Shown here: positions 1 to 64,000 of the stretch, in pieces
Layout of the letters: the number at the start of each line of letters is the position of its first letter
Numbering within the stretch: position 1 is the first letter of the stretch
NCBI GenBank assembly: GCA_027061995.1
Contig: JAMOUT010000087.1
Location: 25,652-89,651, forward strand
Source of the DNA: Candidatus Aminicenantota bacterium
GTDB taxonomy: Bacteria; Acidobacteriota; Aminicenantia; JAMOAD01
Length of the DNA stretch: 64,000 nt
Direction of reading: 5' to 3'
Notes under the pieces: model-generated
What the model was told of the DNA's origin: nothing
What the model saw: only the letters and a program-made list of their open reading frames with translations
Databases searched by the model: none
Program-made: the position numbers and the translations under genes

Positions 1-86
1 TAAGCCCACAACATTGTTACCAATGCTCCCATATACAAAATATCCAAAACCAAAATAAAATTATTCTTTGATAATAAATCAAGCAT
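1..86 (-). CDS. N-terminal fragment of a putative membrane protein, truncated by window edge
   Basis: Reverse strand reads MLDLLSKNNFILVLDILYMGALVTMLWA... from ATG at 86 to the window edge; hydrophobic; upstream end of the adjacent gene is secF. Confidence 0.4.
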   Translation of the reverse strand, partial: MLDLLSKNNFILVLDILYMGALVTMLWA

Positions 87-119
87 CTTTTATTAATTAA
101 ATTTTATATTAAAAAAAGG

Positions 120-1454
120 CTATTTTTTCTTTCTCTTTTTTCTCGACTTTTTCTTTCCTCTTTTAGGAGCGGGAGCAGTTGTAGCTGATTGTTCCACTTT
201 ATTTGATTCTGTTGATATATTGGTGCTTTTATTTTGAGTTTTTGTTGACCCTGTTTTCTTTCTTTCTATTCTCTGCAATGATTCTTTCTTTTTTAACTCT
301 TTTTTAGCCTGTTTTCTCTTTTCCCATATTGAAATATATGCACATGACTGATAGATTGAAGAATAAGTTCCTGTTATGATTCCCACAAGCATCGTAAAAG
401 CGAAGTCTCTTATAACCTCTCCGCCGAATATGTATAAGGCGAGGACAGTTAACAAAGTTGTTCCGGAAGTAATTATTGTTCTTGATAAAGTTTCATTAAT
501 ACTTTTGTCAAGTAGATCCGAGATTCCCAATTTATTCGCATATTTTTTAAGATTTGTCCTGACTCTGTCATATATAACAATCGTATCATTGAGAGAGTAT
601 CCCACAATAGTCAAAATACCCGCAACAACAGTTAATGATATCTCTTTATTAAAAAAAGAGATAAAACTTAAAGTTATAAGAACATCATGCGTAAGTGTCA
701 ATACAGCTGAAACACCGAATAAAAATTTAAATCTGAATGCGATATATATAAGCATCCCCAACAGAGCCCACACTGTTGCTTGAGTGGCTTTTGTTCTTAA
801 ATCTTTCCCTACTTGAGGTCCGACAACTTCAACTCTCATTACCGATAATCTTCCGAGGAATGTTTTTTCTTTAAGCTTATTTATAATATCATCCGGAATC
901 AAACCTTTAAGTTCATCATAACTTTTTATAATTCCGAGATTCTCTTTCGATTTTCTCTTATCCGCAATCTTATTAGCATATTCGGCAGCTTTATCAGCAT
1001 CACCGATTATTCCCTGTAAAAAAGAGGCAATTTGAGATTTTTCCATGGTATTAAGGTCAAATTTCCCCTGTTTTAACAACTCTTTTTCCTCGCTTGTTCT
1101 TAATGCCGAAACTATTTTATTAGCAACTTCATCGGGATTTTCCATTTTTTCTTTTGATATATCGGCACTACTGACTTTCTGAGCTTTAATAATATATTCA
1201 TGTCCTTCACCGAGTTTTTGAATAATACTTTTTCCCATATCAATATTTTTTAGTCTGTCTCTAACCTCTTTAACAGGGACATCATTCATAAAATTAATCT
1301 GGACAAGTGTTCCACCGGCAAAATCAATGCTTGTATTAAACCCTTTGTTTTTATATACGGAAAAAGCACCCGCTATAATAATACTGAGGGATATTACAAA
1401 AGCTATATATTTGGATTTCATAAATTTGTAATTTGGGTTTTTGAATATCTCCAT
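120..1454 (-). CDS. secF: Protein translocase subunit SecF with long basic C-terminal tail
   Basis: SecF motifs (IDFAGGTLVQINF, VVGPQVGKDLR, YSLNDTIVIYDRVRTNL), adjacent to secD. Confidence 0.96.
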   Translation of the reverse strand: MEIFKNPNYKFMKSKYIAFVISLSIIIAGAFSVYKNKGFNTSIDFAGGTLVQINFMNDVPVKEVRDRLKNIDMGKSIIQKLGEGHEYIIKAQKVSSADISKEKMENPDEVANKIVSALRTSEEKELLKQGKFDLNTMEKSQIASFLQGIIGDADKAAEYANKIADKRKSKENLGIIKSYDELKGLIPDDIINKLKEKTFLGRLSVMRVEVVGPQVGKDLRTKATQATVWALLGMLIYIAFRFKFLFGVSAVLTLTHDVLITLSFISFFNKEISLTVVAGILTIVGYSLNDTIVIYDRVRTNLKKYANKLGISDLLDKSINETLSRTIITSGTTLLTVLALYIFGGEVIRDFAFTMLVGIITGTYSSIYQSCAYISIWEKRKQAKKELKKKESLQRIERKKTGSTKTQNKSTNISTESNKVEQSATTAPAPKRGKKKSRKKRKKK

Positions 1455-1465
1455 TTTTAACCTCT

Positions 1466-3016
1466 CTATATACTTAAAGTATCAACTCTTTTTTTCAGCA
1501 CAAAATAAAGATCGAAAATAGCTCTTGATACATAGACAGCAGTGAACATCGAAGCGAGAATACCGATTATAAGTGTTATCGCAAATCCTTTGATAGGACC
1601 TGTTCCGAATTGAAATAGGAATACCGCAGCTATAACAGTTGTTATATTCGCATCAAAAATAGTGATAAAAGCTGATCTGAATCCTTCATCAATAGCAGCT
1701 TTGGGAGTTTTGCCAAGCCGCAAATCCTCTCTTATTCTTTCAAAGATAAGAACATTAGCATCGACCGACATACCTATGGTCAGGATAATACCCGCCATAC
1801 CGGGAAGAGTAAGTGTGGCTTTAAAATATGCCAGAGCACCCATTATCAACACTATATTCAGAAACAGAGCTATAACAGCGTTAAGCCCTGATAATTTATA
1901 ATAAAAGAGCATGAAAAACACCACGAAGAAAAAACCTATTAACATCGCCTTCAACCCTTTCCTGATTGAATCAGCTCCGAGAGAGGGGCCTATTGTCCTT
2001 TCCTCGAGATATATTATAGAGGCGGGCAGTGAACCCGATCTTAATTTAAGTGCCAAATCATTAGCTTCATCATAGGTAAAATGCCCTGTGATGATTCCAC
2101 TGTCATAAATAACATCATTTATCGTGGGAGCGGATTGAACTATATTATCAAGAACAATGGCAAGTCTCTCCCCTTTATGCGCTCTTGTGAATCTCTCGAA
2201 TTTTTTCGCTCCTTCCCTTTTTAATCGGAAACTAACCGCGGGAGCCCCGTATTTATCCTGTCCCACTTTCGCATCTTTAAGGTCCATCCCTGAAACAGCA
2301 GCCACTTTTTTCAAAAGATAATACTCTTTACCTCCGTCTTTCGTTATTCCGGGGACGAGTTCAGCATCTTCGGGAATTTTACCATTATATTTTTCAAGAA
2401 GTTTTTCTTTGGAAGCAAAAGGTCCGTTTAAAACAAGTTTAAGCTCCAAAACAGCTGTGCTTTTGATAAGATTCTTAACCCTGCCTGGATCCTCAACACC
2501 GGGAAGCTCAACAAGAATCCTTTCACTCTGTCCTGTTAAACCTTCCCTTTGGATAACAGGCTCCGCAACACCGAATTGGTCAATTCTATTCCTTATTGTC
2601 TCTTTTGCTTGCTCTACAGCTTGATCTTTTATTTTCGTTTTTACATTAACCTTCATATTCACAGTAATTTTATTTACAGATAAACTATAATTCCAATCGG
2701 GAAAATCGGTTTTGAGCAAAGCGGTTATCTGTTGCTCTGCCGCTGAATCATAACCTTCAATCGAAAAAGAATCAACTCCAACTCTTTTGATTTTGGTGTA
2801 GTTTATCTTTTTATCCTTAAGAAGATTTTCCATCTGCATAATAGCTTGGTTAGTAACAGCCTTTACCGCATCATCGGTCTGAACTTTTAAAACAAGATGG
2901 ATTCCCCCTTTAAGGTCAAGTCCTAATTTGATTTTCTCCTTAGGAGGAACGGCAAGTATAACAAAAAGAATTGTTACAAAAAGGATAATCCCTAATTTAG
3001 TATAAACATTTTTCAT
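1466..3016 (-). CDS. secD: Protein translocase subunit SecD
   Basis: LGLDLKGGIHLVL, RNRIDQFGVAEPVIQREG, GMSVDANVLIFERIREDL; next to secF and yajC. Confidence 0.96.
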   Translation of the reverse strand: MKNVYTKLGIILFVTILFVILAVPPKEKIKLGLDLKGGIHLVLKVQTDDAVKAVTNQAIMQMENLLKDKKINYTKIKRVGVDSFSIEGYDSAAEQQITALLKTDFPDWNYSLSVNKITVNMKVNVKTKIKDQAVEQAKETIRNRIDQFGVAEPVIQREGLTGQSERILVELPGVEDPGRVKNLIKSTAVLELKLVLNGPFASKEKLLEKYNGKIPEDAELVPGITKDGGKEYYLLKKVAAVSGMDLKDAKVGQDKYGAPAVSFRLKREGAKKFERFTRAHKGERLAIVLDNIVQSAPTINDVIYDSGIITGHFTYDEANDLALKLRSGSLPASIIYLEERTIGPSLGADSIRKGLKAMLIGFFFVVFFMLFYYKLSGLNAVIALFLNIVLIMGALAYFKATLTLPGMAGIILTIGMSVDANVLIFERIREDLRLGKTPKAAIDEGFRSAFITIFDANITTVIAAVFLFQFGTGPIKGFAITLIIGILASMFTAVYVSRAIFDLYFVLKKRVDTLSI

Positions 3017-3031
3017 TCTATCCTCCGAATA

Positions 3032-3355
3032 TTACTTATTCTCTTCTATATTTTGTTTGTCATTCAAAACAGCTGCTATTGCTGTTTTTGAAATCTCAAT
3101 CTTAACATTTGCCGCAACTTTTAACTCAAATGTCCTCTCTTTTACCCCCATAATTGTTCCGTATATACCACCGCTTGTTATCACTTTTGCTCCGGGTTTC
3201 AAACTTTCTATCATCTCCTGATGTTTTTTTTGTTTCTTTTTTGCGGGCAACACGAGAAGAAGGTAGAAAATCACAAAGATAACAATAAACGGTAATAATG
3301 ATACGAGCATATTAGGTTGCTGAGGTTGGTTTACAAAGTTTAACATAGATATCAT
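3032..3355 (-). CDS. yajC: Preprotein translocase subunit YajC
   Basis: Single TM then KKKQKKHQEMIESLKPGAKVITSGGIYGTI; conserved neighbourhood. Confidence 0.93.
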   Translation of the reverse strand: MISMLNFVNQPQQPNMLVSLLPFIVIFVIFYLLLVLPAKKKQKKHQEMIESLKPGAKVITSGGIYGTIMGVKERTFELKVAANVKIEISKTAIAAVLNDKQNIEENK

Positions 3356-3356
3356 T

Positions 3357-5274
<1,918 letters not shown>

Positions 5275-5636
5275 AGTGAATTTTAATTTGTTTCAAAGAA
5301 AAAATCAAGGGAACTATATTCTATTTTGGGATATTTGCTCCGAATATCAAATAAGAGATGGGAAAGCAGCGGCAAGCCGTCATTTTAAATTCATTAAACC
5401 AATGAGCTGACAAATCTTTCAAGCGAAAGCTTCTTGAGCATTTAACTGTTCCGGCTTTTGCCAATTCATAAATATCAAGCTACTATAGGACGAGAGACTC
5501 TCTTTCCAAAGCACAAAAACTCTTCTATAATAACCATAATCCATCCCCTCGCTTATTCCTCTTTAATTCCCTCTATAATATCCCCCCTTTTTTAGGATAG
5601 CTTTACAATCTACGAGATATCTAAATAATTTTCGTT

Positions 5637-7883
5637 TCAGAGATTTTTTAATAAAAAATCGGTTATCGTTTCATACACATGTCTTGTTGTATTTTTTCCT
5701 TCATAAATCCCATGACTTCTGTTAGGATAAATCATTAATGAAAACAGTTTATTGTTTTTAACCAATTCATTTATAAGGGCATATGTTCCCTGAATATGGA
5801 CATTATCATCCCCTGTTCCGTGAACAATAAGAAGTTTTCCTTTAAGATTTTTGGCAAACGAAATAGGTGAGCAATTTTTATAAGCCTCAGGATCTTTTTG
5901 GGGAAGTCCCACATATCTCTCCTGATATATGGAATCATAGTATCTGATATCGGGAACAGGTGCGACAGCCATTCCAACTTTATAAAGATTAGGGTATCTG
6001 AACATCATATTCAATGTCATGGAGCCTCCGCCACTCCATCCCCAAATCCCTATCCTATCGGAATCCATATACGGTCTCTCTTTTAAGAGTTTTTTCAGAG
6101 CCTCGGCTTGATCATGCGAAGATATTATCCCTATCTTTTTATAAATGGATTTTCTCCATTCTCTCCCTCTCGGAGCGGGTGTTCCTCTGTTATCTATACT
6201 CATAATTATATAACCTTTTTGGGCAAGCATAAGATTCCAAAGATATCCTCTTCCTCTCCATGCGTCAAGAACAGTTTGTCCGGCAGGTTCCCCGTAAACA
6301 TAAAAAAGAACCGGATATTTTTTTGAAGGGTCAAAATTAGGGGGTTTTAAGCAGAAACCATCCAACATCACATTATTACCTATATTAACTCTGAAAAATT
6401 CAACCGGAGATTTTTTAAGTTTTGCTATTTTCTCTTTAAGTTTTTTATTGGTTATAACTATTTTTATCCTTTTATGGGAAGGGAGTTTAACTATCTCGGT
6501 CATGGAAGGGGTTTCAAAATCGGAATAAGTATGAAAAGCATATCTTCCGTTTTTCGAGATATTATAATAATTAAATCCTTTAAAATTAACGGGAGTTACC
6601 CTTTCAAGTTTCCCCTGTCCGTTAAGTTTTATTTTATACAAATATCTTTGAGTAGGATTAAAAGGGGAAGCGGTAAAATAGATTAAGCCTCTTCTCTCAT
6701 CCATCCTTTGAAGAGAGATTACATCATAATCCCCTTTCGTAATCTTTCTCATTTTTCCGTCAAGAGAAACTCTGTAAAGATGCCTATAACCATCCTTTTC
6801 ACTCGTCCAAACAAACTCTTTTCCCTTGTTAATCCATCTGATATTACTAACAACTTCAACCCATGCTTTATCGGTTTCAACAAGTATGGTTTTAAGTGTT
6901 TTTGTTTTAATATCGAAGAGTTTTAATTCATCTCTGTTTTGTAATCTGTTCATATATTGAAAGATAATTTTATTTTGCCCTTTTATCCAATCCATCTGCG
7001 GGATATAATTGTTTGCGGGATCACCTTTAAGTTTTATCCATTCTATTTTTTTTGTTCCTATATTCACATAACCTATTTTGCATTTGGAGTTTGTTTGTCC
7101 TGCTTTGGGATACGGAATGGGTTTTAGAATAGGATACAACTTGCTTGTATAATCGATAAGATAATAAATCGGAACTTTGCTTTGATCAAGCTGCCAAAAA
7201 GCTATGTATTTTCCGTCGGGACTCCATCTGAATCCATCCCTTAAACTAAATTCCTCTTCATAAACCCAATCAAATGTTCCGTTTATTATATTTTTAGAGC
7301 CGTCAAATGTAAGCTGTTTAATCTTACCTGTTTTCAAATCTTCCGTGAATATATTATGCTCTCTTACATAAGCAACCTTTTCTCCGTCAGGGGAAAATTT
7401 TGCAAACATTAAAGTCGAACGATTTGCATCTTTTCCGAGTTTATACAGTCTTTTTGTTTTTAATTCATAAACCCAATAATCCCCCCTCGTATTTCTTCTC
7501 CACACCCTTTTTGAATTAGTGTATATCAACAGCTTTTTTCTGTCTTCAGACCAATAATAATTGTTAATTCTCAGAGGAGTTTTTTTACCTTCGGGAATCA
7601 GATTTTTTGAATTGACAAGAATTTTTTCCTTACCGTTTATATATCTGAGAACAATGCTCCGCCCTTTATCCTTTTTAGAATATTTAACTATCGCATACCC
7701 TTTATCTCCGTAAAACCACTTGAAAGGAATACCCCTTTTCGAATAAAATTCTCCCGATTTGAATATCCTGTCTATGGTTAAAATTGATTCATCTTTTTTC
7801 TGTTTAATATCTTTAATCGCAGCGAAAGTCAGAGAAGTTAAAATAAAAATAATTATTATTATATTAATTATTCTTTTTTTCAT
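5637..7883 (-). CDS. S9 family peptidase, dipeptidyl-peptidase IV-like
   Basis: N-terminal signal, beta-propeller, GIWGWSGGGSMTLN nucleophile, GTGDDNVH and HGIYEG catalytic segments. Confidence 0.92.
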   Translation of the reverse strand: MKKRIINIIIIIFILTSLTFAAIKDIKQKKDESILTIDRIFKSGEFYSKRGIPFKWFYGDKGYAIVKYSKKDKGRSIVLRYINGKEKILVNSKNLIPEGKKTPLRINNYYWSEDRKKLLIYTNSKRVWRRNTRGDYWVYELKTKRLYKLGKDANRSTLMFAKFSPDGEKVAYVREHNIFTEDLKTGKIKQLTFDGSKNIINGTFDWVYEEEFSLRDGFRWSPDGKYIAFWQLDQSKVPIYYLIDYTSKLYPILKPIPYPKAGQTNSKCKIGYVNIGTKKIEWIKLKGDPANNYIPQMDWIKGQNKIIFQYMNRLQNRDELKLFDIKTKTLKTILVETDKAWVEVVSNIRWINKGKEFVWTSEKDGYRHLYRVSLDGKMRKITKGDYDVISLQRMDERRGLIYFTASPFNPTQRYLYKIKLNGQGKLERVTPVNFKGFNYYNISKNGRYAFHTYSDFETPSMTEIVKLPSHKRIKIVITNKKLKEKIAKLKKSPVEFFRVNIGNNVMLDGFCLKPPNFDPSKKYPVLFYVYGEPAGQTVLDAWRGRGYLWNLMLAQKGYIIMSIDNRGTPAPRGREWRKSIYKKIGIISSHDQAEALKKLLKERPYMDSDRIGIWGWSGGGSMTLNMMFRYPNLYKVGMAVAPVPDIRYYDSIYQERYVGLPQKDPEAYKNCSPISFAKNLKGKLLIVHGTGDDNVHIQGTYALINELVKNNKLFSLMIYPNRSHGIYEGKNTTRHVYETITDFLLKNL

Positions 7884-7900
7884 AATATACCCTTTTACTG

Positions 7901-9289
7901 TTAATACGCTGATGATCTTATATCCTCGATCTCTTCAACTGTTTTAGGAATAGGCTCTCCGAGAAGTCTTGCACCTGTCTCTGTTACAAGATAATCATCC
8001 TCAATTCTAACTCCACCGAAATCTTTATATTCTTCAAGTTTTTCATAATTAATGAAATCAATAAATTTGTTTTCCCCTTTCCATAGATCAATAAGTTTGG
8101 GAATAAAATATAGCCCGGGTTCTACCGTAAAAACGAATCCTGGTTCAAGCTCTTTGGCAAGCCTTAAATATGCAAGCCCGAATTGTGAACTCCTTTTTAG
8201 TCCCTCTTTATAACCTACAAAATCCTCCCCGAGATTTTCCATATCATGAACATCAAGCCCCATCATATGTCCTAAACCATGCGGGAAAAACAGAGCGTGA
8301 GCCCCTTCCGAGACAGCATCTTCGGGATTTCCTTTCATTAATCCCAAATCTTTTAAACCTTCCGCAAATGTTCTGCTTGCAATCAGATGAACCTCTTTAT
8401 AACTTACCCCCGGTTTAAGACTGTTTATCGCAGCCTTTTGCGCATTATAAACCAATGTATATATATCTTTTTGTCTATGGGTAAATTTTTTCCCCACAGG
8501 AAAAGTTCTTGTAATATCACCCGCATAATGAAGCAATGATTCTGCTCCCGAATCATTAATTATCAATCTACCCTCTTCAAGTTTATTTCCGTGATAATGA
8601 TTATGAAGAGTTTCACCGTGAACAGTAAGAATTACAGGAAATGAGATATTCGCCCCTTTGGAAAGCGCTATACCTTCAATGGCTCCCGCAATATCTCTTT
8701 CATAAATCCCCGGTTTTGCCATTTTCATTGCCGTAATATGCATCTCTCTTGTGATATTCACCGCTCTTTCAATCTCCTCAATCTCTTCCACGCTTTTTTT
8801 CTCCCTCAAACTGACAACCGCCTTTATCAAATCAATTGAGGCATTTTCTTTAACTCTTTCGGGTGACATCTCAAGAAGTTCGGAAATCATCAGAATAATG
8901 TCCGCTCTATAAGGGGGTAGATAATGAATCTTTCTTTTACCGTTTTTCTTTATATAATGGTTAAGTTCTTTTGAAGTTGCGGTATCTTTAATTCCGGCTG
9001 ATTCAGCTCTCTCCCGAACAGTAGGTTGATCCCCCATCCAGATAATATCATCTATCTCAAAATCATCTCCGAAAAGGATTGTCTTATCTTCATCTATATC
9101 AATTATAACATTAAATCCCGGCTCATCGATTCCGAAGAAATATAAAAAACTGCTGTCTTGCCTGAAATGGTATTGATTGGCGGGATAATTCATGGGAACA
9201 TCATTATTCCCGGGAAAAAGTAAAATCCCCGAACCGACAAACTCCTTTAATCTTTTTCTTCTTTCAATATAAATTTTTGCATCAAACAT
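7901..9289 (-). CDS. Xaa-Pro aminopeptidase (M24B)
   Basis: NDSGAESLLHYAGDITRTFPVG, HGLGHMMGLDVHD, FTVEPGLYF, GGVRIEDDYLVTE metal-binding motifs; SD AGGAGG. Confidence 0.94.
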   Translation of the reverse strand: MFDAKIYIERRKRLKEFVGSGILLFPGNNDVPMNYPANQYHFRQDSSFLYFFGIDEPGFNVIIDIDEDKTILFGDDFEIDDIIWMGDQPTVRERAESAGIKDTATSKELNHYIKKNGKRKIHYLPPYRADIILMISELLEMSPERVKENASIDLIKAVVSLREKKSVEEIEEIERAVNITREMHITAMKMAKPGIYERDIAGAIEGIALSKGANISFPVILTVHGETLHNHYHGNKLEEGRLIINDSGAESLLHYAGDITRTFPVGKKFTHRQKDIYTLVYNAQKAAINSLKPGVSYKEVHLIASRTFAEGLKDLGLMKGNPEDAVSEGAHALFFPHGLGHMMGLDVHDMENLGEDFVGYKEGLKRSSQFGLAYLRLAKELEPGFVFTVEPGLYFIPKLIDLWKGENKFIDFINYEKLEEYKDFGGVRIEDDYLVTETGARLLGEPIPKTVEEIEDIRSSAY

Positions 9290-9351
9290 ATTATACCTCC
9301 TGTTATATATTGTTATTATACGATAATTGTGAAATTAAGTTTTGATTTTTT

Positions 9352-9546
9352 TTATCCAATTTCACACCCTTCCCTCTTTTCTACTCTTCGGGCTATGAAT
9401 TCAGGGGTGTTTTTCAATTTTTTTTTAAATGATTTAATTATCTTTACTGTAATAATTTTATCCGAACTATTCTCACTACGAACAAATGTTTGTTGTAAAG
9501 ACAGGATTAATAAAAACAGTAAAATAATATAAAAATATTTTCTCAT
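9352..9546 (-). CDS. Small predicted secreted/anchored protein (64 aa)
   Basis: Signal-like N-terminus MRKYFYIILLFLLILSLQQTFV; GAGGG ribosome-binding site 5 nt upstream of the ATG. Confidence 0.4.
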   Translation of the reverse strand: MRKYFYIILLFLLILSLQQTFVRSENSSDKIITVKIIKSFKKKLKNTPEFIARRVEKREGCEIG

Positions 9547-9814
9547 AATTACCCTCAGAAAGTTAAATAAATTTAATTATAAACTAAAAATATAAAAACT
9601 AAAACAGAGTCGATTTTCATAGATAAAATAGATAAATATGAAAATCAATATTTTAATTTATCCGCTTTCAAAATATAAACAGAACTTTTCCCCCTTAAAA
9701 CATTTTTTCAAAATTAAAAAAGTTCATAGCAATTAATAGTTTTAAATACAATTTTCATAATTTAAAAATTATAATAATTATGGTAATATTAATATTTATT
9801 TACGGAGGATTATT

Positions 9815-10672
9815 ATGAAAAAATCTATCATCATCATCGTTTTGGCTATCGGATTGATTTTCGCCTCTTTCTCTAATTTAAACATTTTAACAAACACGGG
9901 TAAAAAAGCTGATTTTAACAAAATGATTAATACCCTATCTGAAAATTCTGAAATAGTTTTCATAGGGGAAAAGCACAATGATCCCAAAGCGCATCTTGTA
10001 GAGCTTGAAGTTTTAAAAGCACTATTTAAACAAACAAAAGGAGATATCATTTTTTCTCTTGAGATGTTTGAAAGAGATGTTCAAGGTATTCTTGACAAAT
10101 ATTTAAAAGGGGAGATTGATGAAAAATCATTTCTCGAAAAATCAAGACCTTGGCCTAACTATAAAACCGATTACAGACCATTAATAGAATTTGCAAAGAA
10201 GAAAGGGATAAAAGTTATAGCTGCAAATGTCCCCCGAAGATATGCGGCGATGGTATCTCACGGTGATTTAAAAGTTCTTGACAAATTAAAACCGGAAGAG
10301 AGAAAATTTATTGCGGAAAAAATATATATTGAATATCCCGAATATAGAAAAAATTTTTACAACGCAATGGAGATGATGACGGGAAAAATGAAAAAACACG
10401 GAATTGCAAAGATGAAAGAACTCTTTTACAGAGCACAATGTGTAAAAGACTCGAGTATGGCGGAATCCATTTTAAGAGTTCATAAAAAATACCCAAAAAA
10501 ACTTATATTACATATAAACGGAGAATTTCACTCCGACTATAAACTCGGAACAGCTGCCGTCTTAAAAACACTGTGTCCCGAAATAAAAATCATGAATATC
10601 AGGGTTTTTCCCGAGAATAATTATAAATATGATAAAAGAGATGAAAAAATAGCTGATTTTATCATATACTAA
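9815..10672 (+). CDS. ChaN-like (haem-binding uptake/Tiki-like) lipoprotein-type protein
   Basis: SEIVFIGEKHNDPKAH and SLEMFERDVQ motifs; SD GGAGG. Confidence 0.8.
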   Translation: MKKSIIIIVLAIGLIFASFSNLNILTNTGKKADFNKMINTLSENSEIVFIGEKHNDPKAHLVELEVLKALFKQTKGDIIFSLEMFERDVQGILDKYLKGEIDEKSFLEKSRPWPNYKTDYRPLIEFAKKKGIKVIAANVPRRYAAMVSHGDLKVLDKLKPEERKFIAEKIYIEYPEYRKNFYNAMEMMTGKMKKHGIAKMKELFYRAQCVKDSSMAESILRVHKKYPKKLILHINGEFHSDYKLGTAAVLKTLCPEIKIMNIRVFPENNYKYDKRDEKIADFIIY

Positions 10673-10689
10673 TAGATAAGGAGGTTTTT

Positions 10690-11955
10690 GTGAAAAAAAG
10701 AATTTTCATTTTTATTTTAATGATTGTAAGTGTGTCTTTTCTATTCTCAGGAGGATTTTCCCTTTTTGAAGCAGGTTCAAGAGCAGTGGGAATGGGAGAG
10801 TCTTTTGTGGCTGTAGCAGATGATCTTTCCGCCATGTTTTATAATCCGGCGGGATTGTCCTATCTTGAGGGAACAAATGTTTCGATTGGCGGAACTTTGA
10901 TTTTTCCTTCAACAGAATTTAAAGGTGCCGCACCTTATCCCGGAGAAGGGGTTAACGAGAAAGCGATATCTCAAACATTTGTCATCCCGAACTTTTATAT
11001 AGGAAAAAAGATTGGAAAAAGAATCTATATAGGAACGGGAATCACTGTTCCGTTCGGACTCGGCGTTAATTGGGATGATAATTGGTCAGGCAGATACATA
11101 ACAACAAATACTGAAATTAAAGCTGTGGATTTTACCCCTACACTGGCATTGCAGTTATCCGAAAGTTTTTCATTGGCAATCTCTTATATATACAGGAATG
11201 CGAAACTCTTCAATGATCAGAAAATCCCCTTTGTAAACCCGTGGACTTTCGCAGTTCAGGATGTAGCAGCCCTTCACCTTGAGACAGCATACAGTCATGG
11301 TTCGGGATTCAGAGCCGGAACACTTATAAAACTTGGTAAAATAAACTTCGGTTTATCCTATATGTCGGAAATCATAATGGATTTTACGGGAGATGCGAAA
11401 TTCACAATGATTTCAACAGGAAACCAAACTCTTGATTATATCCTCGCTTCCCAATTTCCCGCAACAGCAAAAGGAAAAACAACACTTGTATTTCCCTCAA
11501 ATCTTTCCGTAGGATTTTCAACCACAGCTTTTGAAGGTTTATTATTTTCTTTTCAACTTGATTATATGAAATGGAGTGATTATAAGGAGTTGAAGATAGA
11601 GTTTGAGGATTATCCCAAATTTTCAACAACCATTGAAAAACATTATAAAAATACATACTCATTCAGATTCGGAGCTGAAAAAATCTTATCAAAAAAACTT
11701 GCCGCAAGAGTCGGTTATTTTTATGATCAAGGAGCACCGGAACCCGTAAGTCTGGGACCCGATCTTCCCGATTCCGACAAACACGGAATCACTTTTGGTC
11801 TAAGTTTTACCATGGGGAAAATCAAGGTTGATTTCGGGAACATCGTCCTATTTTTCAGAGACAGATCAACGGAAAATCTTAATGAGGATAATTTTAACGG
11901 AACTTACGGCTCTTTTGCTTTTATTTCAGGTATAAATTTAAATTTTAACTTTTAA
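10690..11955 (+). CDS. OmpP1/FadL/TodX family outer-membrane transporter
   Basis: FSLFEAGSRAVGMGESFVAVADDLSAMFYNPAGLSYL N-terminal FadL signature; GTG start with SD AAGGAGG. Confidence 0.85.
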   Translation: MKKRIFIFILMIVSVSFLFSGGFSLFEAGSRAVGMGESFVAVADDLSAMFYNPAGLSYLEGTNVSIGGTLIFPSTEFKGAAPYPGEGVNEKAISQTFVIPNFYIGKKIGKRIYIGTGITVPFGLGVNWDDNWSGRYITTNTEIKAVDFTPTLALQLSESFSLAISYIYRNAKLFNDQKIPFVNPWTFAVQDVAALHLETAYSHGSGFRAGTLIKLGKINFGLSYMSEIIMDFTGDAKFTMISTGNQTLDYILASQFPATAKGKTTLVFPSNLSVGFSTTAFEGLLFSFQLDYMKWSDYKELKIEFEDYPKFSTTIEKHYKNTYSFRFGAEKILSKKLAARVGYFYDQGAPEPVSLGPDLPDSDKHGITFGLSFTMGKIKVDFGNIVLFFRDRSTENLNEDNFNGTYGSFAFISGINLNFNF

Positions 11956-11965
11956 GAGGTAAATT

Positions 11966-13207
11966 ATGAAGAAAAAATTATTTATAATATTATTAATTTT
12001 AAGTGTATCAATATCATTCGTCTATTCGGGAGATTATAAAACAGAGCTTACCAAATATGTTGCAATAGGTGATTCTCTAACCGCAGGTTATCAAAGCGGA
12101 GGATTGGTATCAGAATTTCAAAAATATTCTTATCCCAATATTCTATCAACACAACTCGGGATAACGGATTTTCAACAACCGCTTATATCATCACCCGGAA
12201 TACCCGCCGTCATGCAGCTTCAGAGCTTATCGCCCGTCTCTTTTTATACCCCTTCCGGAACAGGAATTCCTCTGAATCTCAATCTTCAAAGACCTTATGA
12301 TAATCTTGCTATTCCCGGAGCAACTCTTTACTCATCTCTGTATCCTCCAAAAACTTCATCAAACCCTTTTTATCAAATAATTTTAAGAGGACTTGGTAAT
12401 GTAATCACACAAGCAAGCCTATTAAAGCCTAAATTAATCACTTTCTGGCTTGGTAATAATGAGATTCTCGGGGGAGTATTAAGCGGAAAAGTTATAGAGG
12501 GAGTTACGGTTTTTCCTGTCGGAACATATTCAATACTGCTTGACCAAGCAATGGCAGCACTTTCGGCAACCAAAGCAAAGATAGTAATAATGAATATCCC
12601 TAAAACAACAGATATCCCTTTTGTTAATACTTTATCTATCTATATAACAAATCCGACAACAGGAGAACTTATTAAAGATACAAATGGTAATCCCATAACA
12701 TATATAGGTCCCAACGGTCCCATGACAAACGGCTGGTATATAACTTTAAAAGCAATTCCCTATATAACGGCAGGCTATGGAATTCCCGCAGCTCTCGGAG
12801 GAAACGGGCAACCTTTACCTGATACAGTAACATTAAGCCCTTCGGAAATAGAAAAATTAGATAAAATGGTGGAGGATTATAATAAAGTTATAAAAAATAC
12901 CGCAAAAAAATACAATGCTATTCTTATGGATGTCAACTCCCTTTTCTCAATAATAACCAAAGATGGTTATAAAATCGGAGGTGTTACTTTTACAACAAAT
13001 TTTATCACGGGGGGGCTGTTCTCTTATGACGGTGTTCACCTCAACTCTCTCGGTTATGCGATAATAGCTAATAAAATAATAGAAAAGATTAATGAAACTT
13101 TGGAGTATAATATTCCACTATACTCTTATAAAGATCTTTTTGAAAAGGGGAATCCTACTATCGCACCAATTAAAACGACTAATTTTAGAGTTTTAAAGAA
13201 TAATTAA
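11966..13207 (+). CDS. SGNH/GDSL hydrolase (lipase/esterase-like), exported
   Basis: YVAIGDSLTAGYQSGG block I, TFWLGNNEILGG block III, YDGVHLNSLGYAIIA block V. Confidence 0.85.
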   Translation: MKKKLFIILLILSVSISFVYSGDYKTELTKYVAIGDSLTAGYQSGGLVSEFQKYSYPNILSTQLGITDFQQPLISSPGIPAVMQLQSLSPVSFYTPSGTGIPLNLNLQRPYDNLAIPGATLYSSLYPPKTSSNPFYQIILRGLGNVITQASLLKPKLITFWLGNNEILGGVLSGKVIEGVTVFPVGTYSILLDQAMAALSATKAKIVIMNIPKTTDIPFVNTLSIYITNPTTGELIKDTNGNPITYIGPNGPMTNGWYITLKAIPYITAGYGIPAALGGNGQPLPDTVTLSPSEIEKLDKMVEDYNKVIKNTAKKYNAILMDVNSLFSIITKDGYKIGGVTFTTNFITGGLFSYDGVHLNSLGYAIIANKIIEKINETLEYNIPLYSYKDLFEKGNPTIAPIKTTNFRVLKNN

Positions 13208-13223
13208 TGAAAAGACAAAATAG

Positions 13224-13254
13224 AAGAGGGAAGAGAAGCTTTCTTCCCTCTTTT
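13224..13254 (+). terminator. Intrinsic terminator after the SGNH hydrolase
   Basis: AAGAGGGAAG ... CTTCCCTCTT stem followed by TT. Confidence 0.75.
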
Positions 13255-13310
13255 AGATTTTATTAATAGAAGATTATTATTTAATAAATTTTATATTCGG
13301 AGGTTTTTTA

Positions 13311-14834
13311 ATGGCAATAATATTAGATGGTTATCATTTAACTGTTGAGGATTTAGTGAAAGTTGCGAGATTTAATGAAAAAGTGGAGCTTCATCCAGAT
13401 GCTCTCAAAAGAATTGAAAAATGCAGAGCAATGCTTGAGAAAAAAATCGAAGCTCATGAAATTATGTATGGAGTTAACACCGGAATAGGTGAATTTTCAG
13501 AGGTTGTTCTTGATGATGAGCAAGTGGAACAATTTCAAAAATATCTGGTTTATAATCATGCGGCTGGTATAGGTGATCCGGCTCCCATAGAATATGTTAG
13601 GGGAGCAATGGTCGGAAGAATCAATGTTCATGCGCACGGAAATTCAGGAATCAGACCGATAATAACTCAAACTCTTGTTGAGATGTTGAATAAAGGGGTA
13701 ACCCCTTTCGTTTGTCAAAAAGGTTCGGTTGGAGCTTCGGGTGATCTTGCCCCTATGTCTCAAATAGCTCTTCTTTTAATGGGAGAGGGAAAAGCTTATT
13801 ATAAAGGGGAACTTCTTGACGGAAAAGAGGCAATGGACAGAGCGGGAATTCCCATTCCCGGACTTAAAGCGAGAGACGGGCTCGGAACAATAAACGGCTC
13901 TAATGTTTTAACAGCTATGAGTGCAATCTTTTTATATGATGCAAACAGATGGTTAAAACAATCTGAAATAGCGGCAGCTATGTCTCTCGAAGCACTTATG
14001 GCAAATATGAAACCATATACCCCCCTTCTTCATGAAGCAAGAGGATTCAAAGGTGCGATTAGAACAGCAAAAGCAATTAAAAAAGTTATTCAGGGCGGAG
14101 ATCTTGAAGAGGGAAAATTAAAAGTAAAAGTTCAGGATGCTTATTCAATGCGTTCAACTCCTCAGGTTATAGGAGCGGCACATGATGCTTTGGCATATGC
14201 AAAATCTCAGGTTGAGATAGAGTTAAACGGAGTGGGAGATAATCCCATCTTTTTCCCTGACAAAAATCTTCAACTTTCGGGAGCAAATTTTCAGGGAACA
14301 CCGGTCGCTCTTCCAATGGATATGATGGGAGCGGCTATTACCATGGTAAGTGTTATGTCAGAGAGAAGAATGAACAGACTCAATAATCCCGCATTAAGCG
14401 GAGGTCTTCCCCCGTTTTTAACCAAAGGTGCGGGAATGATGTCGGGTTTAATGCTTAGCCAATACACCGCTGATATGCAGATTGTCGAGCAAAGAATTTT
14501 ATCTATGCCGGCTTCCATTCAATCCATCCCCGCAGCAGCGGATCAAGAGGATTTTGTATCCATGGGAATGAATACAGCCATTAAAAATTTTCAAATACTT
14601 GATAATGCTTATGGTGTGCTCGGGATAGAGTTTATGGCGGCCGCTCAAGCATTGGATTTAAGAGATTTTAATTTTGGAAAAGGAACAACAAAAGCAAAAG
14701 AGGTTATCAGAAAATATGTTGATTTTCTTGATATAGACAGACCCCTTTATCCTGACCATACTAAGATGAAAGAACTTGTTAAATCGGGAGAGATTCTCGA
14801 AGAGGTGGAAAAAGTAGTAGGTAGTTTGGAATAA
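13311..14834 (+). CDS. hutH: Histidine ammonia-lyase
   Basis: GSVGASGDLAPMSQIALLLMGEG (Ala-Ser-Gly MIO motif), YGVNTGIGEF, QDAYSMRSTPQVIGA; urocanate hydratase also in window. Confidence 0.9.
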   Translation: MAIILDGYHLTVEDLVKVARFNEKVELHPDALKRIEKCRAMLEKKIEAHEIMYGVNTGIGEFSEVVLDDEQVEQFQKYLVYNHAAGIGDPAPIEYVRGAMVGRINVHAHGNSGIRPIITQTLVEMLNKGVTPFVCQKGSVGASGDLAPMSQIALLLMGEGKAYYKGELLDGKEAMDRAGIPIPGLKARDGLGTINGSNVLTAMSAIFLYDANRWLKQSEIAAAMSLEALMANMKPYTPLLHEARGFKGAIRTAKAIKKVIQGGDLEEGKLKVKVQDAYSMRSTPQVIGAAHDALAYAKSQVEIELNGVGDNPIFFPDKNLQLSGANFQGTPVALPMDMMGAAITMVSVMSERRMNRLNNPALSGGLPPFLTKGAGMMSGLMLSQYTADMQIVEQRILSMPASIQSIPAAADQEDFVSMGMNTAIKNFQILDNAYGVLGIEFMAAAQALDLRDFNFGKGTTKAKEVIRKYVDFLDIDRPLYPDHTKMKELVKSGEILEEVEKVVGSLE

Positions 14835-14864
14835 ATATATATTAACACTATTTTTATATTCCAA

Positions 14865-14902
14865 TCTTTTACGGGGAAAAAATTATTTTTCCCCGTAAAA
14901 GA
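14865..14902. terminator. Long perfect hairpin downstream of hutH
   Basis: 17-bp perfect inverted repeat TCTTTTACGGGGAAAAA-ATTA-TTTTTCCCCGTAAAAGA. Confidence 0.75.
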
Positions 14903-14992
14903 TAGTATAAAATGATATACATATGTAAACGATTTCTTACTTATCTTTTATAAACCATTTTACAAAACCCTCATCTTCATTGATTCTTTTTC

Positions 14993-15007
14993 TGGCATGA
15001 ATTTTGC
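14993..15007 (+). promoter_or_regulatory. Candidate sigma-54 (-24/-12) promoter
   Basis: TGGCATGAATTTTGC matches TGGCAYR-N4-TTGC with correct GG-N10-GC spacing, 36 nt before the ATG at 15044. Confidence 0.55.
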
Positions 15008-15043
15008 GGTATAATTTTATCTTGAGCATAAAGGAGGTATGCT

Positions 15044-17407
15044 ATGAAAAAATTAATTATATTTATAAGCTTATTTGTTCTGATATTCGGTTATCAGAGT
15101 TTCGGATATGAACAACAATCACCTATAAGAATCTCTTATATTCAAGGTTCTGCAATGGTTCAAAGAGGTTTTGACATGGGGTTTGAAGATGCAACAATCA
15201 ATCTTCCTCTTGTTGACGGAGATAGAATTATAACTCAGAATGGGAGAGTTGAAATTGATCTCGGTGATGGCAATTATATAAGGTTGGATAATGATACCAG
15301 AGCTGAAATTGACAGAAAAGATGAAAATGTAAAAGTTAAAATATGGTCGGGCTCCATCTATGTTGATATCAATAATTTCATGGGAGAGGGAACAATAGTT
15401 CTCGGTTTTCCGCAGGGAGAAGTTGTCCCGTTAAAAAAAGGAACTTATAGAATCGATTATTTTAATAATGTCGGTAAAGTAATTGTCAGAAACGGTGTTG
15501 CCGAAGTTTTCACTGATGAAGGTTCAAGATATGTCAGAAGATCTCAAAATATCACTCTTGAAGGGGGAAGATTCACTTCAAGAGCAAGTTATCTTTATAA
15601 TGATTATGATGATGAATTTGATAAATGGAATTATTACAGGGCAAAAACAGTCAATCAGTGGTATTCCGATGATTACGGATATGAAGATTCCTATCTTCCC
15701 CAAAATCTGAGAAGATATTCGCAGAACTTTCGTTCCAACGGAAGATGGATATATGTAAATGATTACGGATATTGCTGGAGACCTGTTTCAGTAATCAATA
15801 CATGGAGGCCTTACTATAACGGAAGATGGACATGGGTTTATCCTTACGGATGGACATGGGTTTCCTATGACCCTTGGTGGCCTACCTATCATTACGGAAG
15901 ATGGGTATGGGATTCATACAATGGTTGGATATGGGCTCCCGGAAGCACATGGGGTCCCGCATGGGTTGACTGGTTTTATTATGGAGACTACTATGGTTGG
16001 GCACCCATAGATTATTACGGAAATCCTGTAATTGTTGTCAATAATGTCTGGGTCAGACACTACAACAGAATACCGGTGAATGCAAGATCAGTTGTTGTTT
16101 TGAGGAAAAGTTCGCTTATGGCGAGAAATGTATCAAGAGTCGCTTTAACCGGAAGAGTTCTCAGATCAAGCTCATTATCAAGAATAACTCTCAGGAGAAT
16201 CTCATCTCAACCCCTTGCAGTCCAAAGGATAAACAGGGTTAAAGTCGGAAACAGAGTTATATTAAAGAGAAATTATACACCGGTTGTAAATGTGAATTCA
16301 ACAAAGATAAGAGGAAAAGTTTTCAAACCCTCCACAACTTACAGAAAAATCAGCGCAATAAAATCAAGAAGCTTTAAAAATAAAGCCGGAGGAATAACAA
16401 CAGTATCAAAATCAAAATCCTATGGCACAAGAATTATTAAAAGGGATGGTCATTCATCCTATACCACAAAAGATAAAACATACAGAAAAACATACACAAA
16501 CAAAAGCTCTTACAGAACAATCGGGAAAAGGGGAGTTATCTCAAAGAAAAAAGTAACAAGATCTTCCGTATCCTCAACAAGTTCGCAATCAGGCACAAGG
16601 AAAAAAATTAAAAAGAAAAATAATGGCGAACATTATCCGTTTAATACGCATTATAATTCTCCCTCAAATTCTGAAAATTCTTCCTACAGGAGTTCATCAA
16701 GTTTTTACAGATACTATACCCCTAAAAAATTAAAGAAAGATTATTACGGAGGAACTCCGAGAGGTTATTATACGGCAAAAAAGAGCGGCTCCTATCATTC
16801 AAATAAATCTTATAATAATTCATCTTCCTCATACAAAAGAGGTTCTTACAACAAATCATCGGGGTTTTACAGATACTATAAACCCAAGACAACGGTAAAA
16901 AGATATTCCTACGGAAACCGTTCGGGAAATTATTATAAAAACAAAACATATACAAACAATAATTACAATAATTACTATAACAAATCTTATTCAAATAATA
17001 GTTATAAAAGATATTACAGCGGCAACTATAATAAAAGATACAATAAATCTTATTCATACGGTAATAACTCTTACAACTCCGATTCTTCAAAAAGCGGCGG
17101 TTCATTCTGGCAAAAATTCATAAGAAAAAGCTCCCCGTCCCGCTCTTCATACAATCATAAATCCTATGGCAATTATAATAAATCTTATTCCTCAACCCCG
17201 AGAAACAGATATTATAAAAAATATAGTTATTCAGGTTCATCAAGAACATATAGTCCGAAATCAAGTTCATCAAGCCATTGGTCACACAGTTCATCCTCTT
17301 CAAACCACTCCTCTTTTTCAACTTCATCATCTTCAAGCCACTCCTCTTATTCAGCCTCATCATCCTCATCTTCAAGCGGTAGCCGTTCAATAAAGAAAAG
17401 AAAATAA
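15044..17407 (+). CDS. Exported FecR-domain / DUF6600-like protein with long low-complexity Ser/Tyr/Asn/Lys tail
   Basis: Signal peptide; FecR-like region (DGDRIITQNGRVEIDLGDGNYIRLDNDTRAEI); W/Y-rich repeats (YGRWVWDSYNGWIWAPGSTWGPAWVDWFYYGDYYGWAPIDYYG); low-complexity C-terminus. Confidence 0.85.
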   Translation: MKKLIIFISLFVLIFGYQSFGYEQQSPIRISYIQGSAMVQRGFDMGFEDATINLPLVDGDRIITQNGRVEIDLGDGNYIRLDNDTRAEIDRKDENVKVKIWSGSIYVDINNFMGEGTIVLGFPQGEVVPLKKGTYRIDYFNNVGKVIVRNGVAEVFTDEGSRYVRRSQNITLEGGRFTSRASYLYNDYDDEFDKWNYYRAKTVNQWYSDDYGYEDSYLPQNLRRYSQNFRSNGRWIYVNDYGYCWRPVSVINTWRPYYNGRWTWVYPYGWTWVSYDPWWPTYHYGRWVWDSYNGWIWAPGSTWGPAWVDWFYYGDYYGWAPIDYYGNPVIVVNNVWVRHYNRIPVNARSVVVLRKSSLMARNVSRVALTGRVLRSSSLSRITLRRISSQPLAVQRINRVKVGNRVILKRNYTPVVNVNSTKIRGKVFKPSTTYRKISAIKSRSFKNKAGGITTVSKSKSYGTRIIKRDGHSSYTTKDKTYRKTYTNKSSYRTIGKRGVISKKKVTRSSVSSTSSQSGTRKKIKKKNNGEHYPFNTHYNSPSNSENSSYRSSSSFYRYYTPKKLKKDYYGGTPRGYYTAKKSGSYHSNKSYNNSSSSYKRGSYNKSSGFYRYYKPKTTVKRYSYGNRSGNYYKNKTYTNNNYNNYYNKSYSNNSYKRYYSGNYNKRYNKSYSYGNNSYNSDSSKSGGSFWQKFIRKSSPSRSSYNHKSYGNYNKSYSSTPRNRYYKKYSYSGSSRTYSPKSSSSSHWSHSSSSSNHSSFSTSSSSSHSSYSASSSSSSSGSRSIKKRK

Positions 17408-17432
17408 CTGTTATCTTTATATAGATCCTTCG

Positions 17433-17468
17433 AAAAAGGGGATATCCTTCTGGATATCCCCTTTTTTT
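17433..17468. terminator. Bidirectional intrinsic terminator between convergent genes
   Basis: AAAAAGGGGATATCC-TTCT-GGATATCCCCTTTTT(TT), 15-bp perfect stem with A and T flanks. Confidence 0.9.
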
Positions 17469-18504
17469 ATTTTAAGTTTATTTTAACCGAGTTTAAACCC
17501 CACAAGTCATCATTTTCCGAATATTTGAGAAAAAGATAGATATTATCTCTAACCGCCCAATAATCTGTTTCCGGAAGTAAAAGTTTTTTACTCTTTCCTG
17601 TTTTAAGATTAACAATGATATACTGCCGATTATTACCCAAAACTTTATATGTTCTTATATATAAATTGCCATCCGCCACTTTTATATTCTGCACAGGGGG
17701 AAAATATTCCGGACAATAAATATTATTTTGCTTTAATAATTCTTTCCATTTTCTATTATTGAATCCCATTTTAATTCTTGTTTTTTCCACAAGTTTTATT
17801 TTATCTTTTTTCATTATTTTTATGTTTGGATATTTTATCTCTAAGGTATTTATATGCTTAACTCTATTATCATAAATTTTTATTTTATAATTATCCGCCG
17901 GATCACAAATAATAAATTGATTATCTCCTGTATCCCATAATATTCTCTCTTTAAAAATAGGGATTGTCCCTTTTTTCTTCATTCCCACATACATAATATA
18001 TCTCTTACCCCGATTTCTCCTTTTGATTATTGTTTTTATCCTTTTTAAATTAGAATTCCAAAGCTCGAATACATTAAACATTGCTTTCTTTACGAATGAA
18101 TAATGAAAAAAGATATAATTGTTCCCAAACGGTTTTAGAATCCCCCTCGGATGAAATCTTTTCTCGTGAAGAAATTGCCCTTGTTTATTATAATAAGCTA
18201 TTTTAACCGTTGTAAACAACATAATATTTTTTTTATTTGTTAATATCGCCGGAGCCCAAGGAAAATCCCCCGGTCCTTGACCTTTTTTATATCTTATCTC
18301 AAAATTTTTTTTGAGTGTATATATCGAATAACCCAAAACTCTTTTAATACTATGATCTATAATATACACTCTTCTTTTATCACAATTCATATAATAGGGG
18401 TTAATCAATCTCCTTATATTAACACTATTCAATAATCTTTCGGAAGATAATAAAGAGATAATACTTAAGAATAAGATAATAAAAATAATTATTTTATTTT
18501 TCAT
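17467..18504 (-). CDS. Exported beta-propeller-like hypothetical protein
   Basis: Signal peptide; repeated beta-rich blocks such as VYIIDHSIKRVLGYSIYTLKKNFEIRYKKGQGPGDFPWAPAIL typical of 6-bladed propeller proteins; SD AGGAGG. Confidence 0.6.
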   Translation of the reverse strand: MKNKIIIFIILFLSIISLLSSERLLNSVNIRRLINPYYMNCDKRRVYIIDHSIKRVLGYSIYTLKKNFEIRYKKGQGPGDFPWAPAILTNKKNIMLFTTVKIAYYNKQGQFLHEKRFHPRGILKPFGNNYIFFHYSFVKKAMFNVFELWNSNLKRIKTIIKRRNRGKRYIMYVGMKKKGTIPIFKERILWDTGDNQFIICDPADNYKIKIYDNRVKHINTLEIKYPNIKIMKKDKIKLVEKTRIKMGFNNRKWKELLKQNNIYCPEYFPPVQNIKVADGNLYIRTYKVLGNNRQYIIVNLKTGKSKKLLLPETDYWAVRDNIYLFLKYSENDDLWGLNSVKINLK

Positions 18505-18522
18505 TTTTTACCTCCTAAAATT

Positions 18523-19593
18523 TTATAAACCTTTTAATATATCAATATATTGTCGGACGAATTTATCCCAGTGAAAATTTTCACTGTATTTCAAACCTTT
18601 TGATTCATACTCTTTTCTCAAACTCTCATCGATTATCATATTTTCCATAACAGTGGTAAGTTCTTCCTCGGATTGAGGATTAAAAAGAACAGCATTATCT
18701 TTTAAAATCTCTTTAAGACTTCCTCCCGAGCTGCTTACCACAGCTTTGCCTCTTGCCATTACTTCAATAGGAGGTAACCCGAACCCTTCATAAAGTGAAG
18801 GAAACACAAAAAACAAACAATTATCAATAAATTTGATAACCTCCTTTTGTTCGATATATCCTTTTATTATCACTCTGTTTTCAATCCCCAAACCTTCTAC
18901 TTGTTTTTTTAATTGTTTCGGATTTTTTATCCCGATAAGAATAAGTTTAAGCTCCTTATATTTTCCTTTTATATTTGAGAAAGCTTTTAAGAGAATTCCG
19001 AGATTTTTATGAGGTTTAAGATTTCCCATATAAAGGATATAAGGAAAATCGATTGAGGTTTTCTGTTCTTCAGCCGAAAAAAATATCTCCGCAATCCCAT
19101 TGTATATAACTTTTATCCTATCTTCATTAAAACCGAACATATTAATAATATCTTTTTTTGAAGTCTCGGATACCGTAAAAATCAGCTCCCCTCTCTGTTG
19201 TAAACTTTTAAGGAAAATCTTACCAATCTCTCTTTTATAAAAGGGGAAAAATTCGGGAAACTTAAAATGGATAAGGTCGTGAATTGTTGCTATAACCCTG
19301 TTTTTGATAAAGATGGGAAAAACATAATGGGGAGAAAAATAGATATAATCTTTTAACCCTCTTATCTTCAAAGGGATTTCCAAATGTTCAAACAGGCTAT
19401 AATTTTTACTGCCAACATTAATAATATTCTCTTTTAAAAATTCGGGAGATGAGGAATCTTTAAGATGAAGAAATTTATAAGCAAATTCCCCCGAACTTAT
19501 TAATCCTCCGAAAATATTTTTCAGATATGTTCCTATCCCGTAATCATCTGTTTTTCTCCCGTCAAAAATAAGTTTAACATCTGTATTCATCAA
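18523..19593 (-). CDS. Glycosyltransferase family 4 (GT-B)
   Basis: YILYMGNLKPHKNLGILLKAF, FPSLYEGFGLPPIEVMARGKAVVSSSGGSLKEIL. Confidence 0.92.
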   Translation of the reverse strand: MMNTDVKLIFDGRKTDDYGIGTYLKNIFGGLISSGEFAYKFLHLKDSSSPEFLKENIINVGSKNYSLFEHLEIPLKIRGLKDYIYFSPHYVFPIFIKNRVIATIHDLIHFKFPEFFPFYKREIGKIFLKSLQQRGELIFTVSETSKKDIINMFGFNEDRIKVIYNGIAEIFFSAEEQKTSIDFPYILYMGNLKPHKNLGILLKAFSNIKGKYKELKLILIGIKNPKQLKKQVEGLGIENRVIIKGYIEQKEVIKFIDNCLFFVFPSLYEGFGLPPIEVMARGKAVVSSSGGSLKEILKDNAVLFNPQSEEELTTVMENMIIDESLRKEYESKGLKYSENFHWDKFVRQYIDILKGL

Positions 19594-20461
19594 TAATCTC
19601 CAAGATCTTCCCTATTATTTTCCTGTTTTTTTTATCCGAAAGATATTTAATTTTAAACTTTAATTTCAGATATAATTTTAATAAAACAAAAGAGAGTTTA
19701 CTATTATGCTTGCAATAATAATACAATTGGCTCTTTTTTGATTCAACAAGAGATATCGAAAGATTTTTTGAACTTGATTTCCCTTTATAATGAATAATCT
19801 TAGCTTTACCGTAAACAAGCAGCTTGAACCCTTTTTCCCTGACTCTTCTTCCGAAATCAGCATCTTCCATATATAAAAAAAATCGTTCGTCAAATCCTGA
19901 AACACTCTCATAAACCTTTTTTTCTATCAAAAAACACGCACCACTTATCCAATCAGGTTGTTTCATAAAATTATCTTTTCTGATTTTATATATGATTTTA
20001 TAATATTTTTCCGCAAAATATTTTAATATGATTTCCGAAAAAAGATTTATATCATATCCGAAAGAGAGTTGAAAACTGTTATCCCCGTAAAAAATCACGG
20101 GAGCGATTATACCTATCTCGGGTTCTCTCTTTTTATGCTCCAGAAGTTTTGCAATCGAATCATCAAATATAATAGTATCATTATTAAGAATAAGAAGATA
20201 TCTCCCCTTTGCATGAGATACAGCTATATTATTAGCTTTTGCAAACCCATGATTTTTTTTCTCTCTTATAAGATTAACTTTATCATATTGTTCAATCCCT
20301 TTAATAGAATCATCGGTTGAATTATTATCAACAATAATAATCTCATATTCGATATTTTTGATATTTTGCTTAATTGATTTTAAACACTTCGCAAGATATT
20401 TCCCCGAATTATAATTCACTATTATAATGGAAAGTTCGGGATTGGCAGATTTATCAATCAT
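19574..20461 (-). CDS. Glycosyltransferase family 2; start revised to the ATG at 20461
   Basis: LSIIIVNYNSGKYLAKCLKSI, IIVDNNSTDDS, LLILNNDTII, FFLYMEDADFGRRV. The ORF track uses TTG at 20464; ATG follows immediately, 6 nt after a -10 hexamer. Confidence 0.9.
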   Translation of the reverse strand: MIDKSANPELSIIIVNYNSGKYLAKCLKSIKQNIKNIEYEIIIVDNNSTDDSIKGIEQYDKVNLIREKKNHGFAKANNIAVSHAKGRYLLILNNDTIIFDDSIAKLLEHKKREPEIGIIAPVIFYGDNSFQLSFGYDINLFSEIILKYFAEKYYKIIYKIRKDNFMKQPDWISGACFLIEKKVYESVSGFDERFFLYMEDADFGRRVREKGFKLLVYGKAKIIHYKGKSSSKNLSISLVESKKSQLYYYCKHNSKLSFVLLKLYLKLKFKIKYLSDKKNRKIIGKILEIIDEYRC

Positions 20462-20620
20462 CAATAAAATATACTCTATTTAACATGATTATTCAAGGAT
20501 AGGGGTTTTATAAATATTATTATTATCTTTAAAATCATAAAATTAAGAAAGCTGTCAATAATTTTTCGCAAATCCACTACTTTGATTACTAACTCTTATA
20601 TTTTTTTATTGTCGATTCTA

Positions 20621-22063
20621 TTATATCAACAACATCCAACTTAACGGAATAAAAATTATCCTGTTTGAATCTTCAAATTTCACCTGCTTTATTTTTGAAT
20701 TAATTATTATTCCATATCTATATTTCCCATAAGTTTTAATCTGTGTCACTGAAGTTTTGTTTATTCCTATTTCCATAATAACAGAATCATCCACAGTTTC
20801 AATAATGAAATCAGGATTTTTCTTTTTTCCATACCCGAAAGAAATAAATCCTCCGGACAGATTTTTTTTCAGATACATTGCTATAATATCTTCATAAAGT
20901 TTTGCTCTTAGTTCATCTTTTAATTTATCTCCATATATTTTGGTATATAAAGCTCGCCTTAATGACGGTGACATAAAAAAGACTTTTTGATTACCACCTG
21001 TTCTTGAACGAATACCTCCATGAGGAATAAAAACATTTAAAATTTCAGCATTATTTAAGTTTACGATAATCTTTTCAATTTCTGTTTCCTTTATTCTAAA
21101 TTCCTTTGACAAAGATTGAAAATTTATCTCATCACTCAAAGCAATTCTGAATAAAATTCTATTATAAATATAAAAATAATCCTGATTAATTTGCGGAATA
21201 TCTTTTAGTAAAATTCTCTCAAACAAAGCAAGAACTCTCTCGATAACAAGTGTTTTATTAACCAAAGGTAGAAAACGAGCTATATTATGATAACTTACAT
21301 ATTCGTCTATAAGTAAATTAATCGATTTGTCTATCACTCTTTCCGAATTCTGTAAATAATTTTTAATATTTTCTTGTAGATTATTAATACCATTTTTAGC
21401 TTTCTCATAATTCTCGGAAAAAAGAATAGTATTTTTTAATCTATTTGACAGTCCTTTCACAGGAAATATTATTTTTTTCGGATTTTTTATCCATGATTTG
21501 GCAATAATAAACTCACAAAATTTAAAAGGGAATATCTTCATTAATGTCCAACGGGCAGCTAAATCAGAACTACTATGAAGCAATAATGCGGAACTTCCTG
21601 TTGTTAAAACAAATAGTTTTTTCCCTTTTTCGTAAAGAATTTTAATATCTTTTTGCCATTCTTTTGCTTCATGAACTTCATCAATCATTATCATCACTCT
21701 ATCATTCAATTCATTTAGCGAGCAATGAAAGATCTCTTTCTCCAAAACATTTATTACATCATATAAAGTAGCACTTAATCTATTTAAATCATCCACACTT
21801 ATAAAAAATATTTTAGTGGTATGGTTTTTATAAACATAGTTTGCCGTTTGCCACATCAAAGTCGTTTTACCAACACCTCTTAAACCTGATAATGCAATCA
21901 TTCTCGGTTGTGTCCCCTTTAAAAAGAAATCTTTTGCATATTTTTTTAATACGACATAAGCGTTTCTTTGAGGAAGTTTTTGATTTCTCTCGTCTCTTAC
22001 TTCTCCTTCCAACCTTTTGTTGGTTATTACATTATTCTTTATATAGTTTATAAGTTCTTTCAT
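20621..22063 (-). CDS. AAA ATPase (AAA_14/DUF4143-type)
   Basis: Walker A ALSGLRGVGKTTLMWQ, Walker B VMIMIDEVHEAKEW, C-terminal nuclease-like region NPDFIIETVDDSVIMEIG. Confidence 0.8.
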   Translation of the reverse strand: MKELINYIKNNVITNKRLEGEVRDERNQKLPQRNAYVVLKKYAKDFFLKGTQPRMIALSGLRGVGKTTLMWQTANYVYKNHTTKIFFISVDDLNRLSATLYDVINVLEKEIFHCSLNELNDRVMIMIDEVHEAKEWQKDIKILYEKGKKLFVLTTGSSALLLHSSSDLAARWTLMKIFPFKFCEFIIAKSWIKNPKKIIFPVKGLSNRLKNTILFSENYEKAKNGINNLQENIKNYLQNSERVIDKSINLLIDEYVSYHNIARFLPLVNKTLVIERVLALFERILLKDIPQINQDYFYIYNRILFRIALSDEINFQSLSKEFRIKETEIEKIIVNLNNAEILNVFIPHGGIRSRTGGNQKVFFMSPSLRRALYTKIYGDKLKDELRAKLYEDIIAMYLKKNLSGGFISFGYGKKKNPDFIIETVDDSVIMEIGINKTSVTQIKTYGKYRYGIIINSKIKQVKFEDSNRIIFIPLSWMLLI

Positions 22064-22065
22064 TA

Positions 22066-22221
22066 TTAAAATATATTTTTTAAAAAAGCTTTTTTAGCTT
22101 TTGCTTGCATTCCATTAATGAATTGTAAACATAGGTTCTTTTTCACATAACCTACTAAAACATATAAATACAGATATAGAATCCCTAAATTATCAAACTT
22201 TTTATATCCTATTTCTTTCAT
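22066..22221 (-). CDS. Putative 51-aa small ORF immediately upstream of the ATPase
   Basis: MKEIGYKKFDNLGILYLYLYVLVGYVKKNLCLQFINGMQAKAKKAFLKNIF; stop lies 2 nt before the ATPase ATG. Below the length cutoff of the supplied ORF track. Confidence 0.3.
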   Translation of the reverse strand: MKEIGYKKFDNLGILYLYLYVLVGYVKKNLCLQFINGMQAKAKKAFLKNIF

Positions 22222-22258
22222 AATATTATTTTACACTTTTTCTTCAAAAAAGTCATCC

Positions 22259-22986
22259 TTACCTTGTTGCAATAAAAGCATACAATAATTGCCAATATTG
22301 CCCATCTCCGACATCATGCCTTAATCCCAAATAATTAAACAGATTCAATTTGGTCTTATGAGCAATTACAATATTAAGTTTAGGAATAACCGTTATAAAT
22401 TGCCCTCCGTAACCTGTAGCAGAGTATGCTCCCTTAAAATCAGAATGATAATAAATACTCTCGATTATCCACCACATATAACCGTAGGAAAACTGAAAAT
22501 GGCTTGATTTCGTTCGTCCATACCTTTTGTTATCACTTCCACCGAAGTAAAAATGAAGTTATTTTTTTTATCCAATCTTTTGAGATTATCTGATTTCCAT
22601 CCCATTTTCCTTCATTTAACATCAATTGCCCGATTTTTGCCATATCCCTTGTTGAAATATATATATGATAAGCGGGATATCTTGATTTTTTCCTGTTATA
22701 TTTTTTCTTTTGATTCTTTATGTTCCAATCCTGAAATCCGAGAGGTATGGCAAGTTGTTCCTCTATCTCTTTATAAACATTTTTCCCTGTTTTCTTCTCA
22801 AATATATAACTCCAACATTAAAATCCCAATTATTGCGAACAAAATACTCCCCTGGTTTTACAGAGCCTCTTTTTAATATATGCTTTTTATCGTATCCTTA
22901 TTTGCATGTTCATAAAACACACCTGAACGAGAGGTGATCATATCCTCGACTGTTGCGGTTTTAAAATTTAATTTTAGTTTTTTCAT
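22259..22986 (-). pseudogene. Degraded beta-lactamase-family serine hydrolase remnant
   Basis: Reverse-strand pieces in different frames: TVEDMITSRSGVFYEHANKD, RGSVKPGEYFVRNNWDFNVG, ISTRDMAKIGQLMLNEGKWDGNQIISKDWIKK, YGYMWWI, YGGQFITVIPKLNIVIAHKT; catalytic N-terminus missing and frame broken several times. Confidence 0.8.
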
Positions 22987-23027
22987 TTTCTCTCTTTAAA
23001 TATTGTCCTATATCCTTTATTAAAAAA

Positions 23028-23675
23028 TCAATCTCTTGATACTATCAATTCTTTTGTATCGGGATTAATACAAAAATCTATTATCCCTTCATATTCTGTT
23101 TCATAAACATTATCATCCTTTAAATCAATCTTATAAATAATATCTCCGAAAAGGATTAGGGCTGTATTTTCATCATAAAAAACCATCTTTTTACCGACAA
23201 TTTTAAATATTCGTTTCTCATCCCCTTTTAATATTACCGTTCTTCTGTTTCCCGTGTCAATTACACCTACCCTTCCATCCGAAACATCAAAATCAACGGG
23301 GAAATGGAAAAAGAGTTCATCCTGCTTTTCAAATTTATCATAACCAAACTCTCCTATGGTTTTTATCAGCTTAAAATCATTATCAAAAACAAAAATTGCG
23401 GATTTTTCCTGATCCAAAACATAGATACTGTTTTCATGGAATTTTATCTTAATAGGATACTCTAATTCGGTTTTCATATTTCCCCTTTTATCATAAATCT
23501 TTCTATCCTTCGTATAAAACAAATCACCATTGATAAAACAAAAATCATGTGACCAATCTATTTTATCCTCTATTATTTTGCTGTTTTCCCCATCCATAAG
23601 GATAATTCTTTTTTTCTCATCAGAACCATAAATCGAATCTCCGCATGCTTTTAAAAAGAGAATTCTATCATTCAT
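23028..23675 (-). CDS. NHL/beta-propeller-like hypothetical protein
   Basis: Repeats such as SIYVLDQEKSAIFVFDNDFKLIKTIGEFG and RVGVIDTGNRRTVIL; 4-nt overlap with upstream gene. Confidence 0.6.
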   Translation of the reverse strand: MNDRILFLKACGDSIYGSDEKKRIILMDGENSKIIEDKIDWSHDFCFINGDLFYTKDRKIYDKRGNMKTELEYPIKIKFHENSIYVLDQEKSAIFVFDNDFKLIKTIGEFGYDKFEKQDELFFHFPVDFDVSDGRVGVIDTGNRRTVILKGDEKRIFKIVGKKMVFYDENTALILFGDIIYKIDLKDDNVYETEYEGIIDFCINPDTKELIVSRD

Positions 23676-24751
23676 CCTCTTAGTTTCTCCTTCAATATTT
23701 CATAAGAATCCCTGTATTTCTCCCATTCTCCAACATCCACCCAAGAATGTTCGGAGACAGGGAAAATACCTATCTTCTCTTTTTTCTTTAAAAGCATTTT
23801 TATTAAATCGGTCATATCAAAAAATTTGTTTTTAGGAATATAATCCAATATTTCGGGGGATAATATATACACACCCGTATTAACTATATTATCGAATCTC
23901 GGTTTTTCCTGAAAATGTAAAAGTTCACCCGCTTCATTTATCTTGCAAACTCCGTATGGGATAATAAAGTTTTTCATCGCCCCGATTATAGTCAGTTTGT
24001 TTTTATTATTATTGTGAAATTCCAAAACAGCACTATAATCGGTATTAACCAATATATCACAGTTTGAGACTATAAATTCCCTGTCTATTTTTCCTTTAAG
24101 ATACTTTAAAGCGCCTGCTGTCCCGAGAGGCTTGTCCTCCTCTATAAAGGAGATATTCAAATCCTTGTATGTATCTTCCATATAAATCTTAATCAATGAA
24201 CCCTTAAAATTTATGGAGATAAAATAATTCTCTATCCCGTTTTTTTTAAAATGTTCTATTATATAATCAAGCATTGGTTTATTTTCAACCGGAATCAGTG
24301 CTTTGGGAAGTATCTTTGTAAAAGGGTCGAGCCTTTTTCCCTCTCCTCCCGCCATAATTACAATAGGAACATCGTTTAATCTTTTTTTATCTCCTCTTTT
24401 TTTTACAGCGGCAAAAATCTCCTCTTTCAAAAGTAAATCTACAAAATATCCTTCATCAAGGACAGGAAGATGTTTAATAGGCTCTTTTAAAAAGAGCCTC
24501 TTTATCTCTTTCTCAGAATAATCTCTTTCAACATAGATGAAGTTTTTAGTAGCTATATCAATAGCTTTGCTATTAAGATTTACCCCTTTTAATATTGCTC
24601 TCCTGAAATCTCCATCAGTTAATATACCGAGCATTTTTCCGAGTTCATCTATGATTATTACAACCCCTTTTCCATTTGTATCCATAACTTTGACAGCTTC
24701 TCTTATTGAGTTGTCTTCAAGCACAAGATATTTTTTCAAATCTTTTCTCAT
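23672..24751 (-). CDS. CBS-domain sugar nucleotidyltransferase (PtmE-like)
   Basis: Two CBS motifs (GVVIIIDELGKMLGILTDGDFRRAI) then PIVIMAGGEGKRLDPFTKILPKALIPVENKPMLDYII. Confidence 0.85.
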   Translation of the reverse strand: MRKDLKKYLVLEDNSIREAVKVMDTNGKGVVIIIDELGKMLGILTDGDFRRAILKGVNLNSKAIDIATKNFIYVERDYSEKEIKRLFLKEPIKHLPVLDEGYFVDLLLKEEIFAAVKKRGDKKRLNDVPIVIMAGGEGKRLDPFTKILPKALIPVENKPMLDYIIEHFKKNGIENYFISINFKGSLIKIYMEDTYKDLNISFIEEDKPLGTAGALKYLKGKIDREFIVSNCDILVNTDYSAVLEFHNNNKNKLTIIGAMKNFIIPYGVCKINEAGELLHFQEKPRFDNIVNTGVYILSPEILDYIPKNKFFDMTDLIKMLLKKKEKIGIFPVSEHSWVDVGEWEKYRDSYEILKEKLRG

Positions 24752-25785
24752 ACCAAATCCTTATATTTTATACCTTCCCCGTCTTTTTTACCGTTTTTAA
24801 GTTTTTTCCCGACGATAAATTTAAAATCTTCGGGTTTAATATAATCGGCGGCAGGTCTTTTAAAGATAGTATTATCCGATGATATTGAATCTCCTGCTTT
24901 TACCGTTTTTTTCGCATAAAGCCCTCTTCTTGCAAGATCGACACTCTTTTTCTCATCTCCAACAGGACCTTTTTTATAACCGTTTCCCAAAGCTTTTTCA
25001 ATATCTCTAATCTGTTTTACCATATCCTTAAACTCTTTCGGAGATATTGACAATTTATGATCAGGTCCTTTCATATTTTTATCAAGGGTAAAATGTTTTT
25101 CTATAATCTTCGCTCCCATGGCTATGGCAGCAAGAGATATATGATAACCTTCGGTATGATCCGATAAACCGGCAGGATAACCGAAAGCTTTTGCAATTGT
25201 TTTTATTGTTTTAAGATTCATCAGATTGTAGGGAGCCGGATAAAGAGAGATACATTGAAGTATTGAGATTTTTTTATTTCCGGTTTTTTCAATCTCCGAA
25301 ACAGCGGTTGAAATATCTTTTATATTCGACATCCCTGTTGAAAGGATTACAGGTTTTCCTGTTTTTCCGATTTTTTCGAGAAAAGGAAGAAAATTTATAT
25401 CTCCGGAAGCTATCTTATATGCTGGGATATCTATTTTCTCCGCAATATCAAAACTTTTATCATCAAATACACTTGCAAAAAAGATAATATTTTTTTTATC
25501 AGCGAATTCCTTTAATTCAAACCATCCTTTTTCGGAAAATTCCAAAGATTTAAGAAGTTTTATTATCTCTTTTCCGGTTTGAGCAAAACCTTTATGAGAA
25601 GCGGAATAAAAAAGTTCGGTATTAAAAATCTGAAATTTAATCGCATCCGCATTTGATTCCACCGCTGCGGATATTAACTCTTTCGCAATATTAATATCTC
25701 CGTTATGATTGATTCCCCCTTCGGCAATTATAAAAGAGTTCCCTTTGTCTCCTATTTTTCTATTATCTATTTTAATGGTTTTCAT
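24748..25785 (-). CDS. NeuB-family nonulosonate (sialic/legionaminic-type) synthase with SAF domain
   Basis: FIIAEGGINHNGDINIAKELI, AYKIASGDINFLPFLEKI, GMSNIKDI, LSDHTEGYHISLAAIAMGAKIIEKHFTLDKNMKGPDHKLS, C-terminal SAF-like region. Confidence 0.93.
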   Translation of the reverse strand: MKTIKIDNRKIGDKGNSFIIAEGGINHNGDINIAKELISAAVESNADAIKFQIFNTELFYSASHKGFAQTGKEIIKLLKSLEFSEKGWFELKEFADKKNIIFFASVFDDKSFDIAEKIDIPAYKIASGDINFLPFLEKIGKTGKPVILSTGMSNIKDISTAVSEIEKTGNKKISILQCISLYPAPYNLMNLKTIKTIAKAFGYPAGLSDHTEGYHISLAAIAMGAKIIEKHFTLDKNMKGPDHKLSISPKEFKDMVKQIRDIEKALGNGYKKGPVGDEKKSVDLARRGLYAKKTVKAGDSISSDNTIFKRPAADYIKPEDFKFIVGKKLKNGKKDGEGIKYKDLV

Positions 25786-25787
25786 TT

Positions 25788-26342
25788 TCAGAATGTAATG
25801 GTAAAACCTACATCCGTTGAAATTCCTCCGAGTTTTATTGTGGAGCTTGTTCCATCATTAAATTTTATCGTATAATCGGATTTTGTATATGCAAGCTCAA
25901 ATTGAAGATTGATGGGTCCTATAATTTTTAATCTCCCCCCTCCTCCTATATAATAACCGGATGTAGAATCTTTAAAATCTACCATTGGAGCGGGATTTTT
26001 CTCCTGAAATCTCATGTTCATCATACCAATCTTGACAAATAATCGACTTCCGAATTTAATACCATAGATAATCGGATTCATCTCAACGAATGTTTCCTCT
26101 TTCGTATAAGTTGTCTTACCGTATTGGGATTGATGAGAAAATTTCAGAAAGAATCCGAGACTCTTAAATCCGTCAATATTAATCTCCACTCCATACCTTA
26201 AAAAATTAATTCCGTATATATCTTGTATATCTTTATCCGATACCCATTGATTTCCACCGAAGAGAAATATACTCCCTCTCTCACTATATCCTGCCGATAC
26301 AATAAATAAAAAAGCCAAAATAAAAACTATTTTTTTCTTCAT
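25788..26342 (-). CDS. Outer-membrane beta-barrel hypothetical protein
   Basis: Signal peptide, alternating amphipathic strands, terminal aromatic F (..TDVGFTITF). Confidence 0.6.
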   Translation of the reverse strand: MKKKIVFILAFLFIVSAGYSERGSIFLFGGNQWVSDKDIQDIYGINFLRYGVEINIDGFKSLGFFLKFSHQSQYGKTTYTKEETFVEMNPIIYGIKFGSRLFVKIGMMNMRFQEKNPAPMVDFKDSTSGYYIGGGGRLKIIGPINLQFELAYTKSDYTIKFNDGTSSTIKLGGISTDVGFTITF

Positions 26343-26352
26343 AAATCCTCCC

Positions 26353-28260
26353 CTATGTCATTAATGAGCCCGGAGGGACATCATCGGGAAGAAAAGGGAT
26401 AACCGGTTTGCCGTCAACATTTGCAGCTATGAGCATTCCGTTTGATATAAATCCCCTCATTTTCTTAGGCTCTAAATTCTTTACAACTATTATCTTTTTA
26501 TTTAAAAGTTCCTCTTTTGTATAATACTCTTTTACCCCGGCAAGAATCTCTCTCTTTTCGGTTCCAATATCAATTTTTAATCTATATAATTTATCGGCTC
26601 CCTCTATATCATTAACCTCGAGAATTTGAGCCACAACCATTACCACTTTTTTAAAATCGGGAAATTTAATAAGGTTAGTTTCAGTCTCCACCTTTTTCTC
26701 TTCCATCTTCTTCTCCTCCTTTTTATTATCGGCGAAAAACTCATCTTTATCAACCCTCGGGAAAAGCTGATCCAATTTTTTTATTTTTCCACCGGAAATC
26801 AAATCATTAAAATCAAATGTAAATTCTTTTTCAGGTATTGTAGAGCCATCGATCGATTTAAGAACTTTTTTGGAAATCTCAGGCATTATCGGAAAAAGTA
26901 GATAAAAAACACCTCTTAATGCCTGAATTAATGAAAACATAACAGCATTCAACTCCTGTTCATTACCCTCTTTTTTTAATACCCAAGGCTCTTTTTCAAC
27001 AATAAATCTGTTAAGCTCATTAATAAAAGCCCAAACTTTTTCAAGAGCTCTGTTAATGTTAAAATTCTTAAAATCATTAATATATGAATCTCTTAATGAA
27101 AGATATCTATCCTTTAAATAAAGTTTTTTCGGGGTATCGGGTATTTTATAATCAAAATATTTACCCATCATCCCCCATACACGATTTACCAAATTACCAA
27201 GATCATTCGATAAATCGGAATTTATTCTGTGAATAAACCCTTCATGAGAAAAATTTCCGTCTGTTCCTATGGGAATCTCCCTTAAAAGAAAATATCTGAC
27301 GGCATCAGCTCCGAAATTATCAATCAAAAGATAAGGATCAAGGACATTTCCTATTGATTTTGACATCTTTCTTTTATCTTTAAGCCACCATCCGTGAGCA
27401 ATAATCTTTTTTGGTAATTCTATCCCCGCCGCCATAAGAAAAGCAGGCCAAAAAACAGCATGAAATCTTAATATATCCTTACCTATCAGATGAACATCCG
27501 CAGGCCACCATTTACAAAACTTATCTTCATCCGTTCCGTATCCCACACCGGTTAAATAATTATGCAGAGCATCAAACCACACATATATTGTTTGCGATTC
27601 ATCAAAAGGGACTTTTATCCCCCATTTAACGGTTGATCTTGTGATACTGAGATCTCTTAATCCCCCTTTAACAAAAGAGATAACTTCATTCATTCTCCCC
27701 TGAGGATGAACAAATTCGGGATTATTATCATAAAATTTCAGAAGTTTTTTTTCATAAGCTGAGAGGCGAAAAAAATAAACCTCTTCGGAAACTTTTTCAG
27801 AAGGTCTTCCGCAGTCGGGGCAAATCTTTCTCCCTTCGGAATCCTCATCTTCATCCTCTGAAAGATAGTTTTCACAACTAACACAATACCACCCCGTATA
27901 TGTTCCTTTATAAATATCTCCGTTTTTGAACAATTTGTCAAATATCTTTTGAACCCCTTTTTCATGAAAATCCATGGTGGTTCTGATAAAAAAATCATAG
28001 TTGATATACAGTTTTTCCCATAAAGTTCTGAATCTTTCAACAACTCTGTCCGCAAGTTCTATCGGAGTTATCCCTTTTATCTTTGCCGATTTTTCTATCT
28101 TTTGTCCGTGCTCATCAGTTCCCGTAAGATAGTATGTCTCATCTCCCATAATTCTATGAAACCTGCTTAAAGCATCCCCTATTATTGTTGTATAAGAGTG
28201 TCCGATATGCGGTATATCATTAACATAATATATTGGTGTTGTTATATAAAATTTACTCAC
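26353..28260 (-). CDS. metG: Methionyl-tRNA synthetase with C-terminal tRNA-binding domain
   Basis: TTPIYYVNDIPHIGHSYTTI, CVSCENYL...CPDCG zinc knuckle, KMSKSIGN, C-terminal EMAP/Trbp111-like domain. Confidence 0.97.
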   Translation of the reverse strand: MSKFYITTPIYYVNDIPHIGHSYTTIIGDALSRFHRIMGDETYYLTGTDEHGQKIEKSAKIKGITPIELADRVVERFRTLWEKLYINYDFFIRTTMDFHEKGVQKIFDKLFKNGDIYKGTYTGWYCVSCENYLSEDEDEDSEGRKICPDCGRPSEKVSEEVYFFRLSAYEKKLLKFYDNNPEFVHPQGRMNEVISFVKGGLRDLSITRSTVKWGIKVPFDESQTIYVWFDALHNYLTGVGYGTDEDKFCKWWPADVHLIGKDILRFHAVFWPAFLMAAGIELPKKIIAHGWWLKDKRKMSKSIGNVLDPYLLIDNFGADAVRYFLLREIPIGTDGNFSHEGFIHRINSDLSNDLGNLVNRVWGMMGKYFDYKIPDTPKKLYLKDRYLSLRDSYINDFKNFNINRALEKVWAFINELNRFIVEKEPWVLKKEGNEQELNAVMFSLIQALRGVFYLLFPIMPEISKKVLKSIDGSTIPEKEFTFDFNDLISGGKIKKLDQLFPRVDKDEFFADNKKEEKKMEEKKVETETNLIKFPDFKKVVMVVAQILEVNDIEGADKLYRLKIDIGTEKREILAGVKEYYTKEELLNKKIIVVKNLEPKKMRGFISNGMLIAANVDGKPVIPFLPDDVPPGSLMT

Positions 28261-28844
28261 TATCCTCTCCTTAGTGTGCTTTTTATTAATGAAAGAGCTT
28301 CTTCTCTCGCTTTTATATCATTTCTGAAAATCCCCCTTAATGCGGATGTAACCGTTAATGATTTTGGTTTTTTAATTCCCCTCATTGTCATACACATATG
28401 CTCGGCTTCTATAACAACCATCACTCCGTAAGGGTGGAGATTCTCATAAAGAGTATCCGCTATCTGGGTTGTTAATCTTTCCTGCAGTTGAAGTCTTTTT
28501 GAGAATGTATCCACAACTCTTGCTATCTTACTTAATCCTACGATTTTCCCTTTCTTAGGGATATAAGCAACATGAGCATAACCTGCAAAAGGGAGCATAT
28601 GATGTTCGCACATGGAATATAAGGGAATATCCTTAACCATTACCATCTCTTCATGCCCGGGCTCCGTAAAGGTTTTCAGATAAGCTGAAGGATCCTGATA
28701 AAGTCCTCCGAAAATCTCTTTAAACATCTCGGAAACCCTATAAGGAGTATCTTGAAGCCCCTCTCTATTAATATTTTCGCCAAGACCCTCAAGAATCATC
28801 CGAACACCTTTTTGAATCATTTTTTCATTAAATTTTTTACTCAT
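28260..28844 (-). CDS. folE: GTP cyclohydrolase I
   Basis: [41 protein letters not shown]. Confidence 0.96.
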
Positions 28845-28948
28845 TCTTACTCCTTAATCAATTATTTTAACCTATATAAAACAAATATGCAATCACCCGT
28901 TACCTTTAAAAGTTTGCCAAATTCATCTATAATTATTAATTAAAGGAG

Positions 28949-29332
28949 GTGAAAATGAGAAAAGAGATAATATCCGAGAATGCTCCTCAAGCGATAGGCC
29001 CCTATTCCCAAGGGATAGAAACCGATAATTTCGTTTTTTTATCCGGACAAATCGGAATAACCGAGAAAGGGAAACTTGCAACAGGGGGAACAACCGGACA
29101 ATTCAAACAAATTATGAAAAATATCAAATATATACTGAAAGAACTGAATTTGGATTTATCAGCAATAGTTAAAACAACCATTTTTTTAAAAGATATGAAT
29201 GATTTCCAAGCGATTAATTCAGTTTACGAAGACTATTGGACAAAACCCTATCCCGCCCGCTCAACGGTCGAAGTAGCAAAATTACCAAAAGATGTTAATA
29301 TAGAGATTGAGGTTATTGCAGTAAAAAATTAG
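28949..29332 (+). CDS. RidA family reactive intermediate/imine deaminase
   Basis: NAPQAIGPYSQGIETDNFVFLSGQIG, PARSTVEVAKLPKDVNIEIEVIAV. Confidence 0.94.
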   Translation: MKMRKEIISENAPQAIGPYSQGIETDNFVFLSGQIGITEKGKLATGGTTGQFKQIMKNIKYILKELNLDLSAIVKTTIFLKDMNDFQAINSVYEDYWTKPYPARSTVEVAKLPKDVNIEIEVIAVKN

Positions 29333-29560
29333 CAGTGGAAATAATAAACGGAATAATATAAATTCAATATTATTTTTTCGTGAATCTAAAAATATCTTTT
29401 TTAATATTTCTAATTTTAAAATCTAAAACAACTTTTGAAAGCAACAAATACTTAAAACCCGAAAACCTGCCAAATATATTCATATATTAATACTTAACAA
29501 ACTCATATTACTATCCGATACAAATACGCTAAATGTTTGTAGTCGCAATGATTACCCTAA

Positions 29561-29589
29561 TTGACTTTTTAACTTAATAATCTTATATT
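29561..29589 (+). promoter_or_regulatory. Candidate leaderless promoter for histidine kinase
   Basis: TTGACT-N17-TATATT, 5 nt before ATG at 29595; no SD. Confidence 0.6.
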
Positions 29590-29594
29590 ATATT

Positions 29595-30920
29595 ATGAAA
29601 AGGGCTTTATCACTTAAAAGCTATATAGTGATCGTTTCCACTGTGATGGTATTTTTTTTGATAATGAATTCCATAATAATAGGGGCAATTTCTTATAAAA
29701 CCCTTTATAAAAATGTAAATGATTTGATTGATGTAATTACTACACAATTCTTGGAAAGGCATAAGGATTTACTTCTTGTCGGAGACATATTCACTCTCTC
29801 AAACAAAACAAAGGAATTTCTTAAAAAGAGAGATATGATTGTCGGAATTGAAATATCCGATAAAAAACACAATTTGATAATTGATGAAAAGGAGAAAGGG
29901 ATAGATAAGAAATTAAACTACAAACAAATTAAAAAAAATATCTTACATGAAAACAGATACATAGGAGAAGCTGTATTTTACATAGACTTTAACAGATATA
30001 AAAATCTATCAGGTAAAATAATATTAACAATATCTTTCATTATTCTTTTTTTTGTTCTGATTATTTCCTTCATATCCATTACTATGAGTAAAATCGTATC
30101 GGATGAAATAAAAAAATTGGAAACATATATGAAAGAAAAAGAATCCAAAAACTTTATAATGAAAACCTCCGAATTTAGAATCAAAGAGATAAAAAATTAC
30201 ATAATGAGAATTAAAGAAGATATATCAACGATAAATTTTTTAGAGAGTGAAATAGAAAGAAAGAATAACCTTGCAATGATAGGAAATTTCACCGCCTCCA
30301 TAGTTCACGATATAAGAAATCCTTTAACCGTTGTTCTTTCTTATTCCGAAATAATGGAGAAGAAGACTGATAATAACGATATTAAGAATAAATCGGAAAA
30401 AATAAAAAATTCAGCAACAAAAATAAAAAGAATGTTAGATGATATTCTCTCTTTTGTAAAAGAGAAGGATATTGAGATTGAAATAGAACCGAGAATACCT
30501 GAAAAGATAATAAAAGGCGCATTGGATGATCTTGAACCTTTAATAAACAGAAAGATGATTAATATTGAAATAAAAAAAGAGACAAATGGTAAATGTTTGG
30601 CAGACGGATACAGACTTTCAAGAGCAATCGAAAATATTATAAAAAATGCAATAGAGGCATCCGAAAAAAAACAGAAAATTGAAATAAGGATTTCCGAGAA
30701 GGATACAAATATATTATTTAAAATAAGAGATTATGCAGGAGGTATTCCCGAAGAGATTAAAGAAACCATTTTCGAGGCTTTTACCACAAAATCCAAGAAA
30801 ACAGGCACCGGTTTAGGGCTTTTTATAACTAAGAATATTATTGATAAACACAAAGGAAAAATCTATTTTGTAAATAAAACAAACGGAACAGAGTTTGTTA
30901 TTGAAGTTCCGAAAGCATGA
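29595..30920 (+). CDS. Membrane sensor histidine kinase
   Basis: Two TM segments, H-box SIVHDIRNPLTVVLSYSEIM, N/G boxes (IENIIKNAIEAS, FKIRDYAGGIPEE, KKTGTGLGLFITKNI). Confidence 0.92.
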   Translation: MKRALSLKSYIVIVSTVMVFFLIMNSIIIGAISYKTLYKNVNDLIDVITTQFLERHKDLLLVGDIFTLSNKTKEFLKKRDMIVGIEISDKKHNLIIDEKEKGIDKKLNYKQIKKNILHENRYIGEAVFYIDFNRYKNLSGKIILTISFIILFFVLIISFISITMSKIVSDEIKKLETYMKEKESKNFIMKTSEFRIKEIKNYIMRIKEDISTINFLESEIERKNNLAMIGNFTASIVHDIRNPLTVVLSYSEIMEKKTDNNDIKNKSEKIKNSATKIKRMLDDILSFVKEKDIEIEIEPRIPEKIIKGALDDLEPLINRKMINIEIKKETNGKCLADGYRLSRAIENIIKNAIEASEKKQKIEIRISEKDTNILFKIRDYAGGIPEEIKETIFEAFTTKSKKTGTGLGLFITKNIIDKHKGKIYFVNKTNGTEFVIEVPKA

Positions 30921-32341
30921 TTAAAAAAAGATTATTATACGGATTATTAATTTTATCCATAATCGGACAAATTCATCTATTATCCGGTGAACTAAAACTC
31001 TTTATAGAAGGGAAATGGTTTAACTTACCTTATTATAAAAACACATTCATGATGAATCAATTTATCTTTTCACAAGTTTATGAACCCATCGCAAATTATA
31101 CTCCCGAATACTCAATTACCTATGGAATAGCAAAGAATTGGTATGTATCTCCGAATTGGAAATACATTGAATTTAAAATAAATACAAACAGATATTTTCC
31201 CGATGGTTCTTCCGTAAATATTGAGGATATTAAAAATAATTTTAAGAATTTTTTCAATGCTCCGCCATTAAACTCTTTTAGGATTATTAAAAAATATATA
31301 TTAGCGGAAGATTTCTTTAAAAAAGTTAATGATTCTACATTCAGGATATATTTTAAAAAACCTTTCCCAAAAATTTTTAATTTTTTCCCTATACCAATGA
31401 TGCGTATATCAAAAAAATCAAAAGATTCACCTTTTTTATTAGGAACAGGACCATATAAATTGGAAAAAGTGAAAAATAACATTATTTTTCTTAAAAAGAA
31501 TAAATATTATAAAGAAAAACCTATGTTTTCCGATAGAATATTGGTTGTGTTTAATAGTAATGTCAGAGATATAGGAAAGTTAGCAAAAAAATATGATCTT
31601 CTGATTCTTATGCATAGAAAAGAAATATTTATTAATGGATTTAAGAAGAATGAGATTAAACTACCCATACTTATGTTTTTTGCACTAAAAACCGGTAATG
31701 GTTTATTTAAAACTTATGAAAACAGAAGGAACTTTTATTGCAGTTTAAAAGAAAACAGATTATTATCCCAAATTGACAAACTCGGTTATAAATTTTTAAG
31801 ATATAAAAGGATTATTCTCCCCGGGCTTGCAGGTTACGGATTAAAAACATCATTCCCTTTAAAAGATGAAATCTGCAAAAATTATAAAAAGAAGCCCCTC
31901 AAAGTTAAATTAAATATTCCCTCCCCCATATTTGAAAAAATTAATTTTAACTCTGTTTTCAACGAAAATATTAAAATAACAAAAAATAAAACAAAAGATT
32001 TTGATGTTAAATTTATAGTGGGGGGAATAGCAACCTCCATACCTTTTCCCATTTATCTTTATGATATATTTGAAGAAAATACGGAAAAGTATTACGGAAA
32101 TTGGTTCGTAAAAGAATTAGTTAATATTTATACTGAGACTAACAATCTTCAATTGTCAAAAAAACTTATAAAATTTGAAAAGACTATCAATAATAAATTA
32201 GCTGTCATACCGGTAGGAGCATCAAAATACAGTTTTGTTGACATCTTTATTAAAAACAACATAGAGGGATTTAATAAAAATGCGGGAGCTCTATTTATTT
32301 ACGAAAAACTTTCTAAATTAAAAAGAAAGTCATCTGATTAA
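30917..32341 (+). CDS. Periplasmic solute-binding protein, family 5 (SBP_bac_5)-like
   Basis: Signal peptide; QFIFSQVYEPIANYTPEYSITYGIAKNWYVSPNWKYIEFKI, LLGTGPYKLEKV; ATGA overlap with histidine kinase. Confidence 0.75.
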   Translation: MIKKRLLYGLLILSIIGQIHLLSGELKLFIEGKWFNLPYYKNTFMMNQFIFSQVYEPIANYTPEYSITYGIAKNWYVSPNWKYIEFKINTNRYFPDGSSVNIEDIKNNFKNFFNAPPLNSFRIIKKYILAEDFFKKVNDSTFRIYFKKPFPKIFNFFPIPMMRISKKSKDSPFLLGTGPYKLEKVKNNIIFLKKNKYYKEKPMFSDRILVVFNSNVRDIGKLAKKYDLLILMHRKEIFINGFKKNEIKLPILMFFALKTGNGLFKTYENRRNFYCSLKENRLLSQIDKLGYKFLRYKRIILPGLAGYGLKTSFPLKDEICKNYKKKPLKVKLNIPSPIFEKINFNSVFNENIKITKNKTKDFDVKFIVGGIATSIPFPIYLYDIFEENTEKYYGNWFVKELVNIYTETNNLQLSKKLIKFEKTINNKLAVIPVGASKYSFVDIFIKNNIEGFNKNAGALFIYEKLSKLKRKSSD

Positions 32342-32448
32342 TTCCATTCTATTTTTTAACACCTGTAACTCCAATTGTTTTTATGCTGGAAAAATCAATT
32401 GTAAAATGTTATATTAACTATTAATAATTAATATTTTGGAGGTTTCTT

Positions 32449-34464
32449 ATGATAAATAATATTGATATTTCAAAGGCTATGCAAATCAGATTGGATGATG
32501 AATTGCCGGAAATGCCGGAGTTTAAAGAGGGAATAAGAAGGGCTCCCAAAAGAGATTTTAATTTATCTGAAAAGGAAACAGAGATTGCTCTGAAAAATGC
32601 TCTGAGATATATCCCCCCGCAACATCATGAAAAAATGGCAGTTGAATTTATGAATGAACTTAAAACAAGAGGTAGAATTTACGGATACAGATTCAGACCA
32701 AAGGGGAGAATATATGGTAAACCCATTGATGAATATAAAGGAAAATCAATAGAAGGTAAAGCTTTTCAGGTTATGATAGATAATAATCTTGATTTTGAAG
32801 TTGCTCTTTACCCTTATGAACTTGTAACCTATGGTGAAACAGGTCAGGTTTGCCAAAATTGGATGCAATACAGATTAATAAAAAAATATCTTGAAAATCT
32901 TACAAGAGATCATACTCTCGTTTTACATTCGGGACATCCTCTCGGACTTTTCAAATCAAATGAAAATGCTCCGCGAGTAATAATAACCAATGCCCTTATG
33001 GTGGGGATGTTCGATAATCAGGAAAACTGGCATAAAGCCATGGCACTCGGTGTTGCAAACTACGGACAGATGACCGCAGGCGGTTGGATGTATATAGGAC
33101 CTCAGGGGATTGTCCACGGAACATATACGACCATCTTGAATGCGGGAAGACTAAGACTCGGTATTAAAGATGATTTACGGGGAAAACTGTTCGTAAGCTC
33201 GGGTCTCGGAGGGATGAGCGGAGCTCAGGCAAAATCGGTGGAGATTGCAAAAGGGGTGGGAATCATCGCTGAAGTTGATTATTCAAGGATAGAAACAAGG
33301 ATAAATCAAGGATGGGTGGGAGAACTTGCAAAAACACCGGAAGAGGCTTTTGAAAGAGCGAAAAAATTCATAAAAGAGAAAACTCCTCGCTCAATTGCTT
33401 TTCACGGAAATATAGTTGATCTTCTCGAATATGCGGTTAAACATAATGAACATATAGATCTTTTATCGGATCAAACATCCTGCCACGCACCTTATGACGG
33501 CGGATACTGCCCTCAGGGATTAACTTTCGAGCAAAGAACGGAAATGCTTGCCAAAGATAAAGATAAATTCAGAGAACTTGTTGATAAATCACTGAGAAAA
33601 CATTATAACCTGATAAAAGAACTAACCGAAAGGGGAACATACTTTTTTGATTATGGTAACTCTTTTATGAAAGCTGTTTATGATGCGGGTGTTAAAGAGA
33701 TATCAAAAAACGGAATTGATGAAAAAGACGGTTTTATATTCCCATCTTATGTTGAAGATATTATGGGGCCCATTATGTTTGATTATGGCTATGGTCCTTT
33801 CAGATGGGTTTGCCTCAGCGGTAAAGAGGAAGATTTGATAAAAACAGACCAAGCGGCGGCAGATTGCATTAATCCCGAAAGAAGATATCAGGATAAAGAT
33901 AATTATATATGGGTAAAAGATGCCATGAAAAACAAACTCGTCGTAGGGACTCAGGCAAGAATACTTTATCAGGATGCCGAAGGGAGAAGGGATATAGCTC
34001 TTAAATTCAATAAAATGGTCAGAGGCGGAGAAGTTGGTCCAATTATGATAGGAAGAGATCATCATGATACGGGTGGAACTGATTCACCTTTCAGAGAAAC
34101 AGCTAATATTAAAGATGGCTCAAACATTATGGCTGATATGGCTTCCCATTGTTTTGCGGGAAATGCCGCGCGAGGGATGAGTTTAATAGCTCTTCATAAT
34201 GGAGGGGGAGTCGGTATAGGGAAAGCCATAAACAGTGGTTTTGGTCTTGTTCTTGATGGCTCGGAGAGAGTTGATAATATAATCAGATCCGCTATGATGT
34301 GGGATGTTATGGGTGGAGTTGCAAGAAGAGCATGGGCAAGAAACGAGAATGCAATATCAACCTCAATAGAACATAATAAAAAATATTCTGATACTGATCA
34401 TATAACAATCCCGTTTGTAGCGGAGGATGAACTTGTGAAAAAAGTGGTAAAAAACAATTTATAA
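32449..34464 (+). CDS. hutU: Urocanate hydratase
   Basis: TYGETGQVCQNWMQYRLIKKYL, GGWMYIGPQGIVHGTYTTILNA, GLGGMSGAQAKS, DQTSCHAPYDGGYCP, GGGVGIGKAINSGFGLVLDG; ~670-aa form. Confidence 0.94.
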   Translation: MINNIDISKAMQIRLDDELPEMPEFKEGIRRAPKRDFNLSEKETEIALKNALRYIPPQHHEKMAVEFMNELKTRGRIYGYRFRPKGRIYGKPIDEYKGKSIEGKAFQVMIDNNLDFEVALYPYELVTYGETGQVCQNWMQYRLIKKYLENLTRDHTLVLHSGHPLGLFKSNENAPRVIITNALMVGMFDNQENWHKAMALGVANYGQMTAGGWMYIGPQGIVHGTYTTILNAGRLRLGIKDDLRGKLFVSSGLGGMSGAQAKSVEIAKGVGIIAEVDYSRIETRINQGWVGELAKTPEEAFERAKKFIKEKTPRSIAFHGNIVDLLEYAVKHNEHIDLLSDQTSCHAPYDGGYCPQGLTFEQRTEMLAKDKDKFRELVDKSLRKHYNLIKELTERGTYFFDYGNSFMKAVYDAGVKEISKNGIDEKDGFIFPSYVEDIMGPIMFDYGYGPFRWVCLSGKEEDLIKTDQAAADCINPERRYQDKDNYIWVKDAMKNKLVVGTQARILYQDAEGRRDIALKFNKMVRGGEVGPIMIGRDHHDTGGTDSPFRETANIKDGSNIMADMASHCFAGNAARGMSLIALHNGGGVGIGKAINSGFGLVLDGSERVDNIIRSAMMWDVMGGVARRAWARNENAISTSIEHNKKYSDTDHITIPFVAEDELVKKVVKNNL

Positions 34465-34470
34465 TAAAAA

Positions 34471-34502
34471 AAGGGGCAAACTTTTATCAAAGTTTGCCCC
34501 TT
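34471..34502. terminator. Bidirectional hairpin between convergent hutU and the Hdr/Qmo-like operon
   Basis: AAGGGGCAAACTTT-TATC-AAAGTTTGCCCCTT, 14-bp perfect stem. Confidence 0.85.
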
Positions 34503-34519
34503 AATCATAAAACTATCAA

Positions 34520-35611
34520 TTATTCTTTATTTTTCAATTCCGCAAGCCAAAGTGCCACAGGTCTATACATAAGATGTGAGAATTTTGTAAAAGGGAGAGT
34601 AATTATCAATTCGAACACTATTATGAGATGAAGTGCAAAACTAACATAATACCCTTTAAAAAACAAACTCCATCTGCATATATCAAGCGCATAACCCGAA
34701 AGAATAGCCAAAAAGATTAGTATGATAAAAATCCAATCCGTGTGATGTGAGTATTTGGAATAATTATCTTTTTGTTTCCCCCTTTTATAGAGGAAATATA
34801 CAGAACCGTATATAGCGGGTAATCCTGAAACAATTCCTATTATCTTCGGGATTATTTTAAGAGTGCTTTGAGTTGAGATAAACAGATCAATCATCATAAC
34901 GGTTATCGTTGCTATAAACAAACCTATAAAACCCCAAACAAGCGATAGATGGGCTATATATCTGCTTTTATCTTCACACTCCGAAAATTTCTTCTGAGCA
35001 AGAACCTCTTTGAACAATACATCAAAAAATCCTTTTACCGATTCGGAAAATTTAAAACTCTTTTTCTTAAACCCGTTAACACTTTTCATCATTACATATA
35101 TTTGAAAAAAAGCTAACAGTATAAGGAAAATAAAAGCGATTATCCCGCCGTCATGAAGAGTATCAAGGCTAATCATAGACAAAGGATTGATTTTCTCCAT
35201 ATCGGGATAATTACCGAAGATATAAATTCCCCCTATTGCAAGAAGTGTAAGAATTATCCATGCAAAAACGGAAGAGAACCCATTATAAAAAATATCGGCA
35301 ACCTTCCCGAGTGAAAACTTTCTTATCTGATATCTTCTGAGAGCCATCATTAAACCACCGGGGTCAGCATCTCTCGGACAAGTATCCGAACACTCTCCGC
35401 AATAATAGCAAAGCCACGGGTCCATAGAGGAATTAATCTTATCTTCCAATCCGAGAATGGTCGCTCTTATCATCTTTCGGGGAAAAGAGTTATCTTCCGT
35501 AGAAAGGGGGCAAATTGCCGTGCAATTTCCGCAATTATAGCAAGCATTTATATCAAAAGCACCGTATTGTTTTATCTTTTCCGAAAATTCCGAATTTATC
35601 TTGTGCATCAT
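34520..35611 (-). CDS. QmoC-like subunit: HdrC-type 2x[4Fe-4S] domain fused to NarI-like cytochrome b membrane domain
   Basis: CYNCGNCTAICPL and CYYCGECSDTCPR motifs followed by several TM helices. Confidence 0.85.
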   Translation of the reverse strand: MMHKINSEFSEKIKQYGAFDINACYNCGNCTAICPLSTEDNSFPRKMIRATILGLEDKINSSMDPWLCYYCGECSDTCPRDADPGGLMMALRRYQIRKFSLGKVADIFYNGFSSVFAWIILTLLAIGGIYIFGNYPDMEKINPLSMISLDTLHDGGIIAFIFLILLAFFQIYVMMKSVNGFKKKSFKFSESVKGFFDVLFKEVLAQKKFSECEDKSRYIAHLSLVWGFIGLFIATITVMMIDLFISTQSTLKIIPKIIGIVSGLPAIYGSVYFLYKRGKQKDNYSKYSHHTDWIFIILIFLAILSGYALDICRWSLFFKGYYVSFALHLIIVFELIITLPFTKFSHLMYRPVALWLAELKNKE

Positions 35612-35892
35612 TTCCTCCCCTTTAATTCATAAAAATAATAATCATCATCGGAAACTTCTCCTGTTTCCTCTATATATCCGTATTTTCTACATGTCATAAC
35701 ATTATAGGTAACATCGGATAGAGGCAGATTCATAATCTCGGCTATCTGTGGGATTGTCTTAGGACCTGTTGACAATGCTTTTGCAATAGATTTTCTGATT
35801 TTCATAAATTTTCTTGTTTCCTCAACTTTTTTTTCGGAAACTTTCATCTTGTTTTTTATATATTTAAGGGTTTTTTCCTGATCCCAACTCAT
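35608..35892 (-). CDS. Winged-helix-type small protein
   Basis: SIAKALSTGPKTIPQIAEIMNLPLSDVTYNVMTCRKYGYIEETG helix-turn-helix/wing layout; 4-nt overlaps on both sides. Confidence 0.65.
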   Translation of the reverse strand: MSWDQEKTLKYIKNKMKVSEKKVEETRKFMKIRKSIAKALSTGPKTIPQIAEIMNLPLSDVTYNVMTCRKYGYIEETGEVSDDDYYFYELKGRK

Positions 35893-37832
35893 CCGTTCAC
35901 CTCCTCCATTATTCCGTCTATCATCCCCATTATCTCTTTATTGGTATAACCTTTAAGTTCTATGGCTCGCTGTTCGCAAACAGGGATACATGAGCCGCAT
36001 CCTTTACATAATGCCTCGTTTACATAGGCAATAGTCTTTCCTTCCGCCTCTTTTTTTTCTATTGCATCATATATGCAAACTTCATCACATTTTCCGCACC
36101 ACTCGCAAGCATTTTTATTTACAATAGCAACAATAGGTTCAAGCTGCAGAGTTCCACCGGAAAGAAGTGAATATGTTTTTGCGGAAGATGATAAAGATGA
36201 GAGAATTGATTCGGTCAAATTCTTAGGCCCCTGACTTGTTCCGGCTATAAAAACTCCGTCAATAACAGTTTCAACAGGTCTTAATTTAGGATGAATCTCA
36301 TTAAAGAATCTATCCCTTCCTATCGGGACTTTGAAAATCTTTTCAAGTCTTTCATTATTTCTCGGAACCATTCCCGTTACAAGAACAATAAGATCAGGAT
36401 TAATCTCTATCTCCTCCCCTTCGGTTAACAAGTCTTTAATTCTGACAATAGTGTTTTCACCCTCTGTTATAACTTCGGGAGGTTGATTTTCATCGAATTT
36501 CAGATATATATCCCCGTTTTTACATGAGTCTCTGTATAAAAGTTCCTGTTTCCCGTAAGTTCTTATATCTCTGAAAAGATGATATGTTTTTATATCCTTG
36601 TATTTTTCCTTAAGTAAAAGGGAGGTATGAATTGCAGCCGTGCAACAAAATCTCGAACAATATTTATTATCTCCCCCTTTTTGTCTGCTACCGACACAAT
36701 AGATAAAACCTATGTTTTTAATCTCTTTATTATTAAAAACAAGCTTCCCGTTACTCAATTCCATCAATCTTCTAAACTGCTGTAAACTAAGGACAGTATC
36801 ACTGTTTTTATAACCGTATTCACCCTCCTTAGGTTCATAAGGGGAAAAACCGGTGGTTAAAATCACAGCTCCTATCTTAAGATTGAGTTTTTCCACCTTT
36901 TGGTTAAAATCAAAAACCTCGGGACAAGTTTGTTCACATATACCGCATTTTGTGCAATTATCAATATCAATGGCAGGCTGTTCGGGAAAAGCTTTTTTAT
37001 AATTTTTATAGATAGCTTTTCTTTTTGTTAAACCAAAGTTAAATTCATCGGGAACTTCAACAGGACACTGTTTGATAATCTCCTCAAATTTTTCACACCC
37101 CTTATCGGTTTTAATGAATCTGGGATGAATTTTGATTCCAAGATCAAAATTTCCAACGCACCCTGAAAATGATTCAACTTCAGCTCCTGTCCATATTTTA
37201 ATATTATTTCTTTTTATTATCTCTTTATAAAGTCTTTCAACAAGCTCTTCCCCTCTCTCTCCGCTTTCAAAAAGAGCTCCCCACTGAGAGATTCTACCTC
37301 CGAGAAAATGCTCTTTCTCTATAAGATAAACATTAAGTCCCGTATCAGCAAGTTCTATGGCGGCTCTCATTCCGGCAGCACCTCCGCCGATAACCGCAAC
37401 TCCGTTTGTAACGGATATCTCATTAGGAGTCAGAGGTTTTGCCTGAGCGGCTCTTCTAATTCCCGATCTGACAAGCCTAATCGCTTTCTCAGTGGCTTCT
37501 TCCGGTTTATCCGAATGCGCCCATGAATCCTGCTCCCTAATATTAACCTGAATATATTCATAAGGGTTTATCCCCGCTCTTTCGGCAACACTTCTGAAAG
37601 TATGAAGATGAAGTTTGGGAGAGCATGAAGCAACAACCATTCCGTCAAGTTTGTTTTCAAGAATATCCTGAACCATCTCTTTTTGACTTGAATCAGAACA
37701 AGCAAAAACAGTTGTTTTTGCCAAAACAACACCTTCCTCATTTTCAACCGAGTGCATAACCTTTTTAACATCAACATAATCGGAGATATTGCCACCGCAA
37801 TGACAAATATATACACCTATTCTTTTCTTCAT
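35889..37832 (-). CDS. HdrA/QmoB-like iron-sulfur flavoprotein
   Basis: VYICHCGGNISDYVD, VAVIGGGAAGMRAAIELADTGLNVYLIEKE, CTKCGICEQTCPE, two C-terminal CxxCxxCxxxC motifs (CEWCGKCDEVC, CKGCGSCIPVC). Confidence 0.88.
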   Translation of the reverse strand: MKKRIGVYICHCGGNISDYVDVKKVMHSVENEEGVVLAKTTVFACSDSSQKEMVQDILENKLDGMVVASCSPKLHLHTFRSVAERAGINPYEYIQVNIREQDSWAHSDKPEEATEKAIRLVRSGIRRAAQAKPLTPNEISVTNGVAVIGGGAAGMRAAIELADTGLNVYLIEKEHFLGGRISQWGALFESGERGEELVERLYKEIIKRNNIKIWTGAEVESFSGCVGNFDLGIKIHPRFIKTDKGCEKFEEIIKQCPVEVPDEFNFGLTKRKAIYKNYKKAFPEQPAIDIDNCTKCGICEQTCPEVFDFNQKVEKLNLKIGAVILTTGFSPYEPKEGEYGYKNSDTVLSLQQFRRLMELSNGKLVFNNKEIKNIGFIYCVGSRQKGGDNKYCSRFCCTAAIHTSLLLKEKYKDIKTYHLFRDIRTYGKQELLYRDSCKNGDIYLKFDENQPPEVITEGENTIVRIKDLLTEGEEIEINPDLIVLVTGMVPRNNERLEKIFKVPIGRDRFFNEIHPKLRPVETVIDGVFIAGTSQGPKNLTESILSSLSSSAKTYSLLSGGTLQLEPIVAIVNKNACEWCGKCDEVCIYDAIEKKEAEGKTIAYVNEALCKGCGSCIPVCEQRAIELKGYTNKEIMGMIDGIMEEVNG

Positions 37833-39139
37833 TTCAGACTCCTTATATATGCCGCAACTTCAGCGGATGCCGCTCCGGCTGATAATATTGAATCGGGGAT
37901 ATCCTTTGGTCCGGTTGCTGTTCCCGCGGCAAAAATCCCTTTTAAATTTGTTTTAGCCGGATTGATCAATGGATCCGTCTGTTTAACATAAAAATATTCA
38001 TCAAGCTCAAGTTCTTCGGTTTTAAACGATGAAGTTATCTGTGGGTTCGATAACATCCCCACGGATAAAACAACAAGATCATGCTCCATCTCCTTTACAC
38101 CGCCGGAGCCCTCTATATCCTCATACCTGACTTTAAGATTCCCGCTCTCTTTGATCTCCTCAATCTTAGCAACTTTACCTTTGATAAATTGAACTCCCAT
38201 ATCCTTCGCCTGTTGATAAAATTCTTCAAAACCTTTTCCGAATGCTCTTATATCAATATAATAAATTGTAATATCCGCAAGAGGTAAGGCTCCCATTAAA
38301 AGCTGAGCCTGCTTTATCGAATACATGCAACATATTTGAGAGCATATAGGGTTTCCTACTGAAACATCTCTTGAACCAGTGCAAAGAATGTATGCGATAT
38401 TTTCCGGAATTTTACCGTCAAGCGGCCTGATTACAGCATTATAAGGCCTTGTAGGAGAAAGAAGTCTGTCCATCTCCATTGCATCCATAACATTGGGATA
38501 CATCCCGAATCCGTATTGCGGTTTTTTTCTCGCAGGAAAAAGATTGAACCCGGTCGCAAGAACCACGGATTTTACTTTCAAAGTATAATACTCAGGCTCC
38601 TGTGTGAAATCTATCGCATTTGCGGGGCACACTCTTTCACAAGCTCCGCAAAGGATACAATTATCAATATCAATTACCGCTGTTTTGGGTATCGCGGTGC
38701 TATAGGGGATATAGACAGCTCTTCTTCCGACAAGTCCGAAATTGAATTGATCCTCCACATTTACGGGACAATTCGCTTCACACTCCTGACAACCCGTGCA
38801 AAGGTCCTCCCTAACAAATTTGGGTTTCTTAAGAATCTTAACCTTGAATTTTTTATCTATCCGTTCAATACTCGAAACTTCACTATAACTTAAAACTTCT
38901 ATATTCTCATGACGCATTGTTTCCGACATCTTAGGTGTCGCGATACAACTTGCGCAATCAAGGGTGGGAAAAACCTTACTAAGGAGAATCATTTTACCAC
39001 CTATGGAAGGTTCTTTTTCTATGAGAATAACTTTAAAACCCATATTCGCAAGATTAAGCGAAGTTTCCTGTCCTGCAATACCACCACCGACAACCATTAC
39101 ATCATATTCAAGATGAAACATCTTTCCCTCCGGATTCAT
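37829..39139 (-). CDS. HdrA/QmoA-like iron-sulfur flavoprotein
   Basis: VMVVGGGIAGQETSLNLANMGFKVILIEKEPSIGGKM, DCASCIATPKM, CTGCQECEANCPV, CILCGACERVCPA. Confidence 0.88.
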   Translation of the reverse strand: MNPEGKMFHLEYDVMVVGGGIAGQETSLNLANMGFKVILIEKEPSIGGKMILLSKVFPTLDCASCIATPKMSETMRHENIEVLSYSEVSSIERIDKKFKVKILKKPKFVREDLCTGCQECEANCPVNVEDQFNFGLVGRRAVYIPYSTAIPKTAVIDIDNCILCGACERVCPANAIDFTQEPEYYTLKVKSVVLATGFNLFPARKKPQYGFGMYPNVMDAMEMDRLLSPTRPYNAVIRPLDGKIPENIAYILCTGSRDVSVGNPICSQICCMYSIKQAQLLMGALPLADITIYYIDIRAFGKGFEEFYQQAKDMGVQFIKGKVAKIEEIKESGNLKVRYEDIEGSGGVKEMEHDLVVLSVGMLSNPQITSSFKTEELELDEYFYVKQTDPLINPAKTNLKGIFAAGTATGPKDIPDSILSAGAASAEVAAYIRSLK

Positions 39140-39554
39140 TTTTTATACTACCCATTTTTATCAAAGCTTCAGAAAATTTTTTCATATGATTTACAAAAGG
39201 TTCCGCACAAACAGAACATATTGCAGCCATTTTAATTCTCGCGGGATTAATCCCGATATCCTGTGCCTTTGTTTGAGCTTCCTGAACTATTTTTGCCGTT
39301 AATTCGGAACAATCATCCCGATAAGGACAATCTGTTCCATCCGCAGCAATAAATACACCGTCAAACCCTTTTTTAAATGCATATATAATCCAATCGGGAT
39401 TTATACCGCTTGAACAAGGGAGACTAACAGTATAAGCGGAAGGGGGATAGTGCATCTTTAAAAGACCCGCAAGATCTATCCCCGGATCCGAAATACTGTT
39501 AGTTGAAAAAACAAGGATTTTAGGGGAAAATTCCCCTTCCCTTTTTTCCGTCAT
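39108..39554 (-). CDS. MvhD/FlpD-like hydrogenase iron-sulfur subunit
   Basis: ILVFSTNSISDPGIDLAG, LPCSSGINPDWIIYAFKKGFDGVFIAADGTDCPYRDDC, ICSVCAEPFVNHM. Confidence 0.8.
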   Translation of the reverse strand: MTEKREGEFSPKILVFSTNSISDPGIDLAGLLKMHYPPSAYTVSLPCSSGINPDWIIYAFKKGFDGVFIAADGTDCPYRDDCSELTAKIVQEAQTKAQDIGINPARIKMAAICSVCAEPFVNHMKKFSEALIKMGSIKNESGGKDVSS

Positions 39555-39808
39555 TTCATTTTTTTCATAAAGATTCGCCAGTATCCGGCTTCTTCAACAA
39601 TACCGAGAAACTCATGTCCCATCTTGTTTGCCCATTTCGGGATATCTTTTGTTGTTCCTTCATCCGATGACATAATCTCCATGATACCACCAACCGAAAC
39701 TTCGGCAAGAGCTCTCTTAGCCGCCAAAAGAGGTCCCGGGCAAGCAGTTCCTCTTGCATCAATTACTTTGTCCGCCTTTAAATTTTTTAATTCTTCTTGA
39801 TTTAACAT
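39551..39808 (-). CDS. tusA: TusA family sulfurtransferase
   Basis: VIDARGTACPGPLLAAKRALAEVSVGGIMEI (CPxP motif). Confidence 0.93.
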   Translation of the reverse strand: MLNQEELKNLKADKVIDARGTACPGPLLAAKRALAEVSVGGIMEIMSSDEGTTKDIPKWANKMGHEFLGIVEEAGYWRIFMKKMK

Positions 39809-39864
39809 ATTATTCCTCCTGTTTTAATTATTAAAATTTCCAATATAAACAATACGACTAATGA

Positions 39865-40281
39865 TTAGATGAAAAGATTTACATCAGCTTCTTCAGCTGC
39901 TGAAATATACTCACCTATGCCTACGATATCATCGGCTATATCAACAAAATCTTCGAGCTTTTCTCCACCCCAGATCTTTCCTGCTAATCCGCAAATATGA
40001 ATTTTAACATTCGTTAGTTCTTTAGCCTGTCTGAAAAATTCAATCCATTTGGGAACTTTAAGTCTTTCGAGTGATGCGAAAAATTCATCCTTTTTGTCAT
40101 TCAATTCAGCAAGATGTTTGTTTGTATCAACATTCTCTTTTTTAAAAGCATAAGCACCCATTAAAAGAACATAGATATTAACCTCCATATCCTGAGCTGC
40201 GGCTCCGCTTAATACAACTCCAGCTGCCGTTAGTTTGTCAACGCTTCCCGTGAAAATAGCCATACACATTTTTTTTGCCAT
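39865..40281 (-). CDS. DsrE/DsrF-like protein
   Basis: MCMAIFTGSVDKLTAAGVVLSGAAAQDMEVNIYVLLMGAYAF, VKIHICGLAGKIWG conserved Cys; SD AGGAGG. Confidence 0.8.
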   Translation of the reverse strand: MAKKMCMAIFTGSVDKLTAAGVVLSGAAAQDMEVNIYVLLMGAYAFKKENVDTNKHLAELNDKKDEFFASLERLKVPKWIEFFRQAKELTNVKIHICGLAGKIWGGEKLEDFVDIADDIVGIGEYISAAEEADVNLFI

Positions 40282-40295
40282 AATATTCCTCCTAT

Positions 40296-40634
40296 TTATT
40301 TAATTTTATTAAAATTCAAAAGATTATTCCGTTTTAGCGTTATCAATTTAACTATTTCTTTCATGTTTTTTATCACATCAAGAAGTTCATAATGCTCCAA
40401 ATAATAGTAGATATAATTTCCCTCTTTTTTTCTTCCGAGTATCCCGATTTTATAAAGGGAGTTCAAATTATTTGATAAATTACTCATTGAAACCCCTATC
40501 TTTTCCTGTATTTCAGATACATTGAGCCTATCTTTCTGAATAGCTTCGATTATCCTTAATTTCAGAGGAGTATTAATACTCCTACATACCAAACTATAAT
40601 ACTCAAAAAATTTTTCCTCATTCTCATTCATCAT
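40296..40634 (-). CDS. ArsR/SmtB-family transcriptional regulator
   Basis: NTPLKLRIIEAIQKDRLNVSEIQEKIGVSMSNLSNNLNSLYKIGILGRKKEGNYIYYYL winged HTH. Confidence 0.85.
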   Translation of the reverse strand: MMNENEEKFFEYYSLVCRSINTPLKLRIIEAIQKDRLNVSEIQEKIGVSMSNLSNNLNSLYKIGILGRKKEGNYIYYYLEHYELLDVIKNMKEIVKLITLKRNNLLNFNKIK

Positions 40635-40639
40635 ACAAT

Positions 40640-40668
40640 AATATAATTCAAAAAATTCAAAATGTCAA
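40640..40668 (-). promoter_or_regulatory. Consensus promoter of the Hdr/Qmo-like operon (predicted leaderless)
   Basis: TTGACA(40668-40663)-N17-TATATT(40645-40640), 5 nt before ATG at 40634; spacer includes tandem TTTTGAATT TTTTGAATT. Confidence 0.65.
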
Positions 40669-40845
40669 GTATTTAACAATAAAACAATTCATAAAATTGT
40701 GAAATAGTTAATTGCTAATCATTCCAACAGTATTAATAAAATATAATATGCTATTTTCTTATGTTTCAAGAGCATCTTTTATTTCCCCCGACTCTGTATT
40801 TAAGTTAATTATCAAACCATGTATCTAACAATGAATATAGTGAAG

Positions 40846-40874
40846 TTGACAAATCTCAGTTATTGAAATAAAAT
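40846..40874 (+). promoter_or_regulatory. Consensus promoter for tRNA-Ala
   Basis: TTGACA-N17-TAAAAT, 21 nt before tRNA 5' end. Confidence 0.7.
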
Positions 40875-40895
40875 TAGGCCTTAATTGAAATTGTC

Positions 40896-40968
40896 GGGCG
40901 GTTGGCTCAGCTGGGAGAGCGTGGCGTTCGCAACGCCAAGGTCAGGGGTTCAAATCCCCTACCGTCCA
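40896..40968 (+). tRNA. tRNA-Ala, anticodon CGC
   Basis: Full cloverleaf: GGGCGGT/ACCGTCC acceptor with G3:U70, D arm GCTC/GAGC, anticodon stem TGGCG/CGCCA with loop TTCGCAA, T arm AGGGG TTCAAAT CCCCT, discriminator A; CCA not encoded. Confidence 0.95.
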
Positions 40969-40984
40969 CTTATTTGGAGGAGAT

Positions 40985-42301
40985 ATGAAAGTTTCTGTTA
41001 TCGGAGTAGGATATGTAGGAATAATAACGGCTGTTTCTCTTGCCGAACTCGGGCATAATGTTCTCGGGATGGATGATAACAAAGAAAAGGTTAAATCTTT
41101 CAGCAAAGGGATATCCCCTATTTATGAAGAGGGACTTGAAGAAGCATTAAATAAAAATATAAAAGAAGGGACTCTATCTTTCACAGATAGCATTGAAGTG
41201 GCTATCTCTCACGGAGAAGTAATTTTTATATGTGTGGGAACCCCTTCGCTTCCCGGAGGAAAAGCTGATCTTAGTTTCGTTGAAAGAGTTGCAAGGGAGA
41301 TAGCAAAAAATGCAAAAGAATATAAACTAATAGTTGAAAAATCAACGGTTCCCGTGAAAACATCGGAGCAGATATTAAAAACCATAAAATTATACAATAA
41401 ACACGGGGTTGAACTTGAAGTGGCTTCAAATCCCGAGTTTCTTAGAGAGGGAACAGCTCTTCAGGATTTTTTTGAGGCTGATAGGATTGTCATAGGTGTA
41501 AGCAGCAAGAAAGCTGAAAATCTTTTCAGAGAGTTGTATAAAGGGATAGATTCCCCTATTGTTGTTACAGATCCTAATACTGCGGAAATCATAAAACATG
41601 CTTCAAACTCTTTTCTCGCAATGAAAATCTCTTTTATAAATATGGTTGCCGATCTCTGCGAAAACACGGGTGCTGATATTAATAAAGTGGCGGAGGGGAT
41701 GGGTTTTGATAAAAGAATCGGAAAATCTTTTTTGAATGCGGGAATAGGTTACGGGGGAAGTTGTTTCCCGAAAGATGTCAGAGCTTTTAACCAAATAGGA
41801 AAAGAAAACGGGCTTGACTTTTCTCTTCTTAAAGATGTTGATAAAATAAATATTGAAAGAGTTGAGAGGTTCATATCAAAACTCAGGAAAGCTCACTGGG
41901 TTTTTAAAGACAAGGTTTTCTCATTATGGGGACTCGCTTTTAAACCCGGAACAGATGATATAAGAGAGGCTCCGGCCCTTAAAGTGATGGAGATTTTACT
42001 AAATGAGGGTGCAATTTTGAGGGTCTATGACCCTAAGGCAATGGAAAATGTAAAAAAGATATTTCCTCCTACGGAAAAACTATATTATGCTCAGGACCCA
42101 TATGATGCGGCAAAAGATTCGGAAGCTATTCTTCTGATTACCGAATGGGATGAATTTAAAAGCATAGATTTTTCAAAAATAAAAGATATGATATTGACGA
42201 ATGTCCTTATAGACGGAAGAAATCTATATTCACCGAAAAAAATGAAAGAGGAAGGATTCATATATTATCCTGTGGGAAAACCCCCTATTGAAGAGATATG
42301 A
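40985..42301 (+). CDS. UDP-glucose 6-dehydrogenase
   Basis: MKVSVIGVGYVGIITAVSLAELGHNVLGMD, NPEFLREGTALQDF, GIGYGGSCFPKDVRA, LAFKPGTDDIREAPAL. Confidence 0.95.
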   Translation: MKVSVIGVGYVGIITAVSLAELGHNVLGMDDNKEKVKSFSKGISPIYEEGLEEALNKNIKEGTLSFTDSIEVAISHGEVIFICVGTPSLPGGKADLSFVERVAREIAKNAKEYKLIVEKSTVPVKTSEQILKTIKLYNKHGVELEVASNPEFLREGTALQDFFEADRIVIGVSSKKAENLFRELYKGIDSPIVVTDPNTAEIIKHASNSFLAMKISFINMVADLCENTGADINKVAEGMGFDKRIGKSFLNAGIGYGGSCFPKDVRAFNQIGKENGLDFSLLKDVDKINIERVERFISKLRKAHWVFKDKVFSLWGLAFKPGTDDIREAPALKVMEILLNEGAILRVYDPKAMENVKKIFPPTEKLYYAQDPYDAAKDSEAILLITEWDEFKSIDFSKIKDMILTNVLIDGRNLYSPKKMKEEGFIYYPVGKPPIEEI

Positions 42302-42331
42302 TTTTATTATAAAATAGATAAAGAGGAGGCA

Positions 42332-43282
42332 ATGGCAAAACAAAGAGTTTTGATAACGGGAGGAGCGGGTTTTCTCGGTTCTCACCTTTGTGAAAAATTC
42401 CTTGACAAAGGTTATGAAGTTATTGTTATGGACAATCTTTTAACTTCAACCATAGATAATGTTTCCCATCTTTTCGGCCATGATAATTTCACTTTTATAA
42501 AATATAATGTTGTAAATTATATATATGTGGAAGGTAAAATAGATTTGATTCTTCATTTTGCTTGCCCCGCTTCACCGATAGATTATATAAAACACCCGAT
42601 TCATACGATGAAAGTGGATTCTCTCGGGACTCTTAATTCTCTCGGTCTTGCAAAAATCAAGAAGAGCAGATATGTTTTTGCTTCAACTTCTGAAATCTAT
42701 GGCTCCGCACGAATTCATCCCCAAAAAGAGAGTTATTGGGGGAATGTTAATCCCGTAGGGCCCCGAAGTGTCTATGATGAAGCTAAAAGATTTTCTGAAG
42801 CTATGAGCATGGCGTATCACAGGAAATATAATATAGATGTAAGAATAGCAAGAATTTTCAATACTTATGGCCCTAACATGAGACCGGATGACGGAAGAGT
42901 CGTATCCTCTTTTATTGTTAATGCTCTTCAAAATAAACCGATTGAAGTTTTCGGTGATGGTTCGCAATCAAGAAGTTTTTGCTTTGTGGATGATTTAATC
43001 GAAGGGATATTCAGATTATCGGTTCATGATAATCTTAACGGAGAGATATTCAATCTCGGAAATCCCGAAGAGATTAAAATCATAGACCTTGCAAAATTAA
43101 TAATTGAGATCACAGGTTCAAAGTCGGAAATAATATATAAAGAATTACCAGAAGATGATCCCCCCGCCCGAAAACCCGATATTGATAAAGCAAAGAAGAT
43201 AATAGATTGGCAACCTAAAATAGGGCTGAAAGAGGGATTGAAAAAAACAATTGATTATTTTAAAAAAATGATAGAACCTTAA
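42332..43282 (+). CDS. UDP-glucuronate decarboxylase-like SDR (UXS family)
   Basis: RVLITGGAGFLGSHLCEKFL, HFACPASPIDYIKHPIHTMKV, SVYDEAKRFSEA, FNTYGPNMRPDDGRVVSSFI. Confidence 0.92.
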   Translation: MAKQRVLITGGAGFLGSHLCEKFLDKGYEVIVMDNLLTSTIDNVSHLFGHDNFTFIKYNVVNYIYVEGKIDLILHFACPASPIDYIKHPIHTMKVDSLGTLNSLGLAKIKKSRYVFASTSEIYGSARIHPQKESYWGNVNPVGPRSVYDEAKRFSEAMSMAYHRKYNIDVRIARIFNTYGPNMRPDDGRVVSSFIVNALQNKPIEVFGDGSQSRSFCFVDDLIEGIFRLSVHDNLNGEIFNLGNPEEIKIIDLAKLIIEITGSKSEIIYKELPEDDPPARKPDIDKAKKIIDWQPKIGLKEGLKKTIDYFKKMIEP

Positions 43283-43902
43283 TGAAATTTATTAAATTCA
43301 AACTTATCCCTTTCCTTGTTTTTTTTATAATGAAAATACTGTATTCAACATACAGAATCACAATCATAAATAAAACTAATGAAGATTTGTGCCTCCCTTC
43401 CGTTTTAACATTTTGGCATGGTAAGATGTGGGTGCTTATCCCTTTTCTCGGTAAAAAAGGGGTGGTTGCACTTGTATCTAATTCTGAAGACGGAGAGATG
43501 ATCTCCGGTCTTCTTAAATATTTCGGATATAAACTTGTTCGAGGTTCAACATCAAGAGGGGGGAGCAGAGCTCTTGTTAAAATGATAAAAATGCTTAAAC
43601 AGGGAGAGGTTGTCGCAATAACACCGGATGGACCGAGAGGTCCTTCAAGGGTTTTTCAAAAAGGGGCATTGTATCTATCGGCAAAAGCCAATGTTCCCAT
43701 TATCCCTATGAATTTTGTATCATCAAGCTCTTACAAATTCTCTTCTTGGGATAGATTCGAAATCCCATACCCTTTTGCGAAAGTCAAAATAATAATAGGG
43801 GAAAAATTTATAATAGACGGGAAATCAGATGATAAAAATACAGACAAATATTCCGAAACAATGAAAGGAATAATAGACTCACTTGAACATGAAAAAGAAT
43901 AA
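43282..43902 (+). CDS. DUF374-type lysophospholipid acyltransferase
   Basis: LTFWHGKMWVLIPF, ALVSNSEDGEMISGLLKYFGYKLVRGSTSRGGSRAL, ITPDGPRGPSRVFQKGALYLS. Confidence 0.88.
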   Translation: MKFIKFKLIPFLVFFIMKILYSTYRITIINKTNEDLCLPSVLTFWHGKMWVLIPFLGKKGVVALVSNSEDGEMISGLLKYFGYKLVRGSTSRGGSRALVKMIKMLKQGEVVAITPDGPRGPSRVFQKGALYLSAKANVPIIPMNFVSSSSYKFSSWDRFEIPYPFAKVKIIIGEKFIIDGKSDDKNTDKYSETMKGIIDSLEHEKE

Positions 43903-44872
43903 TGGACTATTATCAATCATATTTATAATTTCATTATCCGTAATATTTATCGCCCCTTTTCTCGGAGCGGTTAAAATCACTTTAAAAGGATTATCGGATG
44001 ATAGTATGTTAAGAACAATTTTTTTTAACCTAAGAGTTCCGAGGGTTCTTCTTTCATTTCTATCGGGGGCTTCCTTATCTGTTGCAGGATTGATTTTGCA
44101 ATCGGTTTTCAGAAATCCGCTTGTATCCCCATACACGCTCGGAGTTTCATCGGCAGCATCGGCGGGAGTTTTTTTTTCAATTAAAACAGGGCTCTTTTTC
44201 ACACTGTTTTCCATTCTAACCTCTTATAATATTTTTTCAATAATTTTTGCTTTATGCTCGGTTTTTTTTCTTTATTTTTTATCAAAAAAACGGGGGGATT
44301 TTAACCTTAACACAGCACTTCTCGCAGGGATATCACTCAATTTTCTGTTTTCATCTTTTATTATGATTCTACATTTTATCTCATCGCCCCAAGAGAGTTT
44401 TGAAATCTTCAAATGGATTTTCGGGAGCCTTGAAACAGAAGGGTATTCAATAGTTATAATCTTTTTTATTTTATTTATTTTTCTGTTTTTCCTATCCTTT
44501 TATTATAGAAGAGAGCTTGACCTTTTCTCTTTATCGGAAGAGATTGCATTAAGCAAGGGTGTTGATGTTGAAAAATTTAAAATCATTGTTTTCCTTGCCC
44601 TCTCCATCATCATTGCAATTATCGTATCATATACGGGACCTATAGGTTTCATTGGACTGATTATCCCCCATATCGCAAAAAAAACAGGAAGCGGAAAACA
44701 CTCTATTCTTATCCCTCTATCCGCATATCTCGGAGGGATACTCCTTGTTTTTTCAGACATTTTCGCTAGAATAATTGTTCCACCGGCTGAAATTCCCATA
44801 GGTATAATCACAACTCTCTTCGGTGTTCCTTTCTTCATATATCTTATTTGGAGAAAAGACAAATTGTATTAA
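43883..44872 (+). CDS. FecCD/BtuC-type ABC transporter permease
   Basis: LRVPRVLLSFLSGASLSVAGLILQSVFRNPLVSPYTLGVSSAASAG, GPIGFIGLIIPHIAK, PIGIITTLFGVPFFIYLI. Confidence 0.92.
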   Translation: MNMKKNNGLLSIIFIISLSVIFIAPFLGAVKITLKGLSDDSMLRTIFFNLRVPRVLLSFLSGASLSVAGLILQSVFRNPLVSPYTLGVSSAASAGVFFSIKTGLFFTLFSILTSYNIFSIIFALCSVFFLYFLSKKRGDFNLNTALLAGISLNFLFSSFIMILHFISSPQESFEIFKWIFGSLETEGYSIVIIFFILFIFLFFLSFYYRRELDLFSLSEEIALSKGVDVEKFKIIVFLALSIIIAIIVSYTGPIGFIGLIIPHIAKKTGSGKHSILIPLSAYLGGILLVFSDIFARIIVPPAEIPIGIITTLFGVPFFIYLIWRKDKLY

Positions 44873-44917
44873 ATTCATTTATTCGCAATGATTCCCCAAA
44901 CACCAATTATGAGAATA

Positions 44918-44946
44918 TTGAATTTTTTAATTTATTGTTATAAAAT
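44918..44946 (+). promoter_or_regulatory. Candidate leaderless promoter for aminotransferase
   Basis: TTGAAT-N17-TAAAAT, 5 nt before ATG at 44952; no SD. Confidence 0.55.
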
Positions 44947-44951
44947 AGACA

Positions 44952-46124
44952 ATGTTAAATAAAAGAATATTGAAAATAAACAAGAGTTCGACTCTCGCAA
45001 TAGTCGAAAAAGCAAAGGAATTAAGGAATCAAGGGATTGATGTTATAACCCTTAGTGTGGGAGAGCCCGATTTTAGCACACCAAATTACATAAAACAAAC
45101 GGGAAAAGGAGCAATTGATGATAATAAAACAAGATACACTGCAGCATCCGGTATTAAGGAATTAAAAGAAGCACTTATTAAAAGATACAAAGAGGAGCAA
45201 GGTGTTGAATTTTCTCTTAATGAAATTATTATCCATCCCGGAAGTAAATTTTCAATATATCTTACAGCATCAGTTGTCCTAAATGAGGGGGAAAGAGTTC
45301 TCATCCCATCACCTTACTGGGTATCTTACCCCGAGATAATAAAAGCTGCCGGAGGCGAGCCTGTTTTTGTCAAATATTGGGATAATCAAAACGGATTCCA
45401 ATACTCTTTTGAAAAATTTTTACCCGAGATTAAGAGAGGAATTAAGCTTTTTATCCTCTCCTCTCCGTCGAATCCCACGGGAGCAATAATGAAAGGGGCG
45501 GAACTAAAAAAACTATTACAAGCATCTCTTGATTATGATTTTTATTTACTAATAGACGAGTGTTACAGAAGATTAATTTTCGATAATCTCGAATATCCTT
45601 CACCTCTTAAAATATTACCCGAAGCAAAGGACAAAGTTTTGGTTTCAGGCTCTTTTTCAAAGACTTATGCAATGACCGGATGGAGAATAGGTTGGACATT
45701 CGCAAATTCGGAAATTATAGATTACATGGGAAGGCTTCAAAGTCATTCGACTTCAAATCCTCCTACCATCTCACAATATGCGGCTCTTGCGGCAATCACA
45801 CAGGAAAAAGATGAAGTTGATAAAATGGTTATGGAATATAACAAAAGAAGAGATATGGGATACGAACTTCTGAAAAATATAAACGGGGTAATGATTCAAA
45901 AACCGGAAGGTGCATTTTATCTTTTCCCTAATATAAAGAAAGCTATTAAAGGAAAATATGATAATACTTTTCAATTTGCCGAAAAACTTCTTTCAAAATA
46001 TCATGTCGCCGTAGTCCCGGGGGAAGCTTTCGGAGAAGAGGGTTTTATCAGAATTTCATACGCTGCTTCGGAAAAACACATAAGAGAAGGGATAGAAAAA
46101 ATAAAACAAGCTTTAAATGAATAA
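44952..46124 (+). CDS. Class I/II pyridoxal-phosphate aminotransferase (aspartate aminotransferase-like)
   Basis: GEPDFSTPNYI, SSPSNPTGAIM, VSGSFSKTYAMTGWRIGW (PLP lysine). Confidence 0.92.
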   Translation: MLNKRILKINKSSTLAIVEKAKELRNQGIDVITLSVGEPDFSTPNYIKQTGKGAIDDNKTRYTAASGIKELKEALIKRYKEEQGVEFSLNEIIIHPGSKFSIYLTASVVLNEGERVLIPSPYWVSYPEIIKAAGGEPVFVKYWDNQNGFQYSFEKFLPEIKRGIKLFILSSPSNPTGAIMKGAELKKLLQASLDYDFYLLIDECYRRLIFDNLEYPSPLKILPEAKDKVLVSGSFSKTYAMTGWRIGWTFANSEIIDYMGRLQSHSTSNPPTISQYAALAAITQEKDEVDKMVMEYNKRRDMGYELLKNINGVMIQKPEGAFYLFPNIKKAIKGKYDNTFQFAEKLLSKYHVAVVPGEAFGEEGFIRISYAASEKHIREGIEKIKQALNE

Positions 46125-46974
46125 AAGGTTTTACTCTTCCACTTTTTTTGATAGCGGTAATATAAATCTCAAAAATTCAAAATATATAATACACCGAATC
46201 CCTTATGAAAAAACCACATCATTTATTAAAGGGACAGGCAATGCTCCCGATGAAATCATAAAAAACTCATTTTCACTCGAGCTTTTTGATATTGAGACAA
46301 AAAGAGTTTACAAGGATGAGGATTTTTTTACCATGGAATCTTTGAAATTTAGTGATACGGAAACAATTCAAACATCCGTTAAGAAAATCGGAAAATATGT
46401 TCGAGATAATTTTATTAAAGATAAACTAAATATTTTTATAGGTGGGGAACACACTATAACTTATGCTATTACAAAAACCATGAAAAAGATGGGAAAGGAT
46501 TTCTCACTTATCTATTTTGATGCACATTATGATTTAAAAGATTCTTATGAAAACAGCGGATACTCCCATGCTTGTGTTATGAGAAGAGTTTATGAAGAGG
46601 GGATTGATATACTCGGGATAGGTATAAGAGCGGGAGATAAAGAGGAGTCGGATTTTGTCAGAAAAAATAACATTAAAATTGTAAATTCATATAATTTTGA
46701 TTATAGTGCAATAGAGAAACATATAAAATCAATGAATAAAAATATTTATATCTCAGTTGATTTTGATTTTTTTTCTCCTGCGGTTCTTCCTTCAGTGGGT
46801 ACTCCCGAGATTGACGGATTCGATATTGATATATATAAAAAAACATTATATTTGATAAAAGGGAAAAATATTATAGGTATGGATTTTGTAGAATATTCCC
46901 CTATAAAAGGCTTTGAGCAATACTCCCACATCGCAGCTTCGATTATATATAAAACAATATCAATTTTATCGTGA
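46117..46974 (+). CDS. Ureohydrolase family (agmatinase/formimidoylglutamase-like)
   Basis: IFIGGEHTITYAI, LIYFDAHYDLKD, ISVDFDFFSPAVLP metal-binding motifs. Confidence 0.85.
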   Translation: MNKRFYSSTFFDSGNINLKNSKYIIHRIPYEKTTSFIKGTGNAPDEIIKNSFSLELFDIETKRVYKDEDFFTMESLKFSDTETIQTSVKKIGKYVRDNFIKDKLNIFIGGEHTITYAITKTMKKMGKDFSLIYFDAHYDLKDSYENSGYSHACVMRRVYEEGIDILGIGIRAGDKEESDFVRKNNIKIVNSYNFDYSAIEKHIKSMNKNIYISVDFDFFSPAVLPSVGTPEIDGFDIDIYKKTLYLIKGKNIIGMDFVEYSPIKGFEQYSHIAASIIYKTISILS

Positions 46975-47316
46975 TTATTCCACGAATACAACAGGTTTAT
47001 CAGAACTCGGTATTTTTATAATAAGTATTCTTAAGCTATTTTTTCCGGTATTAATAATCTTATGATGATTTCCCGCAGGGCTGAAAATCATATCATCTTT
47101 TGATATCTTGATTTTTTCGGTTTTACCTTCAGCTATCCCTTCACCTTCAAGAACATATATCCAAACATCCACGGGTGCATAATGCTTTTTAAAATAACCA
47201 TGCTCTTGAAATTCAATTCTTATGATCTCTGTTTTCTCATTTGAAAAAATTTTTTTTGCTTTAAATTCGGAGGGGGTCTCAAGTTTTATACCTTCACCGG
47301 ATTTTACTATTTTCAT
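46975..47316 (-). CDS. Cupin-domain protein
   Basis: FKKHYAPVDVWIYVLEGEGIAEGKTEKIKISKDDMIFSPAGNHHKIINTG. Confidence 0.8.
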   Translation of the reverse strand: MKIVKSGEGIKLETPSEFKAKKIFSNEKTEIIRIEFQEHGYFKKHYAPVDVWIYVLEGEGIAEGKTEKIKISKDDMIFSPAGNHHKIINTGKNSLRILIIKIPSSDKPVVFVE

Positions 47317-47512
47317 TTTAAACTCCTTGCGTTAGTCCATTATATTATCACAAGGGAAAATAATTCTCAAAAAATATCAAAAATCAAAATATTTGAAAAC
47401 TAAATATTTAATTATTTAAGAATCAATAATATTAACCATCCGTTTATTTTGAGTATTTTCTCTTTCTTACACTCTCTTCACTCAATAAAATACCATTAAA
47501 TAAAAACGAAAA

Positions 47513-48058
47513 TTAATTAAATGAGAACCTGATTGTAAGTGTGAATTTAACCGGTTTGGGAACCCCGTCTATCTTAAAAGGTTTGAATTTCCATTGTTTC
47601 GCAGCATCAACAGCTGCCTGATTCAACTCGGGGTGCCCCTTCAAGACTTTTACAGCCTCAACCTCCCCCTTTGCATCGGTTTGGCATTCGAGAACAACTA
47701 CCCCCTGAATTCTTTTATCTTTTGCCTCTTTAGGGTATCCGGGATAAACTTTCTTAAGAACTTTGGGTGGCTTTATAATTCTAATCGGTTTCTCCTCTTT
47801 ATTTCTGTCGGCTTCAACTTTTTTTCCCGCAAGCTCCTTGCTGTTTTCATCCAATTTTTCATCTAACTTTTTTTCCAATTTTTTCTTTGTTTCATCAACC
47901 TTTTTTTCAACCGCTTTTGTAACTTTTTTTGTAACTTTAGCAATAGTCTCACTGTTTCCGCTCTTGTTAAGTTTTGGCACTAAAAAAAACAATAAAACAA
48001 TAACAATGGCAATAATAACAATTGCACCAACCAATGAAAAGCCTCTGTTTCTCCCCAT
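47513..48058 (-). CDS. TonB family energy-transducer protein
   Basis: Single N-terminal TM, Lys/Glu-rich linker, C-terminal YPGYPKEAKDKRIQGVVVLECQTDAKGEVEAVKVLKGHPELNQAAVDAAKQWKFKPF. Confidence 0.9.
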   Translation of the reverse strand: MGRNRGFSLVGAIVIIAIVIVLLFFLVPKLNKSGNSETIAKVTKKVTKAVEKKVDETKKKLEKKLDEKLDENSKELAGKKVEADRNKEEKPIRIIKPPKVLKKVYPGYPKEAKDKRIQGVVVLECQTDAKGEVEAVKVLKGHPELNQAAVDAAKQWKFKPFKIDGVPKPVKFTLTIRFSFN

Positions 48059-48178
48059 AACAACCTCCTGTTATTTAATCATTATTATTACTATACTCCG
48101 TTTTTTGGAGATAGTCAAATTTACAAAAAATCGGTGAAATAAAATATCTTTATATTAAATTAACAAAACAAATAGAAT

Positions 48179-50851
48179 CTATTTTTTCTCAACAACCATC
48201 CTATACCCCGCCCATTTTTTCGGACAACTCATATTTTTTTCATCATTTACGGATAAAAACCACCCTCCTACGATTTTACCATTATTCGTTAATTCAGGAA
48301 GATTTCCATTTAAATCATATATTCCCGATTTGGTAGGCATAAATTGCGCAACAGGTTGAATCAATTTCTTCAACAGTTTTTTTTCTTTGAGATATTTTAT
48401 CCATTTTATCCTTTCTTCCGGCGTGGGTTTATATCCTATCCAAAATGAAATTCTGTTTTCCAAATTCGAACTCTCCTTTTTACTGATTTTTTCAAATTCA
48501 TCTTGTGAAATAAGCCTAACTCTAATACCTGTTTTTTTTAAAACAAAACTAAAATACTCTTTCAAAAGCTCGGAGGATACTCCGTAAATCGGCAGATTAT
48601 GATTTTTTCGTTCGATTTTTCCGGGATACCTAACTTTAAGGAAATCATTAAACTGTGCAACAGTTAACTCTGTTTTAGCCACTTCTATCCCTGCAACCTT
48701 AACAAACTCTGGGATAAGCACCCCTTTTATCCGATTTCCGATAAATCCGCTCTTATCCTTTCTTAGTTTCAAATATTTTTCAAGAATCGATATTCTCGAT
48801 TGCTCTTTCAACAAATCAAACCTATTCTTCTTTTTCTTCCCTGGAATATGTTCATGTATCCATTTCACCTCTTCATGAACCTTTCTCATCTGATGAGATA
48901 ATCTACCAAAAACATGAGGTTCCCCCGGCATAAGAATAAATCTGACCTCTTTTCCGAATTGCTCCATAGTTCTGTAAAACTCCCATCCTTGCTCCGTAGG
49001 AACATTAGTGTCTTTATCTCCAAAAAAAATCAGGACAGGTGTATTCACTTTTTTTAATTTGAATAGTGGAGATTTTTTTATATATAGATTTAAATCTTCA
49101 TAATACGGTTTCCCGAAATAAAGGTTATCAAATTGAACTCCGAAAGCGCAATTTCCCCAATCGGAAATCCAGTTAACATCTCCTGCGCCGGGTATGGCAA
49201 AATTAAAATCTCTCTTTAATATCAGATAATTCGTAAGAATCGCCCCATTACTCCATCCCATAACTCCTATATTATCTTTATCTATATTATATTTCTTTAA
49301 TACATATTGTAATCCTTTCATGATATCAGTAATTTCCGGTTCACCGTATTTTCCCACTATGGATTCTCCGAATTTTTTCCCGTAATTCGAACTTCCCGAA
49401 TAATTTACAAAAAGAGTGAAAAAACCATCCCCCGAAAGTGCTTGAGGATAATATGCCCATGAAACACTAAAACCATCTTTAGTATAAGCATAAGGCCCTC
49501 CGTGAAAAGTCATAACAAGGGGATATTTTTTAGTTTTATCGTAATCAGCGGGAAACACCAGTATCCCTTCAATATCTCTTTTATTATTCACTGTCCAATG
49601 AATTATCTCTCTTTTACCGAATAATTTATCTTTTGTCCATTCGTTTATTAAATATAATTTTTTAAGATTGATGAATTTACCGCTTTTTTTTATATCGGCA
49701 CTATATATTCTATGTGGCATTTCCATAGTAGATGCAATAAAAATAAGTTTTCTTCCATTCGGAGACAAGGTGAAATAATCTGTGTTTTTATATATCCCTT
49801 TTTTTATAATAACTCTTTTTCCAATATTAAATTCTTTGTCCACGGTAAGAACAACAGGATAATTCCATACTCCCTTAGCCAAGAAAGTAAATATCTTATT
49901 ATCTCTATAATAAACACTTTTGGAATAAAATCCTCCGAGCCCCCATTCCCAATCAAGCTTTATCTTTTTTAACTTATTTCCCTTGATAAAATAAGCATAA
50001 AGTAATGGATAACCGGGGCCTCGTTCTGATTCATAATCGGATTCATTTTCTTTCATAAGAATCACATCTTTTCTTACCCAATTAAATGAATACGGCTGAA
50101 AATATTTATTATCTTTAAATAATTGTATCACTTTTCCTGTTTTTATATCATATAAAAAATATTTTCGGTAATATTTTGCATCCACCATATATTTAGGTGA
50201 ATCAATCTCAGATGTTATAATAAAATTTTTATCCGGTGATATAGTAAACTCTTCGATTTGTGTTTTATTATAACTCACCCTTTTATATTTTTTTGTATTA
50301 ATATTCGATAAAAAAAGTCTGACAGGTCTGAATTCTTTTAAATCTTCAACAGCAATAGCATCATCCTTATCTTTTTTTCTTTTTCTTTCAATAAATCCCT
50401 TTCTCTCTTGCGCAATAAATACAATCGTTTTATTATCAAGCCATTTAAACGACCTGATACTTTCAGGATAATCAGAAACTTTCCGCGGGTCGCCTCCCGG
50501 CAAATTAATAACATAGAGTTCTCTCTTTTTATCTCTGTCAGAGATAAAAGCTATCATTTTTGAATCGGGTGATACTGCCGGCGATTGATTATTTCCCTTG
50601 CTCGTCAATTGGATTACCTCTTTAAAATCGGGAGTTGCATAATATATTTGAGTAATCCAACGATCTCTTTTTTTATTTGCGGATTTTTTCGTAAAAATAA
50701 TAAATTTTCCGTTATTTGAAAATTTCAAATCGGAAATAGAATTATACTTAAAAATATCATCATATTCAAAAAAATCTGAAGCGGATACAAAGAAGATGGT
50801 AAGTAAAAAAATAAATATGAAAATATAAAATGTTTTAGTGCTTTTTTTCAT
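48179..50851 (-). CDS. S9 prolyl oligopeptidase-family peptidase with C-terminal FGE/SUMF1-like domain
   Basis: GVMGWSNGAILTNYLI, FGDKDTNVP, PGEPHVFGR catalytic segments; C-terminal VAKTELTVAQFNDFLK...NLPIYGVSSELLKEYFSFVLKKTGIRVRLISQDEFEKI...SGIYDLNGNLPELT...AGYRMV. Confidence 0.85.
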   Translation of the reverse strand: MKKSTKTFYIFIFIFLLTIFFVSASDFFEYDDIFKYNSISDLKFSNNGKFIIFTKKSANKKRDRWITQIYYATPDFKEVIQLTSKGNNQSPAVSPDSKMIAFISDRDKKRELYVINLPGGDPRKVSDYPESIRSFKWLDNKTIVFIAQERKGFIERKRKKDKDDAIAVEDLKEFRPVRLFLSNINTKKYKRVSYNKTQIEEFTISPDKNFIITSEIDSPKYMVDAKYYRKYFLYDIKTGKVIQLFKDNKYFQPYSFNWVRKDVILMKENESDYESERGPGYPLLYAYFIKGNKLKKIKLDWEWGLGGFYSKSVYYRDNKIFTFLAKGVWNYPVVLTVDKEFNIGKRVIIKKGIYKNTDYFTLSPNGRKLIFIASTMEMPHRIYSADIKKSGKFINLKKLYLINEWTKDKLFGKREIIHWTVNNKRDIEGILVFPADYDKTKKYPLVMTFHGGPYAYTKDGFSVSWAYYPQALSGDGFFTLFVNYSGSSNYGKKFGESIVGKYGEPEITDIMKGLQYVLKKYNIDKDNIGVMGWSNGAILTNYLILKRDFNFAIPGAGDVNWISDWGNCAFGVQFDNLYFGKPYYEDLNLYIKKSPLFKLKKVNTPVLIFFGDKDTNVPTEQGWEFYRTMEQFGKEVRFILMPGEPHVFGRLSHQMRKVHEEVKWIHEHIPGKKKKNRFDLLKEQSRISILEKYLKLRKDKSGFIGNRIKGVLIPEFVKVAGIEVAKTELTVAQFNDFLKVRYPGKIERKNHNLPIYGVSSELLKEYFSFVLKKTGIRVRLISQDEFEKISKKESSNLENRISFWIGYKPTPEERIKWIKYLKEKKLLKKLIQPVAQFMPTKSGIYDLNGNLPELTNNGKIVGGWFLSVNDEKNMSCPKKWAGYRMVVEKK

Positions 50852-50968
50852 AGATTTTCCTCCTTTTTTTCAAACTTCAACCACAGCAGGAAAACTTTTT
50901 CTCTGTTTCCCTAACAAAAGAAAGATTAATAATGATAAATCTCTTTTCACATTCAATCTCCTTTTTTA

Positions 50969-52873
50969 TTAATGATTTTTATTTTTTTTCAAGTTTTTTA
51001 TTTTCTTTGCTCTTGACCAATATATTTTTGCTTTTTTCCTTTCTCCCAAGGAATAGTAGATAGCGCCGAGCTTATCATTAATAACAGTAGTATCACCGTA
51101 TTTTCTTATCTCTTCAAAATATATAGCCGCTTGTTTTAATGCACCTATTCTCAAATAGGAGTTAGCCATCAGGTTTAAGATATTATAGTTTTTCTTTACA
51201 TTTTTTTTACTCAATATATCAAGAACTTTTCCATATTCTCTTTTTAAATAATAGGCTTTAGCTAATAATTGCAACACTCTGTTTGTTCTAAACTCGCTCG
51301 GGATATTACTAAAATACCCGATCGCTTTATCAACTTCATTATTATTAAGATATTCCTCCCCAAGATAAGAGATATATTTAAAAAGATCAAACTTATTATC
51401 TTTTTTCTCAAATATTAAATAATCACTTGTTCTTTTAAAAGGGATAAGAGCAAACTTATAGCTAACATTTTTTTTCCCTGTTTTCACTATAACTTTATAT
51501 TCTCCGTCCAAATCATTGGAAAGCGTTGATTCAAATATATAATAGTTTCCTCTTTTATCAATTTTATTAATTTCCCTTCGGATATTAGTATCCACATTTA
51601 ATAAAATAACTTTAGGTTTTATTGATGAATTTATTATTCCGAATAATACATCGTTTTTCCCGAATATCATACTCGGGTTTATTATTAATTTTAAACTATC
51701 ATATTGATAGGGAGAAATTCCTCTAACATTATCCAAAATTCTAAACCCTATACAACCTAATGATAAGTTGTTCCCTATTTTAATTGTTTTAACCATATAC
51801 TCTTTGGAAGTATTATTATAAAAAAACAGTTTTAATATAAAATTACCCGGTATGACAGGGACAAACCCATCAAATGAAATTTTATTTTTTTCTATCTTTT
51901 GTTTTTTGTGCTCATCTAAATCCAAATTTATATTATCATTTTTTTCAAATATAACTTCACCTTTATTATTCTCCAATCTTACGGTCAATTGAATTTTTGC
52001 ATAATACCTGTTCTCAGATCTTTTTATAAAACTTATCCTATCGGGAACCAAAGAATAACTGATGAATTCAAAACCGGATTTACCGTTTTTTGCAACAAAG
52101 AATTTACCGAAGATCTCTTTCAAACTATAATCAACATCCACAATCCCACTCTCGGATTCAAACATTCTAAGATAAGATTTATTGACTTGTTTATCGGGGA
52201 TAGAAAAAATCTCGGCTATAATTCTCGGAGAAGAACTATTCTGCAAACCATATGCGGGAGAACCTTCCATCGGAATAATAGAAAGGCTTGCATCCGCAAG
52301 TTCGGGGAAATCCATCTTAACCTGCCTGTAAGCATGGTATCTACCGAGTATTCTCTGATTGTAGGATGGAGTCAACAAATCATAAGCACTTTGAATTCCC
52401 GGATAAAACATCCTATAATCCCCCATGCCCCGAGGTTTATAAAACAGAATCTTCATGAAAGGGGGAAGTCCGCCTCTATTATCTTTTATATTATAAACCC
52501 ATAACTCGCAATCAACTATTTTTTCATGTCCCGTATATTTTTTTATTTCGAGCGGTTTTCCGAGATAGATATATACCTTTCCCCTATCCGAATTAATTCC
52601 TCCCAAATTTTCTTTCGCATAATTAACCCTTTTAATATACTCTTCTCTATATTCATTCTTAGGCGTTTCCCTATTATAATCTCTTGATTTCCAAAAATAT
52701 TTTCTGAATTTCTCCTTTGATTCCACGGTTTTAAGCGAGCTATAAACTTTTAATTCCTGCTTTGTAATAATCGGTTTAACAAATTTAATCCAATCATCGG
52801 TTTTACTAATAAGGAAAACCTCCACAAACAATAAAACAATAATAACAAGGTATATCTTTTTTTTCATTTTCAT
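50969..52873 (-). CDS. GWxTD-domain-like protein with C-terminal TPR-like repeats
   Basis: RETPKNEYREEYIKRVNYAKENLGGINSDRGKVYIYLGKPLEI; C-terminal helical repeats (DKAIGYFSNIP..., KQAAIYFEEIRKYG...). Confidence 0.7.
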   Translation of the reverse strand: MKMKKKIYLVIIVLLFVEVFLISKTDDWIKFVKPIITKQELKVYSSLKTVESKEKFRKYFWKSRDYNRETPKNEYREEYIKRVNYAKENLGGINSDRGKVYIYLGKPLEIKKYTGHEKIVDCELWVYNIKDNRGGLPPFMKILFYKPRGMGDYRMFYPGIQSAYDLLTPSYNQRILGRYHAYRQVKMDFPELADASLSIIPMEGSPAYGLQNSSSPRIIAEIFSIPDKQVNKSYLRMFESESGIVDVDYSLKEIFGKFFVAKNGKSGFEFISYSLVPDRISFIKRSENRYYAKIQLTVRLENNKGEVIFEKNDNINLDLDEHKKQKIEKNKISFDGFVPVIPGNFILKLFFYNNTSKEYMVKTIKIGNNLSLGCIGFRILDNVRGISPYQYDSLKLIINPSMIFGKNDVLFGIINSSIKPKVILLNVDTNIRREINKIDKRGNYYIFESTLSNDLDGEYKVIVKTGKKNVSYKFALIPFKRTSDYLIFEKKDNKFDLFKYISYLGEEYLNNNEVDKAIGYFSNIPSEFRTNRVLQLLAKAYYLKREYGKVLDILSKKNVKKNYNILNLMANSYLRIGALKQAAIYFEEIRKYGDTTVINDKLGAIYYSLGERKKAKIYWSRAKKIKNLKKNKNH

Positions 52874-52889
52874 ATTAAAAGGATATCAT

Positions 52890-52928
52890 AAAAGAAAAAG
52901 CAGGAGAAGGTTATTACCCTTCTCCTGC
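52890..52928 (-). terminator. Intrinsic terminator of TonB-dependent receptor gene
   Basis: On minus strand GCAGGAGAAGG-GTAATAA-CCTTCTCCTGC followed by TTTTTCTTTT. Confidence 0.88.
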
Positions 52929-52950
52929 AAAATAATAATATTGAATTTAC

Positions 52951-55614
52951 TTAAAAGAATAATCTAATACCGGCTCTAAAACCTCTCGGATTAGTTAAGC
53001 CTAAGATTGTTCCGAATGATGGACCTGCTTGAGCCCTTATACCTGTTGCAACACCTTCATTAAATACATTGAAAATATCAAGACCTATTCCAACTCTTGT
53101 TTTATTGCCAAATCTGAATAGTTTCTCCAATTTCAGGTTAAGATTTTTTTGATCCGGTAATCTTCTTGAACCCCTCGGTTCAGTAAAAACATTTCTATTA
53201 CCCTGATTTAATCTTACCTTTAAATACCTTGTATATGTATTTCCGGTAACATAGGAGAAATAAAAACTAAAATTAATATCAAGCGGCAAAATCACTGTTC
53301 CTTGCAGTTTTAACATATGAGTGGGATCATTGGTAAGATGCCCCTCGGCATTAATCTGATTATTGGGATCTTTGAACATCCCCGAGTGTCCTACATTAGA
53401 TCTATAATCATTATCATAGTTCCCGGTAGCCTTTCCATATACATATGAAGCTAATAATTGCCAATTATTAGAGAACCTTTTATTAACAACAAATTCCACA
53501 CCATCATACTTTCTTAGAGGAGTATAGTGAACAATAGGATACTGAGCTTTTTTAGGATTTGTAATTATATATTTATCAGTTCCTGGATTTGTTTGATTCC
53601 AAACATCATATTTTTGCCCGTTATAAGGATCTACGACTGTTTTTTGAACAAAAAGTCCCGTGGTATTAACAGCATCGATAAAATCTTTATTTTCCCTATG
53701 AATATAAGTCAAACTTATCGAAACATCTCTCATTACTTCCCGTTCGATTCCAACAGTATATTGATTCATATAAGGATGCTTTATATTATCATCAATAGAA
53801 TACGAATTTTCGTATGGGAATCTTAAAATTTCGTTTAATGTCCCATATTGGGGAACTATATATATAACAAAATCAGAATGATTAGGGTCAAGATTTGAAA
53901 AATATGATGTGAAAATCCCTTCATAGAATTTACCGTAATGTGCTTTGATTGCTGTTGTATGATCACCAAACACATCATATGTAATCCCTATTCTCGGAGC
54001 AATACCATTAGGTTTATAAACGGTTTTACCCAAATGTGTAAGATAACCTCTATACATATTAAATCTAACACCCGGATTTATTGTCAAATTATCGGTTATA
54101 CTCCATGAATCTTGTGCATAAAAGGAGGTTCTTGTTGTTTTAGCATCCGTATCATAACCTTCATACCCGTAAGCCATATATGGTTGTCCGTTAACATCCG
54201 CATAAACAATACCGTTTTTACCATTGTAACCAAATCGATTTCTTACCCAATTTTTTTCAACTTCAACCCCAAATTTAAAATCATGAGAACCTTTTATAAA
54301 ATCTTCGGCATGATGGGATGCTGAAGCATTAACCTGATAATGAGATCTATCCGCCAGAAAATGATATCCGGCGTTTACAGTATTCCAACCGGTTACAAGA
54401 TCCCTATGCCCTGAAAGATCTCTGCCATTTTCAGGCTCAAGATAATAGTATCCTACATATCCGGCAAATTTAGCTTCCATAAAGGTTGTATCAGAAAAAA
54501 TATGCAGATAACTAAAATTCCACACCTTTTCGGGAGAGGTTTGTCTAACCGTTGCTTCCGGTTTCGTTAAAGCGTTCGCTCCCCTGTTTATCCCGTTATA
54601 TAGATCATACTCAAAAAAGAACTGCAATCTATTATCCCTGTTCGGCTGAAAAGTTAATTTGATAAAGCCTCTCGGTTGTTTATAATCAACCGGATCAGGA
54701 AAACCCGCAGGATAATTTTTTGTCCTATAATATTGAAGCCCTAAGAAGAACCAAATTTTATCTTTTACAATAGGTCCTCCGATATGTAAACTAAAATCCA
54801 TATAACCCCGTTTTGCCGGTTCAAGGTTAGGATCATCACTATTGGAAGAATTCCATGAATCCCCCTGATACAATGCCTCAAAATGTCCTTGGAAATCATT
54901 TCCTCCTGATTTTGTTACCGTATTTAGTATCGCTCCGGTAAATCCTCCGTATTCTGCCGGAAGACCTACTCCCATTACTTTCGCTTCTTCTATAATATTA
55001 TAATCCAAGAATACCCACGCACTTCCTCCTTCCGGATCCGAAACATCAACACCATCAACCTGATATGAAATACCGGATGCTGCGGCACCACCAAAAGCAC
55101 TATTATTGGTTACTCCGGGAGCAAGATTAACAATATCTGTAACAAATTGACTATTAGGTATGTTCTGGAGCAATTCTTTGGATAAATTTGTTGATGCCGT
55201 AGAAGAATCCTTAACATCAACCAAAGGGGGTTTTGCTTTAACAACAATGGTTTCTTTAAAATCACCAATTGTTAATTTCAAATCAACTGTCAGAGTCATC
55301 CCTATATGAAGCCTAAGCCCCTCTCTCTTTATAGGATTAAATCCTTCAAGAGACGCCTCTACGGAATACTCCCCGGGAGTTAAAGCAACAAATCTGAATT
55401 TACCATTATCATCAGTTATAGCTGTGATTTTACCTTGAACAAGCGCAGGCGACCTAAGAATTACAGATACACCGGGAATAGGTTTACCATCCTGATCAAC
55501 TACTTTTCCCTTGATAGCTCCTGTTTCCCTTGACTGTGAGAAGGAAAAGACTACAACAAATAAGAATATCAATACAAAGATTGTTATTCTCCGTTTTTTG
55601 TTTCTCATAAACAC
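52951..55614 (-). CDS. TonB-dependent receptor with N-terminal carboxypeptidase-regulatory-like domain
   Basis: GAIKGKVVDQDGKPIPGVSVILRSPALVQGKITAITDDNGKFRFVALTPGEYSVEASLEGF, plug domain VDGVDVSDPEGGSAW, terminal RAGIRLFF. Confidence 0.92.
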   Translation of the reverse strand: MFMRNKKRRITIFVLIFLFVVVFSFSQSRETGAIKGKVVDQDGKPIPGVSVILRSPALVQGKITAITDDNGKFRFVALTPGEYSVEASLEGFNPIKREGLRLHIGMTLTVDLKLTIGDFKETIVVKAKPPLVDVKDSSTASTNLSKELLQNIPNSQFVTDIVNLAPGVTNNSAFGGAAASGISYQVDGVDVSDPEGGSAWVFLDYNIIEEAKVMGVGLPAEYGGFTGAILNTVTKSGGNDFQGHFEALYQGDSWNSSNSDDPNLEPAKRGYMDFSLHIGGPIVKDKIWFFLGLQYYRTKNYPAGFPDPVDYKQPRGFIKLTFQPNRDNRLQFFFEYDLYNGINRGANALTKPEATVRQTSPEKVWNFSYLHIFSDTTFMEAKFAGYVGYYYLEPENGRDLSGHRDLVTGWNTVNAGYHFLADRSHYQVNASASHHAEDFIKGSHDFKFGVEVEKNWVRNRFGYNGKNGIVYADVNGQPYMAYGYEGYDTDAKTTRTSFYAQDSWSITDNLTINPGVRFNMYRGYLTHLGKTVYKPNGIAPRIGITYDVFGDHTTAIKAHYGKFYEGIFTSYFSNLDPNHSDFVIYIVPQYGTLNEILRFPYENSYSIDDNIKHPYMNQYTVGIEREVMRDVSISLTYIHRENKDFIDAVNTTGLFVQKTVVDPYNGQKYDVWNQTNPGTDKYIITNPKKAQYPIVHYTPLRKYDGVEFVVNKRFSNNWQLLASYVYGKATGNYDNDYRSNVGHSGMFKDPNNQINAEGHLTNDPTHMLKLQGTVILPLDINFSFYFSYVTGNTYTRYLKVRLNQGNRNVFTEPRGSRRLPDQKNLNLKLEKLFRFGNKTRVGIGLDIFNVFNEGVATGIRAQAGPSFGTILGLTNPRGFRAGIRLFF

Positions 55615-55774
55615 CTCCTTATATATTGTTAGTTTTTTATCAAATACCCTTTCAAAAATTATTCCACTATTTTTATTTTACAAAACATGCTTAGATAAAG
55701 CTTTCTTCATACTAACAAGTCATTGAAAACTTGCAAACAATTCAATTTTTTGGATTATCATCCAATTTATTGGA

Positions 55775-58108
55775 TTATTTGTTGATGGAACTTAATATTT
55801 CTTTCCCTTTTCTATAATATTTATCGGAATTACTATTATCATTAAGAAAAGAATAGATATCCGAAAGAAGATAATAGCCGAATACAGTATATTTATTATA
55901 AGGTTTGATTTTCACCCCTTTTAAACACAAGGCTATCGCTCTTTCAAGCTCTTGTTTTTGATTAAACAAATACTTGGCTACCATAAAATACGGGATATTG
56001 AATTCCGGCTTAATTTCCATTGATTTTTCATAATGATTCACCGCTTTGTCATACTCTCCAATCTCCCTTAAATTTTCCGCCAGATTATAGTGCGCTTTAA
56101 AATTTTCAGGATTATTTTCTATCTCTTTTTGATAATACTCTATCGCTTTTTCAATGCATTCTCTTTTCTCTTCCACTTGAGCCAAATTATAATAAACCCC
56201 TTTTAATTTCGGAGCGATTGTTACAGCTTTTCTCAAATAGTTTTCCGCTTTTTCCAATTTCCCTTTTACAATATATATCTCCCCTATTTTATTCATAATT
56301 TCCCCGTTTCGAGGGTTAATTTCAAGCACTTTTAAAAAATTTTCAAGCGATTTATCATAATCATTTTGCATTAAATATATTTTTCCGAGAGCAGAATAAA
56401 GAGCATAATCTTCGGGAAATTGTTTTAAAAATCTATTTACCTCTTTTTTTGCCTTTTTTAAATCCCCCATACCTAATAAACAATTAACAATATTTATCAT
56501 TGCAAAATTATAATCCGGTTTTCTCTTTAACACATTATAAAAACTATCCATAGCCGCTTTATAATCCTTTTTCCTATAGTAAAGATTTCCGAGAACCATA
56601 TATGCGTCTGTTATCTCAGGTTCCTTACTAATAATCTCTTTTATAAGAATAATAGCCTCATCATTTTTTCTTTCCCCCATCAATTTTTTTATCTTTAATA
56701 GATTATTATAAATGTGTATTTTATCCTTAGGGTCAGCCAATATCTTTTTATCTTTTGTATTTACCATAGTGGAAATATATCCGAGAGCCGCCAATTTTTT
56801 TATTTCCTCTTTATTCAAATTCCGATTTTCTATTACTGATAAAGATTTCTTTGATTTTTCTTTAATAAATTTCTGGAGTATTTTTTTCATTCTCTTTCTA
56901 AGTTTCGATTTATGAAGCAAGATGTTTCTTTCTTCACTATTTGTATTTTTCAAATCATAGAGTTCCTCTTTCGGAGAATAAATATATTTATACCCTCGCG
57001 AATAAATAGCTTTTAATTCAGACCATCCATAATGAAATCTCGGATAATATGTTTCAGTGTATGCAATATCAAATTCTCTTTTATCCCCTTTACCCAACAT
57101 CAACGGTAAAAGAGACTTTCCCTGTATATCTCTGTTTTTATCTATCCCGAGAGTTTCTAAAATCGTAGGGACTATATCAACAGACTCAACCAAAACATTC
57201 ACTCTCTTTGCAGGAAAATTAATAGGTGCTCTCATAATTAAGGGAACCCATACGGTAGGTTGATAAATAAAAAATCCATGAGTTTTTTCATGATATTGTC
57301 CGAGACTTTCCCCGTGATCAGCGGTTATTATGATTAAAGTATTATCAAACAGTTTTTCATTCTTTAAAAAGTCAAAAAATTTACCAAGTTGATAATCCGT
57401 ATATTCAACTTCTCCTCTATACGGTTTATCCATGAATCTTTCTCTAAACGGAGAGGGGGGACTGTAAGGGGTGTGAGGGTCATAAAGATGTATCCATGTG
57501 AAAAATTTATTCTTTTTATTTTTTGATATCCAGTTTTCAGCTTCCATTAAAACCTCATCAGCTCTTTTTTGGATTTTTCCCAATGAAATCATTTTATATT
57601 TAGACATATCAAAGTTATCCCGATATATGTCAAATCCTTGATTTAAGCCCCATTTTGAATGCAATACATAAGCTGCAATAAATGCACCGGTTTTAAATCC
57701 CCTTTTCTTAAGTATCTCACTAATTAAAGTTAATTTTTCAGGAACAATAAAACCTCCGTTATCCCGAACATTATGATACATCGGATATGTTCCCGAAAGT
57801 ATCGTAGTATGAGAAGGAAGAGTTAACGGTGTTTGAGAGATACAATGTTCAAATAGAACTCCATCTTTTGCAAGTTTATCCAGATTAGGAGTATTAGCTT
57901 TACCAAGACCATAAGCACTTACATAGCTTGCCCTTAATGTATCAATGGTTATCAAAATTATATTCAATTTTTCCAACCTTTTTTTATCAATCTTTCTCTT
58001 AATCAAAGGATAAAAAACAAAATAAATCAAAATAATAAATATTAATAATAAGATTATAGCAGTTTTCAAACCTCTTTTTTTCATAAAATTTCCCTCTCTT
58101 TTTATCAT
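55775..58108 (-). CDS. Sulfatase-like (alkaline phosphatase superfamily) hydrolase with C-terminal TPR array
   Basis: NIILITIDTLRASYVSAYG, TPLTLPSHTTILSGTYPMYHNVRDNG, IITADHGESLGQYHEKTHGFF, multiple TPRs. Start revised from 58123 to the in-frame ATG at 58108 (or 58084) from promoter layout. Confidence 0.88.
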   Translation of the reverse strand: MIKREGNFMKKRGLKTAIILLLIFIILIYFVFYPLIKRKIDKKRLEKLNIILITIDTLRASYVSAYGLGKANTPNLDKLAKDGVLFEHCISQTPLTLPSHTTILSGTYPMYHNVRDNGGFIVPEKLTLISEILKKRGFKTGAFIAAYVLHSKWGLNQGFDIYRDNFDMSKYKMISLGKIQKRADEVLMEAENWISKNKKNKFFTWIHLYDPHTPYSPPSPFRERFMDKPYRGEVEYTDYQLGKFFDFLKNEKLFDNTLIIITADHGESLGQYHEKTHGFFIYQPTVWVPLIMRAPINFPAKRVNVLVESVDIVPTILETLGIDKNRDIQGKSLLPLMLGKGDKREFDIAYTETYYPRFHYGWSELKAIYSRGYKYIYSPKEELYDLKNTNSEERNILLHKSKLRKRMKKILQKFIKEKSKKSLSVIENRNLNKEEIKKLAALGYISTMVNTKDKKILADPKDKIHIYNNLLKIKKLMGERKNDEAIILIKEIISKEPEITDAYMVLGNLYYRKKDYKAAMDSFYNVLKRKPDYNFAMINIVNCLLGMGDLKKAKKEVNRFLKQFPEDYALYSALGKIYLMQNDYDKSLENFLKVLEINPRNGEIMNKIGEIYIVKGKLEKAENYLRKAVTIAPKLKGVYYNLAQVEEKRECIEKAIEYYQKEIENNPENFKAHYNLAENLREIGEYDKAVNHYEKSMEIKPEFNIPYFMVAKYLFNQKQELERAIALCLKGVKIKPYNKYTVFGYYLLSDIYSFLNDNSNSDKYYRKGKEILSSINK

Positions 58109-58313
58109 ACTAAATTTTAACACTTATGATGATTGTTGACAATAAACCTATATTCGTTAAAAAACAAACTTACCGAAAGAAAAACAAAAATAATGAGAAA
58201 AAACAATTTGTTTTAACCTTCCGGTTCAAAGCAATCTCAGTTCTCGGTTTTAAAACCTCTTATTCAGATTCCGCATATTAAATTATACGGTGTCCACCTT
58301 TCAAACTATTACA

Positions 58314-60830
58314 CTAAAAATTAATAGCACTTACCAATCTTATATCTTGTGAAGATGAACCTATTAATATTTTGTATTCTCCGGTTTGCATAACCCATCT
58401 TTTTGATTTTTCATCATAATATCGCAAAGAATCATTATCAATGGCAATTGAAACTTGTTTTTCTTCATTCGGAGAAAGATAGATTTTTTTAAAACCTTTA
58501 AGCTCTCTTGCAGCTCTTATTATTTTTGATTCGGGTGGAGATACATAAATTTGAGCAACTTCCCCCCCATAATATTTTCCTGTGTTTTTTACATTAAAAT
58601 TTACAATGATTTTATTATTTTGTTTTTCAATTCTTGTATTGGAATACTGAAAATCAGTATAAGATAAACCATAACCAAAGGGAAACAGCGGTTTAATATT
58701 ATTCTTGTCAAGATACCTGTAACCTACAAATATATCATCATAATAAACAGCTTTCATGGATTTATCTTTATAACCTTTAAACCCGAGACAATCTTCCGGT
58801 TTTTTATACCAAGAAAACGGCAATTTTCCCGAAGGATTTGATTTCCCGAATAAAACGGAAGCTATCGCATTGCCCTCTTCTTGTCCCGGATACCAAGCTT
58901 CAAGAATAGCGGGAACCTTATCCGCCCACTCATTAATATCAAGAGGGGTGCCATTAATAAGAACAACTATTGTTTTGGGATTCGCTTTATAAACTTCTTC
59001 AACCAATCTGTTTTGATTTGGAATCTCCATACTATCTCTATCTCTGCTTTCAGTCTCAAAATGGGGAGAAAGCCCGAGAAACAATAAAACAATATCACTC
59101 TTTTTTGCAATTGAAACAGCCTCTTTTATCATATCTCTTCCCGGGATATCCCATCCGAATTTAAACTCGGAAACAGACCAAGAGGCGGAGTATTCAATCT
59201 TAATATTATATTTTTCCCCCGATTTAAAATTATAATCAACCGTTTTAAGGGATATCTCCATTGTTTTCTGCGGCTCTTTCCATCTCTTTAAAACAAGTTT
59301 ATTATTTATATAAACACGAACTCCCCCGTCAGATAAAAATTTAAGCTTATAGATTCCGCTAACGGGAGGAATAAGCTCCCCTTTCCATCTTACCGAAAAT
59401 TCATTACTATCATCCCCTTTTCCGAGAGACGGGTCAGGCAAATCATATGACCAATTAAAATAAAGTTCTTCATCCACAAGTTTTAGAGCGGGTTCACCTT
59501 TAAGATTCCCGTTTGTAAAATATTCCCCGTATAATCCATTTTCACCGTAGGATTTAAGATATTTTGAATCAACGGGAATAATATCACCTTTAATGTTTGT
59601 TCCGGAAGCATAATACACCTTTGTCTTATCATTGATAATATTAAGTATCCCTTTAACGGGAGATACGGAATAAAAAGGTTTTACCATCGCACTTCCGCCG
59701 CCTCCCGTTCTCGGATATTCGGCATTGGGCCCTATTATGGCTATTGATTTTATTTTATTAGCCTTTAAAGGCAATATATTATCTTTGTTTTTCAGAAGCA
59801 CCATTGATTTTTCGGCAACCTCTCTTGCAAATGATGTATGTTTTTTAATAATCGCAAATATCTTACTATTGTTTTCTTCTATGTTTGACCGAGAAAAAAC
59901 ACCTGTTTTAAACATAGCTCTTAATATTCTTCTAACTTTTTCATTAATAATAGTCTCACTAATTTTTCCGGTTTTAACAGCATCAATAAGTTTATAACCG
60001 AAGAATTTCCCGAACGGCATCTCCATATCAAGGCCTGCTTCGGCTGATTTAACCGTGCTATGGGTTGCACCCCAATCGGAAACCACAAAACCTTTAAATC
60101 CCCACTCTTTTTTTAAAACATCGGTTAAAAGGTATTTGTTTGCGGAACAATAATCACCGTTAACTTTATTATATGCTGACATTACACACTGAACGCCCCC
60201 TTTTTGAACAGCGGTTTTAAAAGCGGGAAAATATATCTCTCTTAAAGCCCTTTCACTAACGATAACATCTATTTTTGTCCTGTTCCACTCCTGATTGTTA
60301 GCGGTAAAATGTTTTACGCATGTTATAACATGCTCCCCCTGAACCCCTTTTATAAATCCGGCAGCAATCTGACCTGTTAAAAAAGGGTCCTCTCCGTAAC
60401 TTTCAAAATTCCTGCTCCCTATAGGTATTCTATGAATATTTATGCAGGGAGCAAGAAACACATTCCTTCCGTATGCTTTAAGTTCTTTTGCCATAATTTT
60501 TCCGACTTTTTTAATAAGTGAGATATCCCATGTTGCGGCAAGAGCAATGGGAGCCGGAAAAGCGGTAGCTTTACCCCAACGAACTCCGGCAGGTCCGTCG
60601 CTCATTTTAAGTGGCGGAATACTTAGCCTTTTATTTCCGGGAACTTCAAACCCTCTACCGTGTAACATAGCTATCTTTTCCTTAAGGTTCATCTTTGCAA
60701 TTAAATCATCAATCTTTTTCTCTATACTATTATCATTTTGAGAAACAGCTCCCATAACATTCGATATTAAAAGAATAAAACTTAAAAACAGAACTAAAAG
60801 AAAAATTGCTTTTTTTTGCTTTATAAACAA
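58314..60830 (-). CDS. Glycoside hydrolase family 3 beta-glucosidase-like with PA14 domain
   Basis: MSDGPAGVRWGKATAFPAPIALAATWD, CVKHFTANNQEWNRTKIDVIVSERALREIYFPAFK, GFVVSDWGATHS nucleophile, PA14-like GLYGEYFTNGNLKGEP insert; TTG start with GGAGG. Confidence 0.94.
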   Translation of the reverse strand: MFIKQKKAIFLLVLFLSFILLISNVMGAVSQNDNSIEKKIDDLIAKMNLKEKIAMLHGRGFEVPGNKRLSIPPLKMSDGPAGVRWGKATAFPAPIALAATWDISLIKKVGKIMAKELKAYGRNVFLAPCINIHRIPIGSRNFESYGEDPFLTGQIAAGFIKGVQGEHVITCVKHFTANNQEWNRTKIDVIVSERALREIYFPAFKTAVQKGGVQCVMSAYNKVNGDYCSANKYLLTDVLKKEWGFKGFVVSDWGATHSTVKSAEAGLDMEMPFGKFFGYKLIDAVKTGKISETIINEKVRRILRAMFKTGVFSRSNIEENNSKIFAIIKKHTSFAREVAEKSMVLLKNKDNILPLKANKIKSIAIIGPNAEYPRTGGGGSAMVKPFYSVSPVKGILNIINDKTKVYYASGTNIKGDIIPVDSKYLKSYGENGLYGEYFTNGNLKGEPALKLVDEELYFNWSYDLPDPSLGKGDDSNEFSVRWKGELIPPVSGIYKLKFLSDGGVRVYINNKLVLKRWKEPQKTMEISLKTVDYNFKSGEKYNIKIEYSASWSVSEFKFGWDIPGRDMIKEAVSIAKKSDIVLLFLGLSPHFETESRDRDSMEIPNQNRLVEEVYKANPKTIVVLINGTPLDINEWADKVPAILEAWYPGQEEGNAIASVLFGKSNPSGKLPFSWYKKPEDCLGFKGYKDKSMKAVYYDDIFVGYRYLDKNNIKPLFPFGYGLSYTDFQYSNTRIEKQNNKIIVNFNVKNTGKYYGGEVAQIYVSPPESKIIRAARELKGFKKIYLSPNEEKQVSIAIDNDSLRYYDEKSKRWVMQTGEYKILIGSSSQDIRLVSAINF

Positions 60831-61018
60831 TTTCTCGCCTCCTGAATTAATATAATGATCAAAGAAGAACTATATAATTTAATAATATTAACATTAAATA
60901 ATCCTATTTACAATAATACCAGAAAAAGCTACTCGGCTGCACGAAATGGCGGCTGGCACGGCTAAGAACTGGTCGGCTTTGAATAAGTGCAATATTGCTA
61001 AACATAGAAACAATTTAA

Positions 61019-62032
61019 TTATTTATTAAATTTTGTTTTAAAAGAGATTTTTGCGGTGAGAGTTATATAGAGATCACCTTTGGGGGCATCGTTTCCCGTA
61101 TAAAACAGATATCTGACATTAGGCGAAAATTGAATCATTTTATTTATTTTAAAATTTACCCCCGTCATTATATACCTTGTTTTATATTGAGAAGCAAGAG
61201 CCGGAACATACCCTCCTATATCTTTAAAATTCAAATCGGTTAATATATCATATCTTACAAAAAATCGGGTTTTATCAGAGATATTTATAACCGCAAAACC
61301 CGAGATAATCCCATTGTTTTCACTATCCCCTGCTTCCGGGTTTTCAATAAGATAATTATATATTAAGCCGGCTCTACCCCATGAACCTTTTAATCCTCCG
61401 AAAAGGGATAGGTATGTTTTTTCTTTTCCACTGTCCGATGCATAATATCCGTTCACTTCCGTATAAAATGATTTTGTTTCATAACCCAATCTTCCGTAAA
61501 CAGCTTTACCTTTATTCCATTCCCCTTTATTTGAACCATAATTACCAAACATAATAGTATATATGATTCTGTTTTCGGTTTTACCGTCGATAGCTATCCC
61601 CGTATCTCTTGAAGATGCGAATTTGAAAAAATCGGCCGGTGTTTTTTCTATGAACCTGAACCCCCAAAATTTTTCAACTTTATTAAAAGAGGGAGGCTCT
61701 ATAAGGCCGATTAAAAGATTTATCCCTCTTCCGAGTTTCTTTTTAATATGAGCATTTTTAAGATAAGGATAAACCGAGCTTTTTTCATAAGCAGAACTAT
61801 CCATCTCAAGTCTTACTCTGACAGACCAGCCATCGCCCAAATCAGTATTATACCCGAAATATATTCGTCTGAACCAAAACCCGTTCTGCCCCTGAAAATC
61901 ACTATTACCGCTGCTTATTACCGAATAATACTCAGGTATCATATACCCTCTTATATCATCAGCTTTAAGATTTAATCCGATTAAAAGGATAATAATAATT
62001 AACAGAGTTAATACAATATTTCTCCTCTTCAT
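61019..62032 (-). CDS. Outer-membrane porin-like beta-barrel
   Basis: Signal peptide, amphipathic strands (GFWFRRIYFGYNTDLGDGWSVRVRLEMD), SD GGAGG. Confidence 0.7.
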   Translation of the reverse strand: MKRRNIVLTLLIIIILLIGLNLKADDIRGYMIPEYYSVISSGNSDFQGQNGFWFRRIYFGYNTDLGDGWSVRVRLEMDSSAYEKSSVYPYLKNAHIKKKLGRGINLLIGLIEPPSFNKVEKFWGFRFIEKTPADFFKFASSRDTGIAIDGKTENRIIYTIMFGNYGSNKGEWNKGKAVYGRLGYETKSFYTEVNGYYASDSGKEKTYLSLFGGLKGSWGRAGLIYNYLIENPEAGDSENNGIISGFAVINISDKTRFFVRYDILTDLNFKDIGGYVPALASQYKTRYIMTGVNFKINKMIQFSPNVRYLFYTGNDAPKGDLYITLTAKISFKTKFNK

Positions 62033-62200
62033 ATTTACCTCCTATTAATAATATACTATTTAGATTTTTTTCCGCAACCTCATCACATTATTTTATAAAG
62101 ATACTACCATTAGTTTTATCCATATTCTATAACATAACCGGAACCTTAACCATCTTACTATAACCCTGTAATAAATAAGATATTTTCTACTGAGAAGAAC

Positions 62201-62229
62201 TTGAAAAATTAGAACCATTAAGATAAAAT
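62201..62229 (+). promoter_or_regulatory. Promoter of SAM hydroxide adenosyltransferase-queD-queE operon
   Basis: TTGAAA-N17-TAAAAT, 21 nt upstream of ATG. Confidence 0.5.
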
Positions 62230-62250
62230 ATCGTATATGGAAGGTATAAT

Positions 62251-63045
62251 ATGAAAAAATATATAGGGCTTTTAACGGATTTCGGAATAAAGGATTATTT
62301 TGTGGGAGTATTGCACGGAGTAATCAAACAGATAAATCCTGAAGTTGAGATTTTTGATATAGCGCATGGTGTCACCTCTCATTATACTCTCTCAGCCGCT
62401 TTTATTGCGGAAAAAAATTTCAAATTCTTCCCTTACGGCACAATTTTTATTGTTGTGGTTGATCCGGGAGTAGGAACCGATAGGAATATAATTCTTGTAT
62501 CCTATGACAGATACTATTTTATAGCACCCGACAATGGTGTTCTAACCCCTTTTTTATCGAGCGATGATAAGGTTGTCAGAATTATAGATGCGGATCATTA
62601 TTTTCTTTCAAAAGATTCTTCAACTTTCGAGGCAAGAGACAGGATGGCACCTATTGCAGCCTATCTATCACGGGGAACAGAGCCTTCAAGACTCGGAACA
62701 GAAACGGATGATTATATAATAGACAATAGTTATTTCCCTAAAATAAAAGGGACGAATATTATAGAGGGGAAAATTGTTTATGTGGATAAATTCGGTAATA
62801 TCATAACTAATTTTACAAAAGATTTTATTTTTAATGCTATGGGTGGTTCAAGTTTTACCAAATTTAAAATAAAAATAAACGGACAAGAGATAACCGATTT
62901 TGTAAAAGTGTATGCTCAAGGGAAAACCACCCCTTTCATGCTTTTCGGAAGCCATGGAAATCTTGAAATAGCAATGAATAAAAAACCGGCTTATAAAACA
63001 TTAAAAGTGGGATTAAACCAAACCGTGGAACTTAACTTTTATTGA
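62251..63045 (+). CDS. SAM hydroxide adenosyltransferase (DUF62/chlorinase-fluorinase fold)
   Basis: YIGLLTDFGIKDYFVGVLHGVIKQINP, VVVDPGVGTDRNIILV, APDNGVLTPF, YVDKFGNIITNF. Confidence 0.9.
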   Translation: MKKYIGLLTDFGIKDYFVGVLHGVIKQINPEVEIFDIAHGVTSHYTLSAAFIAEKNFKFFPYGTIFIVVVDPGVGTDRNIILVSYDRYYFIAPDNGVLTPFLSSDDKVVRIIDADHYFLSKDSSTFEARDRMAPIAAYLSRGTEPSRLGTETDDYIIDNSYFPKIKGTNIIEGKIVYVDKFGNIITNFTKDFIFNAMGGSSFTKFKIKINGQEITDFVKVYAQGKTTPFMLFGSHGNLEIAMNKKPAYKTLKVGLNQTVELNFY

Positions 63046-63052
63046 GGAGAAA

Positions 63053-63487
63053 ATGGAAATAAGATGGGAAAAATCCTTTGATTCGGCTCACAGGATATAT
63101 CAACATACCGCCAAATGCAGATTTTTACACGGGCACACTTATAAAGTTAAAGTCAGAGCGGAGGGAGAGCTTGATAAATGGGGGATGGTTGTTGATTTCG
63201 GAGATTTAAAAAAACTGATTATAGATTTTCTTGATCATAAAATTATCCTTTACAAGAATGACCCTATACTCAAACAATTAAAAGAGGCAAAACAAAGGGT
63301 GGTTGCTCTTGACAGAAATCCCACAGCGGAGAATATAGCAAAATTGATTGCATCAAGAGTAATACAAAATTTCACGGTTAATTTTGTTGAGGTTGAGGTT
63401 TTTGAAACAGCAACTCAAAGCGGTTTTTGCAGAATGGACAAAAACTCTTATGAGAAAGTTGAGTTTGAAGATATTACAGAAGATTAG
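63053..63487 (+). CDS. queD: 6-carboxytetrahydropterin synthase QueD
   Basis: FDSAHRIYQHTAKCRFLHGHTYKVKVRAEGEL, GMVVDFGDLKKLI, DHKIIL, NPTAENIAKLI. Confidence 0.94.
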   Translation: MEIRWEKSFDSAHRIYQHTAKCRFLHGHTYKVKVRAEGELDKWGMVVDFGDLKKLIIDFLDHKIILYKNDPILKQLKEAKQRVVALDRNPTAENIAKLIASRVIQNFTVNFVEVEVFETATQSGFCRMDKNSYEKVEFEDITED

Positions 63488-64000
63488 ATGGAATCACTCA
63501 TCTATCACTCAATATTTACATCAATTCAAGGCGAGGGAATCTTTACGGGAAAATTCTCCGTTTTTTTGAGATTATCGGGATGCAATCTTAATTGTTCTTT
63601 CTGTGATACAAAATATGCCGTTGATATACAATATTTTAAAGATTGGGAAAAACAACCGATTGATGAAATTATTAAAAAAATAACCAAATTATCCGATAAC
63701 AAAATTAAAAATCTGATAATAACAGGGGGAGAACCCCTTCTTCAAATAGAGGGGATTAAATCCCTTATATCAATCCTTAAAAACAATTTTACAACCATTG
63801 AGATAGAAACAAACGGGACAATCTCGGGCAAATTATTATTTGAAAACTCCGTCCATTTCAATGTATCCGTTAAACTTTCAAACAGCGGAGAAAAAAAAGA
63901 TAAAAGAGTTATTCCGAAAATAATAGATGAATTTAATGATTATGAAAGGGCGATTTTTAAATTTGTTGTAAAAGATGAAAAAGATGTTAATGAGGTTAAA
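63488..64000 (+). CDS. queE: 7-carboxy-7-deazaguanine synthase QueE, truncated by window edge
   Basis: MESLIYHSIFTSIQGEGIFTGKFSVFLRLSGCNLNCSFCDTKYA, NLIITGGEPLLQ, IEIETNGT; starts directly after the queD stop. Confidence 0.93.
   Translation, partial: MESLIYHSIFTSIQGEGIFTGKFSVFLRLSGCNLNCSFCDTKYAVDIQYFKDWEKQPIDEIIKKITKLSDNKIKNLIITGGEPLLQIEGIKSLISILKNNFTTIEIETNGTISGKLLFENSVHFNVSVKLSNSGEKKDKRVIPKIIDEFNDYERAIFKFVVKDEKDVNEVK

Follow-up and report, generated by a model that had tools for sequence, protein, structure and literature searches.

A conserved gene cassette joins the sulfur carriers TusA and DsrE to type II Qmo-like subunits in Aminicenantes and suggests a quinone-linked route for protein-bound sulfur

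What does an operon do when it sets two sulfur carriers beside two HdrA-type flavoproteins and a QmoC-like membrane subunit? The question arose from a 64,000-nucleotide stretch of DNA (the window) of an Aminicenantes (Acidobacteriota) MAG, in which a minus-strand run of eight ORFs encodes ArsR, DsrE, TusA, MvhD, QmoA, QmoB, a winged-helix protein (wHTH), and QmoC (Table 1). As detailed below, these genes probably tie two cytoplasmic sulfur carriers to a membrane-anchored flavin/iron-sulfur machine, so that the membrane and protein-bound sulfur can exchange electrons. Re-checking the sequence bore out the gene count, strand, overlaps, promoter, and terminator given in the initial annotation. 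The upstream genes are spaced (14 nt between ArsR and DsrE, 56 nt between DsrE and TusA), and all later neighbors overlap: TusA/MvhD, QmoA/QmoB, QmoB/wHTH, and wHTH/QmoC by 4 nt each, and MvhD/QmoA by 32 nt when the first ATG of QmoA is taken as its start, an overlap that is shorter in some relatives (14 nt in locus L033). The promoter ends at position 40640, six bases ahead of the ArsR ATG, so that the predicted transcript is nearly leaderless. At the other end, the terminator-like stem contains six G-C pairs and occupies the gap where qmoC meets a convergent urocanate hydratase-like gene, and may thus serve both.

Table 1. Genes and predicted signals of the operon, in window positions and in order of transcription.
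Feature	Position	Strand	Evidence
Sigma-70-like promoter, TTGACA-17-TATATT	40640..40668	(-)	11/12 consensus matches
arsR, ArsR/SmtB-type regulator, 112 aa	40296..40634	(-)	ArsR-type HTH
DsrE-like sulfurtransferase, 138 aa	39865..40281	(-)	PF13686
TusA sulfur carrier, 85 aa	39551..39808	(-)	CPGP motif, PF01206
MvhD/FlpD, free-standing, 148 aa	39108..39554	(-)	FlpD/MvhD family, altered Cys set
QmoA-like HdrA-type flavoprotein, 436 aa	37829..39139	(-)	FAD domain with inserted ferredoxin
QmoB-like HdrA-type flavoprotein, 647 aa	35889..37832	(-)	HdrA similarity
Winged-helix (wHTH) protein, 94 aa	35608..35892	(-)	AlphaFold2 fold
QmoC-like subunit, 363 aa	34520..35611	(-)	HdrC-type ferredoxin + cytochrome-b-like membrane domain
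Intrinsic terminator-like hairpin, 14-bp stem	34471..34502	(-)	stem plus T run

Seven of these genes form a conserved cassette, DsrE-TusA-MvhD-QmoA-QmoB-wHTH-QmoC, whose order is kept across families of the host class. Among 80 named genome loci, drawn from many bacterial and archaeal phyla, 40 have an unbroken TusA-to-QmoC core; contig ends cut many of the others, and DsrE is present in 33 of the 40. Since the identical gene order recurs in two domains, the arrangement is not due to chance. One result named at the outset as speaking against the proposed system was that relatives would lack the link to DsrE and TusA; the linkage is conserved instead. Vulcanisaeta sp. JCM 14467 (L113) carries the same cassette, with MvhD alone undetected. 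Inside one class the distribution is patchy, and a QmoC scan of viral contigs turned up no relative. Neighboring genes in Chloroflexota and Bacteroidota encode YedE, TusA/DsrE or rhodanese, and in a Desulfurococcales MAG a Tat molybdo-oxidoreductase adjoins the cassette. An NAD(P)H (GltD-like) module lies within QmoA in relatives, or is a separate gene near the cassette in locus L058. New here are a wHTH gene that is conserved in its place between QmoB and QmoC, the changed cysteine positions of MvhD with a new CxxC, and the QmoA-fused NAD(P)H modules of relatives; the initial annotation had overlooked the conservation of wHTH, the altered MvhD cysteines, and the NAD(P)H variants, as well as a thiosulfate-reductase-like operon in another part of the genome.

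Judged by their sequences, the Qmo subunits of the cassette best fit type II Qmo, a group described earlier (Neukirchen 2023). QmoA scored 398-402 bits against methanogen HdrA (5odc/9sfi) versus 219-244 against canonical (type I) QmoA, and QmoB 455 bits against HdrA (5odc) versus 121-188 against canonical (type I) QmoB. QmoB has no fused MvhD and lacks the cysteines of the central CxxC/first ferredoxin cluster of HdrA. QmoC, with a two-cluster ferredoxin domain and invariant His in its membrane part, reached 231 bits against the NCBIfam qmoC model, below the equivalog cut-off of 300 bits, and is therefore QmoC-like rather than canonical. In the QmoC tree, type I forms a single clade at 100/100 support, and the window QmoC falls on the other side. 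QmoA is 62% identical to the QmoA of the Vulcanisaeta sp. JCM 14467 locus. The subunits thus differ from canonical QmoABC, in line with the original proposal, for which placement inside the canonical group had been a second possible refutation. Its description of the operon as a Qmo/sHdr hybrid finds no support: every sHdr-specific part tested (a CCG/HdrB protein, the gene order) is absent, and the cassette fits type II Qmo. According to the type II passages of PMC10504309, such systems occur with or without Dsr/Apr, and their function is stated as open.

The sulfur carriers retain their key cysteines. TusA (84 bits to PF01206) has the CPxP-type cysteine, with Cys23 invariant in 47 of 47, and Cys97 of DsrE (41 bits to the DsrE_2 domain) is invariant in 52 of 52; the closest solved structure to DsrE is 2qs7, which bears the name DsrE2B in PMC4175335. 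Two cysteine features of hydrogenase-linked MvhD are gone from the MvhD of the operon (98 bits to the FlpD/MvhD family), the N-terminal CxxC and the leading Cys of GCHPGDC; it carries a C-terminal CxxC (ICSVC, C113/C116) found in 48 of 50, a possible docking or dithiol site. In about 70 of the 80 loci, qmoB and qmoC flank the wHTH gene. Its AlphaFold2 model (pLDDT 88) adopts an ArsR/SmtB/MarR-like fold; no Pfam family reached its cut-off, and Foldseek returned generic winged-helix repressors alone (E about 2e-3), matches that do not tell a regulator from a subunit. The protein may be either a local regulator or a structural component.

ArsR stands apart from these conserved proteins. Eight genes are indeed present here, as claimed for the operon, but the regulator is no fixed member of the cassette: at the corresponding place the nearest relatives carry short leader ORFs instead of arsR, and we therefore dropped it from the system proper. 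A two-Cys rule has been described for sulfane-sulfur ArsR repressors, and the pair is missing from many of the ArsR proteins linked to shdr (PMC12423496). The window ArsR has a single Cys, so the sulfane-sulfur switch of sHdrR/SoxR, which needs two cysteines, is not available to it; its match to TsoR, an NCBIfam ArsR family, is weak (42 bits, cut-off 115). It is a paralogue (55% identity, 87% positives) of the ArsR of a PhsA-like/YeeE operon in the same genome, and in a relative's genome the PhsA-like operon is likewise headed by a paralogous ArsR. The search for an operator motif common to both ArsR-headed operons yielded only promoter-like similarity (AATACTTGAC) and no clear palindrome.

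We examined the content of the host genome family by family. The second ArsR-headed operon encodes ArsR-TorD, a PhsA-like molybdoenzyme, an FeS protein, a cytochrome b-YeeE protein, YeeE, and rhodanese, and thereby combines YeeE half-transporters with a rhodanese. Elsewhere the genome holds a DsrC/TusE-DsrE2 pair, whose DsrC/TusE has one C-terminal Cys and is thus of the TusE type, and the proposed check for sat found a lone, full-length Sat outside the window. The lack of HdrB, DsrAB, and AprAB, noted at first for the window, extends in family searches to the genome. The CCG-family search of the genome found no HdrB, and its sole CCG protein was rejected as a candidate, being GlcF/GlpC-like with a fused ferredoxin and remote from the operon; DsrAB was likewise missing from the genome. 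AprA above the cut-off was found neither here nor in any of 60 same-class genomes, and the own-genome matches (30 bits versus a cut-off of 642) resemble those in control genomes and are therefore not counted as AprA. No LbpA gene was seen in the immediate neighborhood of the operon, and no hydrogenase gene in the operon itself. MenA- and MenG-like genes are present in the genome, in which the quinone head-group pathway markers MqnA and MenD were not found. Among the 60 same-class genomes, YeeE and the cassette co-occurred at 10/24 versus 8/36, which is not significant (p=0.15) and hence is not counted as support.

On balance, we lean slightly towards a quinone-linked complex of the type II Qmo kind that is specialised for sulfane sulfur, acts on TusA/DsrE persulfide, and probably runs reductively in this organism. 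From the gene content and its conservation we infer that the proteins form a complex, that a persulfide is its substrate, and in which direction it runs. Sulfane sulfur would enter through the YeeE half-transporters, probably from thiosulfate or polysulfide, and load TusA and DsrE; thiosulfate imported by YeeE donates sulfur to TusA-type proteins (PMC11582611). A soluble head of MvhD and the two HdrA-type flavoproteins QmoA and QmoB would then trade electrons with the protein-bound persulfide, and QmoC would couple this head to the membrane quinone pool via two [4Fe-4S] clusters and cytochrome b. The likeliest direction here is reductive, yielding thiol and H2S, and the complex would then work in the cytoplasm as the counterpart of the periplasmic PhsA-like enzyme. 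Where the module is fused to QmoA, as in some relatives, NAD(P)H, quinone, and persulfide are probably coupled by flavin-based electron bifurcation. The operon encodes no HdrB-type or other known disulfide-/persulfide-cleaving site. A bolder version seems to us unlikely: an ancient, distinct respiratory complex of bacteria and archaea, linked to quinone (and in fused forms to NAD(P)H), flavin-bifurcating, that performs TusA/DsrE-persulfide redox chemistry without HdrB, DsrAB or AprAB, with the MvhD CxxC as the sulfur-receiving dithiol and wHTH as a built-in subunit.

Direction is where the favored reading meets its main competitor. For electrons to pass from menaquinol to persulfide, an energetically uphill step, proton-motive force or bifurcation would have to supply the drive; this leaves room for the oxidative direction, and flow from sulfide or persulfide to quinone is downhill. 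Sulfide or TusA/DsrE persulfide might accordingly feed quinone (and NAD(P)+ in fused variants) during sulfide oxidation or sulfur disproportionation. We consider this rather unlikely, since the genome shows no path by which sulfane sulfur could become sulfite (rDsr, sHdr HdrB, AprAB), despite several suggestive features: the cassette-adjoining YedE-TusA-DsrE genes resemble the YTD cluster, which has been tied to disproportionation (PMC12998232), the own-genome molybdoenzyme, TorD, and YeeE resemble MOLY and YTD markers, and Sat occurs alone. It is also conceivable, albeit improbable, that the complex is a ferredoxin/NAD(P)H:quinone oxidoreductase and that TusA and DsrE serve non-respiratory tRNA thiolation, Moco synthesis or sulfide detoxification. 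E. coli TusA has such roles (literature quoted in PMC4175335), and the genome's DsrC/TusE is of the TusE type; the patchy occurrence of the cassette in one class is unlike a housekeeping supply system, and its YeeE, rhodanese, and molybdoenzyme neighbors and the regulator family common to the PhsA-like operon argue the same way.

The sulfate-related readings fare worse. Delivery of electrons to APS reductase in sulfate respiration, the canonical task of Qmo, draws on the QmoC-like subunit, the Sat gene, AprA above the cut-off in 3 of 24 other carriers, split or partial AprA genes in two further carriers (one of them Vulcanisaeta), and V. moutnovskia, which reduces sulfate and has type II Qmo according to the portion of PMC10504309 on these systems. 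Yet two AprA-bearing Bacteroidota carriers own type I QmoABC beside aprBA, one Acidobacteriota genome holds both type I and type II systems, and type I splits off with full support in the QmoC tree; together with the AprA and DsrAB searches, this makes the canonical role very improbable and refutes it for the present genome, unless aprAB lies within the roughly 5% unassembled. Vulcanisaeta and a Conexivisphaerales MAG carry the cassette together with AprBA having no canonical QmoAB alongside, and in these two an APS-linked role is possible. Equally improbable is an sHdr-type system: TusA/DsrE partners and a nearby ArsR gene are found as in sHdr loci, but the operon contains no HdrB/CCG protein, the genome's one CCG protein is GlcF/GlpC-like and distant, ArsR lacks the Cys pair, and the gene order departs from hdrC1B1A-hyp-hdrC2B2.

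The bond between TusA, DsrE, and the unusual MvhD, in genomes devoid of sulfate/sulfite enzymes, offers a testable substrate for type II Qmo, namely protein-bound sulfane sulfur. If this is true, Aminicenantes, Anaerolineae, Bacteroidales, Krumholzibacteria, and several archaeal phyla would respire or detoxify sulfur intermediates by an unrecognised route, marker-gene surveys based on dsrAB, aprAB, and sHdr would overlook such metabolism in uncultured anaerobes, and qmoC-like genes would be no proof of sulfate reduction.

Of the known systems close to the cassette, type II QmoABC of Vulcanisaeta moutnovskia and Ammonifex degensii likewise has QmoA and QmoB nearer to HdrA and a QmoC that stands apart; the type II section of PMC10504309 does not mention linkage to TusA, DsrE, MvhD or wHTH. 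Type I QmoABC also pairs two HdrA-type flavoproteins with an HdrC-cytochrome b subunit, but has the MvhD domain fused to QmoB rather than encoded separately, adjoins aprBA, lacks TusA, DsrE, and wHTH genes, and forms its own QmoC clade. The sHdr system (hdrC1B1A-hyp-hdrC2B2 with LbpA, TusA, and DsrE) shares an HdrA-type protein, the TusA/DsrE carriers, and nearby ArsR regulators, whereas the cassette has no HdrB, a membrane QmoC, and a gene order of its own. Hydrogenase-linked Qmo-like clusters (L112, L124, L126, L128) combine related QmoA, QmoB, QmoC, and MvhD with a NiFe hydrogenase, and the tree nests their QmoC within those of the cassette; they differ in lacking TusA, DsrE, and wHTH, in their normal MvhD cysteines, and in the hydrogenase subunits downstream. 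Finally, the YTD cluster of sulfur disproportionators recalls the YedE, TusA, and DsrE genes beside the cassette in some Chloroflexota, but as described it contains no Hdr/Qmo genes.

The window operon lies on contig C87 of a 2.36 Mb metagenome-assembled genome (MAG), 95% complete, whose nearest named relatives in a scan of named genomes are Candidatus Aminicenantes MAGs. Re-examination of the sequence bore out the eight ORFs, overlaps, promoter and terminator described in the initial annotation and revised two details, the QmoC family score and the distance between the -10 box and the start codon. Scored with the NCBIfam qmoC equivalog (cut-off 300), the QmoC-like protein reaches 231 bits. 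Six bases separate the end of the predicted -10 box from the start codon of arsR, which would make the transcript nearly leaderless. Just upstream, a tRNA gene occupies the opposite strand (Rfam RF00005, 65.6 bits), and at the other end a urocanate hydratase-like gene (named by eye) converges with qmoC, the two probably sharing one terminator.

Using the window QmoC as query, we found full-length relatives in many genomes of the same class, with the seven-gene order DsrE-TusA-MvhD-QmoA-QmoB-wHTH-QmoC, hereafter the cassette, kept in their neighbourhoods. Of 80 loci recovered from named genomes, 40 hold the contiguous core TusA-MvhD-QmoA-QmoB-wHTH-QmoC (many of the remainder end at contig edges); DsrE is in the locus for 33 of these 40. 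The core loci come from bacteria (Aminicenantes/Acidobacteriota, Chloroflexota, Bacteroidota, Chlorobiota, Elusimicrobiota, Planctomycetota, UBP1 and a MAG titled Chrysiogenales) and archaea (Thermoproteota, Nitrososphaerota, Njordarchaeota and Thermoplasmatota). DsrE sometimes follows QmoC; QmoA in several lineages is about 900 aa long, carrying an inserted GltD-like NAD(P)H module (Fer4_20 and Pyr_redox_2), while one Anaerolineae locus (L058) encodes a GltD-like protein as a separate downstream gene; and no MvhD was detected in the cassette of Vulcanisaeta sp. JCM 14467 (L113). ArsR is a variable companion: the closest relatives show no arsR in front of DsrE, but several other lineages have ArsR genes adjoining the cassette or close to it. 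A Crp/FNR-type regulator (family assigned by eye) takes its place before nine Bacteroidota cassettes (L094, L095, L108, L109, L111, L117, L121, L130, L132). Directly after qmoC, Anaerolineae and some Aminicenantes encode a CtaB-like (heme o synthase) UbiA protein, which may be connected with the heme of QmoC's cytochrome b. Many genomes of the class that carry the cassette, the window genome among them, have a related, strong UbiA subfamily.

Carrier cysteines are invariant among cassette members, at Cys23 of TusA (47/47) and Cys97 of DsrE (52/52). Cassette MvhD lacks the N-terminal CxxC and the first Cys of GCHPGDC, both present in hydrogenase-linked MvhD, whereas its C-terminal CxxC (C113 and C116, in 48 of 50) is found neither in hydrogenase-linked MvhD nor in canonical QmoB's MvhD domain. 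Of the two flavoproteins in the window, QmoA retains the cysteines that form the central CxxC and the first ferredoxin cluster in HdrA; they are missing from QmoB. The 94-aa wHTH protein between QmoB and QmoC, found in about 70 of the 80 loci, matched no Pfam family at cut-off; its predicted fold is an ArsR/SmtB/MarR-like winged helix (pLDDT 88), and it could be either a regulator or a subunit.

Searches of the window genome found no NIR_SIR-domain protein (DsrAB), no AprA over the cut-off and no HdrB, the sole CCG protein being GlcF/GlpC-like. Full-length Sat (sulfate adenylyltransferase) is encoded on contig C95, in a genome without AprAB, DsrAB or another NIR_SIR-domain sulfite reductase. 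On one strand of contig C13, an operon encodes an ArsR-TorD fusion, a PhsA-like Tat molybdoenzyme (489 bits to PhsA, cut-off 694), an FeS subunit, a cytochrome b561-half YeeE fusion, a second half YeeE and a rhodanese. Its ArsR shares 55% identity and 87% similarity with the window ArsR, the arrangement recurs in a relative, and the literature searched held no description of the cytochrome b561-YeeE transporter fusion. Elsewhere in the genome, a gene for a DsrC/TusE protein that has a single Cys at its C-terminus is followed by one for a DsrE2-like protein. MenA- and MenG-like proteins are present, although MqnA and MenD were not found, leaving the quinone's identity uncertain. In other phyla, YedE, TusA/DsrE, rhodanese or molybdoenzyme genes adjoin the cassette. 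We lean towards reading the cassette as an oxidoreductase that links quinone with sulfane sulfur carried on TusA/DsrE and that most likely works reductively in the window organism; the main rival, operation in the oxidative direction, seems rather unlikely.

As for APS reductase as a partner, AprA exceeded the cut-off in 3 of 24 other cassette carriers searched, and the gene is split or incomplete in two more (Vulcanisaeta and one Bacteroidota MAG). Canonical QmoABC (type I) adjoins aprBA in the two Bacteroidota genomes with full AprA that were checked, and one Acidobacteriota genome has both type I and type II, the separate Qmo branch (L171, L188). The aprBA genes of Vulcanisaeta and of a Conexivisphaerales MAG had no visible type I QmoAB next to them, and type II may therefore serve Apr there. 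Both also encode, directly before aprB, a small membrane protein that resembles cytochrome b and matches QmoC weakly, a candidate AprM-like protein. The Vulcanisaeta sp. JCM 14467 aprA comprises two adjacent ORFs (338- and 307-aa frames), reflecting either a frameshift or an assembly error.

Coordinates of the genes flanking the operon and of related features in other loci
Feature	Source	Locus	Position	Strand
Urocanate hydratase-like gene	Window genome	Window	32449-34464	+
tRNA gene	Window genome	Window	40896-40968	+
CtaB-like UbiA protein after qmoC	Anaerolineae	L058	7010-8014	
CtaB-like UbiA protein after qmoC		L057	11062-11724	
CtaB-like UbiA protein after qmoC		L059	5331-6218	
CtaB-like UbiA protein after qmoC		L038	12237-13124	
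Related UbiA subfamily protein	Window genome	L199	7705-8376	
Sat	Window genome, C95	L202	10-1224	
PhsA-like/YeeE operon	Window genome, C13	L209	249-6429	
PhsA-like/YeeE operon	Same-family genome	L210	1689-7845	
Cytochrome-b-like protein before aprB	Conexivisphaerales	L221	10042-10797	
Cytochrome-b-like protein before aprB	Vulcanisaeta	L222	7241-7681	
aprA, two ORFs	Vulcanisaeta sp. JCM 14467	L222	8185-10088	

On the features tested, the window system belongs neither to canonical Qmo nor to sHdr, the Hdr system with HdrB subunits. Compared with canonical references from type I loci, several with aprBA upstream, both flavoproteins are nearer to methanogen HdrA: QmoA scores 398-402 bits against HdrA and 219-244 against type I QmoA, and QmoB 455 against HdrA and 121-188 against type I QmoB. 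In a tree of 104 QmoC sequences, type I forms one clade (100/100) with the window on the other side, and sequences of a third kind, associated with NiFe hydrogenase subunits, branch from within those of the cassette. Clusters pairing a QmoC membrane subunit with NiFe hydrogenase MvhG/MvhA (L112, L124, L126, L128; by arrangement also L052, L182, L186, L189) are candidates for an H2:quinone Hdr/Qmo system. The openly readable literature held no description of the TusA/DsrE/MvhD/wHTH linkage, whose novelty is provisional because subscription journals and supplements lay outside the search. According to Neukirchen et al. 2023 (PMC10504309), the function of type II Qmo needs experiments; judged by sequence, the window QmoABC fits type II as defined there, here with a defined sulfur-carrier partner set, a linkage that is provisionally new.
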